This document shows positions 1 to 64,000 of a stretch of DNA of 64,000 nucleotides, piece by piece. Under the pieces are notes generated by a model. It was not told the origin of the DNA. It made no database searches and saw nothing but the letters and a program-made list of their open reading frames with translations. This DNA is from Micromonospora sp. NBC_01813. Its GTDB lineage: Bacteria; Actinomycetota; Actinomycetes; Mycobacteriales; Micromonosporaceae. Numbering within the stretch: position 1 is the stretch's first letter; each line of letters opens with the position of its first letter. The DNA lies in contig NZ_CP109067.1 in NCBI RefSeq assembly GCF_035917335.1, positions 6,571,001 through 6,635,000 of the forward strand, written 5' to 3'. The position numbers and the translations under genes were made by a program.

Positions 1-8625: not shown

Positions 8626-9551
8626 GCGTCCTGGCGCACGTTGGCGGCGGCGGACCCGCAGGTGGGGAAGCGGCGGGCAAGCCGCCACCGGCGCCGGCCC
8701 GACGGCGCAGCGGCCGGTTGCTGCCGTACCTGCTGCTGTTGCCGGGCGGGGCGTGGCTGACCCTGTTCTTCGCGGTGCCGGCGTTCCAGCTCGGCGCCAC
8801 CAGCCTCTACGACCCGAACGGGTCGCTGGCCACCGGCTACGCGATGACCTGGTCGTTCGGCAACTACCCGGCGGCCCTGGAGGCGTACTGGACGCAGTTC
8901 GGCCGGGGCTTCCTCTACGCCGGCGTCGCCACCGTGATCGCGATGCTGCTCGGCTACCCGCTGGCGTACGCGATCGCCCAGAAGGCCGGCCGGTGGAAGA
9001 ACCTGATGCTGGTCTGCGTCGTCGCCCCGATGTTCACCAGTTTCCTGGTCCGCACCCTGGCCTGGAAGACGATCCTGTCGGAGAACGGCTGGCTGGTCGG
9101 CGTACTGCAGGATCTGCACCTGCTCGCGCCGGACGGCCGGCTGCTGTTCACCCCGGTCGCGGTGGTGCTCGGGTTGACGTACAACTTCCTGCCGTTCATG
9201 GTGCTGCCGCTGTACGCGAGCCTGGAGCGGCTCGACGGCCGGCTGCTGGAGGCGGCCAGTGACCTGTACGCGAGTCCGGCGCGGGCCTTCTGGCGGGTGA
9301 CCCTGCCGCTGTCGCTGCCCGGTCTGGTCGCCGGCACGTTGCTGACGTTCATCCCCGCCTCGGGTGACTACATCAACGCCCGACTGCTCGGCACCCCCAA
9401 CCAGTACATGATCGGCAACGTGATCGACTCGGCGTTCCTGGTGCGGCTGGACTATCCGCAGGCGGCGGCGCTGTCGTTCCTGCTGATGGCGGCGATCCTG
9501 GTGGTCGTGTCGATCTACATTCGGCGCACCGGCACCGAGGAGGTGCTCTGA
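8622..9551 (+). CDS. potB: Polyamine-type ABC transporter permease (PotB-like)
   Basis: The protein has 309 residues with about six membrane segments, the first at about 30-50. The cytoplasmic EAA loop is visible as EAASDLYASPARAFWRVTLP (about 208-227), which docks to the ATPase. A Pro/Ala-rich cytoplasmic N-terminus of about 25 residues precedes the first helix. It overlaps the ATPase gene by 4 bp (ATGA) and the next permease by one base (TGATG), so the three are probably translated together. Confidence 0.9.
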   Translation: MSVLAHVGGGGPAGGEAAGKPPPAPARRRSGRLLPYLLLLPGGAWLTLFFAVPAFQLGATSLYDPNGSLATGYAMTWSFGNYPAALEAYWTQFGRGFLYAGVATVIAMLLGYPLAYAIAQKAGRWKNLMLVCVVAPMFTSFLVRTLAWKTILSENGWLVGVLQDLHLLAPDGRLLFTPVAVVLGLTYNFLPFMVLPLYASLERLDGRLLEAASDLYASPARAFWRVTLPLSLPGLVAGTLLTFIPASGDYINARLLGTPNQYMIGNVIDSAFLVRLDYPQAAALSFLLMAAILVVVSIYIRRTGTEEVL

Positions 9552-10360
9552 TGGGCGCGCGGTTCGGTCGGTGGCTGGTCGACCGCTGGGTGCTCGGCGT
9601 CGGCCTGCTGGTGCTCGGCTACCTGCTGCTGCCGGTCGCGGTGGTCGCCGGGCTGTCGTTCAACCAGCCGTCCAGCCGACTCTCCTACGACTTCAACGAG
9701 TTCACGTTGGACCACTGGCGGCAGCCGTGTGCCAGCGCCGAGATGTGCGACGCGGTGCTGCGCAGCGTACAGATCGGGTTCCTGGCCACCGCCGGGGCGA
9801 CGATCCTCGGCACCCTGATGGCGTTCGCGCTGGTCCGGCACCGGTTCCGCGGCCGGTCCGCGATCAACCTGCTGATCTTCCTGCCGATGGCCACGCCGGA
9901 ACTGGTGATGGGCTCGTCGCTGCTCACCCTCTTCGTGGCCGGCGCGGTACCGCTCGGGTTCTGGACCGTGGTGATCGCCCACGTGATGTTCTGCCTGAGC
10001 TTCGTCGTGGTCACCGTGAAGGCGCGGCTGGCCGGCATGGACAACCGTCTCGAAGAGGCGGCGATGGACCTGTACGCCAGCGAATGGCAGACGTTCCGCC
10101 GGATCACCCTGCCGTTGGTGGCACCCGGCATCGTCGCCGCCGCGCTGCTGGCCTTCTCGTTGTCGTTCGACGATTTCATCATCACCAACTTCAACTCCGG
10201 CACCACGGTCACGTTCCCGATGTACGTGTGGGGTGCCTCGCAGCGCGGTATCCCCCCGCAGGTCAACGTGATCGGCACGGCGATGTTCGCGATCGCGATG
10301 CTGTTGGTGGTGCTCGGTGGCACGCTCGGTCGGCGTCGCCGCCGGGCTACCGTGAGCTGA
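9551..10360 (+). CDS. potC: Polyamine-type ABC transporter permease (PotC-like)
   Basis: The protein has 269 residues with about six membrane segments. The EAA loop reads EEAAMDLYASEWQTFRRITL (about 163-182), closely parallel to that of the preceding permease. It is the second half of the heterodimeric channel. The loop between the first two helices has a cysteine pair (CASAEMC) that is unusual for the family and might form a disulfide outside the cell. It ends 14 bp before the dehydrogenase-like gene. Confidence 0.9.
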   Translation: MGARFGRWLVDRWVLGVGLLVLGYLLLPVAVVAGLSFNQPSSRLSYDFNEFTLDHWRQPCASAEMCDAVLRSVQIGFLATAGATILGTLMAFALVRHRFRGRSAINLLIFLPMATPELVMGSSLLTLFVAGAVPLGFWTVVIAHVMFCLSFVVVTVKARLAGMDNRLEEAAMDLYASEWQTFRRITLPLVAPGIVAAALLAFSLSFDDFIITNFNSGTTVTFPMYVWGASQRGIPPQVNVIGTAMFAIAMLLVVLGGTLGRRRRRATVS

Positions 10361-10374
10361 TCGGGGGAGTGGCG

Positions 10375-11628
10375 GTGCGGATTCTGCTGGTAGGTGCCGG
10401 TGGTGTCGGCTCGGCGGTGGTGTCGATCGCCGCCCGCCGGGACTTCTTCGAGACGATGGTCGTCGCCGACTACGACCAGGCCCGCGCCGCCCGCGCGGTG
10501 GCCGCACTCGGTGCCGGGCCGGCAGCCGTCGGGTCGGCGACCGGGGGCGACCGCCGTTTCGTCGCCGCCGGCTCGGTCGACGCGTCGTCGGCGGAGGCGG
10601 TCGCCGCGCTCTGCCGCGAGCACCGGATCACCCACGTGCTCAACGCGGTCGACCCGCGCTTCGTGATGCCGATCTTCGAGGGGGCGTACAGGGCCGGTGC
10701 CGACTACCTGGACATGGCGATGTCGCTGTCCACGCCGCACGCGGACCGCCCGCACGACGAGTGCGGGGTCAAGCTCGGCGACGACCAGTTCGCCGTGGCC
10801 GACGACTGGGCCGCCGCCGGGCGGCTCGCCCTGGTCGGCATCGGCGTCGAACCGGGCCTGTCCGACGTCTTCGCCCGCTACGCCGCCGACCAGCTCTTCT
10901 CGTCGATCGACGAGATCGGGGTACGCGACGGCGCGAACCTGGTCGTCGACGGCTACGACTTCGCCCCGTCGTTCTCCATCTGGACCACCATCGAGGAGTG
11001 CCTGAACCCGCCGGTGATCTGGGAGTCCGGGCGCGGCTGGTACACCACGGCACCGTTCAGCGAGCCGGAGGTCTTCGACTTCCCCGACGGCATCGGCCCG
11101 GTCGAGTGCGTCAACGTCGAGCACGAGGAGGTGCTGCTGATCCCGCGTTGGGTGACGGCGCGGCGGGTCACCTTCAAGTACGGCCTCGGCACCGAGTTCA
11201 TCGAGGTGCTCAAGACGCTGCACAAGCTGGGCCTGGACTCGACCCGGCCGGTGCGCGCCGGCAAGGTCGAGGTGTCCCCGCGTGACGTGGTCGCCGCCTG
11301 CCTGCCCGACCCGGCCACCCTCGGCGACCGGATGCGCGGCAAGACCTGCGCCGGGACCTGGGTCACCGGGCTGTCGCCGGCCGGTGAGCCGCGCGAGGTG
11401 TACCTCTACCACGTGGTCGACAACGAGTGGTCGATGGCCGAGTACGGCCACCAGGCGGTGGTCTGGCAGACCGCCATCAACCCGGTGGTGGCGTTGGAGC
11501 TGCTGGCCGCCGGCACCTGGTCCGGCACCGGTGTGCTGGGGCCGGAGGCGCTGCCGGCCCAGCCGTACCTGGACCTGCTCACCGCGTACGGCTCGCCGTG
11601 GGGTCTGCGCGACAGCCTGCCCTCATGA
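10375..11628 (+). CDS. Saccharopine dehydrogenase-family oxidoreductase
   Basis: The protein has 417 residues from the GTG at 10375, which lies five bases after GGGGGAG; GTG at 10369 is an alternative. The N-terminus is a Rossmann fold with GAGGVGSAVV (about 7-16). The fold and length fit the saccharopine/carboxynorspermidine dehydrogenase superfamily, which catalyses NAD(P)-linked reductive coupling or cleavage of amino-acid and polyamine-type substrates. As the last gene of the importer operon it may process the imported compound. The substrate is not known from sequence. The stop codon lies inside the left end of an 80-bp palindromic element. Confidence 0.83.
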   Translation: MRILLVGAGGVGSAVVSIAARRDFFETMVVADYDQARAARAVAALGAGPAAVGSATGGDRRFVAAGSVDASSAEAVAALCREHRITHVLNAVDPRFVMPIFEGAYRAGADYLDMAMSLSTPHADRPHDECGVKLGDDQFAVADDWAAAGRLALVGIGVEPGLSDVFARYAADQLFSSIDEIGVRDGANLVVDGYDFAPSFSIWTTIEECLNPPVIWESGRGWYTTAPFSEPEVFDFPDGIGPVECVNVEHEEVLLIPRWVTARRVTFKYGLGTEFIEVLKTLHKLGLDSTRPVRAGKVEVSPRDVVAACLPDPATLGDRMRGKTCAGTWVTGLSPAGEPREVYLYHVVDNEWSMAEYGHQAVVWQTAINPVVALELLAAGTWSGTGVLGPEALPAQPYLDLLTAYGSPWGLRDSLPS

Positions 11629-11703
11629 TCGCGACGATCTTGCAGTTATCGAGAGGATTTGCCCGATGTGTCCATCGATAAGTGCAAGATCGTCGCGATC
11701 TTG
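11624..11703. repeat. 80-bp palindromic element, copy A
   Basis: The arms GATCGCGACGATCTTGCA (11627-11644) and TGCAAGATCGTCGCGATC (11683-11700) are perfect 18-bp inverted repeats; pairing continues imperfectly through TTATCGA towards a loop. The left edge contains the TGA stop of the dehydrogenase gene. Nearly identical elements are at 45784-45863 and 46887-46966. It may act as a terminator or mRNA 3'-end stabiliser, and its spread resembles REP or MITE-like elements. Confidence 0.88.
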
Positions 11704-11786
11704 GGGTGACGTCGGAGGCTAGGGATCACCCGAGTGGCTGAGCCGCAATGGGCCGGCTGCTGTCAGGATGACGGCGGGTCGGATCG

Positions 11787-12500
11787 GTGACGGTCAGCAA
11801 GGATGATGTGGTGATCGAGGATCTCGGCGAGCGGAACTCCACCAGAACAGCGGTCACCCCCACCAATCGGTGGGGTCGGCTGGTCAACACGCTGCGCTGG
11901 CCACCGGCGCGGCCCTGGCCGGCCCGGCAGGGCTGGACGGTCGCCGGGGCCGGGCTGCTGCTGTCCCTGATCGGCGCGGTCGGCGTCTTCATCGGCGACA
12001 CCGCCAGCGTGGTCGGCTTCGGAGTTGCCCTGGTCGGCGGGGCGCTGATCGCCCTGGCTGTGGCGTACCGGATCCGCCGTAGCTGGCCGGGCCTGCTGGT
12101 CGCCCTCGGCACCGCGCTGGTCGGCCTGGTCCTCGCCGACCTGGCCAGCATCGCGTACCTGAACATCTCCGGCGACCAGGTCACCGCGACCGTGGTGGCC
12201 GCGGACTGCACACCGCAGCGCGGCGGCGTCGTCGACTGCGACTACGAGTGGCAGGACGCCGCCGGCGCGATCCTGGTGTCGGACCTGCTCAGCGACGACC
12301 AGTACGAGGTGGGCGACCAGGCTGACATGGTCGTGGACCGCAACGGATGGGTCAGCGCCCGGCCGGTGGACGCCATGTCCCCGGACCCGGTCAGTCTGGC
12401 CGTCGGTCTGCTCGGTGGGCCGCTGCTGCTCCTGCTCGTCGTGCGCTGCCTGGCGGTCGGGGAGGGCTGGCTACGGCTCAGTCCTCGATCGCGTGCATGA
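11787..12500 (+). CDS. Membrane protein with DUF3592-like domain
   Basis: The protein has 237 residues. Three hydrophobic segments lie at about 50-70, 75-92 and 100-120. A soluble beta region follows (about 130-195, with ATVVAADCTPQRGGVVDCDY and a cysteine pair) and then a last membrane segment (about 203-222). This layout fits DUF3592-type proteins, whose role is unknown. Its 3' end overlaps the convergent aldehyde dehydrogenase gene by 23 bp, so the two transcripts are antisense at their ends. Confidence 0.65.
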   Translation: MTVSKDDVVIEDLGERNSTRTAVTPTNRWGRLVNTLRWPPARPWPARQGWTVAGAGLLLSLIGAVGVFIGDTASVVGFGVALVGGALIALAVAYRIRRSWPGLLVALGTALVGLVLADLASIAYLNISGDQVTATVVAADCTPQRGGVVDCDYEWQDAAGAILVSDLLSDDQYEVGDQADMVVDRNGWVSARPVDAMSPDPVSLAVGLLGGPLLLLLVVRCLAVGEGWLRLSPRSRA

Positions 12501-13914
12501 CATGCTTGATGCGGGTGTAGTCCTCCAGCCCGTACATCGACAGGTCCTTGCCGTACCCGGAATGCTTGAACCCGCCGTGCGGCATCTCCGAGATGAACGG
12601 GATGTGGGTGTTGACCCAGACGCAGCCGAAGTCGAGCCGGCGGGTCATCCGCATCGCCCGGCCGTGATCGCGGGTCCACACTGAGGCGGCCAGGCCGTAC
12701 CGGACGCCGTTGGCCCACCTGGTCGCCTCGTCCTCGTCGGTGAAGCGCTGCACGGTGATCACCGGCCCGAAGACCTCGTCCTGGATGATCTCGTCCGGCT
12801 GACGCACCCCGGACACCACCGTCGGGGCGTAGAAGAAGCCCCGGTCGCCGACCCGGGCACCGCCGACGTGCAGCTCGGCGTGGTCCGGCAGTCGGTCGAC
12901 GAAGCCGGCGACCCGGCCCAGCTGGTCGACGTTGTTCAACGGCCCGTACGCGACATCCGGGTCGTCGGGCAGCCCGGTCTTCGTACCCCGGGCCTGCTCG
13001 GTCAGCGCCGCGACGAAGTCGTCGTACACGCCCGGCCCGGCCAGCACCCGGGTCGCGGCGGTGCAGTCCTGCCCGGCGTTGAAGTAGCCGGCCCCGGCGA
13101 TCGCCTCGGCCGCCGCCGCCACGTCGGCGTCGTCGAAAAGCACCACCGGGGCCTTGCCACCCAGCTCCAGGTGGGTGCGCTTGAGGTCGGCCGCGGCTGC
13201 CGTCGCCACCTCCATGCCGGCCCGGGGCGACCCGGTGATCGACACGAAGTCCGGCGTCGGGTGCGCGACCAGGGCCCGACCGGTGTCCCGGTCGCCGCAG
13301 ACCACGTTCAGCACCCCCGGCGGCAGGAACTCGGCGGCGATCTCGGCCAGCAGCAGAGTGGACAGCGGGGTGGTGTCGGACGGCTTGAGCACCACCGAGT
13401 TGCCGGCGGCCAGCGCCGGGGCGATCTTCCAGACCGCCATCATCAGCGGATAGTTCCAGGGCGTGACCTGCGCGCAGACCCCGATCGGCTCCCGGCGTAC
13501 GTAGGAGGTGTGCCCGGCCATGTACTCCCCGGCGGACTTGCCCTCCAGCACCCGGGCGGCGCCGGCGAAGAACCGGAACTCGTCGACGCAGGGCGGCAAC
13601 TCCTCGTCGGCGGTCAACTGCCGTGGCTTGCCGGTGTTGCGTACCTCGGCGTCGACCAGGTCACCGGCGCGCGCCTCGACCGCGTCGGCGAGCTTGAGCA
13701 GCGCCAACTGCCGCTGCGCCGGGGTGGTGTCCCGCCAGCTTTCAAAGGCGGTCGCCGCCGCAGACATGGCCCGGTCGACGTCGGCGGCACCGGAGGTCGG
13801 CGACTGGGCGAACACCTCGCCGGTGCACGGGTCGGTCAGGTCCTGGTAGCCGCCGTCGACCGGGTCGACGTACTCGCCGTTGACGAAGTTGCGCAGCGTC
13901 TGCTTGTCGGTCAT
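12478..13914 (-). CDS. Gamma-aminobutyraldehyde dehydrogenase-type ALDH
   Basis: The protein has 478 residues from the ATG at 13914 (GGGAG upstream). ALDH motifs are present: VTPWNYPLMM, the general-base glutamate in LELGGK, the catalytic cysteine in GQDCTAATR, and EVFGPV. It most resembles PatD/PuuC/YdcW enzymes that oxidise 4-aminobutanal to GABA in putrescine breakdown. It is convergent with the importer operon rather than in it. Together, an importer, an Lrp regulator and this enzyme suggest a polyamine-use locus. Substrate specificity is inference. Confidence 0.85.
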   Translation of the reverse strand: MTDKQTLRNFVNGEYVDPVDGGYQDLTDPCTGEVFAQSPTSGAADVDRAMSAAATAFESWRDTTPAQRQLALLKLADAVEARAGDLVDAEVRNTGKPRQLTADEELPPCVDEFRFFAGAARVLEGKSAGEYMAGHTSYVRREPIGVCAQVTPWNYPLMMAVWKIAPALAAGNSVVLKPSDTTPLSTLLLAEIAAEFLPPGVLNVVCGDRDTGRALVAHPTPDFVSITGSPRAGMEVATAAAADLKRTHLELGGKAPVVLFDDADVAAAAEAIAGAGYFNAGQDCTAATRVLAGPGVYDDFVAALTEQARGTKTGLPDDPDVAYGPLNNVDQLGRVAGFVDRLPDHAELHVGGARVGDRGFFYAPTVVSGVRQPDEIIQDEVFGPVITVQRFTDEDEATRWANGVRYGLAASVWTRDHGRAMRMTRRLDFGCVWVNTHIPFISEMPHGGFKHSGYGKDLSMYGLEDYTRIKHVMHAIED

Positions 13915-14064
13915 CGTTCGGCGCTCCCGCACGTCGGGCCGGATCAGGTCAGGATGAGGTATCCGCCAGCTACGAGCCATCCTTGCGACCGAAATCGCAG
14001 CAGACAAGGGGTACGGCGACTGTTTCCGTTCCGGCCGTCCGTCGCCGTCGAGGACAGCGCTGGC

Positions 14065-14232
14065 TCAGGCGGCTTCGTTGGTGTGCCGGGCAAGGAACTC
14101 GTCGATCGGCGCAGGGCCCAGATCTGGACCCCTGGAGGCGTCGCGCAGCAACTCCGAGATGTCGCCACCGCGGTCGAAGTACGCCACCAACTCCTCGCGG
14201 GTCATCGTCCGTGGATCACGGCTCGCGCTCAT
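14065..14232 (-). CDS. Small hypothetical protein
   Basis: The protein has 55 residues. The ATG at 14232 follows GGAGG with seven-base spacing, an excellent ribosome site. The chain is hydrophilic, with a predicted helix MTREELVAYFDRGGDISELL and a proline break before a second helix ending ARHTNEAA. Its size and pairing by ATGA overlap with another tiny frame upstream recall antitoxin genes, but no family is recognised. It lies about 150 bp upstream of the dehydrogenase gene on the same strand. Confidence 0.55.
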   Translation of the reverse strand: MSASRDPRTMTREELVAYFDRGGDISELLRDASRGPDLGPAPIDEFLARHTNEAA

Positions 14233-14330
14233 CGTGTTCCCTCCATCCACTGCTTGACCTCCTCAGGCGTAGCGGGCGGTGCCGCGCTGGCCTTGCCGGC
14301 CTCCGTCCACCCGTACTCTCGCGCTCCCAC
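14229..14330 (-). pseudogene. Tiny ORF or gene remnant upstream of the 55-residue protein
   Basis: A frame of at least 33 residues ends EEVKQWMEGTR and its TGA overlaps the next ATG (ATGA). The composition looks coding, and the same frame continues upstream without ATG to an in-frame TGA near 14435. A GTG at 14330 is the only usable start and has no clear ribosome site. It may be a decayed first gene of a two-gene unit, or a short leader that couples translation of the 55-residue protein. Confidence 0.35.
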
Positions 14331-14378
14331 GGCACCAGCGTAGAACGCGTAAATCGCCTGCGTCGGCAGCTCGGCATC

Positions 14379-14433
14379 GAGGTGAGGCTCAGGTACCTCA
14401 CCTCGCGGTTTTGACGTGTGTATGCCTCACCTC
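14379..14433. promoter_or_regulatory. Triple CCTCACCTC operator-like sites
   Basis: GAGGTGAGG (14379-14387) and CCTCACCTC (14396-14404) form a perfect 9-bp inverted repeat with an 8-base spacer, and CCTCACCTC recurs at 14425-14433. The sites lie between divergent small genes (the 14229-14330 frame and the DUF1883 gene), with a TTGACG hexamer at 14411. The layout looks like a regulator-binding cluster. The binding protein is unknown. Confidence 0.5.
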
Positions 14434-14529
14434 GGCGGCGAACCAGCCGACCCGAGGAGCAACTCGTTGATCTGTTCGTAGACGGATGACGAGCTTTACG
14501 GCGGCCACGCAATCCGCTAGTAATCACCT

Positions 14530-14793
14530 ATGGAGCACCTGTGGTTCGACCTCGGTGGCTGCGCAGGCGGCACTCAGCTCGAGGTACAACTGCGCGGCTC
14601 GTCCGCACGGGCGTGCCTCATGGATGCCGATGAGTACCAGGCGTACCTTGACGGTGACGAGTATGAGTACCACGGCGGCTTCTCCGACGTCAGCCCCATC
14701 GTCCTCGAAGTGCCGTACGACGACGACTGGTACCTGGTCGTCGACAGCTACCACGGGCGAATCAAGGTGAGGTACGAGGAGATCTTCCTCTGA
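14530..14793 (+). CDS. DUF1883-type small protein
   Basis: The protein has 87 residues. It begins MEHLWFDLGGCAGGTQLEVQ, has LMDADEYQAYLDGDEYEYHGG in the middle (given here as separate landmarks: LMDADEYQAY and YHGG) and ends with VPYDDDWYLVVD. The order of a first strand, an NxxxY-like loop, the HGG turn and the WYLVVD strand matches what I recall of DUF1883 domains, which occur with Toll/TIR and other effector proteins. Here it stands alone. No strong ribosome site precedes the ATG. It is followed by 372 bases (14794-15165) in which I see no gene or clear element. Confidence 0.65.
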   Translation: MEHLWFDLGGCAGGTQLEVQLRGSSARACLMDADEYQAYLDGDEYEYHGGFSDVSPIVLEVPYDDDWYLVVDSYHGRIKVRYEEIFL

Positions 14794-15165
14794 TGTGAGC
14801 TCGGCTGCGGCTGTCTGGCCCGACGACGGACGAGACGCTAGGGCTTCGCCCGAAGCGGTCGGTCGCTTCAAGGGCCACGATCGATCGCACAACGTCCGGC
14901 ACGACCGCGCGCCGGACGCCAGACGCCAGACGGAATCCTCACCCGCTGTGACTTGAAACAACCTGCCATCGCGCTGCTCGGCGGCTGATCCGGATGCTCG
15001 GACGGCGTCATAGTTGAGTCACCCCGGCGGGGGCTCTGGCGTGACTGGACGGTCTACTCGGGCAGCCGGCCCCGACTCGGGTCGGTCTGCGCGCTACCGT
15101 CTGCGTATCGCGGCGGTCGCGCTTCAAGATCCGCAGCCCAGTCCTGAACAGCACGAGGAGACACG

Positions 15166-15372
15166 ATGACCGACGCCACCAGCGACGCCGATCCCACCGC
15201 CGACGCCGAAGAGGGAACCGAGGAGCAGCCGCAGCCCTTTGAGAACCGGGCCGCACGCCGGTCCAAGGGCAAGGCCACCGCCAACCACACCACGGGGACC
15301 GCGAGCCGCGTCCACGGCCGTTCCGGCACGGTGCAGAGTCCTCGCCAGTACGGCAACCGCCGAAGCGGCTGA
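15166..15372 (+). CDS. Small basic conserved actinobacterial protein
   Basis: The protein has 68 residues and a good ribosome site (GAGGAG, seven bases before the ATG). An acidic first third (ADPTADAEEGTEEQ) is followed by a basic tail (FENRAARRSKGKATA and PRQYGNRRSG). The tail resembles small disordered proteins found in many actinomycetes; the function is unknown. A dimension worth noting is the charge polarity, which suggests nucleic-acid or ribosome contact, but that is inference. Confidence 0.68.
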   Translation: MTDATSDADPTADAEEGTEEQPQPFENRAARRSKGKATANHTTGTASRVHGRSGTVQSPRQYGNRRSG

Positions 15373-15547
15373 TCTTCGGACCTCCTGGTCACGGCCGTGT
15401 TCAGCGGAGTAGGCCCAGTGCCCCGCACGAAGTCGACCTCTTTTGACGGCTGAAGCCGGGAGTGGATTCTCGTGCGATGTCCACTTCCAGTACCCGCACA
15501 TCGACGGATCCGTACGTCGAAGGATTGGTTGGGCTCAGCCGCGTGGG

Positions 15548-15880
15548 TCACTCGGGGCGGTGCTCGCCGCCCGCGTCGTTCAGCGGGTCGGAAGTGGCTT
15601 CAGCGGGGGCGGCATCAGGAGCGGGCGTGCGGGTGGCTGCTTCGCGAATGCGGGCGTTGGCGATCTGGGTGGCCGCGTCTCGCAAGCGGGCATCCGACTC
15701 CGAGTCCGAGGCCGCAGCGGCGGCGGCCCGAGCCTCCATCTCGCGGACCTGGGTGGCCAGCAGGTCCTGGCGGCCGCTGCGGCGGTTCTGGATCAGCGTG
15801 ATCATCGCGATGATCGAGGCCGCAGCGAAGAAGCCCGCCACCAGCTCCAGCAGGCTCGCATCGGTTCCACCGGGGCTCAT
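15548..15880 (-). CDS. Small membrane protein with coiled-coil tail
   Basis: The protein has 110 residues from the ATG at 15880. One membrane helix (about 10-30, LVAGFFAAASIIAMITLIQ) is followed by an Ala/Glu/Arg-rich helix (about 38-85), probably a coiled coil, and a Pro/Ala-rich end. No family is recognised. The ribosome site is weak (GAGG about 11 bases upstream), so start and reality are less certain. Between this gene and the next at 16183 (302 bases) I see no gene. Confidence 0.45.
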   Translation of the reverse strand: MSPGGTDASLLELVAGFFAAASIIAMITLIQNRRSGRQDLLATQVREMEARAAAAAASDSESDARLRDAATQIANARIREAATRTPAPDAAPAEATSDPLNDAGGEHRPE

Positions 15881-16182
15881 GAGGTCTGGAGGCCTCGACC
15901 GGTACGGGGTCGGTCGGCCGACTCGGCTGCCAGCAACGCCACTGCCGCGATCGCTCCGGGCTCCCACCACATGTGGGACATCGTAGTGCTGGATCGTGCC
16001 GGAGAGTCACCTGCCCGGCCGTGGTCCGGCCCGTTCCCCGTCCAGGACCCGCCCGCCGGTGGCTCGGATGACGGCTACGGGCACCTCCAGCGCTCGACGA
16101 GGTATCTCCTTGGACAGGATCGCCGACCCGGACGCGCCGGTGACCGGGACCGCGACGGAACCGGGACCGCGACGCAACCGGG

Positions 16183-17064
16183 TCAGGGGTTGTCAATCGT
16201 GGTCAGCGTGGTGACCTCGCCGTTGGTGGTGGTGACCGCGACCAGGCCACCCTGCTTCCCGGCCAGCCACTCGGTGAACTCGGACGCAGAGATGGGGTGA
16301 CCGGCGCCGGCCTGCACCGAGACAATGCCGTCCCCGCCGACGTTTTCCCACGACGTCAGCTTCGGCGCGGACCGGACCGGGATCGTCACCTTCGTGTGGC
16401 TCTCGACGATCTGGTACGGGTCGCTGCACCTGATATCGCTCGAGTCGATCTTGAACTGCGCGCAGTAGTCAGCACTGGCCATCACGAGCACCGGCTGAGC
16501 CACCGCGGAGTGCGCGACCGGATCGTACGAGTAAAGCTCCACCATCGACTGACTGGAGCCGGTCGTCGGATCGGTGAATTGCGCCGGCTGACCCACCACC
16601 GGCGACCGGAGATCGACGTTCGTGAAGGCCACGGTGGCGTCCCCGTCGGCCGCGTCGTTGAGCGCCCCGAGCACGACCCGGCCCGCGACCAGCTGCGGAT
16701 CGGTGACCGGCATGCTCACCGCAGGTGTGCCGTCGACCGTGACCTCGGCCGTGCCGTTGCGCACGGTGATGCCGGCCCGGTGCGTCTGCCCGACCTGGAA
16801 CGCGCTCGAGGCGACCCGCTGCTCCGAGTTGAACCCATTCCCGGAGCTCTTGTCGATCCCCAGCCGGACCTCGTTCTCGCAGAACGAGGCTACGTAACCG
16901 TGCTGGTCGACCAACCGGAACCAGATCACCGCGCAGGAGCCCTTGGTGACGATGCCGACGTCGACCGCGATCGTCTGGTCGCCCGCGAACGAGTCCTGCG
17001 GCCCCTTGCACCCATAGAGGACGGACAGGTGTGTCGTCACCAGCATCCGCTGGTCGAAGGTGCA
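16183..17064 (-). pseudogene. Extracellular domain of the kinase, cut off by an amber codon
   Basis: This is 293 codons in the same reading frame as the kinase directly upstream, separated only by TAG at 17065-17067. If translated independently, the first start would be ATG at 17046. The sequence is a beta-rich, lectin-like domain with cysteines (CTFDQRM, YGCKGPQ, FCENE) and ends with a second beta region. It has no signal peptide, so it would be useless outside the cell unless joined to the kinase membrane helix. This supports one original gene of about 688 codons. The amber codon may be a recent mutation, a sequencing error or a readthrough site. Confidence 0.7.
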
Positions 17065-18249
17065 CTACCCGTCGGCGCTGTCGGCAGCCTGGTCGGCCTG
17101 CCACAGGCCCTGCCGGTCGAGACGGTCGGACACCGACGGCCCCTGGATCCCAGGCGTGTCCGGGATGACCACCGTCGACTCGGGCGCGGCCGACGCCACG
17201 CGCGGCGACGCCGACGTGCCGGGCACGAACGACGCCAACTTCTCACCCGGCTCGTTGCGCGACAACGCGAATCCGACACCGGCAGACACGACGGCCGCGG
17301 CCACGGCGACGGCCACCAGGCGGCGCACCCGCCGCCGAACGGGTGTGGCCGGCTCGCGTACGGCGGAAGGCCGCACCCGATGCGTGTGCTGGGCCGCCTC
17401 GGCGGCCTTGAGCAGCTCCGGCCGCTGGGCGAGCGCTCCGCCCGTTTCCGCCTCCAGCAGCAGATCGAGCAGTTGGTGTGCGGTCGGCCGCTCGGTCGGA
17501 TCCTTGGCGAGCGTGCGGGCCACCAGGTCACGCAACGACCCGCTGAGCCCGGTCAGGTCGGGCGGCTGGGTCAGAATGCGAGCCGCCGTGGCGGCTGCGG
17601 AATCCGCCGAGAACGGGGTGCGTCCGGTCGCCGCGTAAGCCACCACCACACCCCACGCGAACACGTCAGCCGCCGGCCCCACCGTACGGTCCGAGTCGTT
17701 GTCGAACCGCTCCGGCGCCATGTACGCCACCGTGCCGACCATCTGGTTGGTCTTGGTGTGCCGGCTGGTCACCTCGAGCGCCCGCGCGATCCCGAAGTCG
17801 ATCACCTTGGGCGTACCCAGCGAGAACAGCACGTTCTGCGGTTTCAGATCCCGGTGGATGACCCCCACGCCGTGGATCGCCGCCAGCGCCGTGGCCACCC
17901 CGACCGCCACGCTGTGCAGCGTGCCGCCGTCCAACGGCCCCCGCTCCCGGATCACCTCGGAGAGACTCGGCCCGTCGACGTACTCGACCACCAGATACGG
18001 CGTCTCGTGATCCGGGTCGGCGTCGAGCACCGCCGCCGTGCAGAAGCCGGGCACCTCGCGGGCCCGGTTGACCTCGCTGCGGAAGCGCCCCCGGAACTCG
18101 GTGTCCCAGGCGTGCTCGGCCCGCAACATCTTGACCGCCACCAGCCGGCCATCCGGCGAGCGTCCAAGAAAGACGGTGCCCATGCCGCCCTCGCCAAGAC
18201 GACCGAGCAGCTCATAGTCACCAAGCCGCCGCGGATCGTTCGGCATCAT
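17065..18249 (-). CDS. Membrane Ser/Thr protein kinase (PknB-type), truncated by TAG
   Basis: The protein is 394 residues up to the amber codon. The kinase domain (about 8-270) has GRLGEGGMGTVF, the VAVK lysine, HRDLKPQNVL, DFGIA and APE, so it should be active. A juxtamembrane arginine cluster and one membrane helix (about 308-328, LVAVAVAAAVVSAGVGFAL) follow, then an extracellular stub. The start is at the ATG pair at 18249/18246; there is no ribosome site, so a leaderless transcript is possible. Extracellular sensing domains in this family usually bind ligands; here the domain lies beyond the amber codon. Confidence 0.85.
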   Translation of the reverse strand: MMPNDPRRLGDYELLGRLGEGGMGTVFLGRSPDGRLVAVKMLRAEHAWDTEFRGRFRSEVNRAREVPGFCTAAVLDADPDHETPYLVVEYVDGPSLSEVIRERGPLDGGTLHSVAVGVATALAAIHGVGVIHRDLKPQNVLFSLGTPKVIDFGIARALEVTSRHTKTNQMVGTVAYMAPERFDNDSDRTVGPAADVFAWGVVVAYAATGRTPFSADSAAATAARILTQPPDLTGLSGSLRDLVARTLAKDPTERPTAHQLLDLLLEAETGGALAQRPELLKAAEAAQHTHRVRPSAVREPATPVRRRVRRLVAVAVAAAVVSAGVGFALSRNEPGEKLASFVPGTSASPRVASAAPESTVVIPDTPGIQGPSVSDRLDRQGLWQADQAADSADG

Positions 18250-18325
18250 TGGATAGGTCACAGGCCGCAGGATAGCGGTCTCCCGCCCGACCCCCGTGGT
18301 CCCGATACCCACGAGGGTGCGTTCG

Positions 18326-18715
18326 TCAATCCCGGCCGACGAGATCCTCGCCGCTGATCACCAGGCAGCCGAACAGGTCGGCGAGGACAGATCGCTGGTG
18401 CTCGGTCAGCGAGTTCACGAACACGGCAACGTCGATACTCGCCGCCCGGCACGCCTGCGCGACTTCGCGTGTCTTTCCGGGACCCAGCAAGGTTCGCCTC
18501 GAAAACGGAGCGGTCATCTTGGCTACGCCGCCGTGCGAGACGCCTCGTCGCTGAACGTGTCGGCTCACGATCCGACCGCCGTGCGCTTCCACCGCTGCCG
18601 CAAGCCGCTCGAGTTTTGAGCCGGACTCCTTGTCCTTGCCCGAGAACAGGCCGACGATCGCCACGTTGGCCCCTGACAGCGCGGACACCCCTGGTCCGGT
18701 CTCGTACCGCCGCAC
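18326..18715 (-). CDS. Stand-alone HflX N-terminal-domain protein
   Basis: The protein has 129 residues. It matches the N-terminal domain of HflX ribosome-splitting GTPases: LERLAAAVEAHGGRIV, then LLGPGKTREVAQ in the place of the GKGK element, then VFVNSLTEHQRSVLADLF and a final VISGEDLVG. No GTPase domain follows; the frame ends after residue 129. The start is uncertain (GTG at 18715, with a GTG about nine codons later as alternative). Such free N-domains might bind ribosomes without GTP hydrolysis. That role is inference. Confidence 0.65.
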   Translation of the reverse strand: MRRYETGPGVSALSGANVAIVGLFSGKDKESGSKLERLAAAVEAHGGRIVSRHVQRRGVSHGGVAKMTAPFSRRTLLGPGKTREVAQACRAASIDVAVFVNSLTEHQRSVLADLFGCLVISGEDLVGRD

Positions 18716-18727
18716 ACGGACATGATC

Positions 18728-18928
18728 TCAGACGCCCGGCCGCCTGGACATCGCCGCGTCCCGATGCCGACGCCAGGCGAACCAGTCACCCTTCGTGACG
18801 AGCGCATCGCGGCAGATCCGGATGCGCCCCCAGAGGTACGGCGTACGGAGGCGGGCATCGGCGGGATGTCCGTCGGATCCGGGGGCGCGGTACTGCCGAA
18901 AAGCCCTATGCCACAGGGGCATAATCAT
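18728..18928 (-). CDS. Possible small basic protein
   Basis: A 66-residue frame starting at ATG 18928 contains TPYLWGRIRICRDAL and GDWFAWRRHRDAAM, which looks more like protein than most neighbouring frames. No family is recognised and no ribosome site is evident. The start lies inside the pair of TATGCC/GGCATA palindromes, which would then sit as operators over its start. Low confidence; it may be a chance frame. Confidence 0.3.
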   Translation of the reverse strand: MIMPLWHRAFRQYRAPGSDGHPADARLRTPYLWGRIRICRDALVTKGDWFAWRRHRDAAMSRRPGV

Positions 18929-18942
18929 GCCGCTCTGGCATA
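18907..18942. promoter_or_regulatory. Tandem palindromic operator-like sites
   Basis: TATGCC-ACAGG-GGCATA (18907-18923) is a perfect palindrome and CATGCC-GCTCT-GGCATA (18926-18942) is a near-perfect second copy, 19 bp apart centre to centre, or roughly two helical turns. The paired spacing is typical of dimeric repressor operators. The flanking 632-bp gap (18716-19347) has no convincing gene, and the regulated target is unclear. Confidence 0.55.
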
Positions 18943-19038
18943 CGACTCAATCGGTACCTGACTATGAGTAGGTAACTATGAGCAACCGGCAGGCATGCTC
19001 ATCGGTACGTCCGGACGCCGGGACGACACGCCACTTCA

Positions 19039-19098
19039 TCGAGTGGAGGGCTCAGATACCTTATTCGCGAAAATTACGTTTCTGAGCCCTCCACTCGA
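19039..19098. repeat. Perfect 18-bp inverted repeat (hairpin)
   Basis: TCGAGTGGAGGGCTCAGA (19039-19056) and its exact reverse complement (19081-19098) flank a 24-base AT-richer loop with TTATTCGCGAAAAT. The stem is long and flawless, without a flanking gene end on either side that would make it a plain terminator. It may be a structured RNA, a strong terminator of an unseen transcript or the remains of a mobile element. Confidence 0.75.
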
Positions 19099-19283
19099 CG
19101 ACGGACCGGGACGTGGCGGACCGATGCATCCGCTCATCGGCAGATGCGGGAGCCGAGAACCTGACAGGCTGGGCGACTTGCCGTCACACAACGCTACCGA
19201 GTGGGCTCTGTCGTGAATCCAAAGCGGCGGTCCGGTTTGGCGGTGCTGGCGTGGCTGACCTGGCGGGGCGGGCCGGGTGCGAA

Positions 19284-19318
19284 GAAGCGCCGGCCCTAGC
19301 AGGTAGGGCCGGCGCTTC
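19284..19318 (-). terminator. Terminator after the first DUF397 gene
   Basis: GAAGCGCCGGCCCTA and its exact complement TAGGGCCGGCGCTTC are separated by five bases. The hairpin lies about 30 bases past the stop of the gene at 19348-19536 on the minus strand. A shorter near-copy follows the second DUF397 gene. Confidence 0.7.
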
Positions 19319-19347
19319 CTGGTTGCCCCGTCGGGGTGGGAGTCGGG

Positions 19348-19536
19348 TCAGTGGTGCTGCTTGGCCAGTGCGACGAACGAGGACCATGCGGACGGGCCGA
19401 AGGTCAGCGTGCTGCCGTCGCGGTCCTTGGTGTCCCGGACCAGGACCTGGCCGGGGATGTTGTCGGCCACCTCGACGCAGTTGCTTACGCCGCCCGACTT
19501 TTTGGACTTGCGCCATACGGGGCTACTCGTGATCAT
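19348..19536 (-). CDS. DUF397 protein, copy 1
   Basis: The protein has 62 residues and shows the DUF397 pattern: WRKSKKSGGVSNCVEVA, VRDTKDRDG and LTFGPSAWSSFVALAK. DUF397 proteins pair with Scr1-family XRE regulators in actinomycetes, often as a toxin-antitoxin-like or developmental switch. It is nearly identical in its C-terminal half to the copy at 19744, with a differing N-terminal third, pointing to duplication followed by divergence or gene conversion. It carries its own terminator hairpin. Confidence 0.85.
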   Translation of the reverse strand: MITSSPVWRKSKKSGGVSNCVEVADNIPGQVLVRDTKDRDGSTLTFGPSAWSSFVALAKQHH

Positions 19537-19680
19537 GAATCAGCCTTAGAATTGTGTCTCTGCTTTGGGTAGTCGGCAAAGAAGGTCTGTCGATGGCTAT
19601 CGCTGTGGTTGTCGTCAGGCCGTGGCGACCGGCTGGGTGGCGCTGTTCCCGCTGACCAGCGATTTCAGCTCAGTGAGAGA

Positions 19681-19709
19681 GCGCCGGCCCTAACTGGTAG
19701 GGCCGGCGC
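19681..19709 (-). terminator. Terminator after the second DUF397 gene
   Basis: GCGCCGGCCCTA and TAGGGCCGGCGC form a 12-bp perfect stem with a five-base loop, 34 bases past the DUF397 stop at 19744. It shares the core of the hairpin at 19284-19318, so the duplicated unit included gene plus terminator. Confidence 0.7.
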
Positions 19710-19743
19710 GTACTGGTTGCCCCGTCGAAGGCTGGGCGTCGGG

Positions 19744-19932
19744 TCAGTGGTGCTGCTTGGCCAGTGCGACGAACGAGGACCATGCGGACGGGCCGAAGGT
19801 CAGCGTGCCTCCATCGCGGTCCTTGGTGTCCCGGACCAGGACCCGGCCGGGCAGGTTGTCGGCCACCTCGACGCAGTTGCCGGATGAGCCGTTCGATCGC
19901 GACGACTTCCGCCAGGCTGGTTCATTGCTCAT
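19744..19932 (-). CDS. DUF397 protein, copy 2
   Basis: The protein has 62 residues with the same domain features as copy 1 (SNGSSGNCVEVA, VRDTKDRDG, FGPSAWSSFVALAK). Its ATG overlaps the stop of the XRE regulator gene by 4 bp (ATGA), so the two are translationally coupled; copy 1 is separated by about 200 bp. The regulator-effector pairing is therefore with this copy. Confidence 0.87.
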   Translation of the reverse strand: MSNEPAWRKSSRSNGSSGNCVEVADNLPGRVLVRDTKDRDGGTLTFGPSAWSSFVALAKQHH

Positions 19933-20693
19933 TGGATCATCCTTAGCATGAGGTCCCTGGTCTGGTCGGCGGAGAGTGCCAACTCGTTCACTGCCTCCCA
20001 GACTAGTTCCAGCTCGAGCACGTCACCAGATGTGGTGGCGACGCGCCCGCGCAGCAGGTCGTCCAGGTAACCGACCCGCCGCCCATCGCTCATGGTGGCC
20101 AACGCCAGCGGTCCACCGAGGCCAGCGTGGAGCCCTGCCGAGTCGGGGACCGCGCGGATCCGGACCGATGGCCGATGCCCGAGGTCGACCAGGTGCGCGA
20201 TCTGGTCCTTCATCACCTCTTGTGGACCACGACGCAACGCCGCCTCCGCGACCATGACCACCAGCTCCACCGGGGGATCGCGGTCCAGCACCGCACGCTG
20301 CCGAGTCTGACGGGTCGCGATCACTTCTTCGAGTCGGCCTCCGTTGGACGGAACCGCCGCGAAGACCTGCCGCATGTATGCCTCGGTCTGCAGCAGCCCA
20401 GGGATCAACGTCGGCTCCCAGGCCCGCAGCAGCATCGCGCGTCGCTCGTGCTCGACCCAGGAGCGCAGCCACGGCTGTCGGTCGCCACGGGCCTCGTCCG
20501 CCAGCTTCTGGACCTGCTTTCCGGAGTCCAGCACCTGGTCCAGCGTCTTCGCGGTGTCCTCCTTCGGCACCAGCCGGCCCGTCTCGAAGCTGGCTATCAG
20601 CGACTTCGACACGCGGAGCGCCTTTGCCAACTGCGTCTGGTTCATGTGCCGGGACAGTCGGAGCTGTCGAAGCTCTGACGGAAGTTCACTCAT
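19929..20693 (-). CDS. Scr1-family XRE regulator (HTH plus DUF5753)
   Basis: The protein has 254 residues from the ATG at 20693, eight bases after GAGGTGA. The N-terminal XRE helix-turn-helix (about 5-60, MNQTQLAKALRVSKSLIASF) is followed by a DUF5753 ligand-like domain (about 75-250, with WEPTLIPGLLQTEAYMRQVF as the usual landmark). The family controls sporulation and antibiotic production in related species and is encoded beside DUF397 genes. It is divergent from the small gene at 20846. Confidence 0.88.
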   Translation of the reverse strand: MSELPSELRQLRLSRHMNQTQLAKALRVSKSLIASFETGRLVPKEDTAKTLDQVLDSGKQVQKLADEARGDRQPWLRSWVEHERRAMLLRAWEPTLIPGLLQTEAYMRQVFAAVPSNGGRLEEVIATRQTRQRAVLDRDPPVELVVMVAEAALRRGPQEVMKDQIAHLVDLGHRPSVRIRAVPDSAGLHAGLGGPLALATMSDGRRVGYLDDLLRGRVATTSGDVLELELVWEAVNELALSADQTRDLMLRMIQ

Positions 20694-20845
20694 GATTATC
20701 ACCTCGAATACACCGGAGTAGCAGCTATCTCAACCGGTCTAGTCTTCCACTGACGTCGGCCGATAGTCCAGGGTGGAAGTCGATCCCGGGGAGGAGATTC
20801 TCATGATCACTTATGTGAGCGGGTAGAACAGTGGAAGGAGTGCCG

Positions 20846-20980
20846 ATGCTGGGGATTGAAGCGGTTATCGGGGCGGCGCTGCTCGGCTTCTGCGCCGGGC
20901 TGTGGTCGTTCAAGGTGAAGTCGCGGTGGTGTCCCAACTGCGGGCGTCCGACGTGGCCGCTGGCCAGGCGTGGCGGATAG
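20846..20980 (+). CDS. 44-residue membrane/zinc-ribbon-like protein
   Basis: The ATG is seven bases after AAGGAG. One membrane helix (about 3-20, IEAVIGAALLGFCAGLWSF) is followed by a CxxC motif (WCPNCGRP) and a basic end. It overlaps the next gene by 11 bp, so the two form an operon. The family is unknown; short helix plus half-ribbon proteins often sit at membranes, but no role can be assigned. Confidence 0.6.
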   Translation: MLGIEAVIGAALLGFCAGLWSFKVKSRWCPNCGRPTWPLARRGG

Positions 20981-21230
20981 CCGGCTGCTCAGGACGCCGG
21001 AGCCGAAGCCGGGAGACGTGTTGGTGATCGGCCGGGAGGCGAGTGTGCAGTTCGCCGGCGGCCGAGGAATCAGGTTCCGGGTGATCTCGGTGGACCGGAA
21101 GCAGACGTACGACGGCTGGGTCTGGCTGGCCGGATACGTCATCGACCGGGAAGGAGACGCCGCCGATCGGCGGGAGATATTCGTCCAGCGCCGTGGGCTT
21201 TATCGACTGCCCGCACGTACGAAATTCTGA
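20970..21230 (+). CDS. Small hypothetical protein
   Basis: The protein has 86 residues from GTG at 20970 and overlaps the previous gene by 11 bp. It appears all-beta: PGDVLVIGREASVQF, IRFRVISVDR and GWVWLAGYVID suggest a small SH3- or OB-like barrel. The last third is basic (FVQRRGLYRLPARTK). It is in an apparent operon with the genes at 20846 and 21251. Function unknown. Confidence 0.6.
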   Translation: MADSRLLRTPEPKPGDVLVIGREASVQFAGGRGIRFRVISVDRKQTYDGWVWLAGYVIDREGDAADRREIFVQRRGLYRLPARTKF

Positions 21231-21250
21231 GTATTGATCAAGGAGAGAAA

Positions 21251-21442
21251 ATGATCACCGAAATGTGGCGTGACTGGTGGCTGCGCTGGCTGGACTGGTG
21301 GGCCGGTCGGTCGATCGCGTCCCGGCGGTTGGAAGCGTTGCGGCGGGAGCAGGCAGCGTTGCGGCGTCGCCGACTCGACGACAACCGGGGACACCGCTGG
21401 TCGACCGAGGTGACGATGCTGGAGCACCCTGACCTGGCCTAG
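21251..21442 (+). CDS. Small Trp/Arg-rich protein
   Basis: The protein has 63 residues with a strong ribosome site (AGGAGAG). It has an aromatic N-terminus (MWRDWWLRWLDWW) and then a highly charged helix (RRLEALRREQAALRRRR). The amphipathic design suggests membrane-surface or coiled-coil behaviour. It ends 10 bp before the aldehyde dehydrogenase gene. Function unknown. Confidence 0.55.
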   Translation: MITEMWRDWWLRWLDWWAGRSIASRRLEALRREQAALRRRRLDDNRGHRWSTEVTMLEHPDLA

Positions 21443-21451
21443 GCTGGCCGG

Positions 21452-22939
21452 ATGGAGCACGCCGCCGCTGACCGTACCGATCCGAAGCCGTTCTGGCTGG
21501 CCGGCGAGCCGGCGCACGGTGACGAGCCGCTCGACGTGCGTCACCCGTACGACGGTCGGCTGGTCGGGCGGACCAGCCTGGCCACGCCCGACCAGGTCGA
21601 GCAGGCGGTCGCCGCCGCGCACCGGGTCGTGCCGCAGGCCGCCGCGCTGCCCGCGCACCGGCGGGCCGCCGCCCTGGACCACATCAGCGCCCGGCTCGCG
21701 CAGCGGGCCGACGAGATCGCCCGGCTGATCACCGCCGAGAACGGCAAGCCGCTCAAGTGGGCGCGGGCCGAGGTGACCCGGGCGGTCTCCACGTTCCGGT
21801 GGGCGGCCGAGGAGGCGCGGCGCTTCTCCGGCGATCTGCAGCGCCTCGACACCGACCCGGCCGCCACCGGCCGGATCGCGCTGGTCCGCCGGGTGCCGCG
21901 CGGGGTGGTCCTGGGCATCTCGCCGTTCAATTTTCCGCTGAACCTGGTGGCGCACAAGGTTGCCCCGGCGATCGCGGTCGGCGCGCCGATCATCGTCAAG
22001 CCGGCCCCGGCGACGCCGCTGACCGCGCTGCTGCTCGGCGAGCTGATCGCCGAGGTCACCGAGCCGGAAGGGCCGGAGAGCGGGCTGCCCGCCGGCATGG
22101 TCTCCGTACTGCCGGTGCCGAACGACCGGGCCGGTGGCCTGGTCGCCGACCCACGTCTGCCGGTGGTGTCGTTCACCGGGTCCGGCCCGGTCGGCGCGCA
22201 GATCCGCCGCGCGGTGCCGGACAAGCATGTGACCCTGGAGCTGGGCGGCAACGCCGCCGCGATCATCTGCGAGGACTGGACCGGCGACGAGGAGCTGACC
22301 TGGGCGGCGCAGCGGATCGCCACCTTCTCGAACTATCAGGCCGGGCAGAGCTGCATCGCGGTGCAGCGGGTGTACGTGCACGAATGGCTCTACGACGGCT
22401 TCCTGCCCCGGCTGGTCGACGCCGTGCGGGCGCTGCGGGTCGGTGACCCGGCCGACGAGGCGACCGACGTCGGCCCGCTGATCAACGAAGGTGCCGCCGA
22501 GCGGGTCGAGTCCTGGGTGGACGAGGCAGTGGCGGCCGGGGCGACGATCGAGGTCGGTGGCCGGCGCGACGGTGCGACGTACCCACCGACGGTGCTGACC
22601 GGGGTGCCGGCCGACGCCAAGGTGCTCACCGAGGAGGTCTTCGGCCCGGTGCTCGTCGTGGTCCGGGTGGCGGACGACGCCGCCGGGTTCGCGGCGATCA
22701 ACGATTCGGCGTACGGGCTGCAGGCCGGCGTGTTCACCCGCCGGTTGCAGACGGCGTTCACCGCGCACCGGACGTTGGCTGTCGGCGGGGTGATCGTCGG
22801 TGACGTGCCGTCGTACCGGGCCGATCAGATGCCGTACGGCGGGGTGAAGGGCAGCGGGGTCGGCCGCGAGGGTGTCCGCAGCGCGATGGACGACTACACC
22901 GATCCCCGGGTGATGGTCCTCACCGGACTCGACCTCTGA
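21452..22939 (+). CDS. NAD(P)-dependent aldehyde dehydrogenase
   Basis: The protein has 495 residues. Motifs: the ISPFNFPLNL segment of the NAD site, LELGGNAA with the glutamate, the catalytic cysteine in GQSCIAVQR, and EVFGPV. It resembles lactaldehyde, glyceraldehyde-3-phosphate and phosphonoacetaldehyde dehydrogenases more than the GABA-aldehyde type at 12478. The start has no clear ribosome site. It follows small genes of unrelated character, so context does not reveal its substrate. Confidence 0.85.
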   Translation: MEHAAADRTDPKPFWLAGEPAHGDEPLDVRHPYDGRLVGRTSLATPDQVEQAVAAAHRVVPQAAALPAHRRAAALDHISARLAQRADEIARLITAENGKPLKWARAEVTRAVSTFRWAAEEARRFSGDLQRLDTDPAATGRIALVRRVPRGVVLGISPFNFPLNLVAHKVAPAIAVGAPIIVKPAPATPLTALLLGELIAEVTEPEGPESGLPAGMVSVLPVPNDRAGGLVADPRLPVVSFTGSGPVGAQIRRAVPDKHVTLELGGNAAAIICEDWTGDEELTWAAQRIATFSNYQAGQSCIAVQRVYVHEWLYDGFLPRLVDAVRALRVGDPADEATDVGPLINEGAAERVESWVDEAVAAGATIEVGGRRDGATYPPTVLTGVPADAKVLTEEVFGPVLVVVRVADDAAGFAAINDSAYGLQAGVFTRRLQTAFTAHRTLAVGGVIVGDVPSYRADQMPYGGVKGSGVGREGVRSAMDDYTDPRVMVLTGLDL

Positions 22940-23058
22940 CCACTGTCGACCGGCGCGCCGTGGTCGGCCCGCTGACCGGATGACCTTGCACAGACGTGCA
23001 AATTCGGCAATGACGAAGAAACTTCATTGACATCTCTGAGTGTGGACTGCGACTGTCG

Positions 23059-26000
23059 TTGCGGCAGAACAGTCGTCCCGCACGGGGGTGGGCGTTGCGT
23101 TACCTGCGTTTCAACAGTGTGCCCAGAGATCGCGACCAGCGTCCCGGTCGGTCCGGGCGTGGCCCCTTCTTCTCCCGTTCGTTCCCCATCGGAGGCACGG
23201 CGTTCCGGTCGGTCCTGGCAGTCTCGTTGGCCAGCATCATGCTGGTCAACCTGGGTGGCAACGGAGTGGATCGCGCTGCGGCGGCCCGGCACCAGCAGGC
23301 TGCGGACCGACCGCACGTGGCGGCGGACAAGCCGGGTCAACGCTGGGGCAGCGCCGACGGCGGCAGCCATCTCACCCGTCCGGCGGTCAATCGGAATCTG
23401 CCGCAGACCTACCGCGGCCAGTACCCGCTGCACCAGTTCGACGGCGTCGCGGAGCCTGCGGACAACCAGGCCCGGGTGGTCGAACCACCGGCCGTCGAAG
23501 CGCGCGGATTCGATGAGGCGACCAGCCGGGAGCGTACGGCGGAACGAGGCCGTCACCAGCGGACCTTCGACAACGCGGACGGCACCCGGACCACCGAACT
23601 CTCTGCCGACCCGGTCCACTACGAACTGCCGGACGGCGGCTGGGCGCCGATCGACACCGACCTGGTCGCCGCCGACGCAGGCGCGGGCGGCGGTTGGCGC
23701 AACGCCTCCGACGCGGTCGATCTGCGGCTGGCACCGCACGCCGGCGCGGCGGACCTGGTCCGGATCGCGCTCGACGACCAGCATTCCATCGAGTACGGCC
23801 TGGCCGGTGCCGCCGAAGTGGCCGGCGATCACGCTGCCGAGGCGGCCGGCGACCAGGCTGCCGCTGCCGGTGTCACCTACCGCGACGTGCTGCCGCACGT
23901 GGACGTGCGGTTGGCGGCCCGGCCCGGCGGGGTCAAGGAGACCCTGGTCCTGCACTCGGTCGACGCCCCGCACACGTTCCGCTTCCCGCTGCGGCTACCC
24001 GGACTCACCGTACGGCTCGTCGACGGCGAGGTGCGCTTCGTCGACGACTCCGGGGTGGTCCGGGCGGTCATCCCGCCCGGCTACATGTTCGACACCGGAG
24101 CCGGTGAGCAGGGGCCGGCGACCTCGACCGGGGTTCGCTACCGCCTGACCGGCACCGACACCCGGCCGGTCCTGGAGATGACCCTCGACTCGACGTGGCT
24201 GCGCGACCCGGCCCGGGCCTACCCGGTCGAGGTCGATCCGACCGTCGGCCCGCCGGTCACCGAGCGGGCGAGCACGTCCAGCATGTACGTGCACGGCGGC
24301 ACATCGGTCTCCGGCGGCGAGGAGCTGCTGATCGGCCGCAGCGGCAGCGCCAACGCCGCCGCGTACCTGAAGTTCGACAACCTGCAGAGCCAACTGGCCA
24401 ACCACACCATCCACGGTGTGGCGATGACGGTGGTCAGCTACGACGCCCCGTCCTGCCGGCCGAGGCCGGTGGCCGTACACCCGGTCACCGCCAGCTGGTC
24501 CGGCTCCGGCGGCTATTCCTGGCCGGGACCGGCCGTCGGCAAGGCCCTGGCAAGTAAGTCGTTCGCCCACGGGTACCTCGCCACCGGCCAGTCCCAGTCT
24601 GCCTGCCCGGCTGCCTCGGAGCTGTTCGACCTGGGCGTCGCCGGCCGTGACCTGGTGCAGCGCTGGGTCAACGGGACCCAGGCCAACCACGGGCTCTCGC
24701 TGCGGGCACCGGTCAACGACGGCTCGGCGTGGAAGAAGTTCGCCGGCACGAACACCCCGAACGGCCCCCGGTTGTACGTGACGCACAGCCCGTACAACGC
24801 CGGTTATGCCATCCCCAATCCGGTGCCGGAACCGGCGGTCCTGCAGAACCGGGACGGCCAGGTCGACGTCACGGTGACAAACAAGAGCGCCGAGGCGTGG
24901 ACCCCGGCCAACTACTACCTGGCGTACCGGGCGTACAACGCCGAAACCGGCGCGGCGGTCACCCAGCAGCGGGCCGCGAACCTGCCCGGCACGGTGGCCC
25001 GCAACGGCAAGGCCACGGTGGCGGCGACGATCAAGCGGCTGCCACCCGGGGTGTACTTCCTCGACTTCACGATGGTGCGCACCGGCGGGGTGGTCTTCAC
25101 CGACCACCAGGTGCCGCCGGCCCGGATCGTGCTGCACGTCATCGACGTCGCACCGGTGGTCCAGGAGGTGCACCCGCCCAACGGCTACCCGGCGCCGACG
25201 TTGACCCCGCTGCTGTACGCCCGCGTCGTCGACCCGGACGCGCCGCCGAGCCTGAGCCTGCAGTACAAGTTCGAACTCTGCGACAGCAACGACGCCGGCG
25301 AGCCGGTCGACTGCACCAGTACGGCGTACCAGGCCAGCCAGGCGTGGGCGGTGCCGGCCGGGCGGCTGGTGTGGAGCAAGTCGTACGTGTGGCGGGCCAT
25401 CATCCGCGACGCCAACAACGAGGTGCCGACGCCGTACTCGACGCTGGTCACCTCGGTGCCGCAGCCGGACATCACCTCGAAGATCGCCGGAGCGCCGAAC
25501 GCCGCCGTCGGGCAGGAGTACGACGCCCAGACCGGCAACCTGACCACGGCCGCCGTCGACGCGGTGGTGGCCGCCGTCGGCCCCGAGCTGAACGTGGTCC
25601 GTACGTACAACAGCCTCGACCCGCGGCGTGACCTCGGCGCCGACGCGACCGGCCTGGCCGCCGTACCGCCGGTCTTCGGGGCCGGCTGGGCCAGCCGCTA
25701 CGACATGCGGATGGTGCCCGACGACGACGGCACCGGCAACGTCGTCGCGGTCTACCCGGACGGCCAGACGGTCCGCTTCGGCCGCAACCCCGACGGCAGC
25801 TACGCGGCACCGCTGGGCCGGGTCGCCGAGCTGACCCTGGACGCCACCTACTGGCGGCTGCGTGACCAGTCCGGCACCACGTACGTGTTCGCCCGCTCCA
25901 CCGGCAAGGTCACCGAGATCGTCGACAACGCGTCGCGGCGGCTGCGGTTCACCTACAACAGCGCCGACGGCGGCCGGCTGTCGCGGGTGCAGGCGGCGGC

Positions 26001-29000
26001 GACCCCGTCGGACACCACCGGCCGGTCACTGTGGTTCGTCTGGAACGGCAACCGGATCGCCACGGTACGCACCGACCCGGTCAACGGCTCACCGCTGTCC
26101 TGGCACTACCACTACACCGGTGACCTGCTGACCCGCGTCTGCGCGCAGGACACCTCCTGCACCGAGTACGAGTACACCGCCGCGTCGCGCTACCACGCCG
26201 CGACGATGGACGCCCGTCCCGACTCGTACTGGCGGTTCGCCGAAAGCCAGGGCACCGCCGCCGGCAGTGAGATCGCCGTCAACCTGGGCAAGGACGCCGG
26301 CACGTACACCGGGGTCACCCTCGGCGCCGCGGGCCCGATCGCCGGTACGGCCGACACCGCCGCGTCGTTCAACGGCACATCGGCCCGGGTCACGCTGCCC
26401 AAGGGGGCGGTCAAGAAGAGCCGGGACGCCTCGATCGAGCTGTGGTTCCGCGTCGGACTGACCCAGACCGGTGGGCCGCTGATCGGCTACCAGGACACCG
26501 AGTTCGGCACCACCGCCGGCACCGGCGTACCGCTGCTCTACACCGGCACCAACGGCCGACTCTATGGCCAGTTCGCCGGTGGTGGCATCGACCCGATCGT
26601 CTCGACCGCCACCGTCAACAACAACCAGTGGCACCACGTGGTGCTCACCTCGATGGGCACCACCCAGACCCTCTACCTCGACGGAGAGTGGGTCGGCGAG
26701 GTCACCGGCCGCACCATCGACCACGCGCTGTTGACGTACAACCAGGTTGGTGCCGCCGTCGCGACCAGCCCGACCGCCTGGCCCAACTGGGGTCCGACGG
26801 CGCAGCGGCACTTCGCCGGGCAGATCGACGAGGTCGCCATCTACGCCCGGCCGCTCGGGCCTGGCACCGTGGAAGAGCACTTCCGCGCCGCGCAGGCCGG
26901 CAGCCACCGGCTGACCAGCGTCCTGCTGCCCAGCGGCAAGACCGCCATCGAGGCCGACTACCACGAGACCACCGGCCGGATCACCGAGTACACCGACGGC
27001 AACGGCGGCACCTGGAAGATCGGTGCCCCGGCCGTCTTCGGCAGCGACCGAGACCTGCGCCGCAGCGTGCAGGTGCTGGACCCGGCGAACCGGCCGCATC
27101 TGTACGAGTACGACGCGCTCGCCGGCCGGCTGCTGCGCAGCGGCACCCCGCTCGGTTTGGAGACCCGCCAGGAGGACCTGCCCGGCCCGCCGCCGACCTC
27201 GTCGCCGTCCCCGCCGACCGAGGTGTGCAGCCAACCGGACCCGAACGACCCGGCGTTCTGCACCATCATCCCCGACGACTCCGGCGGCCCGGTCTTCATC
27301 CGGCATCCGCTGGAAGGCATGGCGATCCGCACCTACACCTACGACCTGCAAGGCCGGCAGAAGCAGATCCGGGACGAGAACGACCACGGCGTCGAGCTCA
27401 AGTACGACGACCGGGGCAACGTCATCTCCCGCAAGAGCTGCCGCAGCAGCACCGAGTGCTACACCACCTACTACAGCTACCCGGCGACCATCACCAACCC
27501 GTACGACCCACGGGCCGGCCTGGCCACCGAGGTGCGCGACGGACGCTCCACCAGCGCCACCGACAACCGGTACCGCACCACGTCCAGCTACCACTTCACC
27601 GGGCAGCTGATCAGCCAGACCGGCCCGGACAACATCACCGTCACCCACCAGTACACCAACGGGGCCGAGCCGGCGTTCGGCGGCGGCAACCAGCCGACCG
27701 GTCTGCTGGACCGCACCATCACCGGCGGGCGCACCACCCGCTACTTCTACTACCGCAACGGTGACCTGGCGCGCACCGTCGACCCGGCCGGGCTGACCAC
27801 CGAGTACACCTACGACCCGCTCGGCCGGCTGGCGACCGAGAAGGAAACCTCCGACAGCTTCCCGGCCGGCGTGGTCACCACGTACACCTGGGACGCCCAC
27901 TCGCGGCTCAAGAGCGAAACCGGCCCGGTGACCACCGACGCGGTCAGCGGCGAACAGCACCAGCAGCACGCCGTCAACGACTACGACGTCGACGGCAACA
28001 TCATCGCCACCACCGTCTACGACCTGGTCGGCGACGACGAGCCACGGACCGGGACGACGGAGTACGACGAGCACAACCGCCCGGTCCGGGTGGTCGACGC
28101 CGAAGGCAACGAGACGAGCCTGTCCTACGACCGGTTCGGCAACAAGACCTCCGAAACCGACGCCAACGGCAACCGGTACGACTACGCCTACACCAACCAG
28201 AACAAACTAGCCGAGGTACGGCTGCGCAACTGGCACAGCGACCCGCCGGGTGGATCAGGCACCGGCGACGTCGACTACCTGGTGCTGCACTCCTACTCGT
28301 ACGACTTCGCCGGCCGGCTGGCCAGCGACACCGACGCGATGGGCCGCCGGCTGGAGTACTTCTACTACCACGACGACCTGCTGGAAAAGGTGGTCCAGAA
28401 AGGGTTCCGCAACCCCGACGGATCCACCCGCGACCAGGTGATCGAACGCAACGTCTACGACGGGGCCGGCAACCTGGTCCGCCGGGAAGAAGGCAACGGC
28501 ACCACGGTCACCGAACATACCCTGGACAACGCCGGCCGGGTCACGACCACCATCGAAGACCCGGGCGGCGTACGGCGCCGCACCGACCTGCGTTACAACA
28601 CCGCCGGCGAGGTCGACCGGATCACCCGCTCCGGCAACACGTCGAACGTGCCCTGGCTGGTCGCCGCCGACACCGAGATCGTCAACTACCTCTACCACGT
28701 CTCCGGTGACGTGTCCCGGGAGACGGTGGTCGCCGGTGCCGCCAGCCGGGTCACCACCCACACGTACGACCAGCGGGGTGTCCGCACCTCGACCGTCGAG
28801 CCGCGCGGCAACGTCGCCGGCGCCGACCCGGCGGCCTTCACCACCCGGTTCACCACCGACGAACTCGGCCGGCAGACCCGGGTCACCGGCCCGGCGGTGG
28901 CCGCCGAAAGCGGCGGCGACACCCCGACGACGGTCAACCCGACCGTCACCGCCGGCTACAACGCCTTCGGCGAGCAGATCGCGACCCGTGACCCGCTCGG

Positions 29001-32000
29001 CAACGTCACCCGCACCGAGTACGACCTGCTCGGCCGACCGGTGCGGACCATTGCCCCGACCTACACCCCGCCGGGCGCGCCGACACCGATCACCCCGACC
29101 ATGCGGACCAGCTACGACCCGCTGGGCAACGTGACCGAGACGGTCGACGCCCGCAACATGGTCACCCGGTTCGAATACGACCAGCTCAACCGGATGGTCA
29201 CCCGGGACGCCCCGGGCACCACCAACGAGCAGCGGGCGATCTGGCGCTACACGTACACCCGCACCGGTGAGGTGCTGTCGGTCACCGACCCGACCGGGGC
29301 CCGGACCGAGTCCACCTACGACGACCTGGACCGGCCGGTCACCCAGACCCGGGTCGAACGGCAGCCGGTCGTCGACAACTTCACCACCCAGCTGCGCTAC
29401 GACGACGCCGGCAACGTGACGTCGGTCGTCTCGCCGTCCGGGGCGACCATGACCAGCGCGTACAACGGGGTCGGCGAACCGATCCGGATGACGTCCCCGG
29501 CCGGGGTGGTCACCCAGTACGGCTACGACCGGGCCGGGCGGCAGGTCCGGGTCGCAGACGGGCTCGGCCGCACCGCGCGGACCAGCTACAACCTGTTCGG
29601 CGACCGGGTCGCCGAGGCCAGCCTGGACCCGGCCGGTGACGTCGTCGCGACCACCAGCTACGGCTACGACGCGGCCGGCAACGTCGTCACCGTCACCGAC
29701 CCCGAGCAGGCCGTCTCGCAGTACGCGTACGACGCGGCCGGTCGGCTGGTCAGCCAGGTCGAGCAGGTCTCCGCGACGAAGTCGATCACCACCACCTTCG
29801 GCTACGACGCGGCCGGCAACCGCACCCGCTACACCGACGGGCGCGGCCACGAGATCATCTACACGGTCAACGCGCTCGGCCTGGCCGAGTCGGTCATCGA
29901 ACCGCCGACCACGGCACACCCCGATCTGACCGACCGGACCTGGACGGTCGCCTACGACGGCAACGGCAACGCCCAGCGGCTGATCGCCCCCGGAGGAGTG
30001 ACCCGGCAGCGGGTGTACGACGCGGCGAACCGGCTCGTCGAGGAGACCGGATCCGGCGCGGAGACGACCACCGCCGCCCGCAGCCTCGGCTACGACCTGG
30101 CCGGCCGGCTCACCCGGGCCAACGCGCCCGGCGGCGACAACACGTTCACCTACAACGACCGGGGTGGCCTGCTCACCGCGGCCGGACCGGCCGGCGCGGC
30201 CAACTTCAGCTACGACGCCGACGGCAACCTGACCAGCCGGACCGACGCCGCCGGCACCGCGACGTTCAGCTACGACGACGGCCGGCTCGACGAGATCACC
30301 GACGCGGTCACCGGCCAGCCGCAGACGCTGCAGTACGACGCGGCCGGTGCGGTACGCGGCATCGACTACGGCGCTGGCCGGGTTCGCGCCTTCAGCTACG
30401 ACGACGTCGGTCGGCTCACCGGTGACCTGCTGCGCAACTCGGCCGGGCAGACCGTCGCCTCGATCGGCTACGGCTACGACAGCAACGGCCAACTGACCAG
30501 CAAGACCACCACCGGCACCGCCGGGGCGGGCGCGCACACCTACGACTACGACGACGCCGGGCGGCTGATCAGCTGGACCGGGCCGGACGGCACCGTCGCC
30601 TACGAGTGGGACGACGCCGGCAACCGGACCCGCGCCGGCCCGAAGACCGCCGTCTACGACGAGCGCAACCGGCTGGTCTCCGACGGCGACTACACGTACG
30701 GCTACAGCGCCCGTGGCTCGGCGCGCACCCGGGTCAGCTCCGGCCTGGTCGAGCAGTACGCCTTCGACGCCTTCGACCGGATGACGTTCGCCGAGGGCGA
30801 GTCGTACGCGTACGACGCCCTCAACCGGGTCGTCTCGCGGGGCAGCACCGCGTTCGGGTACGCCGGGCTGAGCGCGGAGGTCGTCAGCGACGGCACCGAA
30901 ACCTACGCCCGGGGCCCGGGTGACGAACTGCTCGCCGTCGGCAACGGCACCGAGCAGCGGCTGACCCTGGCCGACGCGCACGGCGACGTGGTCGCCGCCT
31001 TCGACCCCACCAACGGCACCTTGCCGTCACTGCCGGACTCGGTGGCCTTCGACCCGTTCGGCGAGCCGACCGCGTCGCAGGGCGACACCGGCAACATCGG
31101 CTACCAGGGCGACTGGACCGACCCGGACACCGGCAAGGTCAACATGGGTGCCCGCTGGTACACCCCCGGCACCGGCAGCTTCGCCTCCCGCGACAGCGTC
31201 ACCTACAGCGCGGGCGCGTCGGTCCTGGCCAACCGCTACACGTACGCCGCCGGAGCGCCGCTGAACTACGACGACCCGACCGGCCACTGGCCGAGCTGGG
31301 TCGACAAGAAGGTCAACCAGGCGAAGCAGAGCATCTCCAACGCCTGGAACTCGACCAAGAGCTGGGCCAGCTCCACCTGGAACACGGCCAAGAGCTACGC
31401 CTCGGCGACGTGGAACTGGGGCGTCTCGGCACTGCGTACCTTCGGCAACCAGCTGAAGCGCGCCGCCAACTGGGTCTACCACAAGTCGGGCGCGGCCACC
31501 GTCGTCAACAAGGCGCGCGAAAGCGTTCAGTCAGCCCGGGACTGGGCCGCCGAACAGGTCGAGAAAGCGGTGCAGGTCACCGAACGCGCCAAGCAGGCTG
31601 TCGAGACTTTCGTCAAGACCCAGGTCGTCCCGAGGGTCAAAGCAGCCGTACAGCCGCTGGTGGCCGGCGTCAAAACGCTGGTGTCGACGACGGCGAAGGT
31701 GGCGGCGGCCGTCACCTCGCTCACCGTCACGGCCATCAAGGACCCGCAGAAGTTCGCCAACACGCTGGCGTTGGAGGCGGCGAAGCACTACCAAGGTCTG
31801 ACCGAGTCGATCAACGGCATGGTCGACAACGCGGTCCAGTTCTGGGACGAACACAAGGCGACCATCACCGGCGCGGTCGTCGGCGGTGTCCTCGGCATCG
31901 GCTGCGGGCTGGCCATCGGCTGGACCGGCGTCGGCGCTGTCGCCTGCGGGGTGGCTGCCGGCGCGATCGGTGCCGCGGTCACCGGCTACATGCAGGGCCA

Positions 32001-33123
32001 GCGGGGCTGGGACCTGGCCGGCACCGCGCTGCTCGGCGGTGCGACCGGCGTACTCGGTGCCTTCGGCGGGGCGGTGCTCGGCTCGGCGGCGCGGGTCGCC
32101 GCACCGGCGCTGCGCGCGCTCGGCGGCCGAGCGGTGGGCGCGCTCTCCAGCGGCGCCCAGAGCGCGGTACGCGGTGCCGTCAGCAGCACCAGGTCGGCAG
32201 TGCGCTCCGGGGTCGAGAGCACCCGCAACCTGGCCAACCGGCTGGCGGGCGGGTGCAAGAACAGTTTCGTCGCGGCGACCCCGGTGCTGATGGCCGACGG
32301 CAGCAGTAAGCCGATCAGCGACGTCGAGGTGGGCGACGTCGTGCTGGCCACCGACCCGACCACCGGCCGTACCGAGGCGGAGGAAGTCACCGCGCTGATC
32401 GTCGGTACGGGCGAGAAGAACCTGGTCGAGGTGACCGTCGACCTGGACGGTGCCGACGGTGACCAGACCGGCACGATCACCGCGACCGACAACCATCCGT
32501 TCTGGGTGGAGAGCATCAATCGCTGGGTCGACGCGGCCGACCTGAAGCCCGGCTACGCCTTCGAAACGGCCGACCACCGGCCGGCCACGGTCGCCGGCAT
32601 CCGCACCTGGACCGAGTACGAGACGGTCCACAACCTCACCGTCGACACCCTCCACACGTACTATGTGATCGCCGGCGACAAGCCGTTGCTGGTTCACAAC
32701 TGCGGTTCCGGAAACGCAGAAGCGACACTTGCGTCAAGTGGGACGGGGACATCAGGGGGTGCATTTCGATCTAGTGTGCCTTTCCGTGCTGACGGGCAAA
32801 CGGTTCTCCATGGTCACGGGAGACCGTCGGGCGGCACCTTCGTTATTCCAGAAGGTACGTCAGTGGCCTTTTATGGCGAGCACGGTTACACGATCACCGC
32901 TACACAGGGAATGCGGATCTCGGGAGGGGGTCCGAAACCGATTCGAGTTCACGGTCCCGGTGAGGAGATCTCCGACTACTTCCTCGAACCACTTGGTCCG
33001 GGTTTCACGTTCCGCGACGGGTCTACGGTTGTCGAAAGGCCGACGCTGCTTAGTGAACTTCTTCAGCCCAATATGGGTACATGTCACTGGGCCGCCTGTC
33101 GAGGCTCAAGAAGTCCCCGCTGA
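23059..33123 (+). CDS. Giant secreted RHS/YD protein with Hint and C-terminal effector domain
   Basis: The protein has up to 3,354 residues. A signal helix lies at about 50-75. A DNRLRE-like region (about 395-575) precedes a DUF6531-like RHS start (about 815-910). Many YD repeats then form the shell, with a LamG/concanavalin-like insert at about 1045-1285. The core motif NRYTYAAGAPLNYDDPTG is at about 2720-2740. A long amphipathic helix and hydrophobic glycine-rich segments follow (about 2750-3060). A Hint domain runs from Cys3066 to HN-Cys3215, so cleavage after Asn3214 would free the last 140 residues. These contain HGHG (3251-3254), HGPGEEISDY and HWAACRG (Cys3347). The start is uncertain: TTG at 23059 has no ribosome site and later GTG codons are possible. 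Delivery of the tip to a target cell is inferred from RHS biology. Confidence 0.88.
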   Translation: MRQNSRPARGWALRYLRFNSVPRDRDQRPGRSGRGPFFSRSFPIGGTAFRSVLAVSLASIMLVNLGGNGVDRAAAARHQQAADRPHVAADKPGQRWGSADGGSHLTRPAVNRNLPQTYRGQYPLHQFDGVAEPADNQARVVEPPAVEARGFDEATSRERTAERGRHQRTFDNADGTRTTELSADPVHYELPDGGWAPIDTDLVAADAGAGGGWRNASDAVDLRLAPHAGAADLVRIALDDQHSIEYGLAGAAEVAGDHAAEAAGDQAAAAGVTYRDVLPHVDVRLAARPGGVKETLVLHSVDAPHTFRFPLRLPGLTVRLVDGEVRFVDDSGVVRAVIPPGYMFDTGAGEQGPATSTGVRYRLTGTDTRPVLEMTLDSTWLRDPARAYPVEVDPTVGPPVTERASTSSMYVHGGTSVSGGEELLIGRSGSANAAAYLKFDNLQSQLANHTIHGVAMTVVSYDAPSCRPRPVAVHPVTASWSGSGGYSWPGPAVGKALASKSFAHGYLATGQSQSACPAASELFDLGVAGRDLVQRWVNGTQANHGLSLRAPVNDGSAWKKFAGTNTPNGPRLYVTHSPYNAGYAIPNPVPEPAVLQNRDGQVDVTVTNKSAEAWTPANYYLAYRAYNAETGAAVTQQRAANLPGTVARNGKATVAATIKRLPPGVYFLDFTMVRTGGVVFTDHQVPPARIVLHVIDVAPVVQEVHPPNGYPAPTLTPLLYARVVDPDAPPSLSLQYKFELCDSNDAGEPVDCTSTAYQASQAWAVPAGRLVWSKSYVWRAIIRDANNEVPTPYSTLVTSVPQPDITSKIAGAPNAAVGQEYDAQTGNLTTAAVDAVVAAVGPELNVVRTYNSLDPRRDLGADATGLAAVPPVFGAGWASRYDMRMVPDDDGTGNVVAVYPDGQTVRFGRNPDGSYAAPLGRVAELTLDATYWRLRDQSGTTYVFARSTGKVTEIVDNASRRLRFTYNSADGGRLSRVQAAATPSDTTGRSLWFVWNGNRIATVRTDPVNGSPLSWHYHYTGDLLTRVCAQDTSCTEYEYTAASRYHAATMDARPDSYWRFAESQGTAAGSEIAVNLGKDAGTYTGVTLGAAGPIAGTADTAASFNGTSARVTLPKGAVKKSRDASIELWFRVGLTQTGGPLIGYQDTEFGTTAGTGVPLLYTGTNGRLYGQFAGGGIDPIVSTATVNNNQWHHVVLTSMGTTQTLYLDGEWVGEVTGRTIDHALLTYNQVGAAVATSPTAWPNWGPTAQRHFAGQIDEVAIYARPLGPGTVEEHFRAAQAGSHRLTSVLLPSGKTAIEADYHETTGRITEYTDGNGGTWKIGAPAVFGSDRDLRRSVQVLDPANRPHLYEYDALAGRLLRSGTPLGLETRQEDLPGPPPTSSPSPPTEVCSQPDPNDPAFCTIIPDDSGGPVFIRHPLEGMAIRTYTYDLQGRQKQIRDENDHGVELKYDDRGNVISRKSCRSSTECYTTYYSYPATITNPYDPRAGLATEVRDGRSTSATDNRYRTTSSYHFTGQLISQTGPDNITVTHQYTNGAEPAFGGGNQPTGLLDRTITGGRTTRYFYYRNGDLARTVDPAGLTTEYTYDPLGRLATEKETSDSFPAGVVTTYTWDAHSRLKSETGPVTTDAVSGEQHQQHAVNDYDVDGNIIATTVYDLVGDDEPRTGTTEYDEHNRPVRVVDAEGNETSLSYDRFGNKTSETDANGNRYDYAYTNQNKLAEVRLRNWHSDPPGGSGTGDVDYLVLHSYSYDFAGRLASDTDAMGRRLEYFYYHDDLLEKVVQKGFRNPDGSTRDQVIERNVYDGAGNLVRREEGNGTTVTEHTLDNAGRVTTTIEDPGGVRRRTDLRYNTAGEVDRITRSGNTSNVPWLVAADTEIVNYLYHVSGDVSRETVVAGAASRVTTHTYDQRGVRTSTVEPRGNVAGADPAAFTTRFTTDELGRQTRVTGPAVAAESGGDTPTTVNPTVTAGYNAFGEQIATRDPLGNVTRTEYDLLGRPVRTIAPTYTPPGAPTPITPTMRTSYDPLGNVTETVDARNMVTRFEYDQLNRMVTRDAPGTTNEQRAIWRYTYTRTGEVLSVTDPTGARTESTYDDLDRPVTQTRVERQPVVDNFTTQLRYDDAGNVTSVVSPSGATMTSAYNGVGEPIRMTSPAGVVTQYGYDRAGRQVRVADGLGRTARTSYNLFGDRVAEASLDPAGDVVATTSYGYDAAGNVVTVTDPEQAVSQYAYDAAGRLVSQVEQVSATKSITTTFGYDAAGNRTRYTDGRGHEIIYTVNALGLAESVIEPPTTAHPDLTDRTWTVAYDGNGNAQRLIAPGGVTRQRVYDAANRLVEETGSGAETTTAARSLGYDLAGRLTRANAPGGDNTFTYNDRGGLLTAAGPAGAANFSYDADGNLTSRTDAAGTATFSYDDGRLDEITDAVTGQPQTLQYDAAGAVRGIDYGAGRVRAFSYDDVGRLTGDLLRNSAGQTVASIGYGYDSNGQLTSKTTTGTAGAGAHTYDYDDAGRLISWTGPDGTVAYEWDDAGNRTRAGPKTAVYDERNRLVSDGDYTYGYSARGSARTRVSSGLVEQYAFDAFDRMTFAEGESYAYDALNRVVSRGSTAFGYAGLSAEVVSDGTETYARGPGDELLAVGNGTEQRLTLADAHGDVVAAFDPTNGTLPSLPDSVAFDPFGEPTASQGDTGNIGYQGDWTDPDTGKVNMGARWYTPGTGSFASRDSVTYSAGASVLANRYTYAAGAPLNYDDPTGHWPSWVDKKVNQAKQSISNAWNSTKSWASSTWNTAKSYASATWNWGVSALRTFGNQLKRAANWVYHKSGAATVVNKARESVQSARDWAAEQVEKAVQVTERAKQAVETFVKTQVVPRVKAAVQPLVAGVKTLVSTTAKVAAAVTSLTVTAIKDPQKFANTLALEAAKHYQGLTESINGMVDNAVQFWDEHKATITGAVVGGVLGIGCGLAIGWTGVGAVACGVAAGAIGAAVTGYMQGQRGWDLAGTALLGGATGVLGAFGGAVLGSAARVAAPALRALGGRAVGALSSGAQSAVRGAVSSTRSAVRSGVESTRNLANRLAGGCKNSFVAATPVLMADGSSKPISDVEVGDVVLATDPTTGRTEAEEVTALIVGTGEKNLVEVTVDLDGADGDQTGTITATDNHPFWVESINRWVDAADLKPGYAFETADHRPATVAGIRTWTEYETVHNLTVDTLHTYYVIAGDKPLLVHNCGSGNAEATLASSGTGTSGGAFRSSVPFRADGQTVLHGHGRPSGGTFVIPEGTSVAFYGEHGYTITATQGMRISGGGPKPIRVHGPGEEISDYFLEPLGPGFTFRDGSTVVERPTLLSELLQPNMGTCHWAACRGSRSPR

Positions 33124-33206
33124 CATAAACCGGCCGGACCCGACGGTTCAATTCCTTCAAAGTTGCGCTCGCGTCGACCGCCAAGAAGACCAATCAGGAA
33201 GGTGAA

Positions 33207-33842
33207 GTGGAATATTTAGATCTTTCGCCTTACGAGTATCTGGCCTCTCCGATTCCGATGCGTTCGCTTGGCTGGCTGGGCCGCGGAAACGGAAACCAGG
33301 CTGAAGGCAGGACCGTGATGACCGATATCGATATTGAGAACTTCTGTGCCGCTTCTTCGCGTGTGGCGAACCTAACTCTCGGCTTCCATGAGTGCGAATT
33401 TTGCCCCCCGGAATCCGCTTTTCGGGGCAATGGCGAATACCATTATTACTTGAGTGGTGGCGACGTTTTTGCTGCACCGGTCATGATTCTGCATTACCTT
33501 CAAGAACATGACTACCGCTTGCCCGAAGAATTTCGGGAAGGGTGGGATGCTACTGCGACGCTATTCTGGGATGGCAGGGCTGAGCGCTTGTGTGAAGTAT
33601 TGGCGGATGACTCCCAGGACGCCGACTTTCGATGCCTGGCCATAACTGACCTGCCGCACTGGCGAGACTATCGGGCGTTTCGGGCTCTAGCGCTCGCGAT
33701 TCAAGATGAGGAACTCGTCGAGACCGTCGGGTACGAAATAGGCCGATCCCTTACGGCATATATGTCTTGTGACTTCGCCGCCGAATTCAACCCTTCCAAC
33801 TTGCCGGACATCGTCAAGTTTGGGATGGGGCTGATTCCATAG
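33207..33842 (+). CDS. Putative cognate immunity protein of the RHS effector
   Basis: The protein has 211 residues from GTG at 33207 (GGAAGG upstream). It is acidic and has no signal peptide, so it is cytoplasmic. Landmarks are YLDLSPYEYL, GFHECEFC (a CxxC-type pair), NGEYHYY and VMILHYLQEHDYRLPEEF. Similar HxCEFC-bearing proteins accompany polymorphic toxins, from memory. It begins 83 bp after the RHS stop and is visibly poorer in GC than the rest of the window, as is the RHS tip, suggesting both were exchanged as a cassette. The immunity role rests on position. Confidence 0.65.
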   Translation: MEYLDLSPYEYLASPIPMRSLGWLGRGNGNQAEGRTVMTDIDIENFCAASSRVANLTLGFHECEFCPPESAFRGNGEYHYYLSGGDVFAAPVMILHYLQEHDYRLPEEFREGWDATATLFWDGRAERLCEVLADDSQDADFRCLAITDLPHWRDYRAFRALALAIQDEELVETVGYEIGRSLTAYMSCDFAAEFNPSNLPDIVKFGMGLIP

Positions 33843-33982
33843 TGCTGCAGGAAAAGGAAGGGGTCTGCCTCGGCAGCTAAAGCAAAGTGTAGCCTTGACT
33901 ACTTGATTCCGCCGGTTGTCATCCGGTTGGCATCTGCCGATGTTTGTCGGCGCCAATGTTGTTGAAGCGGGGAGGATGAGCG

Positions 33983-36352
33983 ATGGGTATCGCACTAGGT
34001 CAGGATTCAGTTGGTCAGAAACGATGGAGAATTGCGCGGTCGGCGGTGGCTGCGCTGCTGGTCGCCGTAGGGCTTTCGGTGGTGCAGCCGGGTGGGGTGG
34101 CGTACGCGGACGTGGCCGGCAAGGGCGGTGACTACGTACCGTTCGCCTCGCCGGGTTCGCTGCTGGACACCCGTACGGGGGCCGGGGGCATCACCGGACC
34201 GCGGCCCGGCGGAAGCACCACGACGTTCCAGGCGCTCGGTGTCGGCGGGATCCCCGCCTCCGGGGTCAGCGCGGTGCTGATCGACGTGGACGCGATCAGC
34301 CCGTCAGTATCGACGTACCTCACGGTCTGGCCAGACGGGGAGCCTCGACCGGCGCTGTCGATGCTCAACGCCGCAGCCAACGAACGGCTGTCCAACTCGG
34401 TTGTCGTCAAGGTGGGGTCGACCGGGCGGCTGTCCGTCTACAACCAGAGCGGCAACGTGCACATTGCCGTGGACGTGCAGGGCTACTTCACCAACAATGC
34501 GGGCGGTGCGGGCGGCGGGTTCGTGCCGACCGCCCACACCCGACTCGTTGACACCCGTAGCGGGCTCGGCTCGCCAACCAGTGCCATCCCGGCTCGGGGC
34601 AGCCGCACCTTCACCCTGACCGGCGGCGTGGTGCCCAGCGGAGCGGCGGGAGTCTTCCTCGACATCATTGTGGTCAACGCCGCCAGTTCGGGTTACCTGT
34701 TGGCCTTTCCGCCCGGCGGGACGAGCCACCGTAGCCTGATCGAGTATCCGGCGGGCACCACGTCCCACGGTGGTTCGGTGGCGCTGCCCAGCAGCGGCCA
34801 GGTGACCATCCGCAATCCCAACACGCACGCGGTGGATCTGGCCCTGACCGCCCAGGGCTACTTCACCGGCAGCTCCAGCACCGGTGCGGGGCTGCGTGCC
34901 GTCACCGGAAACCGGTTGTTGGACACCAGACACAACGGTGGCGCGCCGATCCCGGCCAACGGGTACGTCGACGTGCAGTTCGGCGGCACCAACGGTCTCC
35001 CGACCCGGGGTATCGCCGCAGTGGCGCTGAACCTCACCGTGCTCAACCCGTCGGCGGGTGGCTACCTGCGGGTCTGGCCGGTGGACGGCACTCAGCCGTC
35101 GCCGTCGGTGCTGAACTACGCGACTGCCCAGTCCCGAGCCAGTCTGGCGATTTCCCAGGTCGGTACCGAAGGGAAGGTACGGATCCGCAACTACGGCAGC
35201 GGCACCGTGCATCTCCTGGTTGATCTGCAGGGATGGTTCGCGGACCCGCTGCCGTCCGTGTCGATCCAGCCGTACTCGAAGACGGCGGTGCAGCAGCTGA
35301 CGCCGACCGGAACCAGCCTCGGATCTGTCGAGTACGCCTACGTCGACAACCTGGGCAGTGTCCGACTCGGCCGGCAGACGAGCGTCGACGACTACAACTC
35401 GGTGCAGTGGACCACCGTCTCCGGGCTGGAAGCGTTCGTCGGGCCGGTATCGCTCGGCCAGGCGTCGGATGGTCGGGTGCAGGCAGTCGCGCAGCACACC
35501 GACAGCAACATCTGGTCGATCAGCCAGACTGAGCCCAACCAGCCTGGCTGGGCGGCGTGGGCGCAGCTGGGCGGCTCGATGGCGGCGCCACCGACCGTCG
35601 CGAAGGTCGCTGACGGCACACTGGTCAACTTCGGGGTGGACGCCGACGGGCGGCTGTGGCACTACCGCCAGACCGGCACCAGCCCGGCGTGGCGCAGCCT
35701 CGGCCTGGCCGATCTGACCGGGTCGGTGACGGTCGTGCCGGCGCAGAACGGCCTGCGGCTGCTCGCCTCCGCCGTGGACGGCAGCGTCAAGACCGCTGTC
35801 TACGGCAACGACGGCACGTTGTCCGGCTGGACCACAGCCGGTGGCTCGGTGACGCCGGGCACCATCGCCGCGGTGGTGATTCCGGGCTACCGCACAAGGC
35901 TGGTCGTGCGCGCTACCGACGGGACTGTCGTGGAGAAGCTGCAGGAGCTGAACGGTTCGTGGCCGGCGAACTGGTCGCCGGTCGGCTCGTTCACCTCGCC
36001 CGGGGCACCGGCGGTGATTCTCGACCCCGCTCTGGGCCGGACCGTGGTCGTCGCCCGGGGCGCCGACAACGAGATCTACCGGGTCTTCGAGACCGGTCCC
36101 GGCACGAACGCGTGGGGTGACTGGGCGATGGTCAGCGACTGGGGATCGGATCCGGCGGCGACCGATCCGACCGTGGCACCGGTGACCAACTCCAGCGGTC
36201 AGACCTTCGTCATCGTGTTCCGCAACCTCAACCAGGCCACCCGCGTCTACGAGCGGCAGAACGTCTCTGGAGTGGGTCGCGGGCAGGACGGCGAGTCGGC
36301 GGCGTCGCAGGTGTCGTTTGAGGCCAACACCCTGCCGGCACCGCCGGACTGA
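33983..36352 (+). CDS. Secreted protein: three cell-surface repeats plus propeller-like lectin domain
   Basis: The protein has 789 residues. After a signal peptide (about 1-43), three repeats of about 125 residues carry LLDTRTG / LVDTRSG / LLDTRHN starts, a middle GYL..WP strand and end in VDVQGYF or similar (about 45-420). The second half (about 430-770) has repeating W-containing beta units (WTTVSGL, WSISQTEPN, GRLWHYRQTG, WGDWAMVSDWG) like PLL or fucose-lectin propellers. It probably binds glycans on surfaces; that is inference. It starts 141 bp past the immunity-like gene with GGGGAGGA before the ATG. Confidence 0.72.
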   Translation: MGIALGQDSVGQKRWRIARSAVAALLVAVGLSVVQPGGVAYADVAGKGGDYVPFASPGSLLDTRTGAGGITGPRPGGSTTTFQALGVGGIPASGVSAVLIDVDAISPSVSTYLTVWPDGEPRPALSMLNAAANERLSNSVVVKVGSTGRLSVYNQSGNVHIAVDVQGYFTNNAGGAGGGFVPTAHTRLVDTRSGLGSPTSAIPARGSRTFTLTGGVVPSGAAGVFLDIIVVNAASSGYLLAFPPGGTSHRSLIEYPAGTTSHGGSVALPSSGQVTIRNPNTHAVDLALTAQGYFTGSSSTGAGLRAVTGNRLLDTRHNGGAPIPANGYVDVQFGGTNGLPTRGIAAVALNLTVLNPSAGGYLRVWPVDGTQPSPSVLNYATAQSRASLAISQVGTEGKVRIRNYGSGTVHLLVDLQGWFADPLPSVSIQPYSKTAVQQLTPTGTSLGSVEYAYVDNLGSVRLGRQTSVDDYNSVQWTTVSGLEAFVGPVSLGQASDGRVQAVAQHTDSNIWSISQTEPNQPGWAAWAQLGGSMAAPPTVAKVADGTLVNFGVDADGRLWHYRQTGTSPAWRSLGLADLTGSVTVVPAQNGLRLLASAVDGSVKTAVYGNDGTLSGWTTAGGSVTPGTIAAVVIPGYRTRLVVRATDGTVVEKLQELNGSWPANWSPVGSFTSPGAPAVILDPALGRTVVVARGADNEIYRVFETGPGTNAWGDWAMVSDWGSDPAATDPTVAPVTNSSGQTFVIVFRNLNQATRVYERQNVSGVGRGQDGESAASQVSFEANTLPAPPD

Positions 36353-36384
36353 CCAACACCGCAACAAAGCAGGACCGCAACACC

Positions 36385-36420
36385 GTTGCCCGTGCCCGGG
36401 ATTCTCCGGGCGCGGGCAAC
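36385..36420. terminator. Bidirectional terminator hairpin
   Basis: GTTGCCCGTGCCCGG and CCGGGCGCGGGCAAC pair with one T-G step around a six-base loop. It lies between the convergent genes ending at 36352 and 36427 and can serve both. Confidence 0.8.
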
Positions 36421-36426
36421 GCGCTG

Positions 36427-36732
36427 TCAGGCCACGGCCAGCAGGTCGGCCCCGATCATCGGTGCCCAGAACCGGCTCGCCGAATCGAGGTCGTTGCACC
36501 AGGTCATCCCGTTGCGGCTGCCATCGCCGTGCACGATCAGCACCTTGCCGTCCGGCAGGGCGAATGCCCAACCGATGACCTCGCTGACCGGTTCGGCCTC
36601 GGCCTCGGCCTCGGCCTCGTCGTAGTCGTTGTCGTCGGAGCGGCACAGGGCGAAGACTTTCGGCGCTCGGTCGAGCAGCACCGCCTCCAGCCGGGTCGCG
36701 GTGGGTGTGGTGGTGGGGACCTCGTCGCTCAC
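36427..36732 (-). CDS. Small hypothetical protein with Glu-Ala repeat
   Basis: The protein has 101 residues from GTG at 36732 (GAGGTCC upstream). It contains an acidic tract EAEAEAEAE encoded by a perfect 6-bp tandem repeat, then a well-formed fold: IGWAFALPDGKVLIVHGDGS, MTWCNDLDSA and FWAPMIG. It is divergent from the XRE regulator gene at 36898. Related small proteins are often encoded beside XRE-DUF397 pairs, but the role is unknown. Confidence 0.65.
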   Translation of the reverse strand: MSDEVPTTTPTATRLEAVLLDRAPKVFALCRSDDNDYDEAEAEAEAEPVSEVIGWAFALPDGKVLIVHGDGSRNGMTWCNDLDSASRFWAPMIGADLLAVA

Positions 36733-36799
36733 AACGGACCTCGATTCGACGTAGTGACATCCAGTGATGCAATCGTGTCGGCGTGGGCGATCGCATGCA

Positions 36800-36817
36800 A
36801 GTGCATTGGCTTGCACT
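36800..36817. promoter_or_regulatory. Palindromic operator candidate between divergent genes
   Basis: AGTGCA-TTGGCT-TGCACT is a perfect 6-bp inverted repeat with a six-base spacer, 80 bp upstream of the XRE gene and 68 bp upstream of the gene at 36427-36732. XRE regulators commonly bind such sites; self-regulation is plausible. A nearby TTGACA (about 36877) could be a -35 for the XRE gene. Confidence 0.5.
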
Positions 36818-36897
36818 ATCTGAACAACTGGTAGCTGACAGCGCACGGCATGTGAGTGAGACTGACGTCCATGCATTGACATCGAAGGGGGTGGAAC

Positions 36898-37758
36898 ATG
36901 GTCGTCGGCTCTCCGCCGACCGTGCGTCGTCGGCAGCTCGGTCGTGAGCTGCGCGCGATCCGGGAGCGGTCCGGCCTGCTCGCCGAGCAGGTCGCCGTCG
37001 AACTGCGGTGCTCGACATCGCGGGTCAGCCGGATCGAGACCGCCCGGGTGCGGATCACGCCCGGCACCGTCCACGAGCTGCTCGACATCTACGGCGTGGA
37101 GGGTCCGGACCGGCAGCGGCTGGTCGCCCTCGCCCGCCAGGCGCAGGAGACCGGCTGGTGGCAGGAGTACAGCGAGCGTCTCACCTGGGAGTACTCCACG
37201 CTGATCGCGTTGGAGAACGACGCCGCCGAGCTGCGCTGGTTCGAGCCGTCCGTGCTGCCCGGCCTGGTGCAGACCGAGGAGTACGCCCGGACGGTCATCC
37301 GCAAGACCCTGCCCGGCCACAGCGCCGAGACCATCGAGGAGAAGGTCGGCGTACGGATGGCCCGGCAGCGGGTGCTGACCCGCGACACCGACCCGGTGCG
37401 GCTCTGGGCGGTCCTCGACGAGGCGGTGCTGCGCCGGCTGGTCGGTGGGCCGGACCTGATGCGCCGACAGCTGCGTCACCTGGTCGAGCTGTCCACTTTG
37501 TCGACCGTACGGCTGCAGGTCCTGCCCTTCGCGCGCGGTGCCTCCGCCTGCATCACCGGGCCGTTCACCGTGCTGACCTTCCCGGAGACCGCCGACGCCG
37601 ACGTGGCCTACGTCGAGAACGAGGCCGGCGACCTCTACGTGGAGAAGCCGGCCGGCGTCGACCGCTATAACCTTGTCTTCGACGACCTGCGGGCGGATGC
37701 GCTCGGCTGCGACGACTCCCGGGCGTTCATCGCCGAGGTCGCCGACGGGCTGAGTTGA
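36898..37758 (+). CDS. Scr1-family XRE regulator (HTH plus DUF5753)
   Basis: The protein has 286 residues. The helix-turn-helix (about 12-65, LRAIRERSGLLAEQVA and CSTSRVSRIETARV) leads to the DUF5753 domain (about 85-280, with FEPSVLPGLVQTEEYARTVI). GGGGGTGG lies before the ATG. It pairs with the DUF397 gene 25 bp downstream. It is the second Scr1-type module in the window, clearly diverged from the one at 19929, so the two arose independently or long ago. Confidence 0.9.
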   Translation: MVVGSPPTVRRRQLGRELRAIRERSGLLAEQVAVELRCSTSRVSRIETARVRITPGTVHELLDIYGVEGPDRQRLVALARQAQETGWWQEYSERLTWEYSTLIALENDAAELRWFEPSVLPGLVQTEEYARTVIRKTLPGHSAETIEEKVGVRMARQRVLTRDTDPVRLWAVLDEAVLRRLVGGPDLMRRQLRHLVELSTLSTVRLQVLPFARGASACITGPFTVLTFPETADADVAYVENEAGDLYVEKPAGVDRYNLVFDDLRADALGCDDSRAFIAEVADGLS

Positions 37759-37783
37759 CGCGTCGCTGACAAGGAGACACCGC

Positions 37784-37996
37784 ATGTCCACAGCAGAGTT
37801 CACCGGGGCGGGCTGGCACAAGAGCAGCTACAGCGGCGGCAACGGCAGCTGCGTCGAGGTGGCCGTCGGCGGCGGGTTCGTCGGCGTACGGGATTCGAAG
37901 GACCCGGCCAGCCCGGTGCTCGCCTTCACTGCGACGGACTTCGGGCGATTCGTCGCCGGAGTCCGCGACGGCGCGCTGCGCACTCCGGGTGCGTAG
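37784..37996 (+). CDS. DUF397 protein, copy 3
   Basis: The protein has 70 residues with the pattern WHKSSYSGGNGSCVEVA, VRDSKDPASP and TATDFGRFVAGVRDG. AAGGAG lies eight bases before the ATG. It follows its XRE partner at a short distance, the usual order for this module, and unlike the 19-kb locus there is only one copy. Confidence 0.9.
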   Translation: MSTAEFTGAGWHKSSYSGGNGSCVEVAVGGGFVGVRDSKDPASPVLAFTATDFGRFVAGVRDGALRTPGA

Positions 37997-38092
37997 CGCT
38001 CGCGCGCTCGGGGCGGGTAGCGGTCGCGCGGTAGCCTGTCGCCCGACGGCGTCCGAGGCGCGGGTGCCGGCTACGCGGGAGGCGAGGCGGAG

Positions 38093-38971
38093 ATGTCGGT
38101 ACGGCGTAGCGCGGCCCAGTTTGCGACGGTGCTCCTGCTGACCGGCGGCACAGCCATGCTCGCCGCGACCCCGGCGCACGCGCAGGATGCGGAGCAGCAG
38201 GCGCGGGTCCAACTCAGCCTGCCCGGCAAGTTCAGCGCCGGTGAGAAGGCCGGCGGGGTGACGGTGAAGGTCACCAAGCGCTCCGAGGGGTGCGTGTCGC
38301 TGCGTACCACTTTGGCGATCCGGCTGCCCGGCGCAGGCGTCGACCAGGTCGCCGTGCAGGCGCGGATCGACGACGACTGGGTGCGGGTGCCGTTGGCCGA
38401 CGACGGCGGCGGACTGCTGATCACCGACCGGACCGCCCCGGAGGACGACGAGCTGTGCAAGGGCAAGAGCCGGTCGGTGCGCTACCAGGTGGCGTTCGCG
38501 GCCGGGACGCCGGCCGGCACCGCGAACATCGTCGCCGAGGCGTACGCCGCCGGCGGTGAACTGCTCGGCCGGGAGGTCGGCGGCAAGAAGGTCGGCGGCC
38601 GGCAGGCCGGCACCTACGAACCGGCCCCGCCCTCACCGACCGAGGAGCCGACGCCGGAGCCGACCCCGGAGCCGACGCCGGAGCCGACCCCGGAGCCCAC
38701 GGAGGAAGCGCCGCTGGCCGAGCAGAGCGTGGTGCCCGCTGCCGCCCCGCCGGACCCGGACCTGCTTGCCACCGCAGGTCAAGGCGGCGGCGGAGGTCTC
38801 GGGATCGGTGCCGGGGTGCTGACCGTCGGCCTCGGCATGGTCGCGGTCGGCGCGGCGTTGCTGGTGCTGCTGATCCGCCGGGGGCGCGGCGACAAGCACG
38901 ATTCCGGTGGGGACGGTGGTACGCCCGGTACCGGCGGGGCGACCATGCTGCTGCCCCGGATTCGGCGCTGA
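38093..38971 (+). CDS. Secreted, C-terminally anchored surface protein
   Basis: The protein has 292 residues. A signal peptide (about 1-31, ending AHA) is followed by a beta-rich ectodomain (about 35-175) with two cysteines (EGCVSLR and DELCKGK). A Pro/Thr/Glu spacer of PEPT repeats (about 180-205) acts as a stalk. A C-terminal membrane helix (about 243-265) and a basic tail anchor it. There is no LPxTG motif. The function is unknown; such stalked proteins often present ligands or adhesins. Confidence 0.7.
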   Translation: MSVRRSAAQFATVLLLTGGTAMLAATPAHAQDAEQQARVQLSLPGKFSAGEKAGGVTVKVTKRSEGCVSLRTTLAIRLPGAGVDQVAVQARIDDDWVRVPLADDGGGLLITDRTAPEDDELCKGKSRSVRYQVAFAAGTPAGTANIVAEAYAAGGELLGREVGGKKVGGRQAGTYEPAPPSPTEEPTPEPTPEPTPEPTPEPTEEAPLAEQSVVPAAAPPDPDLLATAGQGGGGGLGIGAGVLTVGLGMVAVGAALLVLLIRRGRGDKHDSGGDGGTPGTGGATMLLPRIRR

Positions 38972-39126
38972 CCTGCGACTACGTCGTCACGTAGCGGCAC
39001 CGGTGGTCGGCCGGAGGATGAACATCGGGCGGCCGGAGGATGGCCCGGCTGCCTTGACCGAGAGTGCCAGTCGCTGCTCCGTTACCCTCACCTGTGTTGG
39101 CATCGGCACTGCTGAGGAGCGAGACC

Positions 39127-40503
39127 TTGTCTGACTTGTCCAAAATCGTCAAGGCCTACGACGTCCGTGGCACCACTCCGGACCAGTTGAACGAGACGGT
39201 GGCCCGCGCCCTCGGCACCGCGTTCGTGCAGGTCCTCGCCGAGCTTGGCGACAAGGCCGACCGGATCGTCATCGCCCACGACATGCGTGAGTCGTCCCCG
39301 CCGCTGGCCAACGCGTTCGCCGCCGGTGCCAACGCCGCCGGTGCCGAGGTGCTGCACGCCGGTCTCGGCTCCACCGACCTGCTCTACTACGCCTCCGGCG
39401 CACTGGAGCTGCCCGGGGCGATGTTCACCGCCAGCCACAACCCGGCCCAGTACAACGGGATCAAGATGTGCCGGTCCGGGGCCGCCCCGATCGGCCAGGA
39501 CTCCGGGCTGACCGACATTCGCGACCGGGCACAGGCGCTGCTGGACAGCGGCGAGGTGGCGTCCGGCGAGGACCGGTTGGAGCGGCGCGAGCTGCTCGCC
39601 GACTACGCCGCGCACCTGCGTACCCTGGTCGACCTGTCGGGGATCCGGCCGCTGAAGGTGGTCGTCGACGCCGGCAACGGGATGGGTGGCTACACGGTGC
39701 CCGCCGTCCTCGGTGCCACGGCGCTGCCGGCGCTGCCGCTGGACATCATCCCGATGTACTTCGAGTTGGACGGCTCGTTCCCCAACCACGAGGCGAACCC
39801 GCTCGACCCGAAGAACATCGTCGACCTGCAGAAGGCGGTCCGCGAACACGGCGCCGACCTGGGTCTGGCGTTCGACGGCGACGCCGACCGCTGCTTCGTC
39901 GTCGACGAACGCGGCGAGCCGGTCTCCCCGTCGGCGATCACCGCCCTGGTCGCCGCCCGCGAGCTGGCCAAGCACCCCGGCGAGACGGTCATCCACAACC
40001 TGATCACCTCGAGCGCGGTGGCCGAGATCGTCCGGGAGAACGGCGGCGAGCCGGTCCGGGCCCGGGTCGGTCACTCGTTCATCAAGGCGGAGATGGCCCG
40101 CACCAACGCGGTCTTCGGCGGCGAGCACTCGGCGCACTACTACTTCCGGGACTTCTGGTTCGCCGACACCGGCATGCTGGCCGCGATGCACATGCTGGCC
40201 GCGCTCGGTGAGCAGGACCGGCCGCTGTCCGAGCTGGCCAGCGAGTACGAGCGGTACGTCGCCTCCGGCGAGATCAACTCGACGGTCACCGACCAGCAGG
40301 CGAAGCTCGCCGAGGTCAAGACCGCGTACGCCGACGCCGACACCGACGAGTTGGACGGGCTGACCGTCAGCTTCGACGACGGCTCCTGGATCAACCTGCG
40401 TGCCTCCAACACCGAGCCGTTGCTGCGGCTCAACGTCGAGGCACCGACCGCCGATCGGATGGTCGAGCTGCGCGACAGCGTGCTCGCGCTCGTACGCGGA
40501 TAG
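39127..40503 (+). CDS. manB: Phosphomannomutase/phosphoglucomutase
   Basis: The protein has 458 residues from TTG at 39127, chosen because GAGGAG precedes it and the sequence from there (SDLSKIVKAYDVRG) matches the family start; the frame remains open upstream. Motifs: the phosphoserine loop TASHNPAQYNG, the Mg site DGDADR, the sugar-binding GGEHSAHYYFRD, and the phosphate-binding SNTEPLLR. It interconverts hexose 6- and 1-phosphates. With the SIS isomerase and ManA downstream it supplies mannose-1-phosphate for GDP-mannose and glycoconjugates. Confidence 0.93.
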   Translation: MSDLSKIVKAYDVRGTTPDQLNETVARALGTAFVQVLAELGDKADRIVIAHDMRESSPPLANAFAAGANAAGAEVLHAGLGSTDLLYYASGALELPGAMFTASHNPAQYNGIKMCRSGAAPIGQDSGLTDIRDRAQALLDSGEVASGEDRLERRELLADYAAHLRTLVDLSGIRPLKVVVDAGNGMGGYTVPAVLGATALPALPLDIIPMYFELDGSFPNHEANPLDPKNIVDLQKAVREHGADLGLAFDGDADRCFVVDERGEPVSPSAITALVAARELAKHPGETVIHNLITSSAVAEIVRENGGEPVRARVGHSFIKAEMARTNAVFGGEHSAHYYFRDFWFADTGMLAAMHMLAALGEQDRPLSELASEYERYVASGEINSTVTDQQAKLAEVKTAYADADTDELDGLTVSFDDGSWINLRASNTEPLLRLNVEAPTADRMVELRDSVLALVRG

Positions 40504-40590
40504 GATCTCTTCCGGGTACGCCCGACTGCGGTCCGCGCCGCGCGGTCGACCCTGCCTGCGGTTCGCCCGATACGTGGAAGGAGCCACCCG

Positions 40591-40773
40591 ATGGCCCTGG
40601 ATTCGCAGCTGCTGGAGATCCTCGCCTGCCCGGACACCCACCACACACCGCTGAGCTACGACGCAGCCGAGGCGACGCTGACCTGCCCCGAGTGCACCCG
40701 GATCTTCGAGGTCCGCGACGGCATCCCGGTGCTGCTGCTCGACGAGGCCCGGCTGCCCGGCAAGGCCTCCTGA
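40591..40773 (+). CDS. Trm112-family zinc-binding protein
   Basis: The protein has 60 residues. It reads LLEILACPDTHHTPL, then LTCPECTRIFEVRDGIPVLL. The second CxxC pair is complete, but the first CxxC has become CPDT, so only one clear zinc half-site remains, as is common in actinobacteria. AAGGAG precedes the ATG. It overlaps the next gene by one base. Trm112 proteins activate methyltransferases; no partner is encoded nearby. Confidence 0.88.
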   Translation: MALDSQLLEILACPDTHHTPLSYDAAEATLTCPECTRIFEVRDGIPVLLLDEARLPGKAS

Positions 40774-41981
40774 TGGCGGTCCCGATCGACGGAACATCCG
40801 GGGTGGTCGGGCGGCGGGTCGCCGACGAGGCGCTCCTCGACGACAGCGCCGGGCTCGCCGCCGCCGACCCGGGAGGCATGCTGCGGTTCACCGCCTCGGC
40901 CGGTGCCCAGGTGCGGGAGGCGGCGGCGTTGGCCGCCGAGGCCAACCTCGGGGTGCTCAGCGAGGAAGGCCGACCCCGGGCAGTGGTGATCGCCGGCATC
41001 GGCACCGCCGGGCGTACCGGTGACGTGCTGGCCACCGTGGCCGGCCCACGGTGCCCCGTACCGGTGATCGCGCACCGCAGCGCCGGTGTGCCCGGCTGGG
41101 TCGGCGCGGCCGATGTGGTGATCGCCGTCAGCGCATCGGGTCGCAGCCCGGAAGCGCTCGGCGCGGCCCAGGCTGCCGCCCGGCGCGGGGCCCGGCTGGT
41201 CGCCGTCGGCGCCCCCGACTCGCAACTGCAGTCGGTCGCCGAAGGAGTACGCGCGCCGTTCATTCCGGTGCCGCGCCGCGCTCCGGCGCGGGCCAGTCTC
41301 TGGGCGTTGACCGTGCCGGTGCTGATGGCGGCCCGGGCGCTCGGCCTGGTGAAGGTCAACGAGGCGGACCTGGCAGAGACGGCTGCGCGGCTCGACGCCG
41401 ACGCCGAGCGTTGCCGGCCGGCCGCCGAGTCGTTCGTCAACCCGGCGAAGGCACTTGCGCTCGGGCTGGCCGGTTCGGTGCCGATCGTCTGGGGTTCGTC
41501 GCCGGTGGCGTCGGTGGCCGCCCGCCGGTTCGGCGACACGTTGTCGACCAACGCCCGCTACCCGGTGGTGACCGGTGCGCTCGGTGAGGCCGGCCGGGGC
41601 CGCGTCGGGCTGCTCGACGGGGTCTTCGGCGGGCTGGGCGAGCTGACCCGGGACATCTTCGCCGACCCGGACGAGGAAACCGAGGAGAAGCTGACCCGGC
41701 TGCGGCTGGTGCTGCTGCGCGACGGCGGGCTCAACCCGGAGGACGACGCGGACGAGCCGCTGGCGGTCGAGGAGCGACGGGCGGACGCGGTGCAGACCCT
41801 GGCCGAACGGCGGGGGGTGCGCTGCGACGTGATCACCGCCGAGGGCGGGTCGGCGCTGGAGCGCCTCGCGTCGCTGATCGCGGTGCCCGACTTCGCCTCC
41901 GTCTATCTGGCCCTGGCGCATCACCTGGATCCGATGGCGGTGCCGGCGGTCACCGAGATGAAGGAACTCTCCACCACCTGA
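40773..41981 (+). CDS. SIS-domain phosphoglucose/phosphomannose isomerase-like protein
   Basis: The protein has 402 residues from ATG at 40773 (TGATG overlap with the Trm112 gene). The first half is a SIS domain (about 60-180, with AVVIAGIGTAGRTGDVL and VIAVSASGRSPEAL). The second half (about 230-390) matches the bifunctional PGI/PMI C-terminal region. Between phosphomannomutase and ManA, it is likely a phosphosugar isomerase; whether it is catalytically active is not certain, as several actinobacterial members may be regulatory. Confidence 0.82.
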   Translation: MAVPIDGTSGVVGRRVADEALLDDSAGLAAADPGGMLRFTASAGAQVREAAALAAEANLGVLSEEGRPRAVVIAGIGTAGRTGDVLATVAGPRCPVPVIAHRSAGVPGWVGAADVVIAVSASGRSPEALGAAQAAARRGARLVAVGAPDSQLQSVAEGVRAPFIPVPRRAPARASLWALTVPVLMAARALGLVKVNEADLAETAARLDADAERCRPAAESFVNPAKALALGLAGSVPIVWGSSPVASVAARRFGDTLSTNARYPVVTGALGEAGRGRVGLLDGVFGGLGELTRDIFADPDEETEEKLTRLRLVLLRDGGLNPEDDADEPLAVEERRADAVQTLAERRGVRCDVITAEGGSALERLASLIAVPDFASVYLALAHHLDPMAVPAVTEMKELSTT

Positions 41982-41991
41982 GGCGGGCGTC

Positions 41992-43182
41992 GTGGAACTG
42001 TTGACCGGCCAGATCCGGGACTACGCCTGGGGGTCGCGTACGGTCATCGCGCAGTTGCAGGGCCGTCCGGCGCCGGCACCCGGCCCGGAGGCCGAGCTGT
42101 GGCTGGGCGCGCACCCGGGTGCGCCGTCGACCGTGCACCGCGACGGTATGCCGGTGAGCGTCGCCGAACTGATCGGCCAGGATCCGGCTGGCTGGCTCGG
42201 CGAGCCGACGGCGGAGCGGTTCGGCGGCCGGCTGCCGTACCTGATGAAGATCCTCGCCGCCGAGACGCCGCTGTCGTTGCAGGCGCATCCGGACGCGGCG
42301 CTGGCCCGTGAGCGGTACGCCGCCGAGCGGGCCGGGTCGGTCGCCGACGGTGGATTCAACTACGCCGATCCGTACCACAAGCCGGAGTTGCTGGTCGCGC
42401 TCACCAGCTTCGACGCGCTCTGTGGTTTCCGGGACCCGCAGCGGTCCGCCGAGGTGTTGGCGGCACTGCGTATCGACGGGCTGGAGCCGGTGGTCAAGGC
42501 GCTGCGGACCGGGCCGGGCGGGCTGTGCGAGGCGATGCAGCGGCTGCTGACCTGGCCGGCCGATCGGCGGGCGGATCTCGTCGGGGCGGCGGTCGCCGCC
42601 GTCGCCGACCTCGCACCGGGGTTCGCCGCCGACGGCGATCTGCTGCGCGGGCTGGCCCGGCACTATCCGGCCGATCCCGGGGTGCTGGTGGCGTTGCTGC
42701 TCAACAAGGTGACGCTGGCGCCGGGCGAGGCGGTCTGGATGCCGGCCGGCAACCTGCACGCCTACCTGCACGGTGCCGGCGTGGAGATCATGGCGGCCAG
42801 TGACAACGTGCTGCGGGGCGGGTTGACCCCCAAGCACGTCGACGTGGCCGAGCTGCTGCGGGTGTTGCGCTTCGAGGTGCTCACCGACCCGGTGGTACGC
42901 CCGCAGTCGGTCACCGACGGGGTGATCACCTGGCCGGCGCCGGTCGCCGAGTTCGCGCTGCACCGGGTCGTGCTCGACGACGAGGTGCCGCAGGTGACGG
43001 TCGCCGTCAGCGGTCCGCGGGTGGTGCTCTGCCTGGCCGGTGGGGTGGCGGTCGACGACGGTCTCGCGGCGGTGGCGGTGCCGCCGGGTCGGGCCGCTTT
43101 CGGGCCGGCGTTGCCGGCGCCGTTGACGATCTCCGGTGCCGGTGAGGTGTTCGTCGCCTCGGTGAACGTGGACTTCGCCTAG
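41992..43182 (+). CDS. manA: Mannose-6-phosphate isomerase, class I
   Basis: The protein has 396 residues from GTG at 41992, 10 bp after the SIS gene. Zinc-binding motifs are visible: QAHPDAALAR, DPYHKPEL and the GNLHAYLHG region. LPYLMKILAAETPLS is a family hallmark. It converts fructose-6-phosphate to mannose-6-phosphate and closes the four-gene mannose-phosphate operon. A terminator hairpin follows at 43231. Confidence 0.93.
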   Translation: MELLTGQIRDYAWGSRTVIAQLQGRPAPAPGPEAELWLGAHPGAPSTVHRDGMPVSVAELIGQDPAGWLGEPTAERFGGRLPYLMKILAAETPLSLQAHPDAALARERYAAERAGSVADGGFNYADPYHKPELLVALTSFDALCGFRDPQRSAEVLAALRIDGLEPVVKALRTGPGGLCEAMQRLLTWPADRRADLVGAAVAAVADLAPGFAADGDLLRGLARHYPADPGVLVALLLNKVTLAPGEAVWMPAGNLHAYLHGAGVEIMAASDNVLRGGLTPKHVDVAELLRVLRFEVLTDPVVRPQSVTDGVITWPAPVAEFALHRVVLDDEVPQVTVAVSGPRVVLCLAGGVAVDDGLAAVAVPPGRAAFGPALPAPLTISGAGEVFVASVNVDFA

Positions 43183-43230
43183 CCTCGCCGTGCCACGGAC
43201 GCTGGTGCCTGCGTTCACGTGGGACAAGTA

Positions 43231-43282
43231 CGCGGGGCGGCCGCGGTGAGCGTCCGCTCCGCTCACCTGCAGCCGCCCCGCG
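43231..43282 (+). terminator. Terminator after manA
   Basis: An outer stem CGCGGGGCGGC/GCCGCCCCGCG (43231-43241 and 43272-43282) encloses an inner stem GGTGAGCG/CGCTCACC (43245-43252 and 43260-43267). It lies 48 bases past the manA stop and is likely an intrinsic terminator without a U tract, as usual in actinobacteria. Confidence 0.7.
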
Positions 43283-43444
43283 CATCCCCCCGGTTTGGTT
43301 CCCCCGTGCGTCAGCGTGACAGCGTCGTGACGCGACGTAGTCGTAGATTTGCAGTGTGTAGCCACGCTGTCAAGCTAATCCGGAAATAACCGACTCGCGC
43401 GTGTCGCGATCACGAGTGATCAGCGCGGGCGTACGGCTGCCGGC

Positions 43445-43597
43445 TCAGCGTGGCGTACGGCTGCCCGGCCGGACCCAGGTCCAGATGCAGTAGACCAGCC
43501 AGCCCAACGCGAGCGCGGTCGCCAGCGGCCGCAGACCGACCGAGTTCAGCAGGATGACCAGCGCCAACACGACCAGCCACGGAATGAAAGCCTTCAC
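43445..43597 (-). CDS. 50-residue membrane protein
   Basis: GTG at 43597 opens a frame of 50 residues, short of the usual length cut-off. Two membrane helices (about 3-18, FIPWLVVLALVILLNS, and 26-41, TALALGWLVYCIWTWV) are joined by a short loop, with a basic end (RPGSRTPR). The composition is convincing, though the ribosome site is weak. It is directly downstream of the RDD gene by 24 bp, so probably in its operon. Confidence 0.55.
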   Translation of the reverse strand: MKAFIPWLVVLALVILLNSVGLRPLATALALGWLVYCIWTWVRPGSRTPR

Positions 43598-43621
43598 CGC
43601 ACCGATGCTGCCACACCCCGC

Positions 43622-44815
43622 TCAGGATCCGGGCGGTCCAGCCGCCCCCGATTCAGCCGCCCCCGATCCGGCCGACGGCTGATCGGCCGGATCGGGGGCG
43701 GCTGTCCGCAACGTGCTGGCGACCGGCGGACGACGGACCCCGGTCCAGTCCGGCTGACCACCGGTCGGGCCGAGCCACGGCGGCCGTGGCCAGCTCTCCT
43801 GCGGCCACTCGGGTCCGGTGCGCTGCGCCGGGGCGGCCGGCCCCCGCCACTGCTCCGGCACCGGCGACTGCTCCACCGGTGCCAGGGCGACGCCGAACCC
43901 GGCACCGGACCGGCTGACCGGCACAGCCGGGCGCAGCGCGCTCGCCCGGGTCGGGCTGAGCCCCGTCAACTCCGGCCACAGCGTCGCGGTCACCGCACGG
44001 CTGCGCGCCAGCCGCTGCCCGGCGCGGCGGTGCCGCTCCGCGAGGACCGCCGCGAGGTAGGCCCAGCCGGGCAACCCGGCCGGCGGCGGTGGTGCGGTCA
44101 CCGCCGCCACCTCCGCGGCGAGCATCCGTACCAGCTGCGACCGGGCCGGCTCGGCGAACCCGTGACCCCTGGCCAGCAGATGCCGCACCGACAGCGCGAG
44201 CTCGTCGTCGAGCCGGGTCAGGTCGAGGGTACGAGCCCAGTCGGCAAGGGCCGACGGCATTCCAGGCACCCAACCCCAGGACGCCTGGACACGGTCGTGC
44301 ACCACCAGCGTGCCCGCCGCCAGGTCGCCGAGCCGCTTGCCCTGACCGTTCGCCAACATCGTCACCAGACTCGCGACCCAGGTGAACGGTGGCAGCAACA
44401 AACCCGGCCACTCGGCGGCCACCCCGACCAGGTTGCGGGTCAGTGCGTGCCGGAAGTGCGGCGGCCCGCCGTCGTCGCGTACCACCCGGATCCCGACCGC
44501 CATCTTGCCGACCGTACGGCCGTTGTTGAGGGTTTCGCACAGCACCGGGTACCCGAGCAGCACCGTGATGACGCCGATGGTGAGCAACGCCTGCCCCAGC
44601 GCCTCGTCCACCTCGATGGAAGGGCGCAGCGAGGAGAGCAGCAGGCCGGCGAAGACCACCAGCACCAGGGCGATCGCCGCCTGCACGATGAGGTCGAACA
44701 GCAGCGCCAACACCCGTGAACCGACCCTGGCCAGCCGTACCTCGACCTCGACGGCCTCGCCACCGACCAGCCTGGTGCCCCCGGTTGTCTGCACGGTCAC
44801 CCCGTCAGTGAACAC
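43622..44815 (-). CDS. RDD-family membrane protein
   Basis: The protein has 397 residues. The RDD domain occupies about 15-160 with RVGSRVLALLFDLIVQAAIA, TVGKMAVGIRVVRDDGGPP and a third helix; a soluble region follows (about 170-300) and a Pro-rich disordered tail (about 300-397). RDD proteins are thought to be transporters or regulators; several are sodium or ligand export related. The start at GTG 44815 lies next to that of the SpoIIM-like gene on the other strand, so the divergent promoters overlap. Confidence 0.85.
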   Translation of the reverse strand: MFTDGVTVQTTGGTRLVGGEAVEVEVRLARVGSRVLALLFDLIVQAAIALVLVVFAGLLLSSLRPSIEVDEALGQALLTIGVITVLLGYPVLCETLNNGRTVGKMAVGIRVVRDDGGPPHFRHALTRNLVGVAAEWPGLLLPPFTWVASLVTMLANGQGKRLGDLAAGTLVVHDRVQASWGWVPGMPSALADWARTLDLTRLDDELALSVRHLLARGHGFAEPARSQLVRMLAAEVAAVTAPPPPAGLPGWAYLAAVLAERHRRAGQRLARSRAVTATLWPELTGLSPTRASALRPAVPVSRSGAGFGVALAPVEQSPVPEQWRGPAAPAQRTGPEWPQESWPRPPWLGPTGGQPDWTGVRRPPVASTLRTAAPDPADQPSAGSGAAESGAAGPPGS

Positions 44816-44834
44816 TATGGGTCGGGAGGTGGCC

Positions 44835-45788
44835 GTGGACCTCGACGCGTACGTGGCCGAGCACGAGCCGCAATGGCGGCGCCTCGAACAGCTCGTCCGT
44901 GGCCGGCAACTCTCCGTCGGCGAAGTCGACGAGTTGGTGGCGCTCTACCAGCGTACCGCCACGCACTTGTCGGTCGTCCGGAGCCGGTCGCCGGATCCGG
45001 CGCTGGTGGCCCGACTCTCCGGGCTGGTGCTGGCCGCCCGGTCGCGGCTGACCGGCGCGCGGACGGTGCGATGGGCGCAGGTCGGCAGGTTCTTCACCAC
45101 CGACTTCCCGCAGGCGGTCTTCCGGGCGGCGCCGTGGTGGGGTGCGGTGGCGGTCGGGTTCTGCGCGCTGACCGGATTCCTGATGTGGTGGGTGGCCGAC
45201 AATCCGGACAGCGCCCGGCTGCTGATCGGCGATCAGGCGGCCAGCGAACTCGCCGAGTCGAGCTTCGCCGGCTACTACACCCAGTACGCCGCACCGAACT
45301 TCGCCGTCCAGTTGTTCACCCACAACTCCTGGTTGGCCGCGCAGTGTCTGGCCGCCGGGATCCTGGTGCTTCCGGTGCTGTACCTGCTCTGGATGAACGC
45401 GCTGAACATCGGAGTGACCGGCGGGGTGATGATCTCCTACGACCGGGCGGACGTCTTCTTCGGCCTGATCACCCCGCACGGGCTGCTCGAACTCACCGGG
45501 GTGTTCATCGCCGCCGGGGTGGGGCTGCGGATCGGCGGCGCGTGGATCTCACCGCCCGCGCACCTGAGTCGGAGCCGGGCAGTGGCGCAGGCCGGCCTCT
45601 CCGGGGTGCTGGTGGCCCTCGGCCTGGTGCTGGTGTTCGCGGCCGCCGGGCTGATCGAGGCGTTCGTCACCCCGGCACCGTTGCCGACCTGGCTGCGGGT
45701 CGGGATCGGCGCCTCGGTCTGGCTCGCCTTCCTCGGCTACGTCGTCACCTGCGGCTCCCGCCGCTCCCGCCGCCACCCGCTCTCATGA
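44835..45788 (+). CDS. SpoIIM-like stage II sporulation family membrane protein
   Basis: The protein has 317 residues from GTG at 44835, six bases after GGGAGG; ATG at 44817 is an alternative. A charged N-terminus (about 1-80) is followed by about six membrane helices, with the SpoIIM landmarks NNSxxA-like FTHNSWLAAQCLAAGILVL and LITPHGLLELTGVFIAAG. In actinobacteria this gene adjoins RDD and DUF58-MoxR genes, as it does here. The role in peptidoglycan or membrane remodelling is inferred from the Bacillus relative. Its TGA lies inside palindromic element B. Confidence 0.85.
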   Translation: MDLDAYVAEHEPQWRRLEQLVRGRQLSVGEVDELVALYQRTATHLSVVRSRSPDPALVARLSGLVLAARSRLTGARTVRWAQVGRFFTTDFPQAVFRAAPWWGAVAVGFCALTGFLMWWVADNPDSARLLIGDQAASELAESSFAGYYTQYAAPNFAVQLFTHNSWLAAQCLAAGILVLPVLYLLWMNALNIGVTGGVMISYDRADVFFGLITPHGLLELTGVFIAAGVGLRIGGAWISPPAHLSRSRAVAQAGLSGVLVALGLVLVFAAAGLIEAFVTPAPLPTWLRVGIGASVWLAFLGYVVTCGSRRSRRHPLS

Positions 45789-45863
45789 TCGCGACGATCT
45801 TGCAGTTATCGAGAGGATTTGTCCAAGATGTCCATCGATAAGTGCAAGATCGTCGCGATCTTG
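45784..45863. repeat. 80-bp palindromic element, copy B
   Basis: It has the same 18-bp arms as copy A (45787-45804 and 45843-45860) and the loop GAGGATTTGTCCAAGATG. As in copy A the host gene ends TCA-TGA inside the left arm, giving a terminal serine. Confidence 0.88.
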
Positions 45864-45990
45864 GTAGTTGGCTAGGACTGCATGCACACGGTCGGGTGGG
45901 AAGGCAGGGTTATCCACAGGTAGTCGGTTCATCCACAGGTTGGCTCGCTGCACCGGCCGACGCAATCACCAGGGCAGCAGTGTGTCGCGG

Positions 45991-46860
45991 ATGGATGACG
46001 TGGCACGCTACCGGGCACTTCGAGCCACCGGGGTCGGCGAAGGCGAGATCCGAGGGCTTCTCGACCGCGGCCAGCTGTGGCGGCCCTTCAACGACACGTA
46101 TCTGCCCGCGACCGTTGCGCGGCAACTCCCGTACGCCCGCCTGCGGGCACTGTCGGCCCGGCTGCCGCCGACCGCGTTGATCTGCCGGCAGAGCGCCGCG
46201 TTCCTGCACGGCTTCGGCGACTTCGTCGCTGCGCCGAAGGACGACCGAGTACACGTGATGTTGCCAGCCGGCGTCGCGCGGCCCAGGTTCCGTGGCGTGA
46301 TCATCCACGAGACGGCACTGCCGGCCGAGCCTTGCCTGGTCGATGGGGTGGCCTGTACGTCACCCGCACGTACGGCCGTCGACCTGGCACGGACATCTTC
46401 CCGGATGGACGCCCTGCCGGCCCTCGACGGCGCGCTACGACTGGGCGGATGTGACATCGAAGACCTCGCGCTTGAGGTGGCGATGCACTCCGGCCTGCCC
46501 GGCGTGGTGATGGTGCGTGACCTGCTGCGCTGGGTCGATGCGGGCGCGCAGTGCCGGCAGGAGAGTCAGCTGCGGCTGATCGTGACGGACGGCGACCTGC
46601 CGCGCCCGCAAACTCAGATCAAGGTTCTCGACGGGCCGTTCGTCACCCGGTACGTGATCGATCTCGGCTGGGAGGAATCGCGGGTCGGCGCCGAGTATGA
46701 CGGCCGGTCGCATCTCACCGCCGAGCGCGCCCAACACGATCGCGAGCGACACAACTGGCTGGCCGCCCGGGGCTGGCGGATGCGCTACTTCACGGCCGTC
46801 GACATCTACCGACGCCCGCGACGCGTTGTCGCAGTGCTACGCCAGGCACTTTCCAGCTAG
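45991..46860 (+). CDS. DUF559-domain (endonuclease-like) protein with AbiEi-like N-terminus
   Basis: The protein has 289 residues from ATG at 45991. The N-terminus has an AbiEi-like winged helix (about 1-95: LRATGVGEGEIRGLLDRGQL) and the centre an IIHETALPAEP motif. The C-terminal region (about 180-285) shows the DUF559 core: QESQLRLIV, VIDLGWEESRVGAEYDGRSH and ERHNWLAARGWRMRYF, of the very-short-patch-repair nuclease type. Such fusions are common in actinobacteria and thought to be defence-related, but the activity is unproven. It is flanked on both sides by palindromic elements (B and C). Confidence 0.75.
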   Translation: MDDVARYRALRATGVGEGEIRGLLDRGQLWRPFNDTYLPATVARQLPYARLRALSARLPPTALICRQSAAFLHGFGDFVAAPKDDRVHVMLPAGVARPRFRGVIIHETALPAEPCLVDGVACTSPARTAVDLARTSSRMDALPALDGALRLGGCDIEDLALEVAMHSGLPGVVMVRDLLRWVDAGAQCRQESQLRLIVTDGDLPRPQTQIKVLDGPFVTRYVIDLGWEESRVGAEYDGRSHLTAERAQHDRERHNWLAARGWRMRYFTAVDIYRRPRRVVAVLRQALSS

Positions 46861-46886
46861 CACCATCCCACCGCCAGCTCCACCTC

Positions 46887-46966
46887 CATGATCGCGACGA
46901 TCTTGCACTTATCGATGGACATTTTGGACAAATCCTCTCGATAACTGCAAGATCGTCGCGATCTTG
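46887..46966. repeat. 80-bp palindromic element, copy C (inverted)
   Basis: It has the same 18-bp arms (46890-46907 and 46946-46963). Read on the other strand, the loop differs from copy B at a single base near the centre. It lies between convergent gene ends (46860 and 46990). Confidence 0.88.
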
Positions 46967-46989
46967 AGAGGGGGGGCGGGGTGGCGGGG

Positions 46990-48408
46990 TCAGAGGCGGC
47001 CGAGGAGTTTGAGGTGCAGGTAGAGGTCGGCGAGTCGACTGGCGAAGGTGGCCGGTGGCGCGTCGAGGACCAGCACCCCGTACCGGCTGAGGGCGGTGCG
47101 GATCCGGTCCCGTTCGCCGGCGGTACGCCAGGCGGCCGCGGCGGCGTACACGTCACCGACGTCTCGCGGCGGCTCGTCGATCAACGCGGTCAGCGTCGGA
47201 TCCTGCACCGAGGCGACCACGACCTGGTGGCGGGCGGCGAGCTGCGGTAACACCGGCAGCAACCCGTCGCCGAGCGCGCCCGGCTCCAGCGCGGTGCAGA
47301 GCACCACCAGCGCCCGCTTGCTCTCCCGGCGCAGCACCTCGCCGACCACCAGCTCGTAGTCGGTCTCGGCGAGGGTCGGTCGCAGCGGAGCCAACGCCCC
47401 GACCAGTCGGGGCATCAGCAACTGTCGACTGGTGCCGGAGACCGCCGCCCGTACCGCCGAGTCGACGGCCAGCAGGTCGACCCGGTCACCGGCGCGGTTG
47501 GCCAGCGCCGCCAGCAGCAACGCGGCGTCGATCGTCACGTCCAGCCGTGGCTCGTCGCCGATCCGGGCGGCCGAGGTCCGCCCGGTGTCCAGCACGCACA
47601 CCACCCGCCGGTCCCGCTCGGGGCGCCAGGTCCGCACGAGTACGTCGGCCCGGCGGGCGCTCGCCCGCCAGTCGATCGACCGGACGTCGTCGCCGACGAC
47701 GTACTCCCGCAGGTTGTCGAACTCGGTCCCCTGGCCACGGCCCCGGGTGGCCCGCATGCCGTCGATCACCCGCAACCGGGCCACCTTCTCCGGAAGTAGC
47801 CGTCGGGAGTCGAACCGGGGGAGCACCCGCAGTGTCCACGGCGGGGTCACCGGTCGTCCGCGCCGCTGGCGGAATGCCAGCCCCAGCGGCCCGACCGAGC
47901 GTACGGTCACGTCGGCGGCGGGCCGGTCGCCGCGTCTGGTCGGGGTCAGCCGGGCTGGCAACGCCACGGCCGAGCCGGGCGTCAGCCGTACCTGCCACAC
48001 CGGGCCGCCGGTGCGCTCGGGGGTGCCGGCGGCCGGGCGAGCCGACGAGCGAGCCGGCGGCGGATCGGCCGGTTCGGCGGCCGGCGAACCGGCGGTCGGC
48101 GGGTCGGCGACCGGTGCGGCGGCGACGGCCCCGGCGGACGGGGTCCACGCATCGCGTACCTGGGCATGTAGCCGTCGCCGGGAATCGTTGCGCAGCCACA
48201 GGGTGACCGTGGCCGACGTACCGAGCCAGCTGGTGCGATCTCCCTCGCGGCGCAGGGCCAGTCTGCCCAGCGGTGCGGCCAGCAGCAGGTCGACCAGGGT
48301 CAGGCCGGCCACCGTCGCGGTCACGACGAGCAGGCCGAGCCAGGGCGACGGCCACCAGGGCAGGGTGAACGCCCCGAGACCGAGCAGCGCGGCCACCCGG
48401 GCGGTCAC
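46990..48408 (-). CDS. DUF58 protein
   Basis: The protein has 472 residues from GTG at 48408, which overlaps the MoxR stop (GTGA). Two membrane helices (about 4-20 and 25-45) precede a Pro/Ala-rich insert (about 95-160). The DUF58 core is visible as DNLREYVVGDDVRSIDWRAS (about 235-254) and a von Willebrand-like RRVVCVLDTGRTSA. DUF58 proteins work with MoxR ATPases in complex assembly, with a metal site in their vWA-like fold. The insert is longer than usual. Confidence 0.88.
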   Translation of the reverse strand: MTARVAALLGLGAFTLPWWPSPWLGLLVVTATVAGLTLVDLLLAAPLGRLALRREGDRTSWLGTSATVTLWLRNDSRRRLHAQVRDAWTPSAGAVAAAPVADPPTAGSPAAEPADPPPARSSARPAAGTPERTGGPVWQVRLTPGSAVALPARLTPTRRGDRPAADVTVRSVGPLGLAFRQRRGRPVTPPWTLRVLPRFDSRRLLPEKVARLRVIDGMRATRGRGQGTEFDNLREYVVGDDVRSIDWRASARRADVLVRTWRPERDRRVVCVLDTGRTSAARIGDEPRLDVTIDAALLLAALANRAGDRVDLLAVDSAVRAAVSGTSRQLLMPRLVGALAPLRPTLAETDYELVVGEVLRRESKRALVVLCTALEPGALGDGLLPVLPQLAARHQVVVASVQDPTLTALIDEPPRDVGDVYAAAAAWRTAGERDRIRTALSRYGVLVLDAPPATFASRLADLYLHLKLLGRL

Positions 48409-49406
48409 CGCGGTGTCGGTACGGTGCCGAGCACCGCGTCTAGTACGCCGTCCGCGGTGACCCCTTCCAGTTCGGCCTCGGGCCGCAGCCTGACCCGGTG
48501 CCGCAGGGTCGCCCGGGTGACCGACTTGACGTCGTCGGGGGTCACGTAGTCGCGGCCGGCCAACCACCCCCAGGCCTTGGCGGTGTTCAGCAGCGCCGTC
48601 GTGCCCCGGGGCGAAGCGCCCAGTGACAGCGCCGGCGACATCCGGGTGGCCCGGCACAGGTCCACGATGTAGCCGAAGACTTCTTCGCTGACCCGCACCT
48701 GGCCTACCGCCCGTCGCGCCGCGGCCAGGTCGGCGGCGGTGGCGACCGGGCGTACCCCGGCGGCGGCCAGATCGGACGGGTCGAAGCCCCGGTGGTGTGC
48801 GCGCAGTACGCCGAGCTCCTCCTCACGGCTGGGCAACGGCACGGCGAGTTTGAGGAGAAACCGGTCCAGCTGTGCCTCGGGCAGCGGGTAGGTGCCTTCG
48901 TACTCGATCGGGTTCTGGGTCGCGGCCACGACGAACGGCGTCGGTAGCGGCCGGGCCACCCCTTCGACCGACACCTGACGCTCCTCCATCACCTCCAGCA
49001 ACGCCGACTGGGTCTTCGGCGGAGTCCGGTTGATCTCGTCGGCGAGCAGCAGGTTGGTGAAGACCGGACCCTGCCGGAAGGTGAAGGCGGCGGTGCGCGG
49101 GTCGAAGATCAGCGAGCCGGTGACATCGCCGGGCATCAGGTCCGGGGTGAACTGCAGCCGCTTCGTGTCCAGGTCGAGTGCGGCGGCGAAGGCGCGTACC
49201 AGCAGCGTCTTCGCGACGCCGGGCACACCTTCGAGCAGTACGTGGCCCCGACAGAGCAGGGCGATCACGAGTCCGGTGACCACGGCGTCCTGCCCGACCA
49301 CGGCCTTGCCGACCTCGGTCCGCAGCCGTCGGAGCGCCTCCCTGGCCTCGTCTTCGCCGGCCAGCGGGCCACTCGTCGCCGGGCCGGCCGTGCTGGATTG
49401 ACTCAC
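48405..49406 (-). CDS. MoxR-family AAA+ ATPase
   Basis: The protein has 333 residues from GTG at 49406, a start that overlaps the DUF4350 stop (GTGA) and follows GGAGAG. Walker A GVPGVAKT (about 60-67), Walker B LLLADEIN, sensor 1 AATQNPIEYEG and the arginine-bearing YPLPEAQLDRFLL are all present. It is the chaperone ATPase of the DUF58-MoxR-DUF4350-DUF4129 operon, whose targets are still poorly defined. Complete and likely active. Confidence 0.92.
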   Translation of the reverse strand: MSQSSTAGPATSGPLAGEDEAREALRRLRTEVGKAVVGQDAVVTGLVIALLCRGHVLLEGVPGVAKTLLVRAFAAALDLDTKRLQFTPDLMPGDVTGSLIFDPRTAAFTFRQGPVFTNLLLADEINRTPPKTQSALLEVMEERQVSVEGVARPLPTPFVVAATQNPIEYEGTYPLPEAQLDRFLLKLAVPLPSREEELGVLRAHHRGFDPSDLAAAGVRPVATAADLAAARRAVGQVRVSEEVFGYIVDLCRATRMSPALSLGASPRGTTALLNTAKAWGWLAGRDYVTPDDVKSVTRATLRHRVRLRPEAELEGVTADGVLDAVLGTVPTPR

Positions 49407-50845
49407 CGCTGCTCTCCTTCGCTGTCGGATGGTGCTCGGGGTGCCGGCGTACCAGGCCCGCGACCGCCACCGGGCCCGGGCGGGTTCGGCGGCGTGGGTG
49501 GGTCCGGCGGCGCGGGTGGGTCCGGCGACCCGACCGGGTCCACCGGCCCGGCCGGTGGTCCGGCGACTGCGTCGTGCAGTGCGGCCAGGCGTCGCCCCAG
49601 CTCCAGCAGGTCGGCATCGGTGGTCGGGGGTGGACCGTACAACAGCGCGTCGATCGGCTCGGGCGGCTGGCCGGTGTGGCGGGCGACCGCGGCGACCACG
49701 TCGGCGGGGGTGGGTCGCCGGGTGAGCGCGAGGAGCGGGACCAGCCGGGCCAGCGTGGCGGTCCGCACGGCGTTGGCCGTCGGCTCGCGCCCCCTGACCC
49801 GGCGGTAGAGCCGGCCACGGCCGAGCACCGTCTCCGCCGCCGCGACGCGCACCGGCAGCGGCTCGGTCACCGGTGGCCCGAGTCGGCGGGACCGCCAGAA
49901 CGCCAGGGCCAGCACCGCCAGCGCCAGCTGGACGAGCAGCGCCCAGAACCAGGCGGGGAAGGCGTCCAGCAGCGGGTTTCCGGCGTTGCCGGCATCGGCG
50001 GTGGTCGGCCTGCCGGGCGTCGGGGTCTGTCCGGGGCCGGCCTCGGGGCTCGCGTCCGCCGTGGAGGGTTCGGCCTCCGGCAGCCACGGCGCGGTGGGTT
50101 GCCCGGGTTGGGTCGGCGGGGTGTCCGGGCGGGCGAGGTCGAGCCACACCACTGTCGGGCGGGTGCCGAGCAGGCCGGTGGCGAAGTCCGCGTTGCGGTG
50201 TTCGGCGAAGCGTCCGTTACGGAACGGGTCGCTCGCCCCGACCACCACCAGTTCGGTCTGTCCCCAGGCGAGCCGGGCCAGGCCGGCGTCGTAGCAGCGG
50301 TCTACCCGGTCCGGATCCACCCCGGTCGGCGCGACGTAGCGCTGCCGCAGCGCGGCGGCTGGCCCGGTGCTGGCCACCTCCGGCAGAGCGCAGGGGCGTC
50401 CGTCGAGGTCCGGGCCGCTGGCCTTGGCCGCCCACCGGCGCACGCCCCGACCGATCGGCACCGGGTCGCCGTGCAGCAGCCGGGCCGGCGGGTCGATCAT
50501 GACCACCCGGCTCCCGACCGGCAGCCGGGCGAGTACCTGCAGGTAGTCGGGGTGGACCAGAGTGGGAGCGGGGATGAACAGGGTGGTCGGGCCGGCCTGT
50601 GCCGCACTGATCGCCTCGGCGGTGCGACGCGCGGTCCGTACGTTCAGGTTCTGGTCGCGTAGCGCGGCGGCGAGCCGACTCGCGCCGTCGGGCGCGGTGT
50701 TGGTGGGGGACAGGAAGCCGGGCCGCGTCGGGTCCGGGTGCTCGAGTTGGTACGCGACGAGGGTCCCGGCGAGCAGCGCCGCCGCGACCACGAACGGGAC
50801 GATGATCCGGAGCGGGCGCCACCGGCGGCGGACCCGGGTCACCAT
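49403..50845 (-). CDS. DUF4350 membrane protein
   Basis: The protein has 480 residues from ATG at 50845 (AAGGA upstream). One N-terminal membrane helix (about 14-33) is followed by an extracytoplasmic domain (about 50-250, with RLPVGSRVVMIDPPARLL and LVVVGASDPFRNGRFAEH), a second helix (about 315-335) and a cytoplasmic region (about 345-440). The C-terminus is Pro/Gly-rich and disordered. Genes of this type sit between MoxR and DUF4129, as here, overlapping both neighbours. Confidence 0.85.
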   Translation of the reverse strand: MVTRVRRRWRPLRIIVPFVVAAALLAGTLVAYQLEHPDPTRPGFLSPTNTAPDGASRLAAALRDQNLNVRTARRTAEAISAAQAGPTTLFIPAPTLVHPDYLQVLARLPVGSRVVMIDPPARLLHGDPVPIGRGVRRWAAKASGPDLDGRPCALPEVASTGPAAALRQRYVAPTGVDPDRVDRCYDAGLARLAWGQTELVVVGASDPFRNGRFAEHRNADFATGLLGTRPTVVWLDLARPDTPPTQPGQPTAPWLPEAEPSTADASPEAGPGQTPTPGRPTTADAGNAGNPLLDAFPAWFWALLVQLALAVLALAFWRSRRLGPPVTEPLPVRVAAAETVLGRGRLYRRVRGREPTANAVRTATLARLVPLLALTRRPTPADVVAAVARHTGQPPEPIDALLYGPPPTTDADLLELGRRLAALHDAVAGPPAGPVDPVGSPDPPAPPDPPTPPNPPGPGGGRGPGTPAPRAPSDSEGEQR

Positions 50846-51711
50846 CGGGTGTCCTTCAGCCTGATCGGGCGGGCGTCGGCCAGCGGGCCGGCCAGCGGGG
50901 CGGCCAGCGGGCCGGGCGGATCGGTTGCTGGCCGATCGGTGGCTGGTCGCGCCTGGTCCAGGGCGGTGCGTAGCTGACCGGCGAGTTCCCGCATCCGGTC
51001 GTCGTGGCGGGGCAGGGCGGGGCGGCTGCCGTACCAGAGTTCGCTGAAGATGCCGCCGGCCTCGGCCAGGACTTTCCGGGTGGCCGGTGCCACCCGGGCG
51101 GTGGCGGTGGTGAACTCGGTGAGCGTCCAGCCGGGTCGGTCGGTGACCACGCCTCGCTCGGTGGCCTCCCGGATCATGGCGCGTAGCCGTTCCCGGATGG
51201 CCTCGGCGTACCGGCCCTGGGCGGCGAGCCGGTCCGCGAGGCCGGCCGGCGGGTCGAACGGTACGTCGTCGTGCGCCGGTCTCGGCCCGGTCGCCTCGGC
51301 GGGGTCTTGCCGCGGTCGGCGTCGGAGCAGGCCGAGGAGCCGACGCCACGCTGCGGGCAGCCAGTCCCGGGGGTCGAGTAGCGCCGCCCACCGGCGGGGC
51401 TGCCACCGGCGCGGCGCGGCCCGGCCGTCGCGGCGGCGCAGCCAACGCCGGGACCTCAGCTTGCGCAGCCAGCCGTGGGCGGCCCCGGTCAGCCGGGCCG
51501 CCTGGGACCGGACCCAGCGCAGCAGCTGGGCCGAGCGGTGCCCGACGGCGAGCCAGTGCCGCCGGCGCGGCAGCCAACTCGGCCACGCGTACCAGCCGGC
51601 GGCCACCAGGGCGGCGGCGCCGAGCAGCGCCAGCGCGGCCAGCGGCAACGGCAGCAGGTCCCCGACGGCGGCGACGGCTTCGGTCCACCACCGGCTCAGT
51701 TCTCCGATCAC
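50839..51711 (-). CDS. DUF4129 protein
   Basis: The protein has 290 residues from GTG at 51711. One membrane helix near the N-terminus (about 18-40) is followed by a very Arg/Trp-rich segment (about 45-135) and then the DUF4129 domain (about 155-250, with AIRERLRAMIREATERG, WTLTEF and GGIFSELWYG). DUF4129 domains also occur at the end of transglutaminase-like proteins. It overlaps DUF4350 by 7 bp. Confidence 0.83.
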   Translation of the reverse strand: MIGELSRWWTEAVAAVGDLLPLPLAALALLGAAALVAAGWYAWPSWLPRRRHWLAVGHRSAQLLRWVRSQAARLTGAAHGWLRKLRSRRWLRRRDGRAAPRRWQPRRWAALLDPRDWLPAAWRRLLGLLRRRPRQDPAEATGPRPAHDDVPFDPPAGLADRLAAQGRYAEAIRERLRAMIREATERGVVTDRPGWTLTEFTTATARVAPATRKVLAEAGGIFSELWYGSRPALPRHDDRMRELAGQLRTALDQARPATDRPATDPPGPLAAPLAGPLADARPIRLKDTRW

Positions 51712-52541
51712 GTGCCGGCCACCAGGTGCTGGCCACTGCGCTGAGCGTTGCTCCGGGCGCGCCGCAACCGGAGGTCGAGCCCTTCGGTGCGCATCCTGGT
51801 CTCGATGTGCAGTACGGCGTCCAGGCAGGCGAGTGTCGGGTAGACCACCGCGTTGAGGATGGTCCAGCCGGCTACGGCCACGACGCCCAACCAGGAGGCG
51901 CCGGAGTCGGTCAGGTTCAGCGCGCCCAGTCCGAGCCCCGCCCGGATGGCGAAGAAGATCAGGTAGCCGAGGACGCGGATCAGGCCGGCGCGTAGTCCGC
52001 CCCGGACGGCGAGCACCGAGGAACGGGCCAACGTCTGCCAGATCGGCACCCGGTCCAGGATCAGCGCCGGCACGGCGAGCCCGAGCACCGCGTACGCGAC
52101 GAACCACACCGGCCCGGCCAACGCGGCGGTGAACATGATCGTCCCGGCCGCACCGGCGACCACCGCGACGGCGGCGAACCTGCCGCCGCGCGGGTCGAGC
52201 AGTCGCCACGGGGACAGCCGCTCGCCGAGAATGGCCGCACCGGCGGCTCTCGAGGTGAGCCCGCCGAGCAGCGCGATGACGGTCACCTCGATCGCTGCCC
52301 CGGCGGCCAGCAACAGCCAGTAGAGGCCCAGCCGGTTCCAGGTGGGCAGGTACGCGGGCGGCACCGCGCCGGCGGCGTCCCGCAGCGGCAGCAGCAGCAA
52401 CTGCTCGGCGAGAGCGAGGACGGCGCCGACCGTCAACAGCACCGGGGCATGGGCGCGGAGAAGTTCGACCGCGGCGTCGAGTGACTCGCCCGTGGTGAGC
52501 GGGCGCAGCGGCAGCACGTCGGGCGGGCCGGCGTGATCCAC
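51708..52541 (-). CDS. Polytopic membrane protein of the DUF58-MoxR operon
   Basis: The protein has 277 residues from GTG at 52541, four bases after AGGAG; the frame is open upstream. It has about six membrane helices and the landmark LRPLTTGESLDAAVELLRAH near the start, recalling the membrane domain found in some glycerophosphodiester phosphodiesterases. It is the first gene of the operon and overlaps DUF4129 by 4 bp. It is divergent from mtrA, so the two promoters share about 190 bp. Confidence 0.75.
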   Translation of the reverse strand: MDHAGPPDVLPLRPLTTGESLDAAVELLRAHAPVLLTVGAVLALAEQLLLLPLRDAAGAVPPAYLPTWNRLGLYWLLLAAGAAIEVTVIALLGGLTSRAAGAAILGERLSPWRLLDPRGGRFAAVAVVAGAAGTIMFTAALAGPVWFVAYAVLGLAVPALILDRVPIWQTLARSSVLAVRGGLRAGLIRVLGYLIFFAIRAGLGLGALNLTDSGASWLGVVAVAGWTILNAVVYPTLACLDAVLHIETRMRTEGLDLRLRRARSNAQRSGQHLVAGT

Positions 52542-52728
52542 GGGACTCCTGATGACGATGCGGTCGACGGTACGTACAGGGCGCCAGCGTCCCATCGTGG
52601 CACGCAGCGCGGCCGGCACCACGACAGGGCGGAGTGTCGTCCGAAATGTTACGGACTCGCCTGACCTGGGCTGATCTACCGGCGGTGGCGGTCCCCCACG
52701 GGTCGAGGCGGGATGGAATATTGGTCAC

Positions 52729-53418
52729 ATGAGAGCCCGAGTGCTGGTTGTCGACGACGATCCCGCCTTGGCGGAGATGATGGGTATCGTGCTGCGCAGT
52801 GAGGGCTTCCTGCCGTCGTTCGTCGCAGACGGTGAGCGGGCGCTTGCCGCTTTCCGGGAGAACCGACCCGACATCGTTCTGCTGGACCTGATGCTGCCGG
52901 GGATGAGCGGGATCGACGTGTGCCGGGCGATCCGCTCGGAGTCCGGCATTCCGATCGTGATGTTGACCGCGAAGAGCGACACCGTCGACGTCGTTCTCGG
53001 CCTGGAGTCCGGGGCCGACGACTACGTGGTCAAGCCGTTCAAGCCCAAGGAACTGGTGGCCCGGATGCGGGCCCGGCTGCGGCGCGGCGAGGACGTGGCG
53101 CCCGAACTGCTCACCATCGGCCCGCCCGGCAACCAGATCACCATCGACGTGCCGGCGCACACCGTCAGCCGCGACGGCGAGGAGGTCAAACTCACCCCGC
53201 TGGAGTTCGACCTGCTGGTCGCGCTGGCCCGCAAGCCGCGCCAGGTGTTCACCCGTGAAGTGCTGCTGGAGCAGGTGTGGGGCTACCGGCACGCGGCCGA
53301 CACCCGGCTGGTGAACGTGCACGTGCAGCGCCTGCGCGCCAAGATCGAGCCGGATCCTGAGCGACCCGAAATCATCCTCACCGTTCGGGGCGTGGGCTAC
53401 AAGGCGGGCACCGGCTAG
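52729..53418 (+). CDS. mtrA: MtrA response regulator
   Basis: The protein has 229 residues. The receiver domain (about 1-120) has acidic DDD (9-11), phosphoacceptor Asp53 in LLDLMLPG and Lys in VKPFKPKEL. The OmpR-type winged helix (about 135-225) has the VNVHVQRLRAKIE recognition helix. No Shine-Dalgarno is evident before the ATG, so the message may be leaderless. MtrA controls cell division, envelope and antibiotic genes in actinobacteria; mtrB and lpqB follow. Confidence 0.95.
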   Translation: MRARVLVVDDDPALAEMMGIVLRSEGFLPSFVADGERALAAFRENRPDIVLLDLMLPGMSGIDVCRAIRSESGIPIVMLTAKSDTVDVVLGLESGADDYVVKPFKPKELVARMRARLRRGEDVAPELLTIGPPGNQITIDVPAHTVSRDGEEVKLTPLEFDLLVALARKPRQVFTREVLLEQVWGYRHAADTRLVNVHVQRLRAKIEPDPERPEIILTVRGVGYKAGTG

Positions 53419-53431
53419 CCTGGGACGCACT

Positions 53432-55198
53432 GTGGCTGGCCAACTCCGCACCACCGCGTCCCTCTTGCTGACCCGCGTCAGTGGTGCCCTGCGCCCGGCG
53501 CGGGACATGCTGCTGGCCCGGTGCCGGCCGTTGGCCCTGGCGGTCAACCGGATGTGGCGTCGGTCACTGCAGCTGCGGGTGGTCACCATCACGCTGGTCG
53601 CATCCGGGCTGCTGGTCGGCGGCTTCGCCTACATGGTCGCCTCGCAGAGCACGAACATTCTGCTGGACCGGGCCCGGGAGGACGTCCAGCGGCGGCTGGA
53701 ACACGGCCGCGACTACGCCGCCGAGCAGATGAGCGTGCACCCGCAGCACTTCGATCCGCAGGTCCGATTCACGATCGAGCAGACGGTGAGCACCCTGGCC
53801 GGCGGTGATCCGGACCAGATCGGCGGTGTCGTGGTGGTGATGACCGCGAGCAGCTATCCGCTCCTGCAGACGGCCACCTCACCGCTGACCGTCGACGTCA
53901 CCGGCATGATCACGCCGGAGCTCGCGGAGCAGGTGGGTTCCGGCGCTCAGGCGCAGCAGATCCGCACCGGCGACCTGGGCGAAGGGCGGCTGAAGTACCT
54001 GGTCTACGGCTCACCGGTGCCCACCCGGTTCGGCCAGGTGGAGCTCTACTACCTCGTTCCGCTGACCACCCAGGACCAGGCCGCGAACCAGATCCGGGCC
54101 ACCGTACTCATCACCGGGCTGGCCCTGTTGATGCTGCTGGGCCTACTCGCGGCGCTGGTCACCCGCCTGGTGGTGACCCCGGTACGGGTGGCCGCGCGCA
54201 CCGCGCAGCGGCTCTCCGCCGGTCTGCTCGACCAGCGGATGGTCGTCGACGGCGAGGACGACCTCGCGATGTTGGCCGCCTCGTTCAACCAGATGGCGTC
54301 CAACCTGCAACGCCAGATCACCCGGCTGGAGGAGATGTCGCGGCTGCAGCGGCGGTTCACCTCCGACGTGTCACACGAGCTGCGTACGCCGCTGACCACC
54401 GTACGGATGGCGGCCGACCTGATGTTCGCCGAGCGCGACGGGTTCGACCCCGCCGTCGCCCGCAGCGCCGAGCTGCTGCAGGCCGAGCTGGACCGGTTCG
54501 AGAGCCTGCTCACCGACCTGCTGGAGATCAGCCGCTTCGATGCCGGCTTCGCGGTGCTCGACGCCGAGCCGACCGACCTGGTGCCGGTGGTTCGGCGGGT
54601 GGTCGACCGACTCGACGGGCTGGCCGACCGGCTGGGGGTACGCATCGATCTGCGGCTGCCCGACACCCCGGTGATCGCCGAGGTGGACCCGCGCCGGGTC
54701 GAGCGCGTGCTGCGCAACCTGCTCGGCAACGCGGTGGAGCACGGCGAACGGCGGCCGGTGGTGGTGACGCTCGGGATGGACGACTCGGCGATCGCGGTGA
54801 CCGTGCGCGACCACGGGGTGGGTCTGCGCGCCGGGGAGGAGAAGTTGGTGTTCAACCGCTTCTGGCGGGCGGATCCGTCCCGGGCCCGCCAGACCGGCGG
54901 GACCGGCCTCGGTCTGTCGATCAGCGTGGAGGATGCCCGGCTGCACGGTGGCTGGCTGGAGGCGTGGGGTGCCCCGGGGGAGGGCGCCCAGTTCCGGCTG
55001 ACCCTGCCGGCCCGGGCCGGCGACCGGCTGCACTCGTCGCCGCTGCGGCTGGTCCCCGACGACCGGGCGCCCAACGAGAGGGCGGGCGACGACCGGGTGC
55101 CGAGTGAGCGGGCGGGTGACGATCGGGTGCCGGCCGCGCGATCGGGCAGCGACGTCGCGCCGGCCGAGGACGTCGCGCCGGCCGGGGCGACGTCGTGA
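53432..55198 (+). CDS. mtrB: MtrB sensor histidine kinase
   Basis: The protein has 588 residues from GTG. Two membrane helices (about 48-70 and 225-248) flank an extracellular sensor (about 75-220). A HAMP linker (about 250-300), the H-box SHELRTPL with His315, and N, G1 and G2 boxes (LLGNAVEH, VRDHGVG, TGGTGLGLS) follow. A disordered tail with repeating RAGDDRVP units (about 535-588) is unusual. It starts 13 bp after mtrA and overlaps lpqB by 4 bp. Confidence 0.95.
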   Translation: MAGQLRTTASLLLTRVSGALRPARDMLLARCRPLALAVNRMWRRSLQLRVVTITLVASGLLVGGFAYMVASQSTNILLDRAREDVQRRLEHGRDYAAEQMSVHPQHFDPQVRFTIEQTVSTLAGGDPDQIGGVVVVMTASSYPLLQTATSPLTVDVTGMITPELAEQVGSGAQAQQIRTGDLGEGRLKYLVYGSPVPTRFGQVELYYLVPLTTQDQAANQIRATVLITGLALLMLLGLLAALVTRLVVTPVRVAARTAQRLSAGLLDQRMVVDGEDDLAMLAASFNQMASNLQRQITRLEEMSRLQRRFTSDVSHELRTPLTTVRMAADLMFAERDGFDPAVARSAELLQAELDRFESLLTDLLEISRFDAGFAVLDAEPTDLVPVVRRVVDRLDGLADRLGVRIDLRLPDTPVIAEVDPRRVERVLRNLLGNAVEHGERRPVVVTLGMDDSAIAVTVRDHGVGLRAGEEKLVFNRFWRADPSRARQTGGTGLGLSISVEDARLHGGWLEAWGAPGEGAQFRLTLPARAGDRLHSSPLRLVPDDRAPNERAGDDRVPSERAGDDRVPAARSGSDVAPAEDVAPAGATS

Positions 55199-57015
55199 AC
55201 CGCTGGATTCGTCGGCTGCTCGCCGCCCCGGTGATCGCCGCCGTGCTACTCGCCGGCTGCGGTATCCCGGAGTACACCGAGGTCCGGGTCGACGGGCAGG
55301 GCCCGGCGCCGGGCCTGCCCAGCGGCGGCAGCGGACTGCAGACCCCGGCGTCGCGGCTCGACGAACGCAACAACACCGAGGCGTTCGTCTCCGACTTTCT
55401 GCAGGCCGCCGCCGTGGAGGCGGAGCGTGCGGTGGAGCAGGTCCGCGAGTTCGTCGCGCCGATGGACCGGGCGGATATCCGGGATCCCAATCCCGAGGTG
55501 GTGCTGACCGTGGTGCGACTGCGGGAGCGTCCACAGATCACCCGGGCGGAGGCCGGCGTGGAGGAGGTGGCGCTCAACGTACAGCAGATCGGGCAGTTGC
55601 GTCCGAACGGCGCGTTGGAGCCGATGCCCGCCCAGGAACCGGAATTCACCGAGTACACCTTCGGAGTCGGTTCGGTCGCCGGCGAGCAGGGCAAGTTCAT
55701 TCTCAACCCGCCACCGGTGCTGCTGCTGAGCGAGGATGCCCTGAACGCGTTCTATGCGCAGCGCACCATCTACTTCTGGGACACCAGCCAACAGGCGCTG
55801 GTGCCGGACCTGCGGTACCTGCCAGGCGCGGTGCCGGTGGAACGCCAGCGCACAGTCCTGCTGGAGGCGCTGATCAGCGGCCCGTCGAGTTGGATCGCGT
55901 CGACGGTGCAGGCGCTGTCCAGCGGCACCCGGTCCGGCGGCAACGTGCCGGACACCGGTGACCGGCTCAAGGTCACGCTGATCTCGGACGCCGCGGCCCT
56001 GGCCGACCAGCGTCAGCTCGACCGCTTGGCGGCGCAGCTGATGTGGTCGTTGTGGCCGGAGTTCGACAACGACCTGGAGTTGACCATCCAGGGCCAGAGC
56101 CCGCAGATCTACCAGGGTGCGGAGCTGCTCGCGATGAACGGTGCCCAGACTCTGCAGGAGACACCTGAACGGTTCACCGTCTACCAGGGCCGGGTGCACC
56201 GGCTGAGCAGCTCGGCCCGGTCCGGTGAGGCGATTCCGGTGCTCACCGACGAGGTCAACCAAAATGTGGTCACCGCCGGTTTCACCCGGGCCGGTGGCAG
56301 TACGTACGCGGCGTTGGCGGTGCAGGGCGAGGACGGCCAGCGGCTGGTGGTCGGGGGGGCGACCGGGGCCGGGACCAGCTTCCACACCAGCACCGAGTCG
56401 TTCGACGAGATCGGTCGACCGGGTTGGCTGAAGGCGCCGGGCGACGTCGGGCTGGTGGTGGCCGACGGCAGTCTGTACTCCTTCCGGGTGGGCAGCGGCA
56501 CGGTGGAGCCGTTGACGCTGCCGGGCGTCACCGGGGTGGTGCGGTCGGTCGGCGTGGCACCGGACGGGCACCGGATCGCGCTGGTCATCGATGATCGGTT
56601 GTACGTCGCCGCCCTCGGCCGGGGCGAGCGGGTCGAAGTGCTGCCGCCCCGGCGGGTGCCCACCTCGTTGACCGAGATCACCCAGGTCGACTGGGTGGCC
56701 GAGACCCTGCTGGTGGTCGCCGGCACGAACCCGGACGGCCGGGTCGCGATCCACGACATGACGGTGGACGGGGCGATCGAGACCCCCTCGTTGCGCGATC
56801 TCGGCAACGCGAGCGTCACCCACCTCGCCGGCTACCCGGCCAACCCGGTCGGTAGCGGCACGGTCGGTGCCCGCATGTACGTCGCCAACGGCATCCCGTA
56901 CGACCTGTTCGAGCCCAGCGAGCAGATCCGTCAGGAGGAGGTGGAAGGGGTCGATCCGGCCGCGACGGCGGACGACCCGGCCGCCGTCCCGACCGCGCCG
57001 TTCTTCCTCTACTGA
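55195..57015 (+). CDS. lpqB: LpqB lipoprotein
   Basis: The protein has 606 residues from the GTG at 55195. The lipoprotein signal ends in VLLAGC (cysteine at about 22). A GerMN-like region (about 195-330) and a beta-propeller C-terminal half (about 340-590) follow, the order expected for LpqB. In mycobacteria LpqB contacts the MtrB extracellular domain and modulates MtrA phosphorylation. Coupled to mtrB by a 4-bp overlap. Confidence 0.93.
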   Translation: MNRWIRRLLAAPVIAAVLLAGCGIPEYTEVRVDGQGPAPGLPSGGSGLQTPASRLDERNNTEAFVSDFLQAAAVEAERAVEQVREFVAPMDRADIRDPNPEVVLTVVRLRERPQITRAEAGVEEVALNVQQIGQLRPNGALEPMPAQEPEFTEYTFGVGSVAGEQGKFILNPPPVLLLSEDALNAFYAQRTIYFWDTSQQALVPDLRYLPGAVPVERQRTVLLEALISGPSSWIASTVQALSSGTRSGGNVPDTGDRLKVTLISDAAALADQRQLDRLAAQLMWSLWPEFDNDLELTIQGQSPQIYQGAELLAMNGAQTLQETPERFTVYQGRVHRLSSSARSGEAIPVLTDEVNQNVVTAGFTRAGGSTYAALAVQGEDGQRLVVGGATGAGTSFHTSTESFDEIGRPGWLKAPGDVGLVVADGSLYSFRVGSGTVEPLTLPGVTGVVRSVGVAPDGHRIALVIDDRLYVAALGRGERVEVLPPRRVPTSLTEITQVDWVAETLLVVAGTNPDGRVAIHDMTVDGAIETPSLRDLGNASVTHLAGYPANPVGSGTVGARMYVANGIPYDLFEPSEQIRQEEVEGVDPAATADDPAAVPTAPFFLY

Positions 57016-57025
57016 CCCGCGCGCC

Positions 57026-57790
57026 ATGCTGGTCGACCTGTGGGCGGCACTGGCGGACCTGGTGCTGCCGACCGAGTGCGCCGGCTGTCGGCGAACTGGC
57101 GGCCGGCTGCGGTTCGGCGTATGCGCCGGGTGCGCCGAGGAGGTGCGGCGGCTGCGACCCCGGGCGGTACGGCCGGACCCCGCCCCGGCCGGGCTGCCGG
57201 ACTGCGTGGCGCTCGGCCCGTACGCCGGGGTGCTGCGGGAGTTGCTGCTGGCGTACAAGGAGCGGGGTCGGCACGGGCTCGCCCGGCCGCTGGGCCGGTT
57301 GCTGGCCGCGACGGTGGCCGCTGCGGTCGATCCGCGACAGCCGGTGCTGCTGGTGCCGGTGCCGTCCACCGCGGCGGCGGTCCGGCAGCGGCACGGCGAT
57401 CATCTGCGGCGGCTGACCCGGCACGCGGTGACCGCGTTGCGCGCCGATGGGTGGCGGGTCTCGACAGCCCGGCCGCTGCGTGCGCTGCCCCGGCCGGATT
57501 CGGCCGGGCTGGACAGCGCCGGACGGTTGGCCTCGGCCAAGGCCGGGTTCGCACCCCGACGGGCCGGGCTCGGCGTCGCCCGGCGTCGCGCCGGACTCGA
57601 CGTCGCGCCTCGGCGGGTCGAAGTCGACATCGCGGGTCGGCGTGATCCGCTACCCAAGGTCATCGTCGTCGACGACATCGTCACCACCGGTGCCACATTG
57701 GCCGCCGTCGAGCGGCTGCTCGCTGTGGAAGGGCTCTCCGTCCATGCGGCGGTCGTGCTCGCGGCGACGCGACGCCGTGACGATGCGTGA
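57026..57790 (+). CDS. ComF-family phosphoribosyltransferase-like protein
   Basis: The protein has 254 residues. A zinc-finger-like N-terminus (CAGC...CAGC, about 18-38) precedes the PRTase fold with the PRPP-binding signature VIVVDDIVTTGATL (about 212-225). VLLVPVPSTAAAVRQRHGDH is the substrate-side loop. A low-complexity Arg/Ala/Asp insert (about 175-205: repeated RRAGLGVA / RRAGLDVA) is unusual. ComF proteins are needed for DNA uptake in competent bacteria; the role in actinobacteria is unclear. Confidence 0.87.
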   Translation: MLVDLWAALADLVLPTECAGCRRTGGRLRFGVCAGCAEEVRRLRPRAVRPDPAPAGLPDCVALGPYAGVLRELLLAYKERGRHGLARPLGRLLAATVAAAVDPRQPVLLVPVPSTAAAVRQRHGDHLRRLTRHAVTALRADGWRVSTARPLRALPRPDSAGLDSAGRLASAKAGFAPRRAGLGVARRRAGLDVAPRRVEVDIAGRRDPLPKVIVVDDIVTTGATLAAVERLLAVEGLSVHAAVVLAATRRRDDA

Positions 57791-57952
57791 TCGGCGATCC
57801 TGGTCCTTTGCCGGGTTTTGTGCGTGATTCGGGAATCTTCGCGGACTGGTCTCGCCGGAAGTGGTGACGCGCCGCCGTCGGCGCGTTAGCGTGGGCCTAT
57901 CGGGGGTATGACCGGAGGTTGAACAGCCACCGGAGGCGTCCCGGAGGGAGGT

Positions 57953-58009
57953 GTGAACCGTACCCGACCGGTCGATGCCGACCACTCGTGGTATCCCGAC
58001 CGGTCCTGA
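57953..58009 (+). CDS. Possible 18-residue leader peptide upstream of hpf
   Basis: GTG at 57953 opens a frame of 18 residues (MNRTRPVDADHSWYPDRS) ending at TGA 58009. GGAGGGAGG lies immediately upstream, a stronger ribosome site than most genes here have. The 5' region holds several more GGAGG motifs (about 57913-57945). It lies 48 bases before hpf and could regulate it or merely be a chance ribosome site. Too short for a confident call. Confidence 0.35.
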   Translation: MNRTRPVDADHSWYPDRS

Positions 58010-58057
58010 ATTCATCGGCATGCCAATCGGTCGTTAGATCGCTTCAGGAGGTCACGC

Positions 58058-58747
58058 GTGGACATCGTGGTGAAAGGCCGCAACGTCGAGGTTCCCGATC
58101 ATTACCGGGCCCATGTAGCTGAGAAGTTGGCCAAGGTCGAACGGTACGACCACAAGCTGATGCGCGTCGACGTCGAGTTGTTCCACGAGCGCAACCCCCG
58201 GCAGTCGGACCACTGCCAGCGGGTGGAACTCACCTGCATCTCACGGGGCCCGGTCATCCGCGCGGAAGCGTGCGCGAAGGACTTCTACAGCGCCCTGGAC
58301 GCCGCCATCAGCAAGTTGGACACCCGGCTGCGCCGGGCCGCCGACCGCCGCCGGGTGCACCGGGGCCGGCACGCGCCGGTGTCGGTCGCCGAGGCGACCG
58401 CCGGGCTGCCCACCGCCGGACTCGTCGGGTTCGCTCCGCTGCCGCCCGCCCAGCCGACCGAATCGACTGCGGCTTCGGTCGCGGTGCTCGACCGCGACGC
58501 TCAGGACGCCCGCCACGATTCGCACGACTACGACGACGAGTACGACGACCAGCCCTGGCATCTCGTCCGGGAAAAGGAGCATCGGGGCGACCCGATGACC
58601 GTCGACGACGCGTTGTTCCAGATGGAGTTGATCGGGCACGACTTCTACCTGTTCCACGACAAGGAATCAGGCCGCCCGAGCGTCGTCTACCGCCGGAAGG
58701 GCTACGACTACGGCCTGATCGCGCTGGCCGAGCCGAGCGTCGTCTGA
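58058..58747 (+). CDS. hpf: Long-form ribosome hibernation-promoting factor
   Basis: The protein has 229 residues from GTG at 58058 (AGGAGG upstream). The N-terminal ribosome-binding domain (about 1-100, MDIVVKGRNVEVPDHYRAHV and AISKLDTRLRRAADRRR) is joined by an acidic linker (DYDDEYDDQ, about 160-170) to the C-terminal dimerisation domain (about 175-229, PMTVDDALFQMELIGHDFYL and VVYRRKGYDYGLI). It silences ribosomes by forming 100S dimers. Its last 40 bp overlap the convergent GNAT gene. Confidence 0.94.
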   Translation: MDIVVKGRNVEVPDHYRAHVAEKLAKVERYDHKLMRVDVELFHERNPRQSDHCQRVELTCISRGPVIRAEACAKDFYSALDAAISKLDTRLRRAADRRRVHRGRHAPVSVAEATAGLPTAGLVGFAPLPPAQPTESTAASVAVLDRDAQDARHDSHDYDDEYDDQPWHLVREKEHRGDPMTVDDALFQMELIGHDFYLFHDKESGRPSVVYRRKGYDYGLIALAEPSVV

Positions 58748-59877
58748 CCTGACCCGTCGTCAGCGGGGCCGGTCGGAAGCAGGGCGTACTGGACGTCGTC
58801 GATCCGGGTACCGTCCGGTCCGGGTAGCCGGCCCCGCAACAGACCTTCCCTGGTGAATCCCGCGCGTTCCAGCACCCGCTGCGAGCCGGTGTTCCCGGGC
58901 AGCGTTCCGGCGATCAGCCGGGCGATGGTGGTGTTGTCGAACGCCCAGTGGGCCAGCAGCCGGACCGCCCGGACCGGGTAGCCGCGGCCCCGCCACTGCG
59001 GCAGCATCGAGTAGCCGATCATCGCCTGGCCGATCTCCGGCTCCTGGTGGTAGAGCCCGAGCCGGCCGGCCGGTGCCCGGGTCGCCGCGTCGCAGATGAC
59101 CAGGTCGGCCCGGCGGCCGAGGAGCCACTTGCCGGGTGCCAGGGCGCACTGGGTCTCGATGCCGGCCCGGGTCGGGATCACCGGCGGGACGCTGGTCGCC
59201 ACCACGTCGGGCAGCGACTGCAGGCGGTACGCGAATTCGGCGTCGTCGGGGCCGAGCGGGCGCAGCCGGACCACTCCGTCGGTGAGCGCGCCGCCGGGCA
59301 GGTCGGGCAGGGCGCGCGGGGTCGGGCCGGCGGGGTCACCGGCCAGCCGGGCCCAGACCGCGAGGTCGTCGCGGGTCGCGGTATCGTCGGCGGGTCGCAG
59401 CGCGGCTCCTCGGCGTACCCCCTCATGGGTGAAGCCGGCGGCGGCGGCGACCCGCTGGCTGGCGATGTTGGCCTCGTCGGTGAGTAGTTCGACGCGGTCG
59501 AAGCCGCCGCGCAGCGCGTGGCCGGTGGCCGCGACGGTCGCGGCGGTCGCCGCCCCCCGGCCACGGGCCCGGGGCACCATCCAGTAGCCGATCTCGATCT
59601 GGCGTCGTTCGGGGACCGCGCGGCTCAGCCCGACGCAGCCGAGCAGTTCGTCGCTGGCCAGGTCGGCGATCGCCCAGGCGGCGCCACCGGCGGCCCACGC
59701 GGCGGTGGATCCTTCGGTGATCCAGTGCATCGCGTCGGCGACCGTGTACGGCTGCGGCATACCGGGTACGAAGCGTCGGGTCAGCGGATCGTTGCAGGCT
59801 TCGGCGACGGCCGGGGCGTCGTCGGGCAGGAGCAGCCGCAGTCGGATGCCGCCTTCGGTGATCTCGACGGGTTCCAC
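58708..59877 (-). CDS. Tandem GNAT acetyltransferase
   Basis: The protein has 389 residues with two GNAT domains. Domain 1 (about 1-180) has EIGYWMVPRARGRGAATAAT with the RGRGAA acetyl-CoA loop. Domain 2 (about 200-370) has MIGYSMLPQWRGRGYPVRAV and WRGRGYP in its place, so both could bind acetyl-CoA; they resemble RimJ/RimL-type enzymes. The C-terminus overlaps hpf. The substrate is unknown. Confidence 0.85.
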   Translation of the reverse strand: MEPVEITEGGIRLRLLLPDDAPAVAEACNDPLTRRFVPGMPQPYTVADAMHWITEGSTAAWAAGGAAWAIADLASDELLGCVGLSRAVPERRQIEIGYWMVPRARGRGAATAATVAATGHALRGGFDRVELLTDEANIASQRVAAAAGFTHEGVRRGAALRPADDTATRDDLAVWARLAGDPAGPTPRALPDLPGGALTDGVVRLRPLGPDDAEFAYRLQSLPDVVATSVPPVIPTRAGIETQCALAPGKWLLGRRADLVICDAATRAPAGRLGLYHQEPEIGQAMIGYSMLPQWRGRGYPVRAVRLLAHWAFDNTTIARLIAGTLPGNTGSQRVLERAGFTREGLLRGRLPGPDGTRIDDVQYALLPTGPADDGSGQTTLGSASAIRP

Positions 59878-60049
59878 CGGCCCATCCTGACGCAGCTTTC
59901 GCGCAGGGCATAACGGTTATGCCGGGCCCAGCGCGTCGACAACGTCCGTTTTGTCGCTACTTCCCGGATCGGAAGCCGGCTGCGACTGCCAGCACGCCGA
60001 TTGATGCGCCTACGATAGTGACGCACACCGTCTAGGGGAGCGTTGATCC

Positions 60050-62965
<2,916 letters not shown>

Positions 62966-62990
62966 CCACCGAACCGTCCACCGAACCTTC

Positions 62991-63056
62991 CCGGCGATCT
63001 TGCACTTATCGACGACATTTGTCCATATTGTCCGTCGATAAGTGCAAGATCGCCGG
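62991..63056. terminator. Palindromic element D / bidirectional terminator
   Basis: Perfect 24-bp arms (62991-63014 and 63033-63056) share the GATCTTGCACTTATCGA core with elements A-C but have diverged ends (CCGGC) and loop. It sits between the convergent secA (ends 62965) and the Rv3235-family gene (ends 63078), so it can terminate both. It is likely a relative of the A-C family in a fixed functional role. Confidence 0.85.
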
Positions 63057-63077
63057 TGTGTTGGGGGGTGGCTGGCG

Positions 63078-63686
63078 TCAGATGAGCTGCACGGCGGTGC
63101 CCAGCCAGACGCCGGCCTGACGTTCGAGTCGAAACGCCAGCGCCCAACTGCGGCTGCTGGTGCCGAGCACCGCCGCGGTCTCCACGACACCGGCCATCGG
63201 CTCGCAGATCCGCAGCTGACGGACCCGGAGCAGCTCCTGTCGGCGGTCGCCCCGCATCGGTGGCCCCGGCCGTGCCGACGCTGGCTGCCCTGGCCGCGAC
63301 GGTTGTGGCCCCCGCCCGCGCTGGCCGCCAGGCGGCCGGTCCGCCGTCCGGACCCGTTCGACGGCGGCGGTCAACTGCACGCAGATCGCCGATGCCTGCT
63401 TGGGGGTGGTGAGCCGGCGGCCGTGCGACACCGGGCGGAAGCCGTTGATGATCTCGACGCTCGCCGCCAGGAAGCGGTGTGCGGCCTGGCGGGCGTCGGG
63501 CGACGCGCCGGCCAGTGCGTCCGGCGGCAGGGCCGCCGGCCCGCCGTGCCCGGTGCCCGACCGGTCGTCGGGCGGCCGCGCCGGCTCGACCGAGGGCGGC
63601 CCGGACAGATCAAGTGCCAGCTGTACGCCGGGATGGACGCCGAAGTCGGCTGGCGCGTCGGTGAAGGGTGGGTCCAGTGGTGGCAC
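63078..63686 (-). CDS. Rv3235-family protein
   Basis: The protein has 202 residues from GTG at 63686. The conserved C-terminal part (about 100-202) has QLTAAVERVRTAD, VRQLRICEPMAGVVETAAVL and ALAFRLERQAGVWLGTAVQL, matching the Rv3235 family encoded near secA. The N-terminal third is Pro-rich. The coding character continues about 15 codons upstream (IRLRPVPPLDPPF), but no start lies in that frame; an AGGAG-ATG at 63733 is in another frame. A start at GTG 63686 or a small sequence error are both possible. Function unknown. Confidence 0.75.
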   Translation of the reverse strand: MPPLDPPFTDAPADFGVHPGVQLALDLSGPPSVEPARPPDDRSGTGHGGPAALPPDALAGASPDARQAAHRFLAASVEIINGFRPVSHGRRLTTPKQASAICVQLTAAVERVRTADRPPGGQRGRGPQPSRPGQPASARPGPPMRGDRRQELLRVRQLRICEPMAGVVETAAVLGTSSRSWALAFRLERQAGVWLGTAVQLI

Positions 63687-63920
63687 GGGCCGCAGCCGGA
63701 TGGGGGTCGCCTGATCCGGGTCGGGACAGTCATCCGAACTCCTGTTGATCTTGCGTTTGCCTTCGTTTGCTTTCGGCAGATCAATTTGAAGTCAGCATGA
63801 CACTGTCCGTCAATGTCTCGCGGTGACGGTGATCGGACAACCTGGTCGGCCACCCGGCCGGCCGCGCCGATCGTGGGAAACCGGCTGCCGCCGGGCCGGC
63901 GTCGGGCCGCGCGGGGCCGG

Positions 63921-64000: not shown

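Follow-up and report, generated by a model that had tools for sequence, protein, structure and literature searches.

An Stv-family tip of a Micromonospora RHS protein is exchanged together with a DUF7919 gene and is a candidate toxin

Toxin–immunity cassettes of the polymorphic kind are already known: in the RHS/Hint systems, as Zhang et al. (2012; PMC3482391) describe them, a carrier protein bears a Hint domain as the releasing domain and a swappable C-terminal toxin, and an immunity gene completes the set. The locus analysed here, in a window of 64,000 nucleotides (the whole stretch of DNA examined) from Micromonospora sp. NBC_01813, shares the carrier, the Hint domain, the swappable tip and a candidate immunity gene, and the word Stv, the Pfam name of its tip domain, occurs 0 times in that paper. 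The same paper describes Tox-Caspase domains, which resemble the tip in their His and Cys and, in some proteins, actinobacterial ones included, in their C-terminal toxin place, but differ from it in position of the His and in fold as predicted here. Cpe1, a papain-like cysteine protease toxin with an immunity protein, is tied to T6SS and CDI delivery (PMC12136450); like Cpe1, the Stv tip is predicted to act between bacteria as a Cys-His toxin that an immunity protein counters, whereas the papain-like fold, Cys-His-Asp triad, six-stranded sheet and five helices of Cpe1 set that toxin apart, and in Stv the His comes first and the Cys last, with almost nothing after the Cys in some members. The eCIS-associated toxins with DUF4157 (PMC8213781) are approached by two Stv proteins, from a Streptomyces californicus plasmid (L006) and from Kitasatospora sp. 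MAA19 (L013), in which an eCIS core domain and Stv are fused in one protein, whereas the Stv domain of the window is carried by an RHS protein; an eCIS core search of the source genome gave no match, nor did the controls of that search. In the largely subscription-free literature searched, we found nothing on PF21527, PF25535, DUF7919 or ‘putative adhesin Stv’, recognised no bacterial protein called Stv among the titles listed, encountered ‘HWAAC’ and ‘GHG motif’ 0 times in the 6 papers listed for them, and did not find Stv in print as a toxin with a DUF7919 partner.

The carrier combines 14 RHS_repeat stretches with DUF6531, Laminin_G_3, PT-HINT and Stv matches (profile scan) and is thus, as read from its domains, a large RHS protein with a releasing domain ahead of a C-terminal tip. 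The features of the locus are as follows.

23059..33123, + strand: RHS protein of the polymorphic-toxin type, an ORF of 3354 aa with a TTG start
32293..32700, + strand: PT-HINT domain, residues 3079-3214 (profile match), ending His-Asn right before Cys3215
32701..33120, + strand: C-terminal tip, residues 3215-3354, 140 residues (translation, Stv profile)
32797..33102, + strand: Stv domain PF21527, residues 3247-3348 (Pfam profile match)
32815..32817, + strand: codon of His3253 (GHG), kept in 20/20 Stv domains
33085..33087, + strand: codon of His3343 (HxAxC), kept in 20/20 Stv domains, Ala in a distant one (L018)
33097..33099, + strand: codon of Cys3347, kept in 20/20 Stv domains and in L018
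33207..33842, + strand: DUF7919 (PF25535) gene, 211 aa, GTG start, probable immunity gene (E 7e-23; adjacency)
32703..34027, + strand: exchange unit, tip plus DUF7919 gene (dissimilar DNA in a congener, L103, between homologous flanks)

The original prediction, made from the letters of the DNA, had placed a 140-residue tip behind a Hint domain ending HN-Cys3215, and both the translation, in which the Cys3215 codon of LLVHNC begins at 32701, and the PT-HINT match agree with this layout; release of the tip through self-cleavage of PT-HINT is presumed. Its mention of a family called Stv was also borne out, since the tip clearly belongs to Pfam Stv, with an E value of 2.5e-19 and a score of 70.6 bits against a curated cut-off of 24.2, above chance. 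The tip was without match in PHROGs and PADLOC, phage records held no match to it or to another Stv locus (L010), and two scans of viral_contigs yielded no confirmed match.

Evidence on the nature of this locus comes from a same-genus genome (G006), where an orthologous RHS gene (locus L103) has 91% protein identity across the 301 residues that precede the tip. Its DNA is 88.4% identical to the window up to 32702, the end of Hint, where the likeness breaks off, and resumes at 34028 with 79.1% identity to the end of the L103 locus; window positions 32703-34027 have no BLAST match in L103, which holds another tip and another next frame between the homologous flanks, and a search of G006 with the Stv profile gave no match. 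Tip and next gene have been swapped together while the carriers around them stayed homologous, as seen in this one congener, and we read the pair as polymorphic toxin and immunity gene because this exchange is the one expected of such a cassette. Base composition differs as well: in 300-base windows, G+C is 54-58% over most of 32703-34027, while the DNA ahead of it has 65-80% and the DNA behind it 66-70%. The alternative tip of L103 contains TCFHYC and is followed by its own next frame. In the window, the ORF after the cassette (33983-36352, 789 aa) has a start that reads like a signal peptide, and neither Pfam nor NCBIfam gave a match for it at E 10.

The gene behind the tip matches PF25535 well above the curated cut-off (81.6 bits over 27), and 12 of 22 distinct Stv loci have a DUF7919 gene behind Stv in the same orientation (the window, L005, L007, L009, L010, L011, L012, L020, L021, L022, L023 and L029), making it a recurrent candidate immunity gene. 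The pairing reaches an Oceanospirillaceae MAG (L011), where DUF7919 scores 34.7 against a Pfam cut-off of 27, and L007, where Stv is its own 145-residue frame and not an RHS tip. This count omits L018 (distant) and H3 (a plasmid match from Streptomyces sp. M54) and takes repeats once (L001=L007=L057, L002=L009=L037, L008=L014=L019, L010=L015, L011=L017, L013=L016, L003=window, L020=L048, L021=L043, L022=L041). In the source genome Stv and DUF7919 each match once, and the two matches are the neighbours described here. Across 354 genomes of the same bacterial family, the coordinates place a DUF7919 match no more than 0.5 kb behind 8 of 16 Stv matches, in the same orientation, and since these genomes hold about 0.2 DUF7919 per genome (72 matches at E 0.001, 69 above cut-off), we infer from the counts that this adjacency lies far beyond chance. 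DUF7919 is nonetheless not specific to Stv, being 4.5 times commoner in the family (72 vs 16) with most copies elsewhere. We looked by eye for other toxin tips ahead of solitary DUF7919 genes and saw no clear tip upstream in 25 loci (L033-L062, 30 loci minus 5 Stv loci, out of the 72 matches). The DUF7919 protein of the window extends some 100 residues beyond the domain match and, over 26 residues, weakly resembles PHROG 14562, a family of unknown function (E 0.0021); in the DUF7919 search, the control Bacillus subtilis gave a match below cut-off.

The remaining 10 of the 22 loci have no DUF7919 in the flank (about 1.5 kb in genome-search loci, about 4 kb in others). In L024-L026 a different shared gene takes its place: a gene whose product of about 300 aa contains a CRCPGD motif (1824-2759 in L024, 555-1493 on the minus strand in L025, 1839-2753 in L026) stands behind three related Stv tips, has no Pfam match in L025 and L026, and is possibly a second immunity family. 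The next frame in L008 and L028 starts like a secreted protein, with neither DUF7919 nor the L024-L026 gene in the flank, and in the flank of L030 neither these nor anything else was recognised downstream; L004 is a fragment, and in L006, L013 and L027, where no DUF7919 was found in the flank, Stv is not RHS-borne. On sequence grounds DUF7919 is the likely immunity gene of the Stv tip, and for the cassette and its DUF7919 pairing, taken by themselves, our confidence is high.

Which residues matter was addressed with an alignment (A5) of 20 Stv domains, trimmed to start 8 residues ahead of GHG and omitting L004 (fragment), L012 (partial) and L018 (distant). All 20 match Pfam Stv (the window domain with 71.7 bits in that scan), their mean pairwise identity is 38%, and eight columns are invariant: Gly3252, His3253, Pro3264, Gly3266, Leu3331, His3343, Ala3345 and Cys3347. 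The motifs singled out in the original prediction, VLHGHG (His3251, His3253) and MGTCHWAACRG (Cys3347), are all in the translation at the spacing given (3347-3253 = 94); of their residues, His3253 and Cys3347 are invariant (20/20), so this His-Cys pair is a family signature, while His3251 is not conserved. The pattern ‘HG then AC[RQ]’ holds in its order, in the Gly directly after His3253 (19/20) and in the Cys (20/20), but Arg follows the Cys in only 14/20, so that the resemblance to ‘ACRG’ does not extend to the family as a whole; GTCHW keeps its first Cys in 11/20. A second invariant His, His3343, lies four residues before Cys3347 and had gone unremarked. The diverged domain of L018, a 341-aa frame (1078-2103) outside any RHS protein, scores 40.3 bits against the Pfam profile, above cut-off (profile positions 2-120), but is weak against our local profile (14.0 bits, positions 21-85 only); it retains GHG and a Cys at the matching end, with Ala four before that Cys. 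As this distant domain keeps His and Cys without the second His, the pair first proposed is favoured as the essential one, on one partly matched sequence.

The same pair had been taken as a possible sign of a caspase/CHAT-like protease (clan CD), a view that could be extended to a permuted or reduced form. The GHG and AAC motifs do stand in the right order, the C14 profile matches at GHG (17 columns, P-value 0.0013, probability 18.6), and actinobacteria have the caspase-like toxin tips mentioned above (PMC3482391). Over both motifs, hhalign gave 0.7 with CHAT and no more than this 17-column match with C14, as against 68.3 over 100 columns for CHAT with C14 and 0.3 for an unrelated set. Neither of the two predicted models has a caspase or CHAT structure among its Foldseek rows; the AlphaFold2 model of a relative (pTM 0.79) has a mostly-beta alpha+beta layout with two short helices only, which departs from the caspase-hemoglobinase fold, and its best match in a PDB fold search was no better than E 7. 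In the caspase-hemoglobinase fold a stretch of the domain (strands 1-2) precedes the catalytic His. His3253, by comparison, is residue 7 of the Pfam Stv match, which begins six residues ahead of it, whereas 13 of 16 CHAT matches reach their HG after 128-162 residues and 14 of 15 C14 matches after 71-82 (HG taken as motif, catalysis not proven in each; 16 of 20 fetched CHAT loci and 15 of 19 C14 loci, the lowest-scoring omitted). Many Stv loci have 143-386 residues between the last DPxG-type motif and GHG, so that room is not lacking everywhere, but L010 and L011 have just 15 and 13 residues between DPxGL and GHG, and the Stv match spans 102 aa against 240-313 for CHAT and 215-268 for C14. Fold, His position and profile comparison thus all speak against a caspase/CHAT-type protease, which we regard as very improbable. 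Sequence searches of solved structures reached best E values of 0.42 (single sequence), 0.51 (8-sequence profile) and 0.041 (20-sequence profile); the last search also gave three ubiquitin-type chains (E 0.48-1.3, similar register), a likeness taken as chance because ubiquitin is in no Foldseek row of either model.

On the reading we prefer, the RHS protein would carry the tip to a neighbouring cell, Hint would cut after Asn3214 and free the 140 residues, and the Stv domain, with a mostly-beta fold other than that of caspases, would work in the target cell as a small enzyme using Cys3347 and His3253, perhaps with His3343, while the downstream DUF7919 protein would protect the producer. That the tip serves as the toxin in an exchangeable RHS toxin–immunity cassette, an Stv Cys-His enzyme against which DUF7919 protects, seems to us somewhat the better bet; for Cys-His catalysis itself, judged from conserved residues, the chances appear even. 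The main rivals assign the three invariant residues differently. In a metal-dependent enzyme, His3253, His3343 and Cys3347 would be zinc ligands and no thiol dyad would exist, which would account for the invariance of all three (20/20), the third being superfluous for a simple dyad. Residues four apart in a beta strand are separated by roughly 13 angstroms, and both models place His3343 and Cys3347 within one continuous strand, a predicted arrangement awkward for a single metal; with the second His also absent from L018, we think metal dependence unlikely. A metal-independent nuclease would instead use His3253 and His3343 as an acid-base pair, with the Cys structural; RHS toxins often carry nuclease tips, and the two invariant His, one towards each end of the domain, would suit such an enzyme. 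This reading leaves the invariant Cys unexplained, however, and meets the same loss of the second His in L018; the PDB fold rows of the models (35 and 6) name no nuclease either, and we consider the reading improbable.

Few of the genomes searched carry Stv: it occurs in 3 of 61 relatives' genomes, in 1 of 396 genomes drawn from the phylum (the source genome itself), in 14 of the 354 genomes of the bacterial family, and in 2 of 369 genomes from the class of the Oceanospirillaceae MAG, that MAG being one of the two. A genome_contigs scan with one peptide pattern gave 7 Stv loci and the plasmid set 3 records. Two Pseudoalteromonas plasmid matches (H5, H6), which covered no more than 51% and 41% of the query, were dropped: with the local Stv profile L031 scored 7.3 bits and L032 was not listed. 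Among viral proteins in BFVD, uncharacterised proteins of Indivirus (A0A1V0SD77) and Klosneuvirus (A0A1V0SLK3) match the first tip model with probability 1.00 and 0.94 (E 3.6e-3 and 0.15), the better of them with a TMq of 0.54 and an rmsd of 12.2. One broader idea, which we offer as speculative and rather doubtful, is that Stv is a new minimal Cys-His enzyme fold of about 100 residues, serving as a weapon of unrelated delivery machines, with DUF7919 as immunity in RHS proteins and without DUF7919 in eCIS-type effectors, and possibly found in giant-virus proteins too.

The Pfam entry PF21527, which all A5 domains match, is named as an adhesin, while here it stands in the setting of a toxin tip. 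An adhesive role has only that label in its favour; the C-terminal place behind Hint, the exchange together with a neighbour gene, the fusion to an eCIS core domain elsewhere and the invariant His and Cys residues all tell against it, making it extremely unlikely. A family labelled ‘adhesin’ thus appears to be a toxin family with DUF7919 as a candidate immunity family, and for that reason the label would mislead. The invariant His-His-Cys set and the absence of a PDB fold match in these searches recommend Stv for a first structure determination and activity assay; should it prove enzymatic, the toxins of RHS and eCIS-type carriers would include one more small enzyme of the thiol or metal kind.
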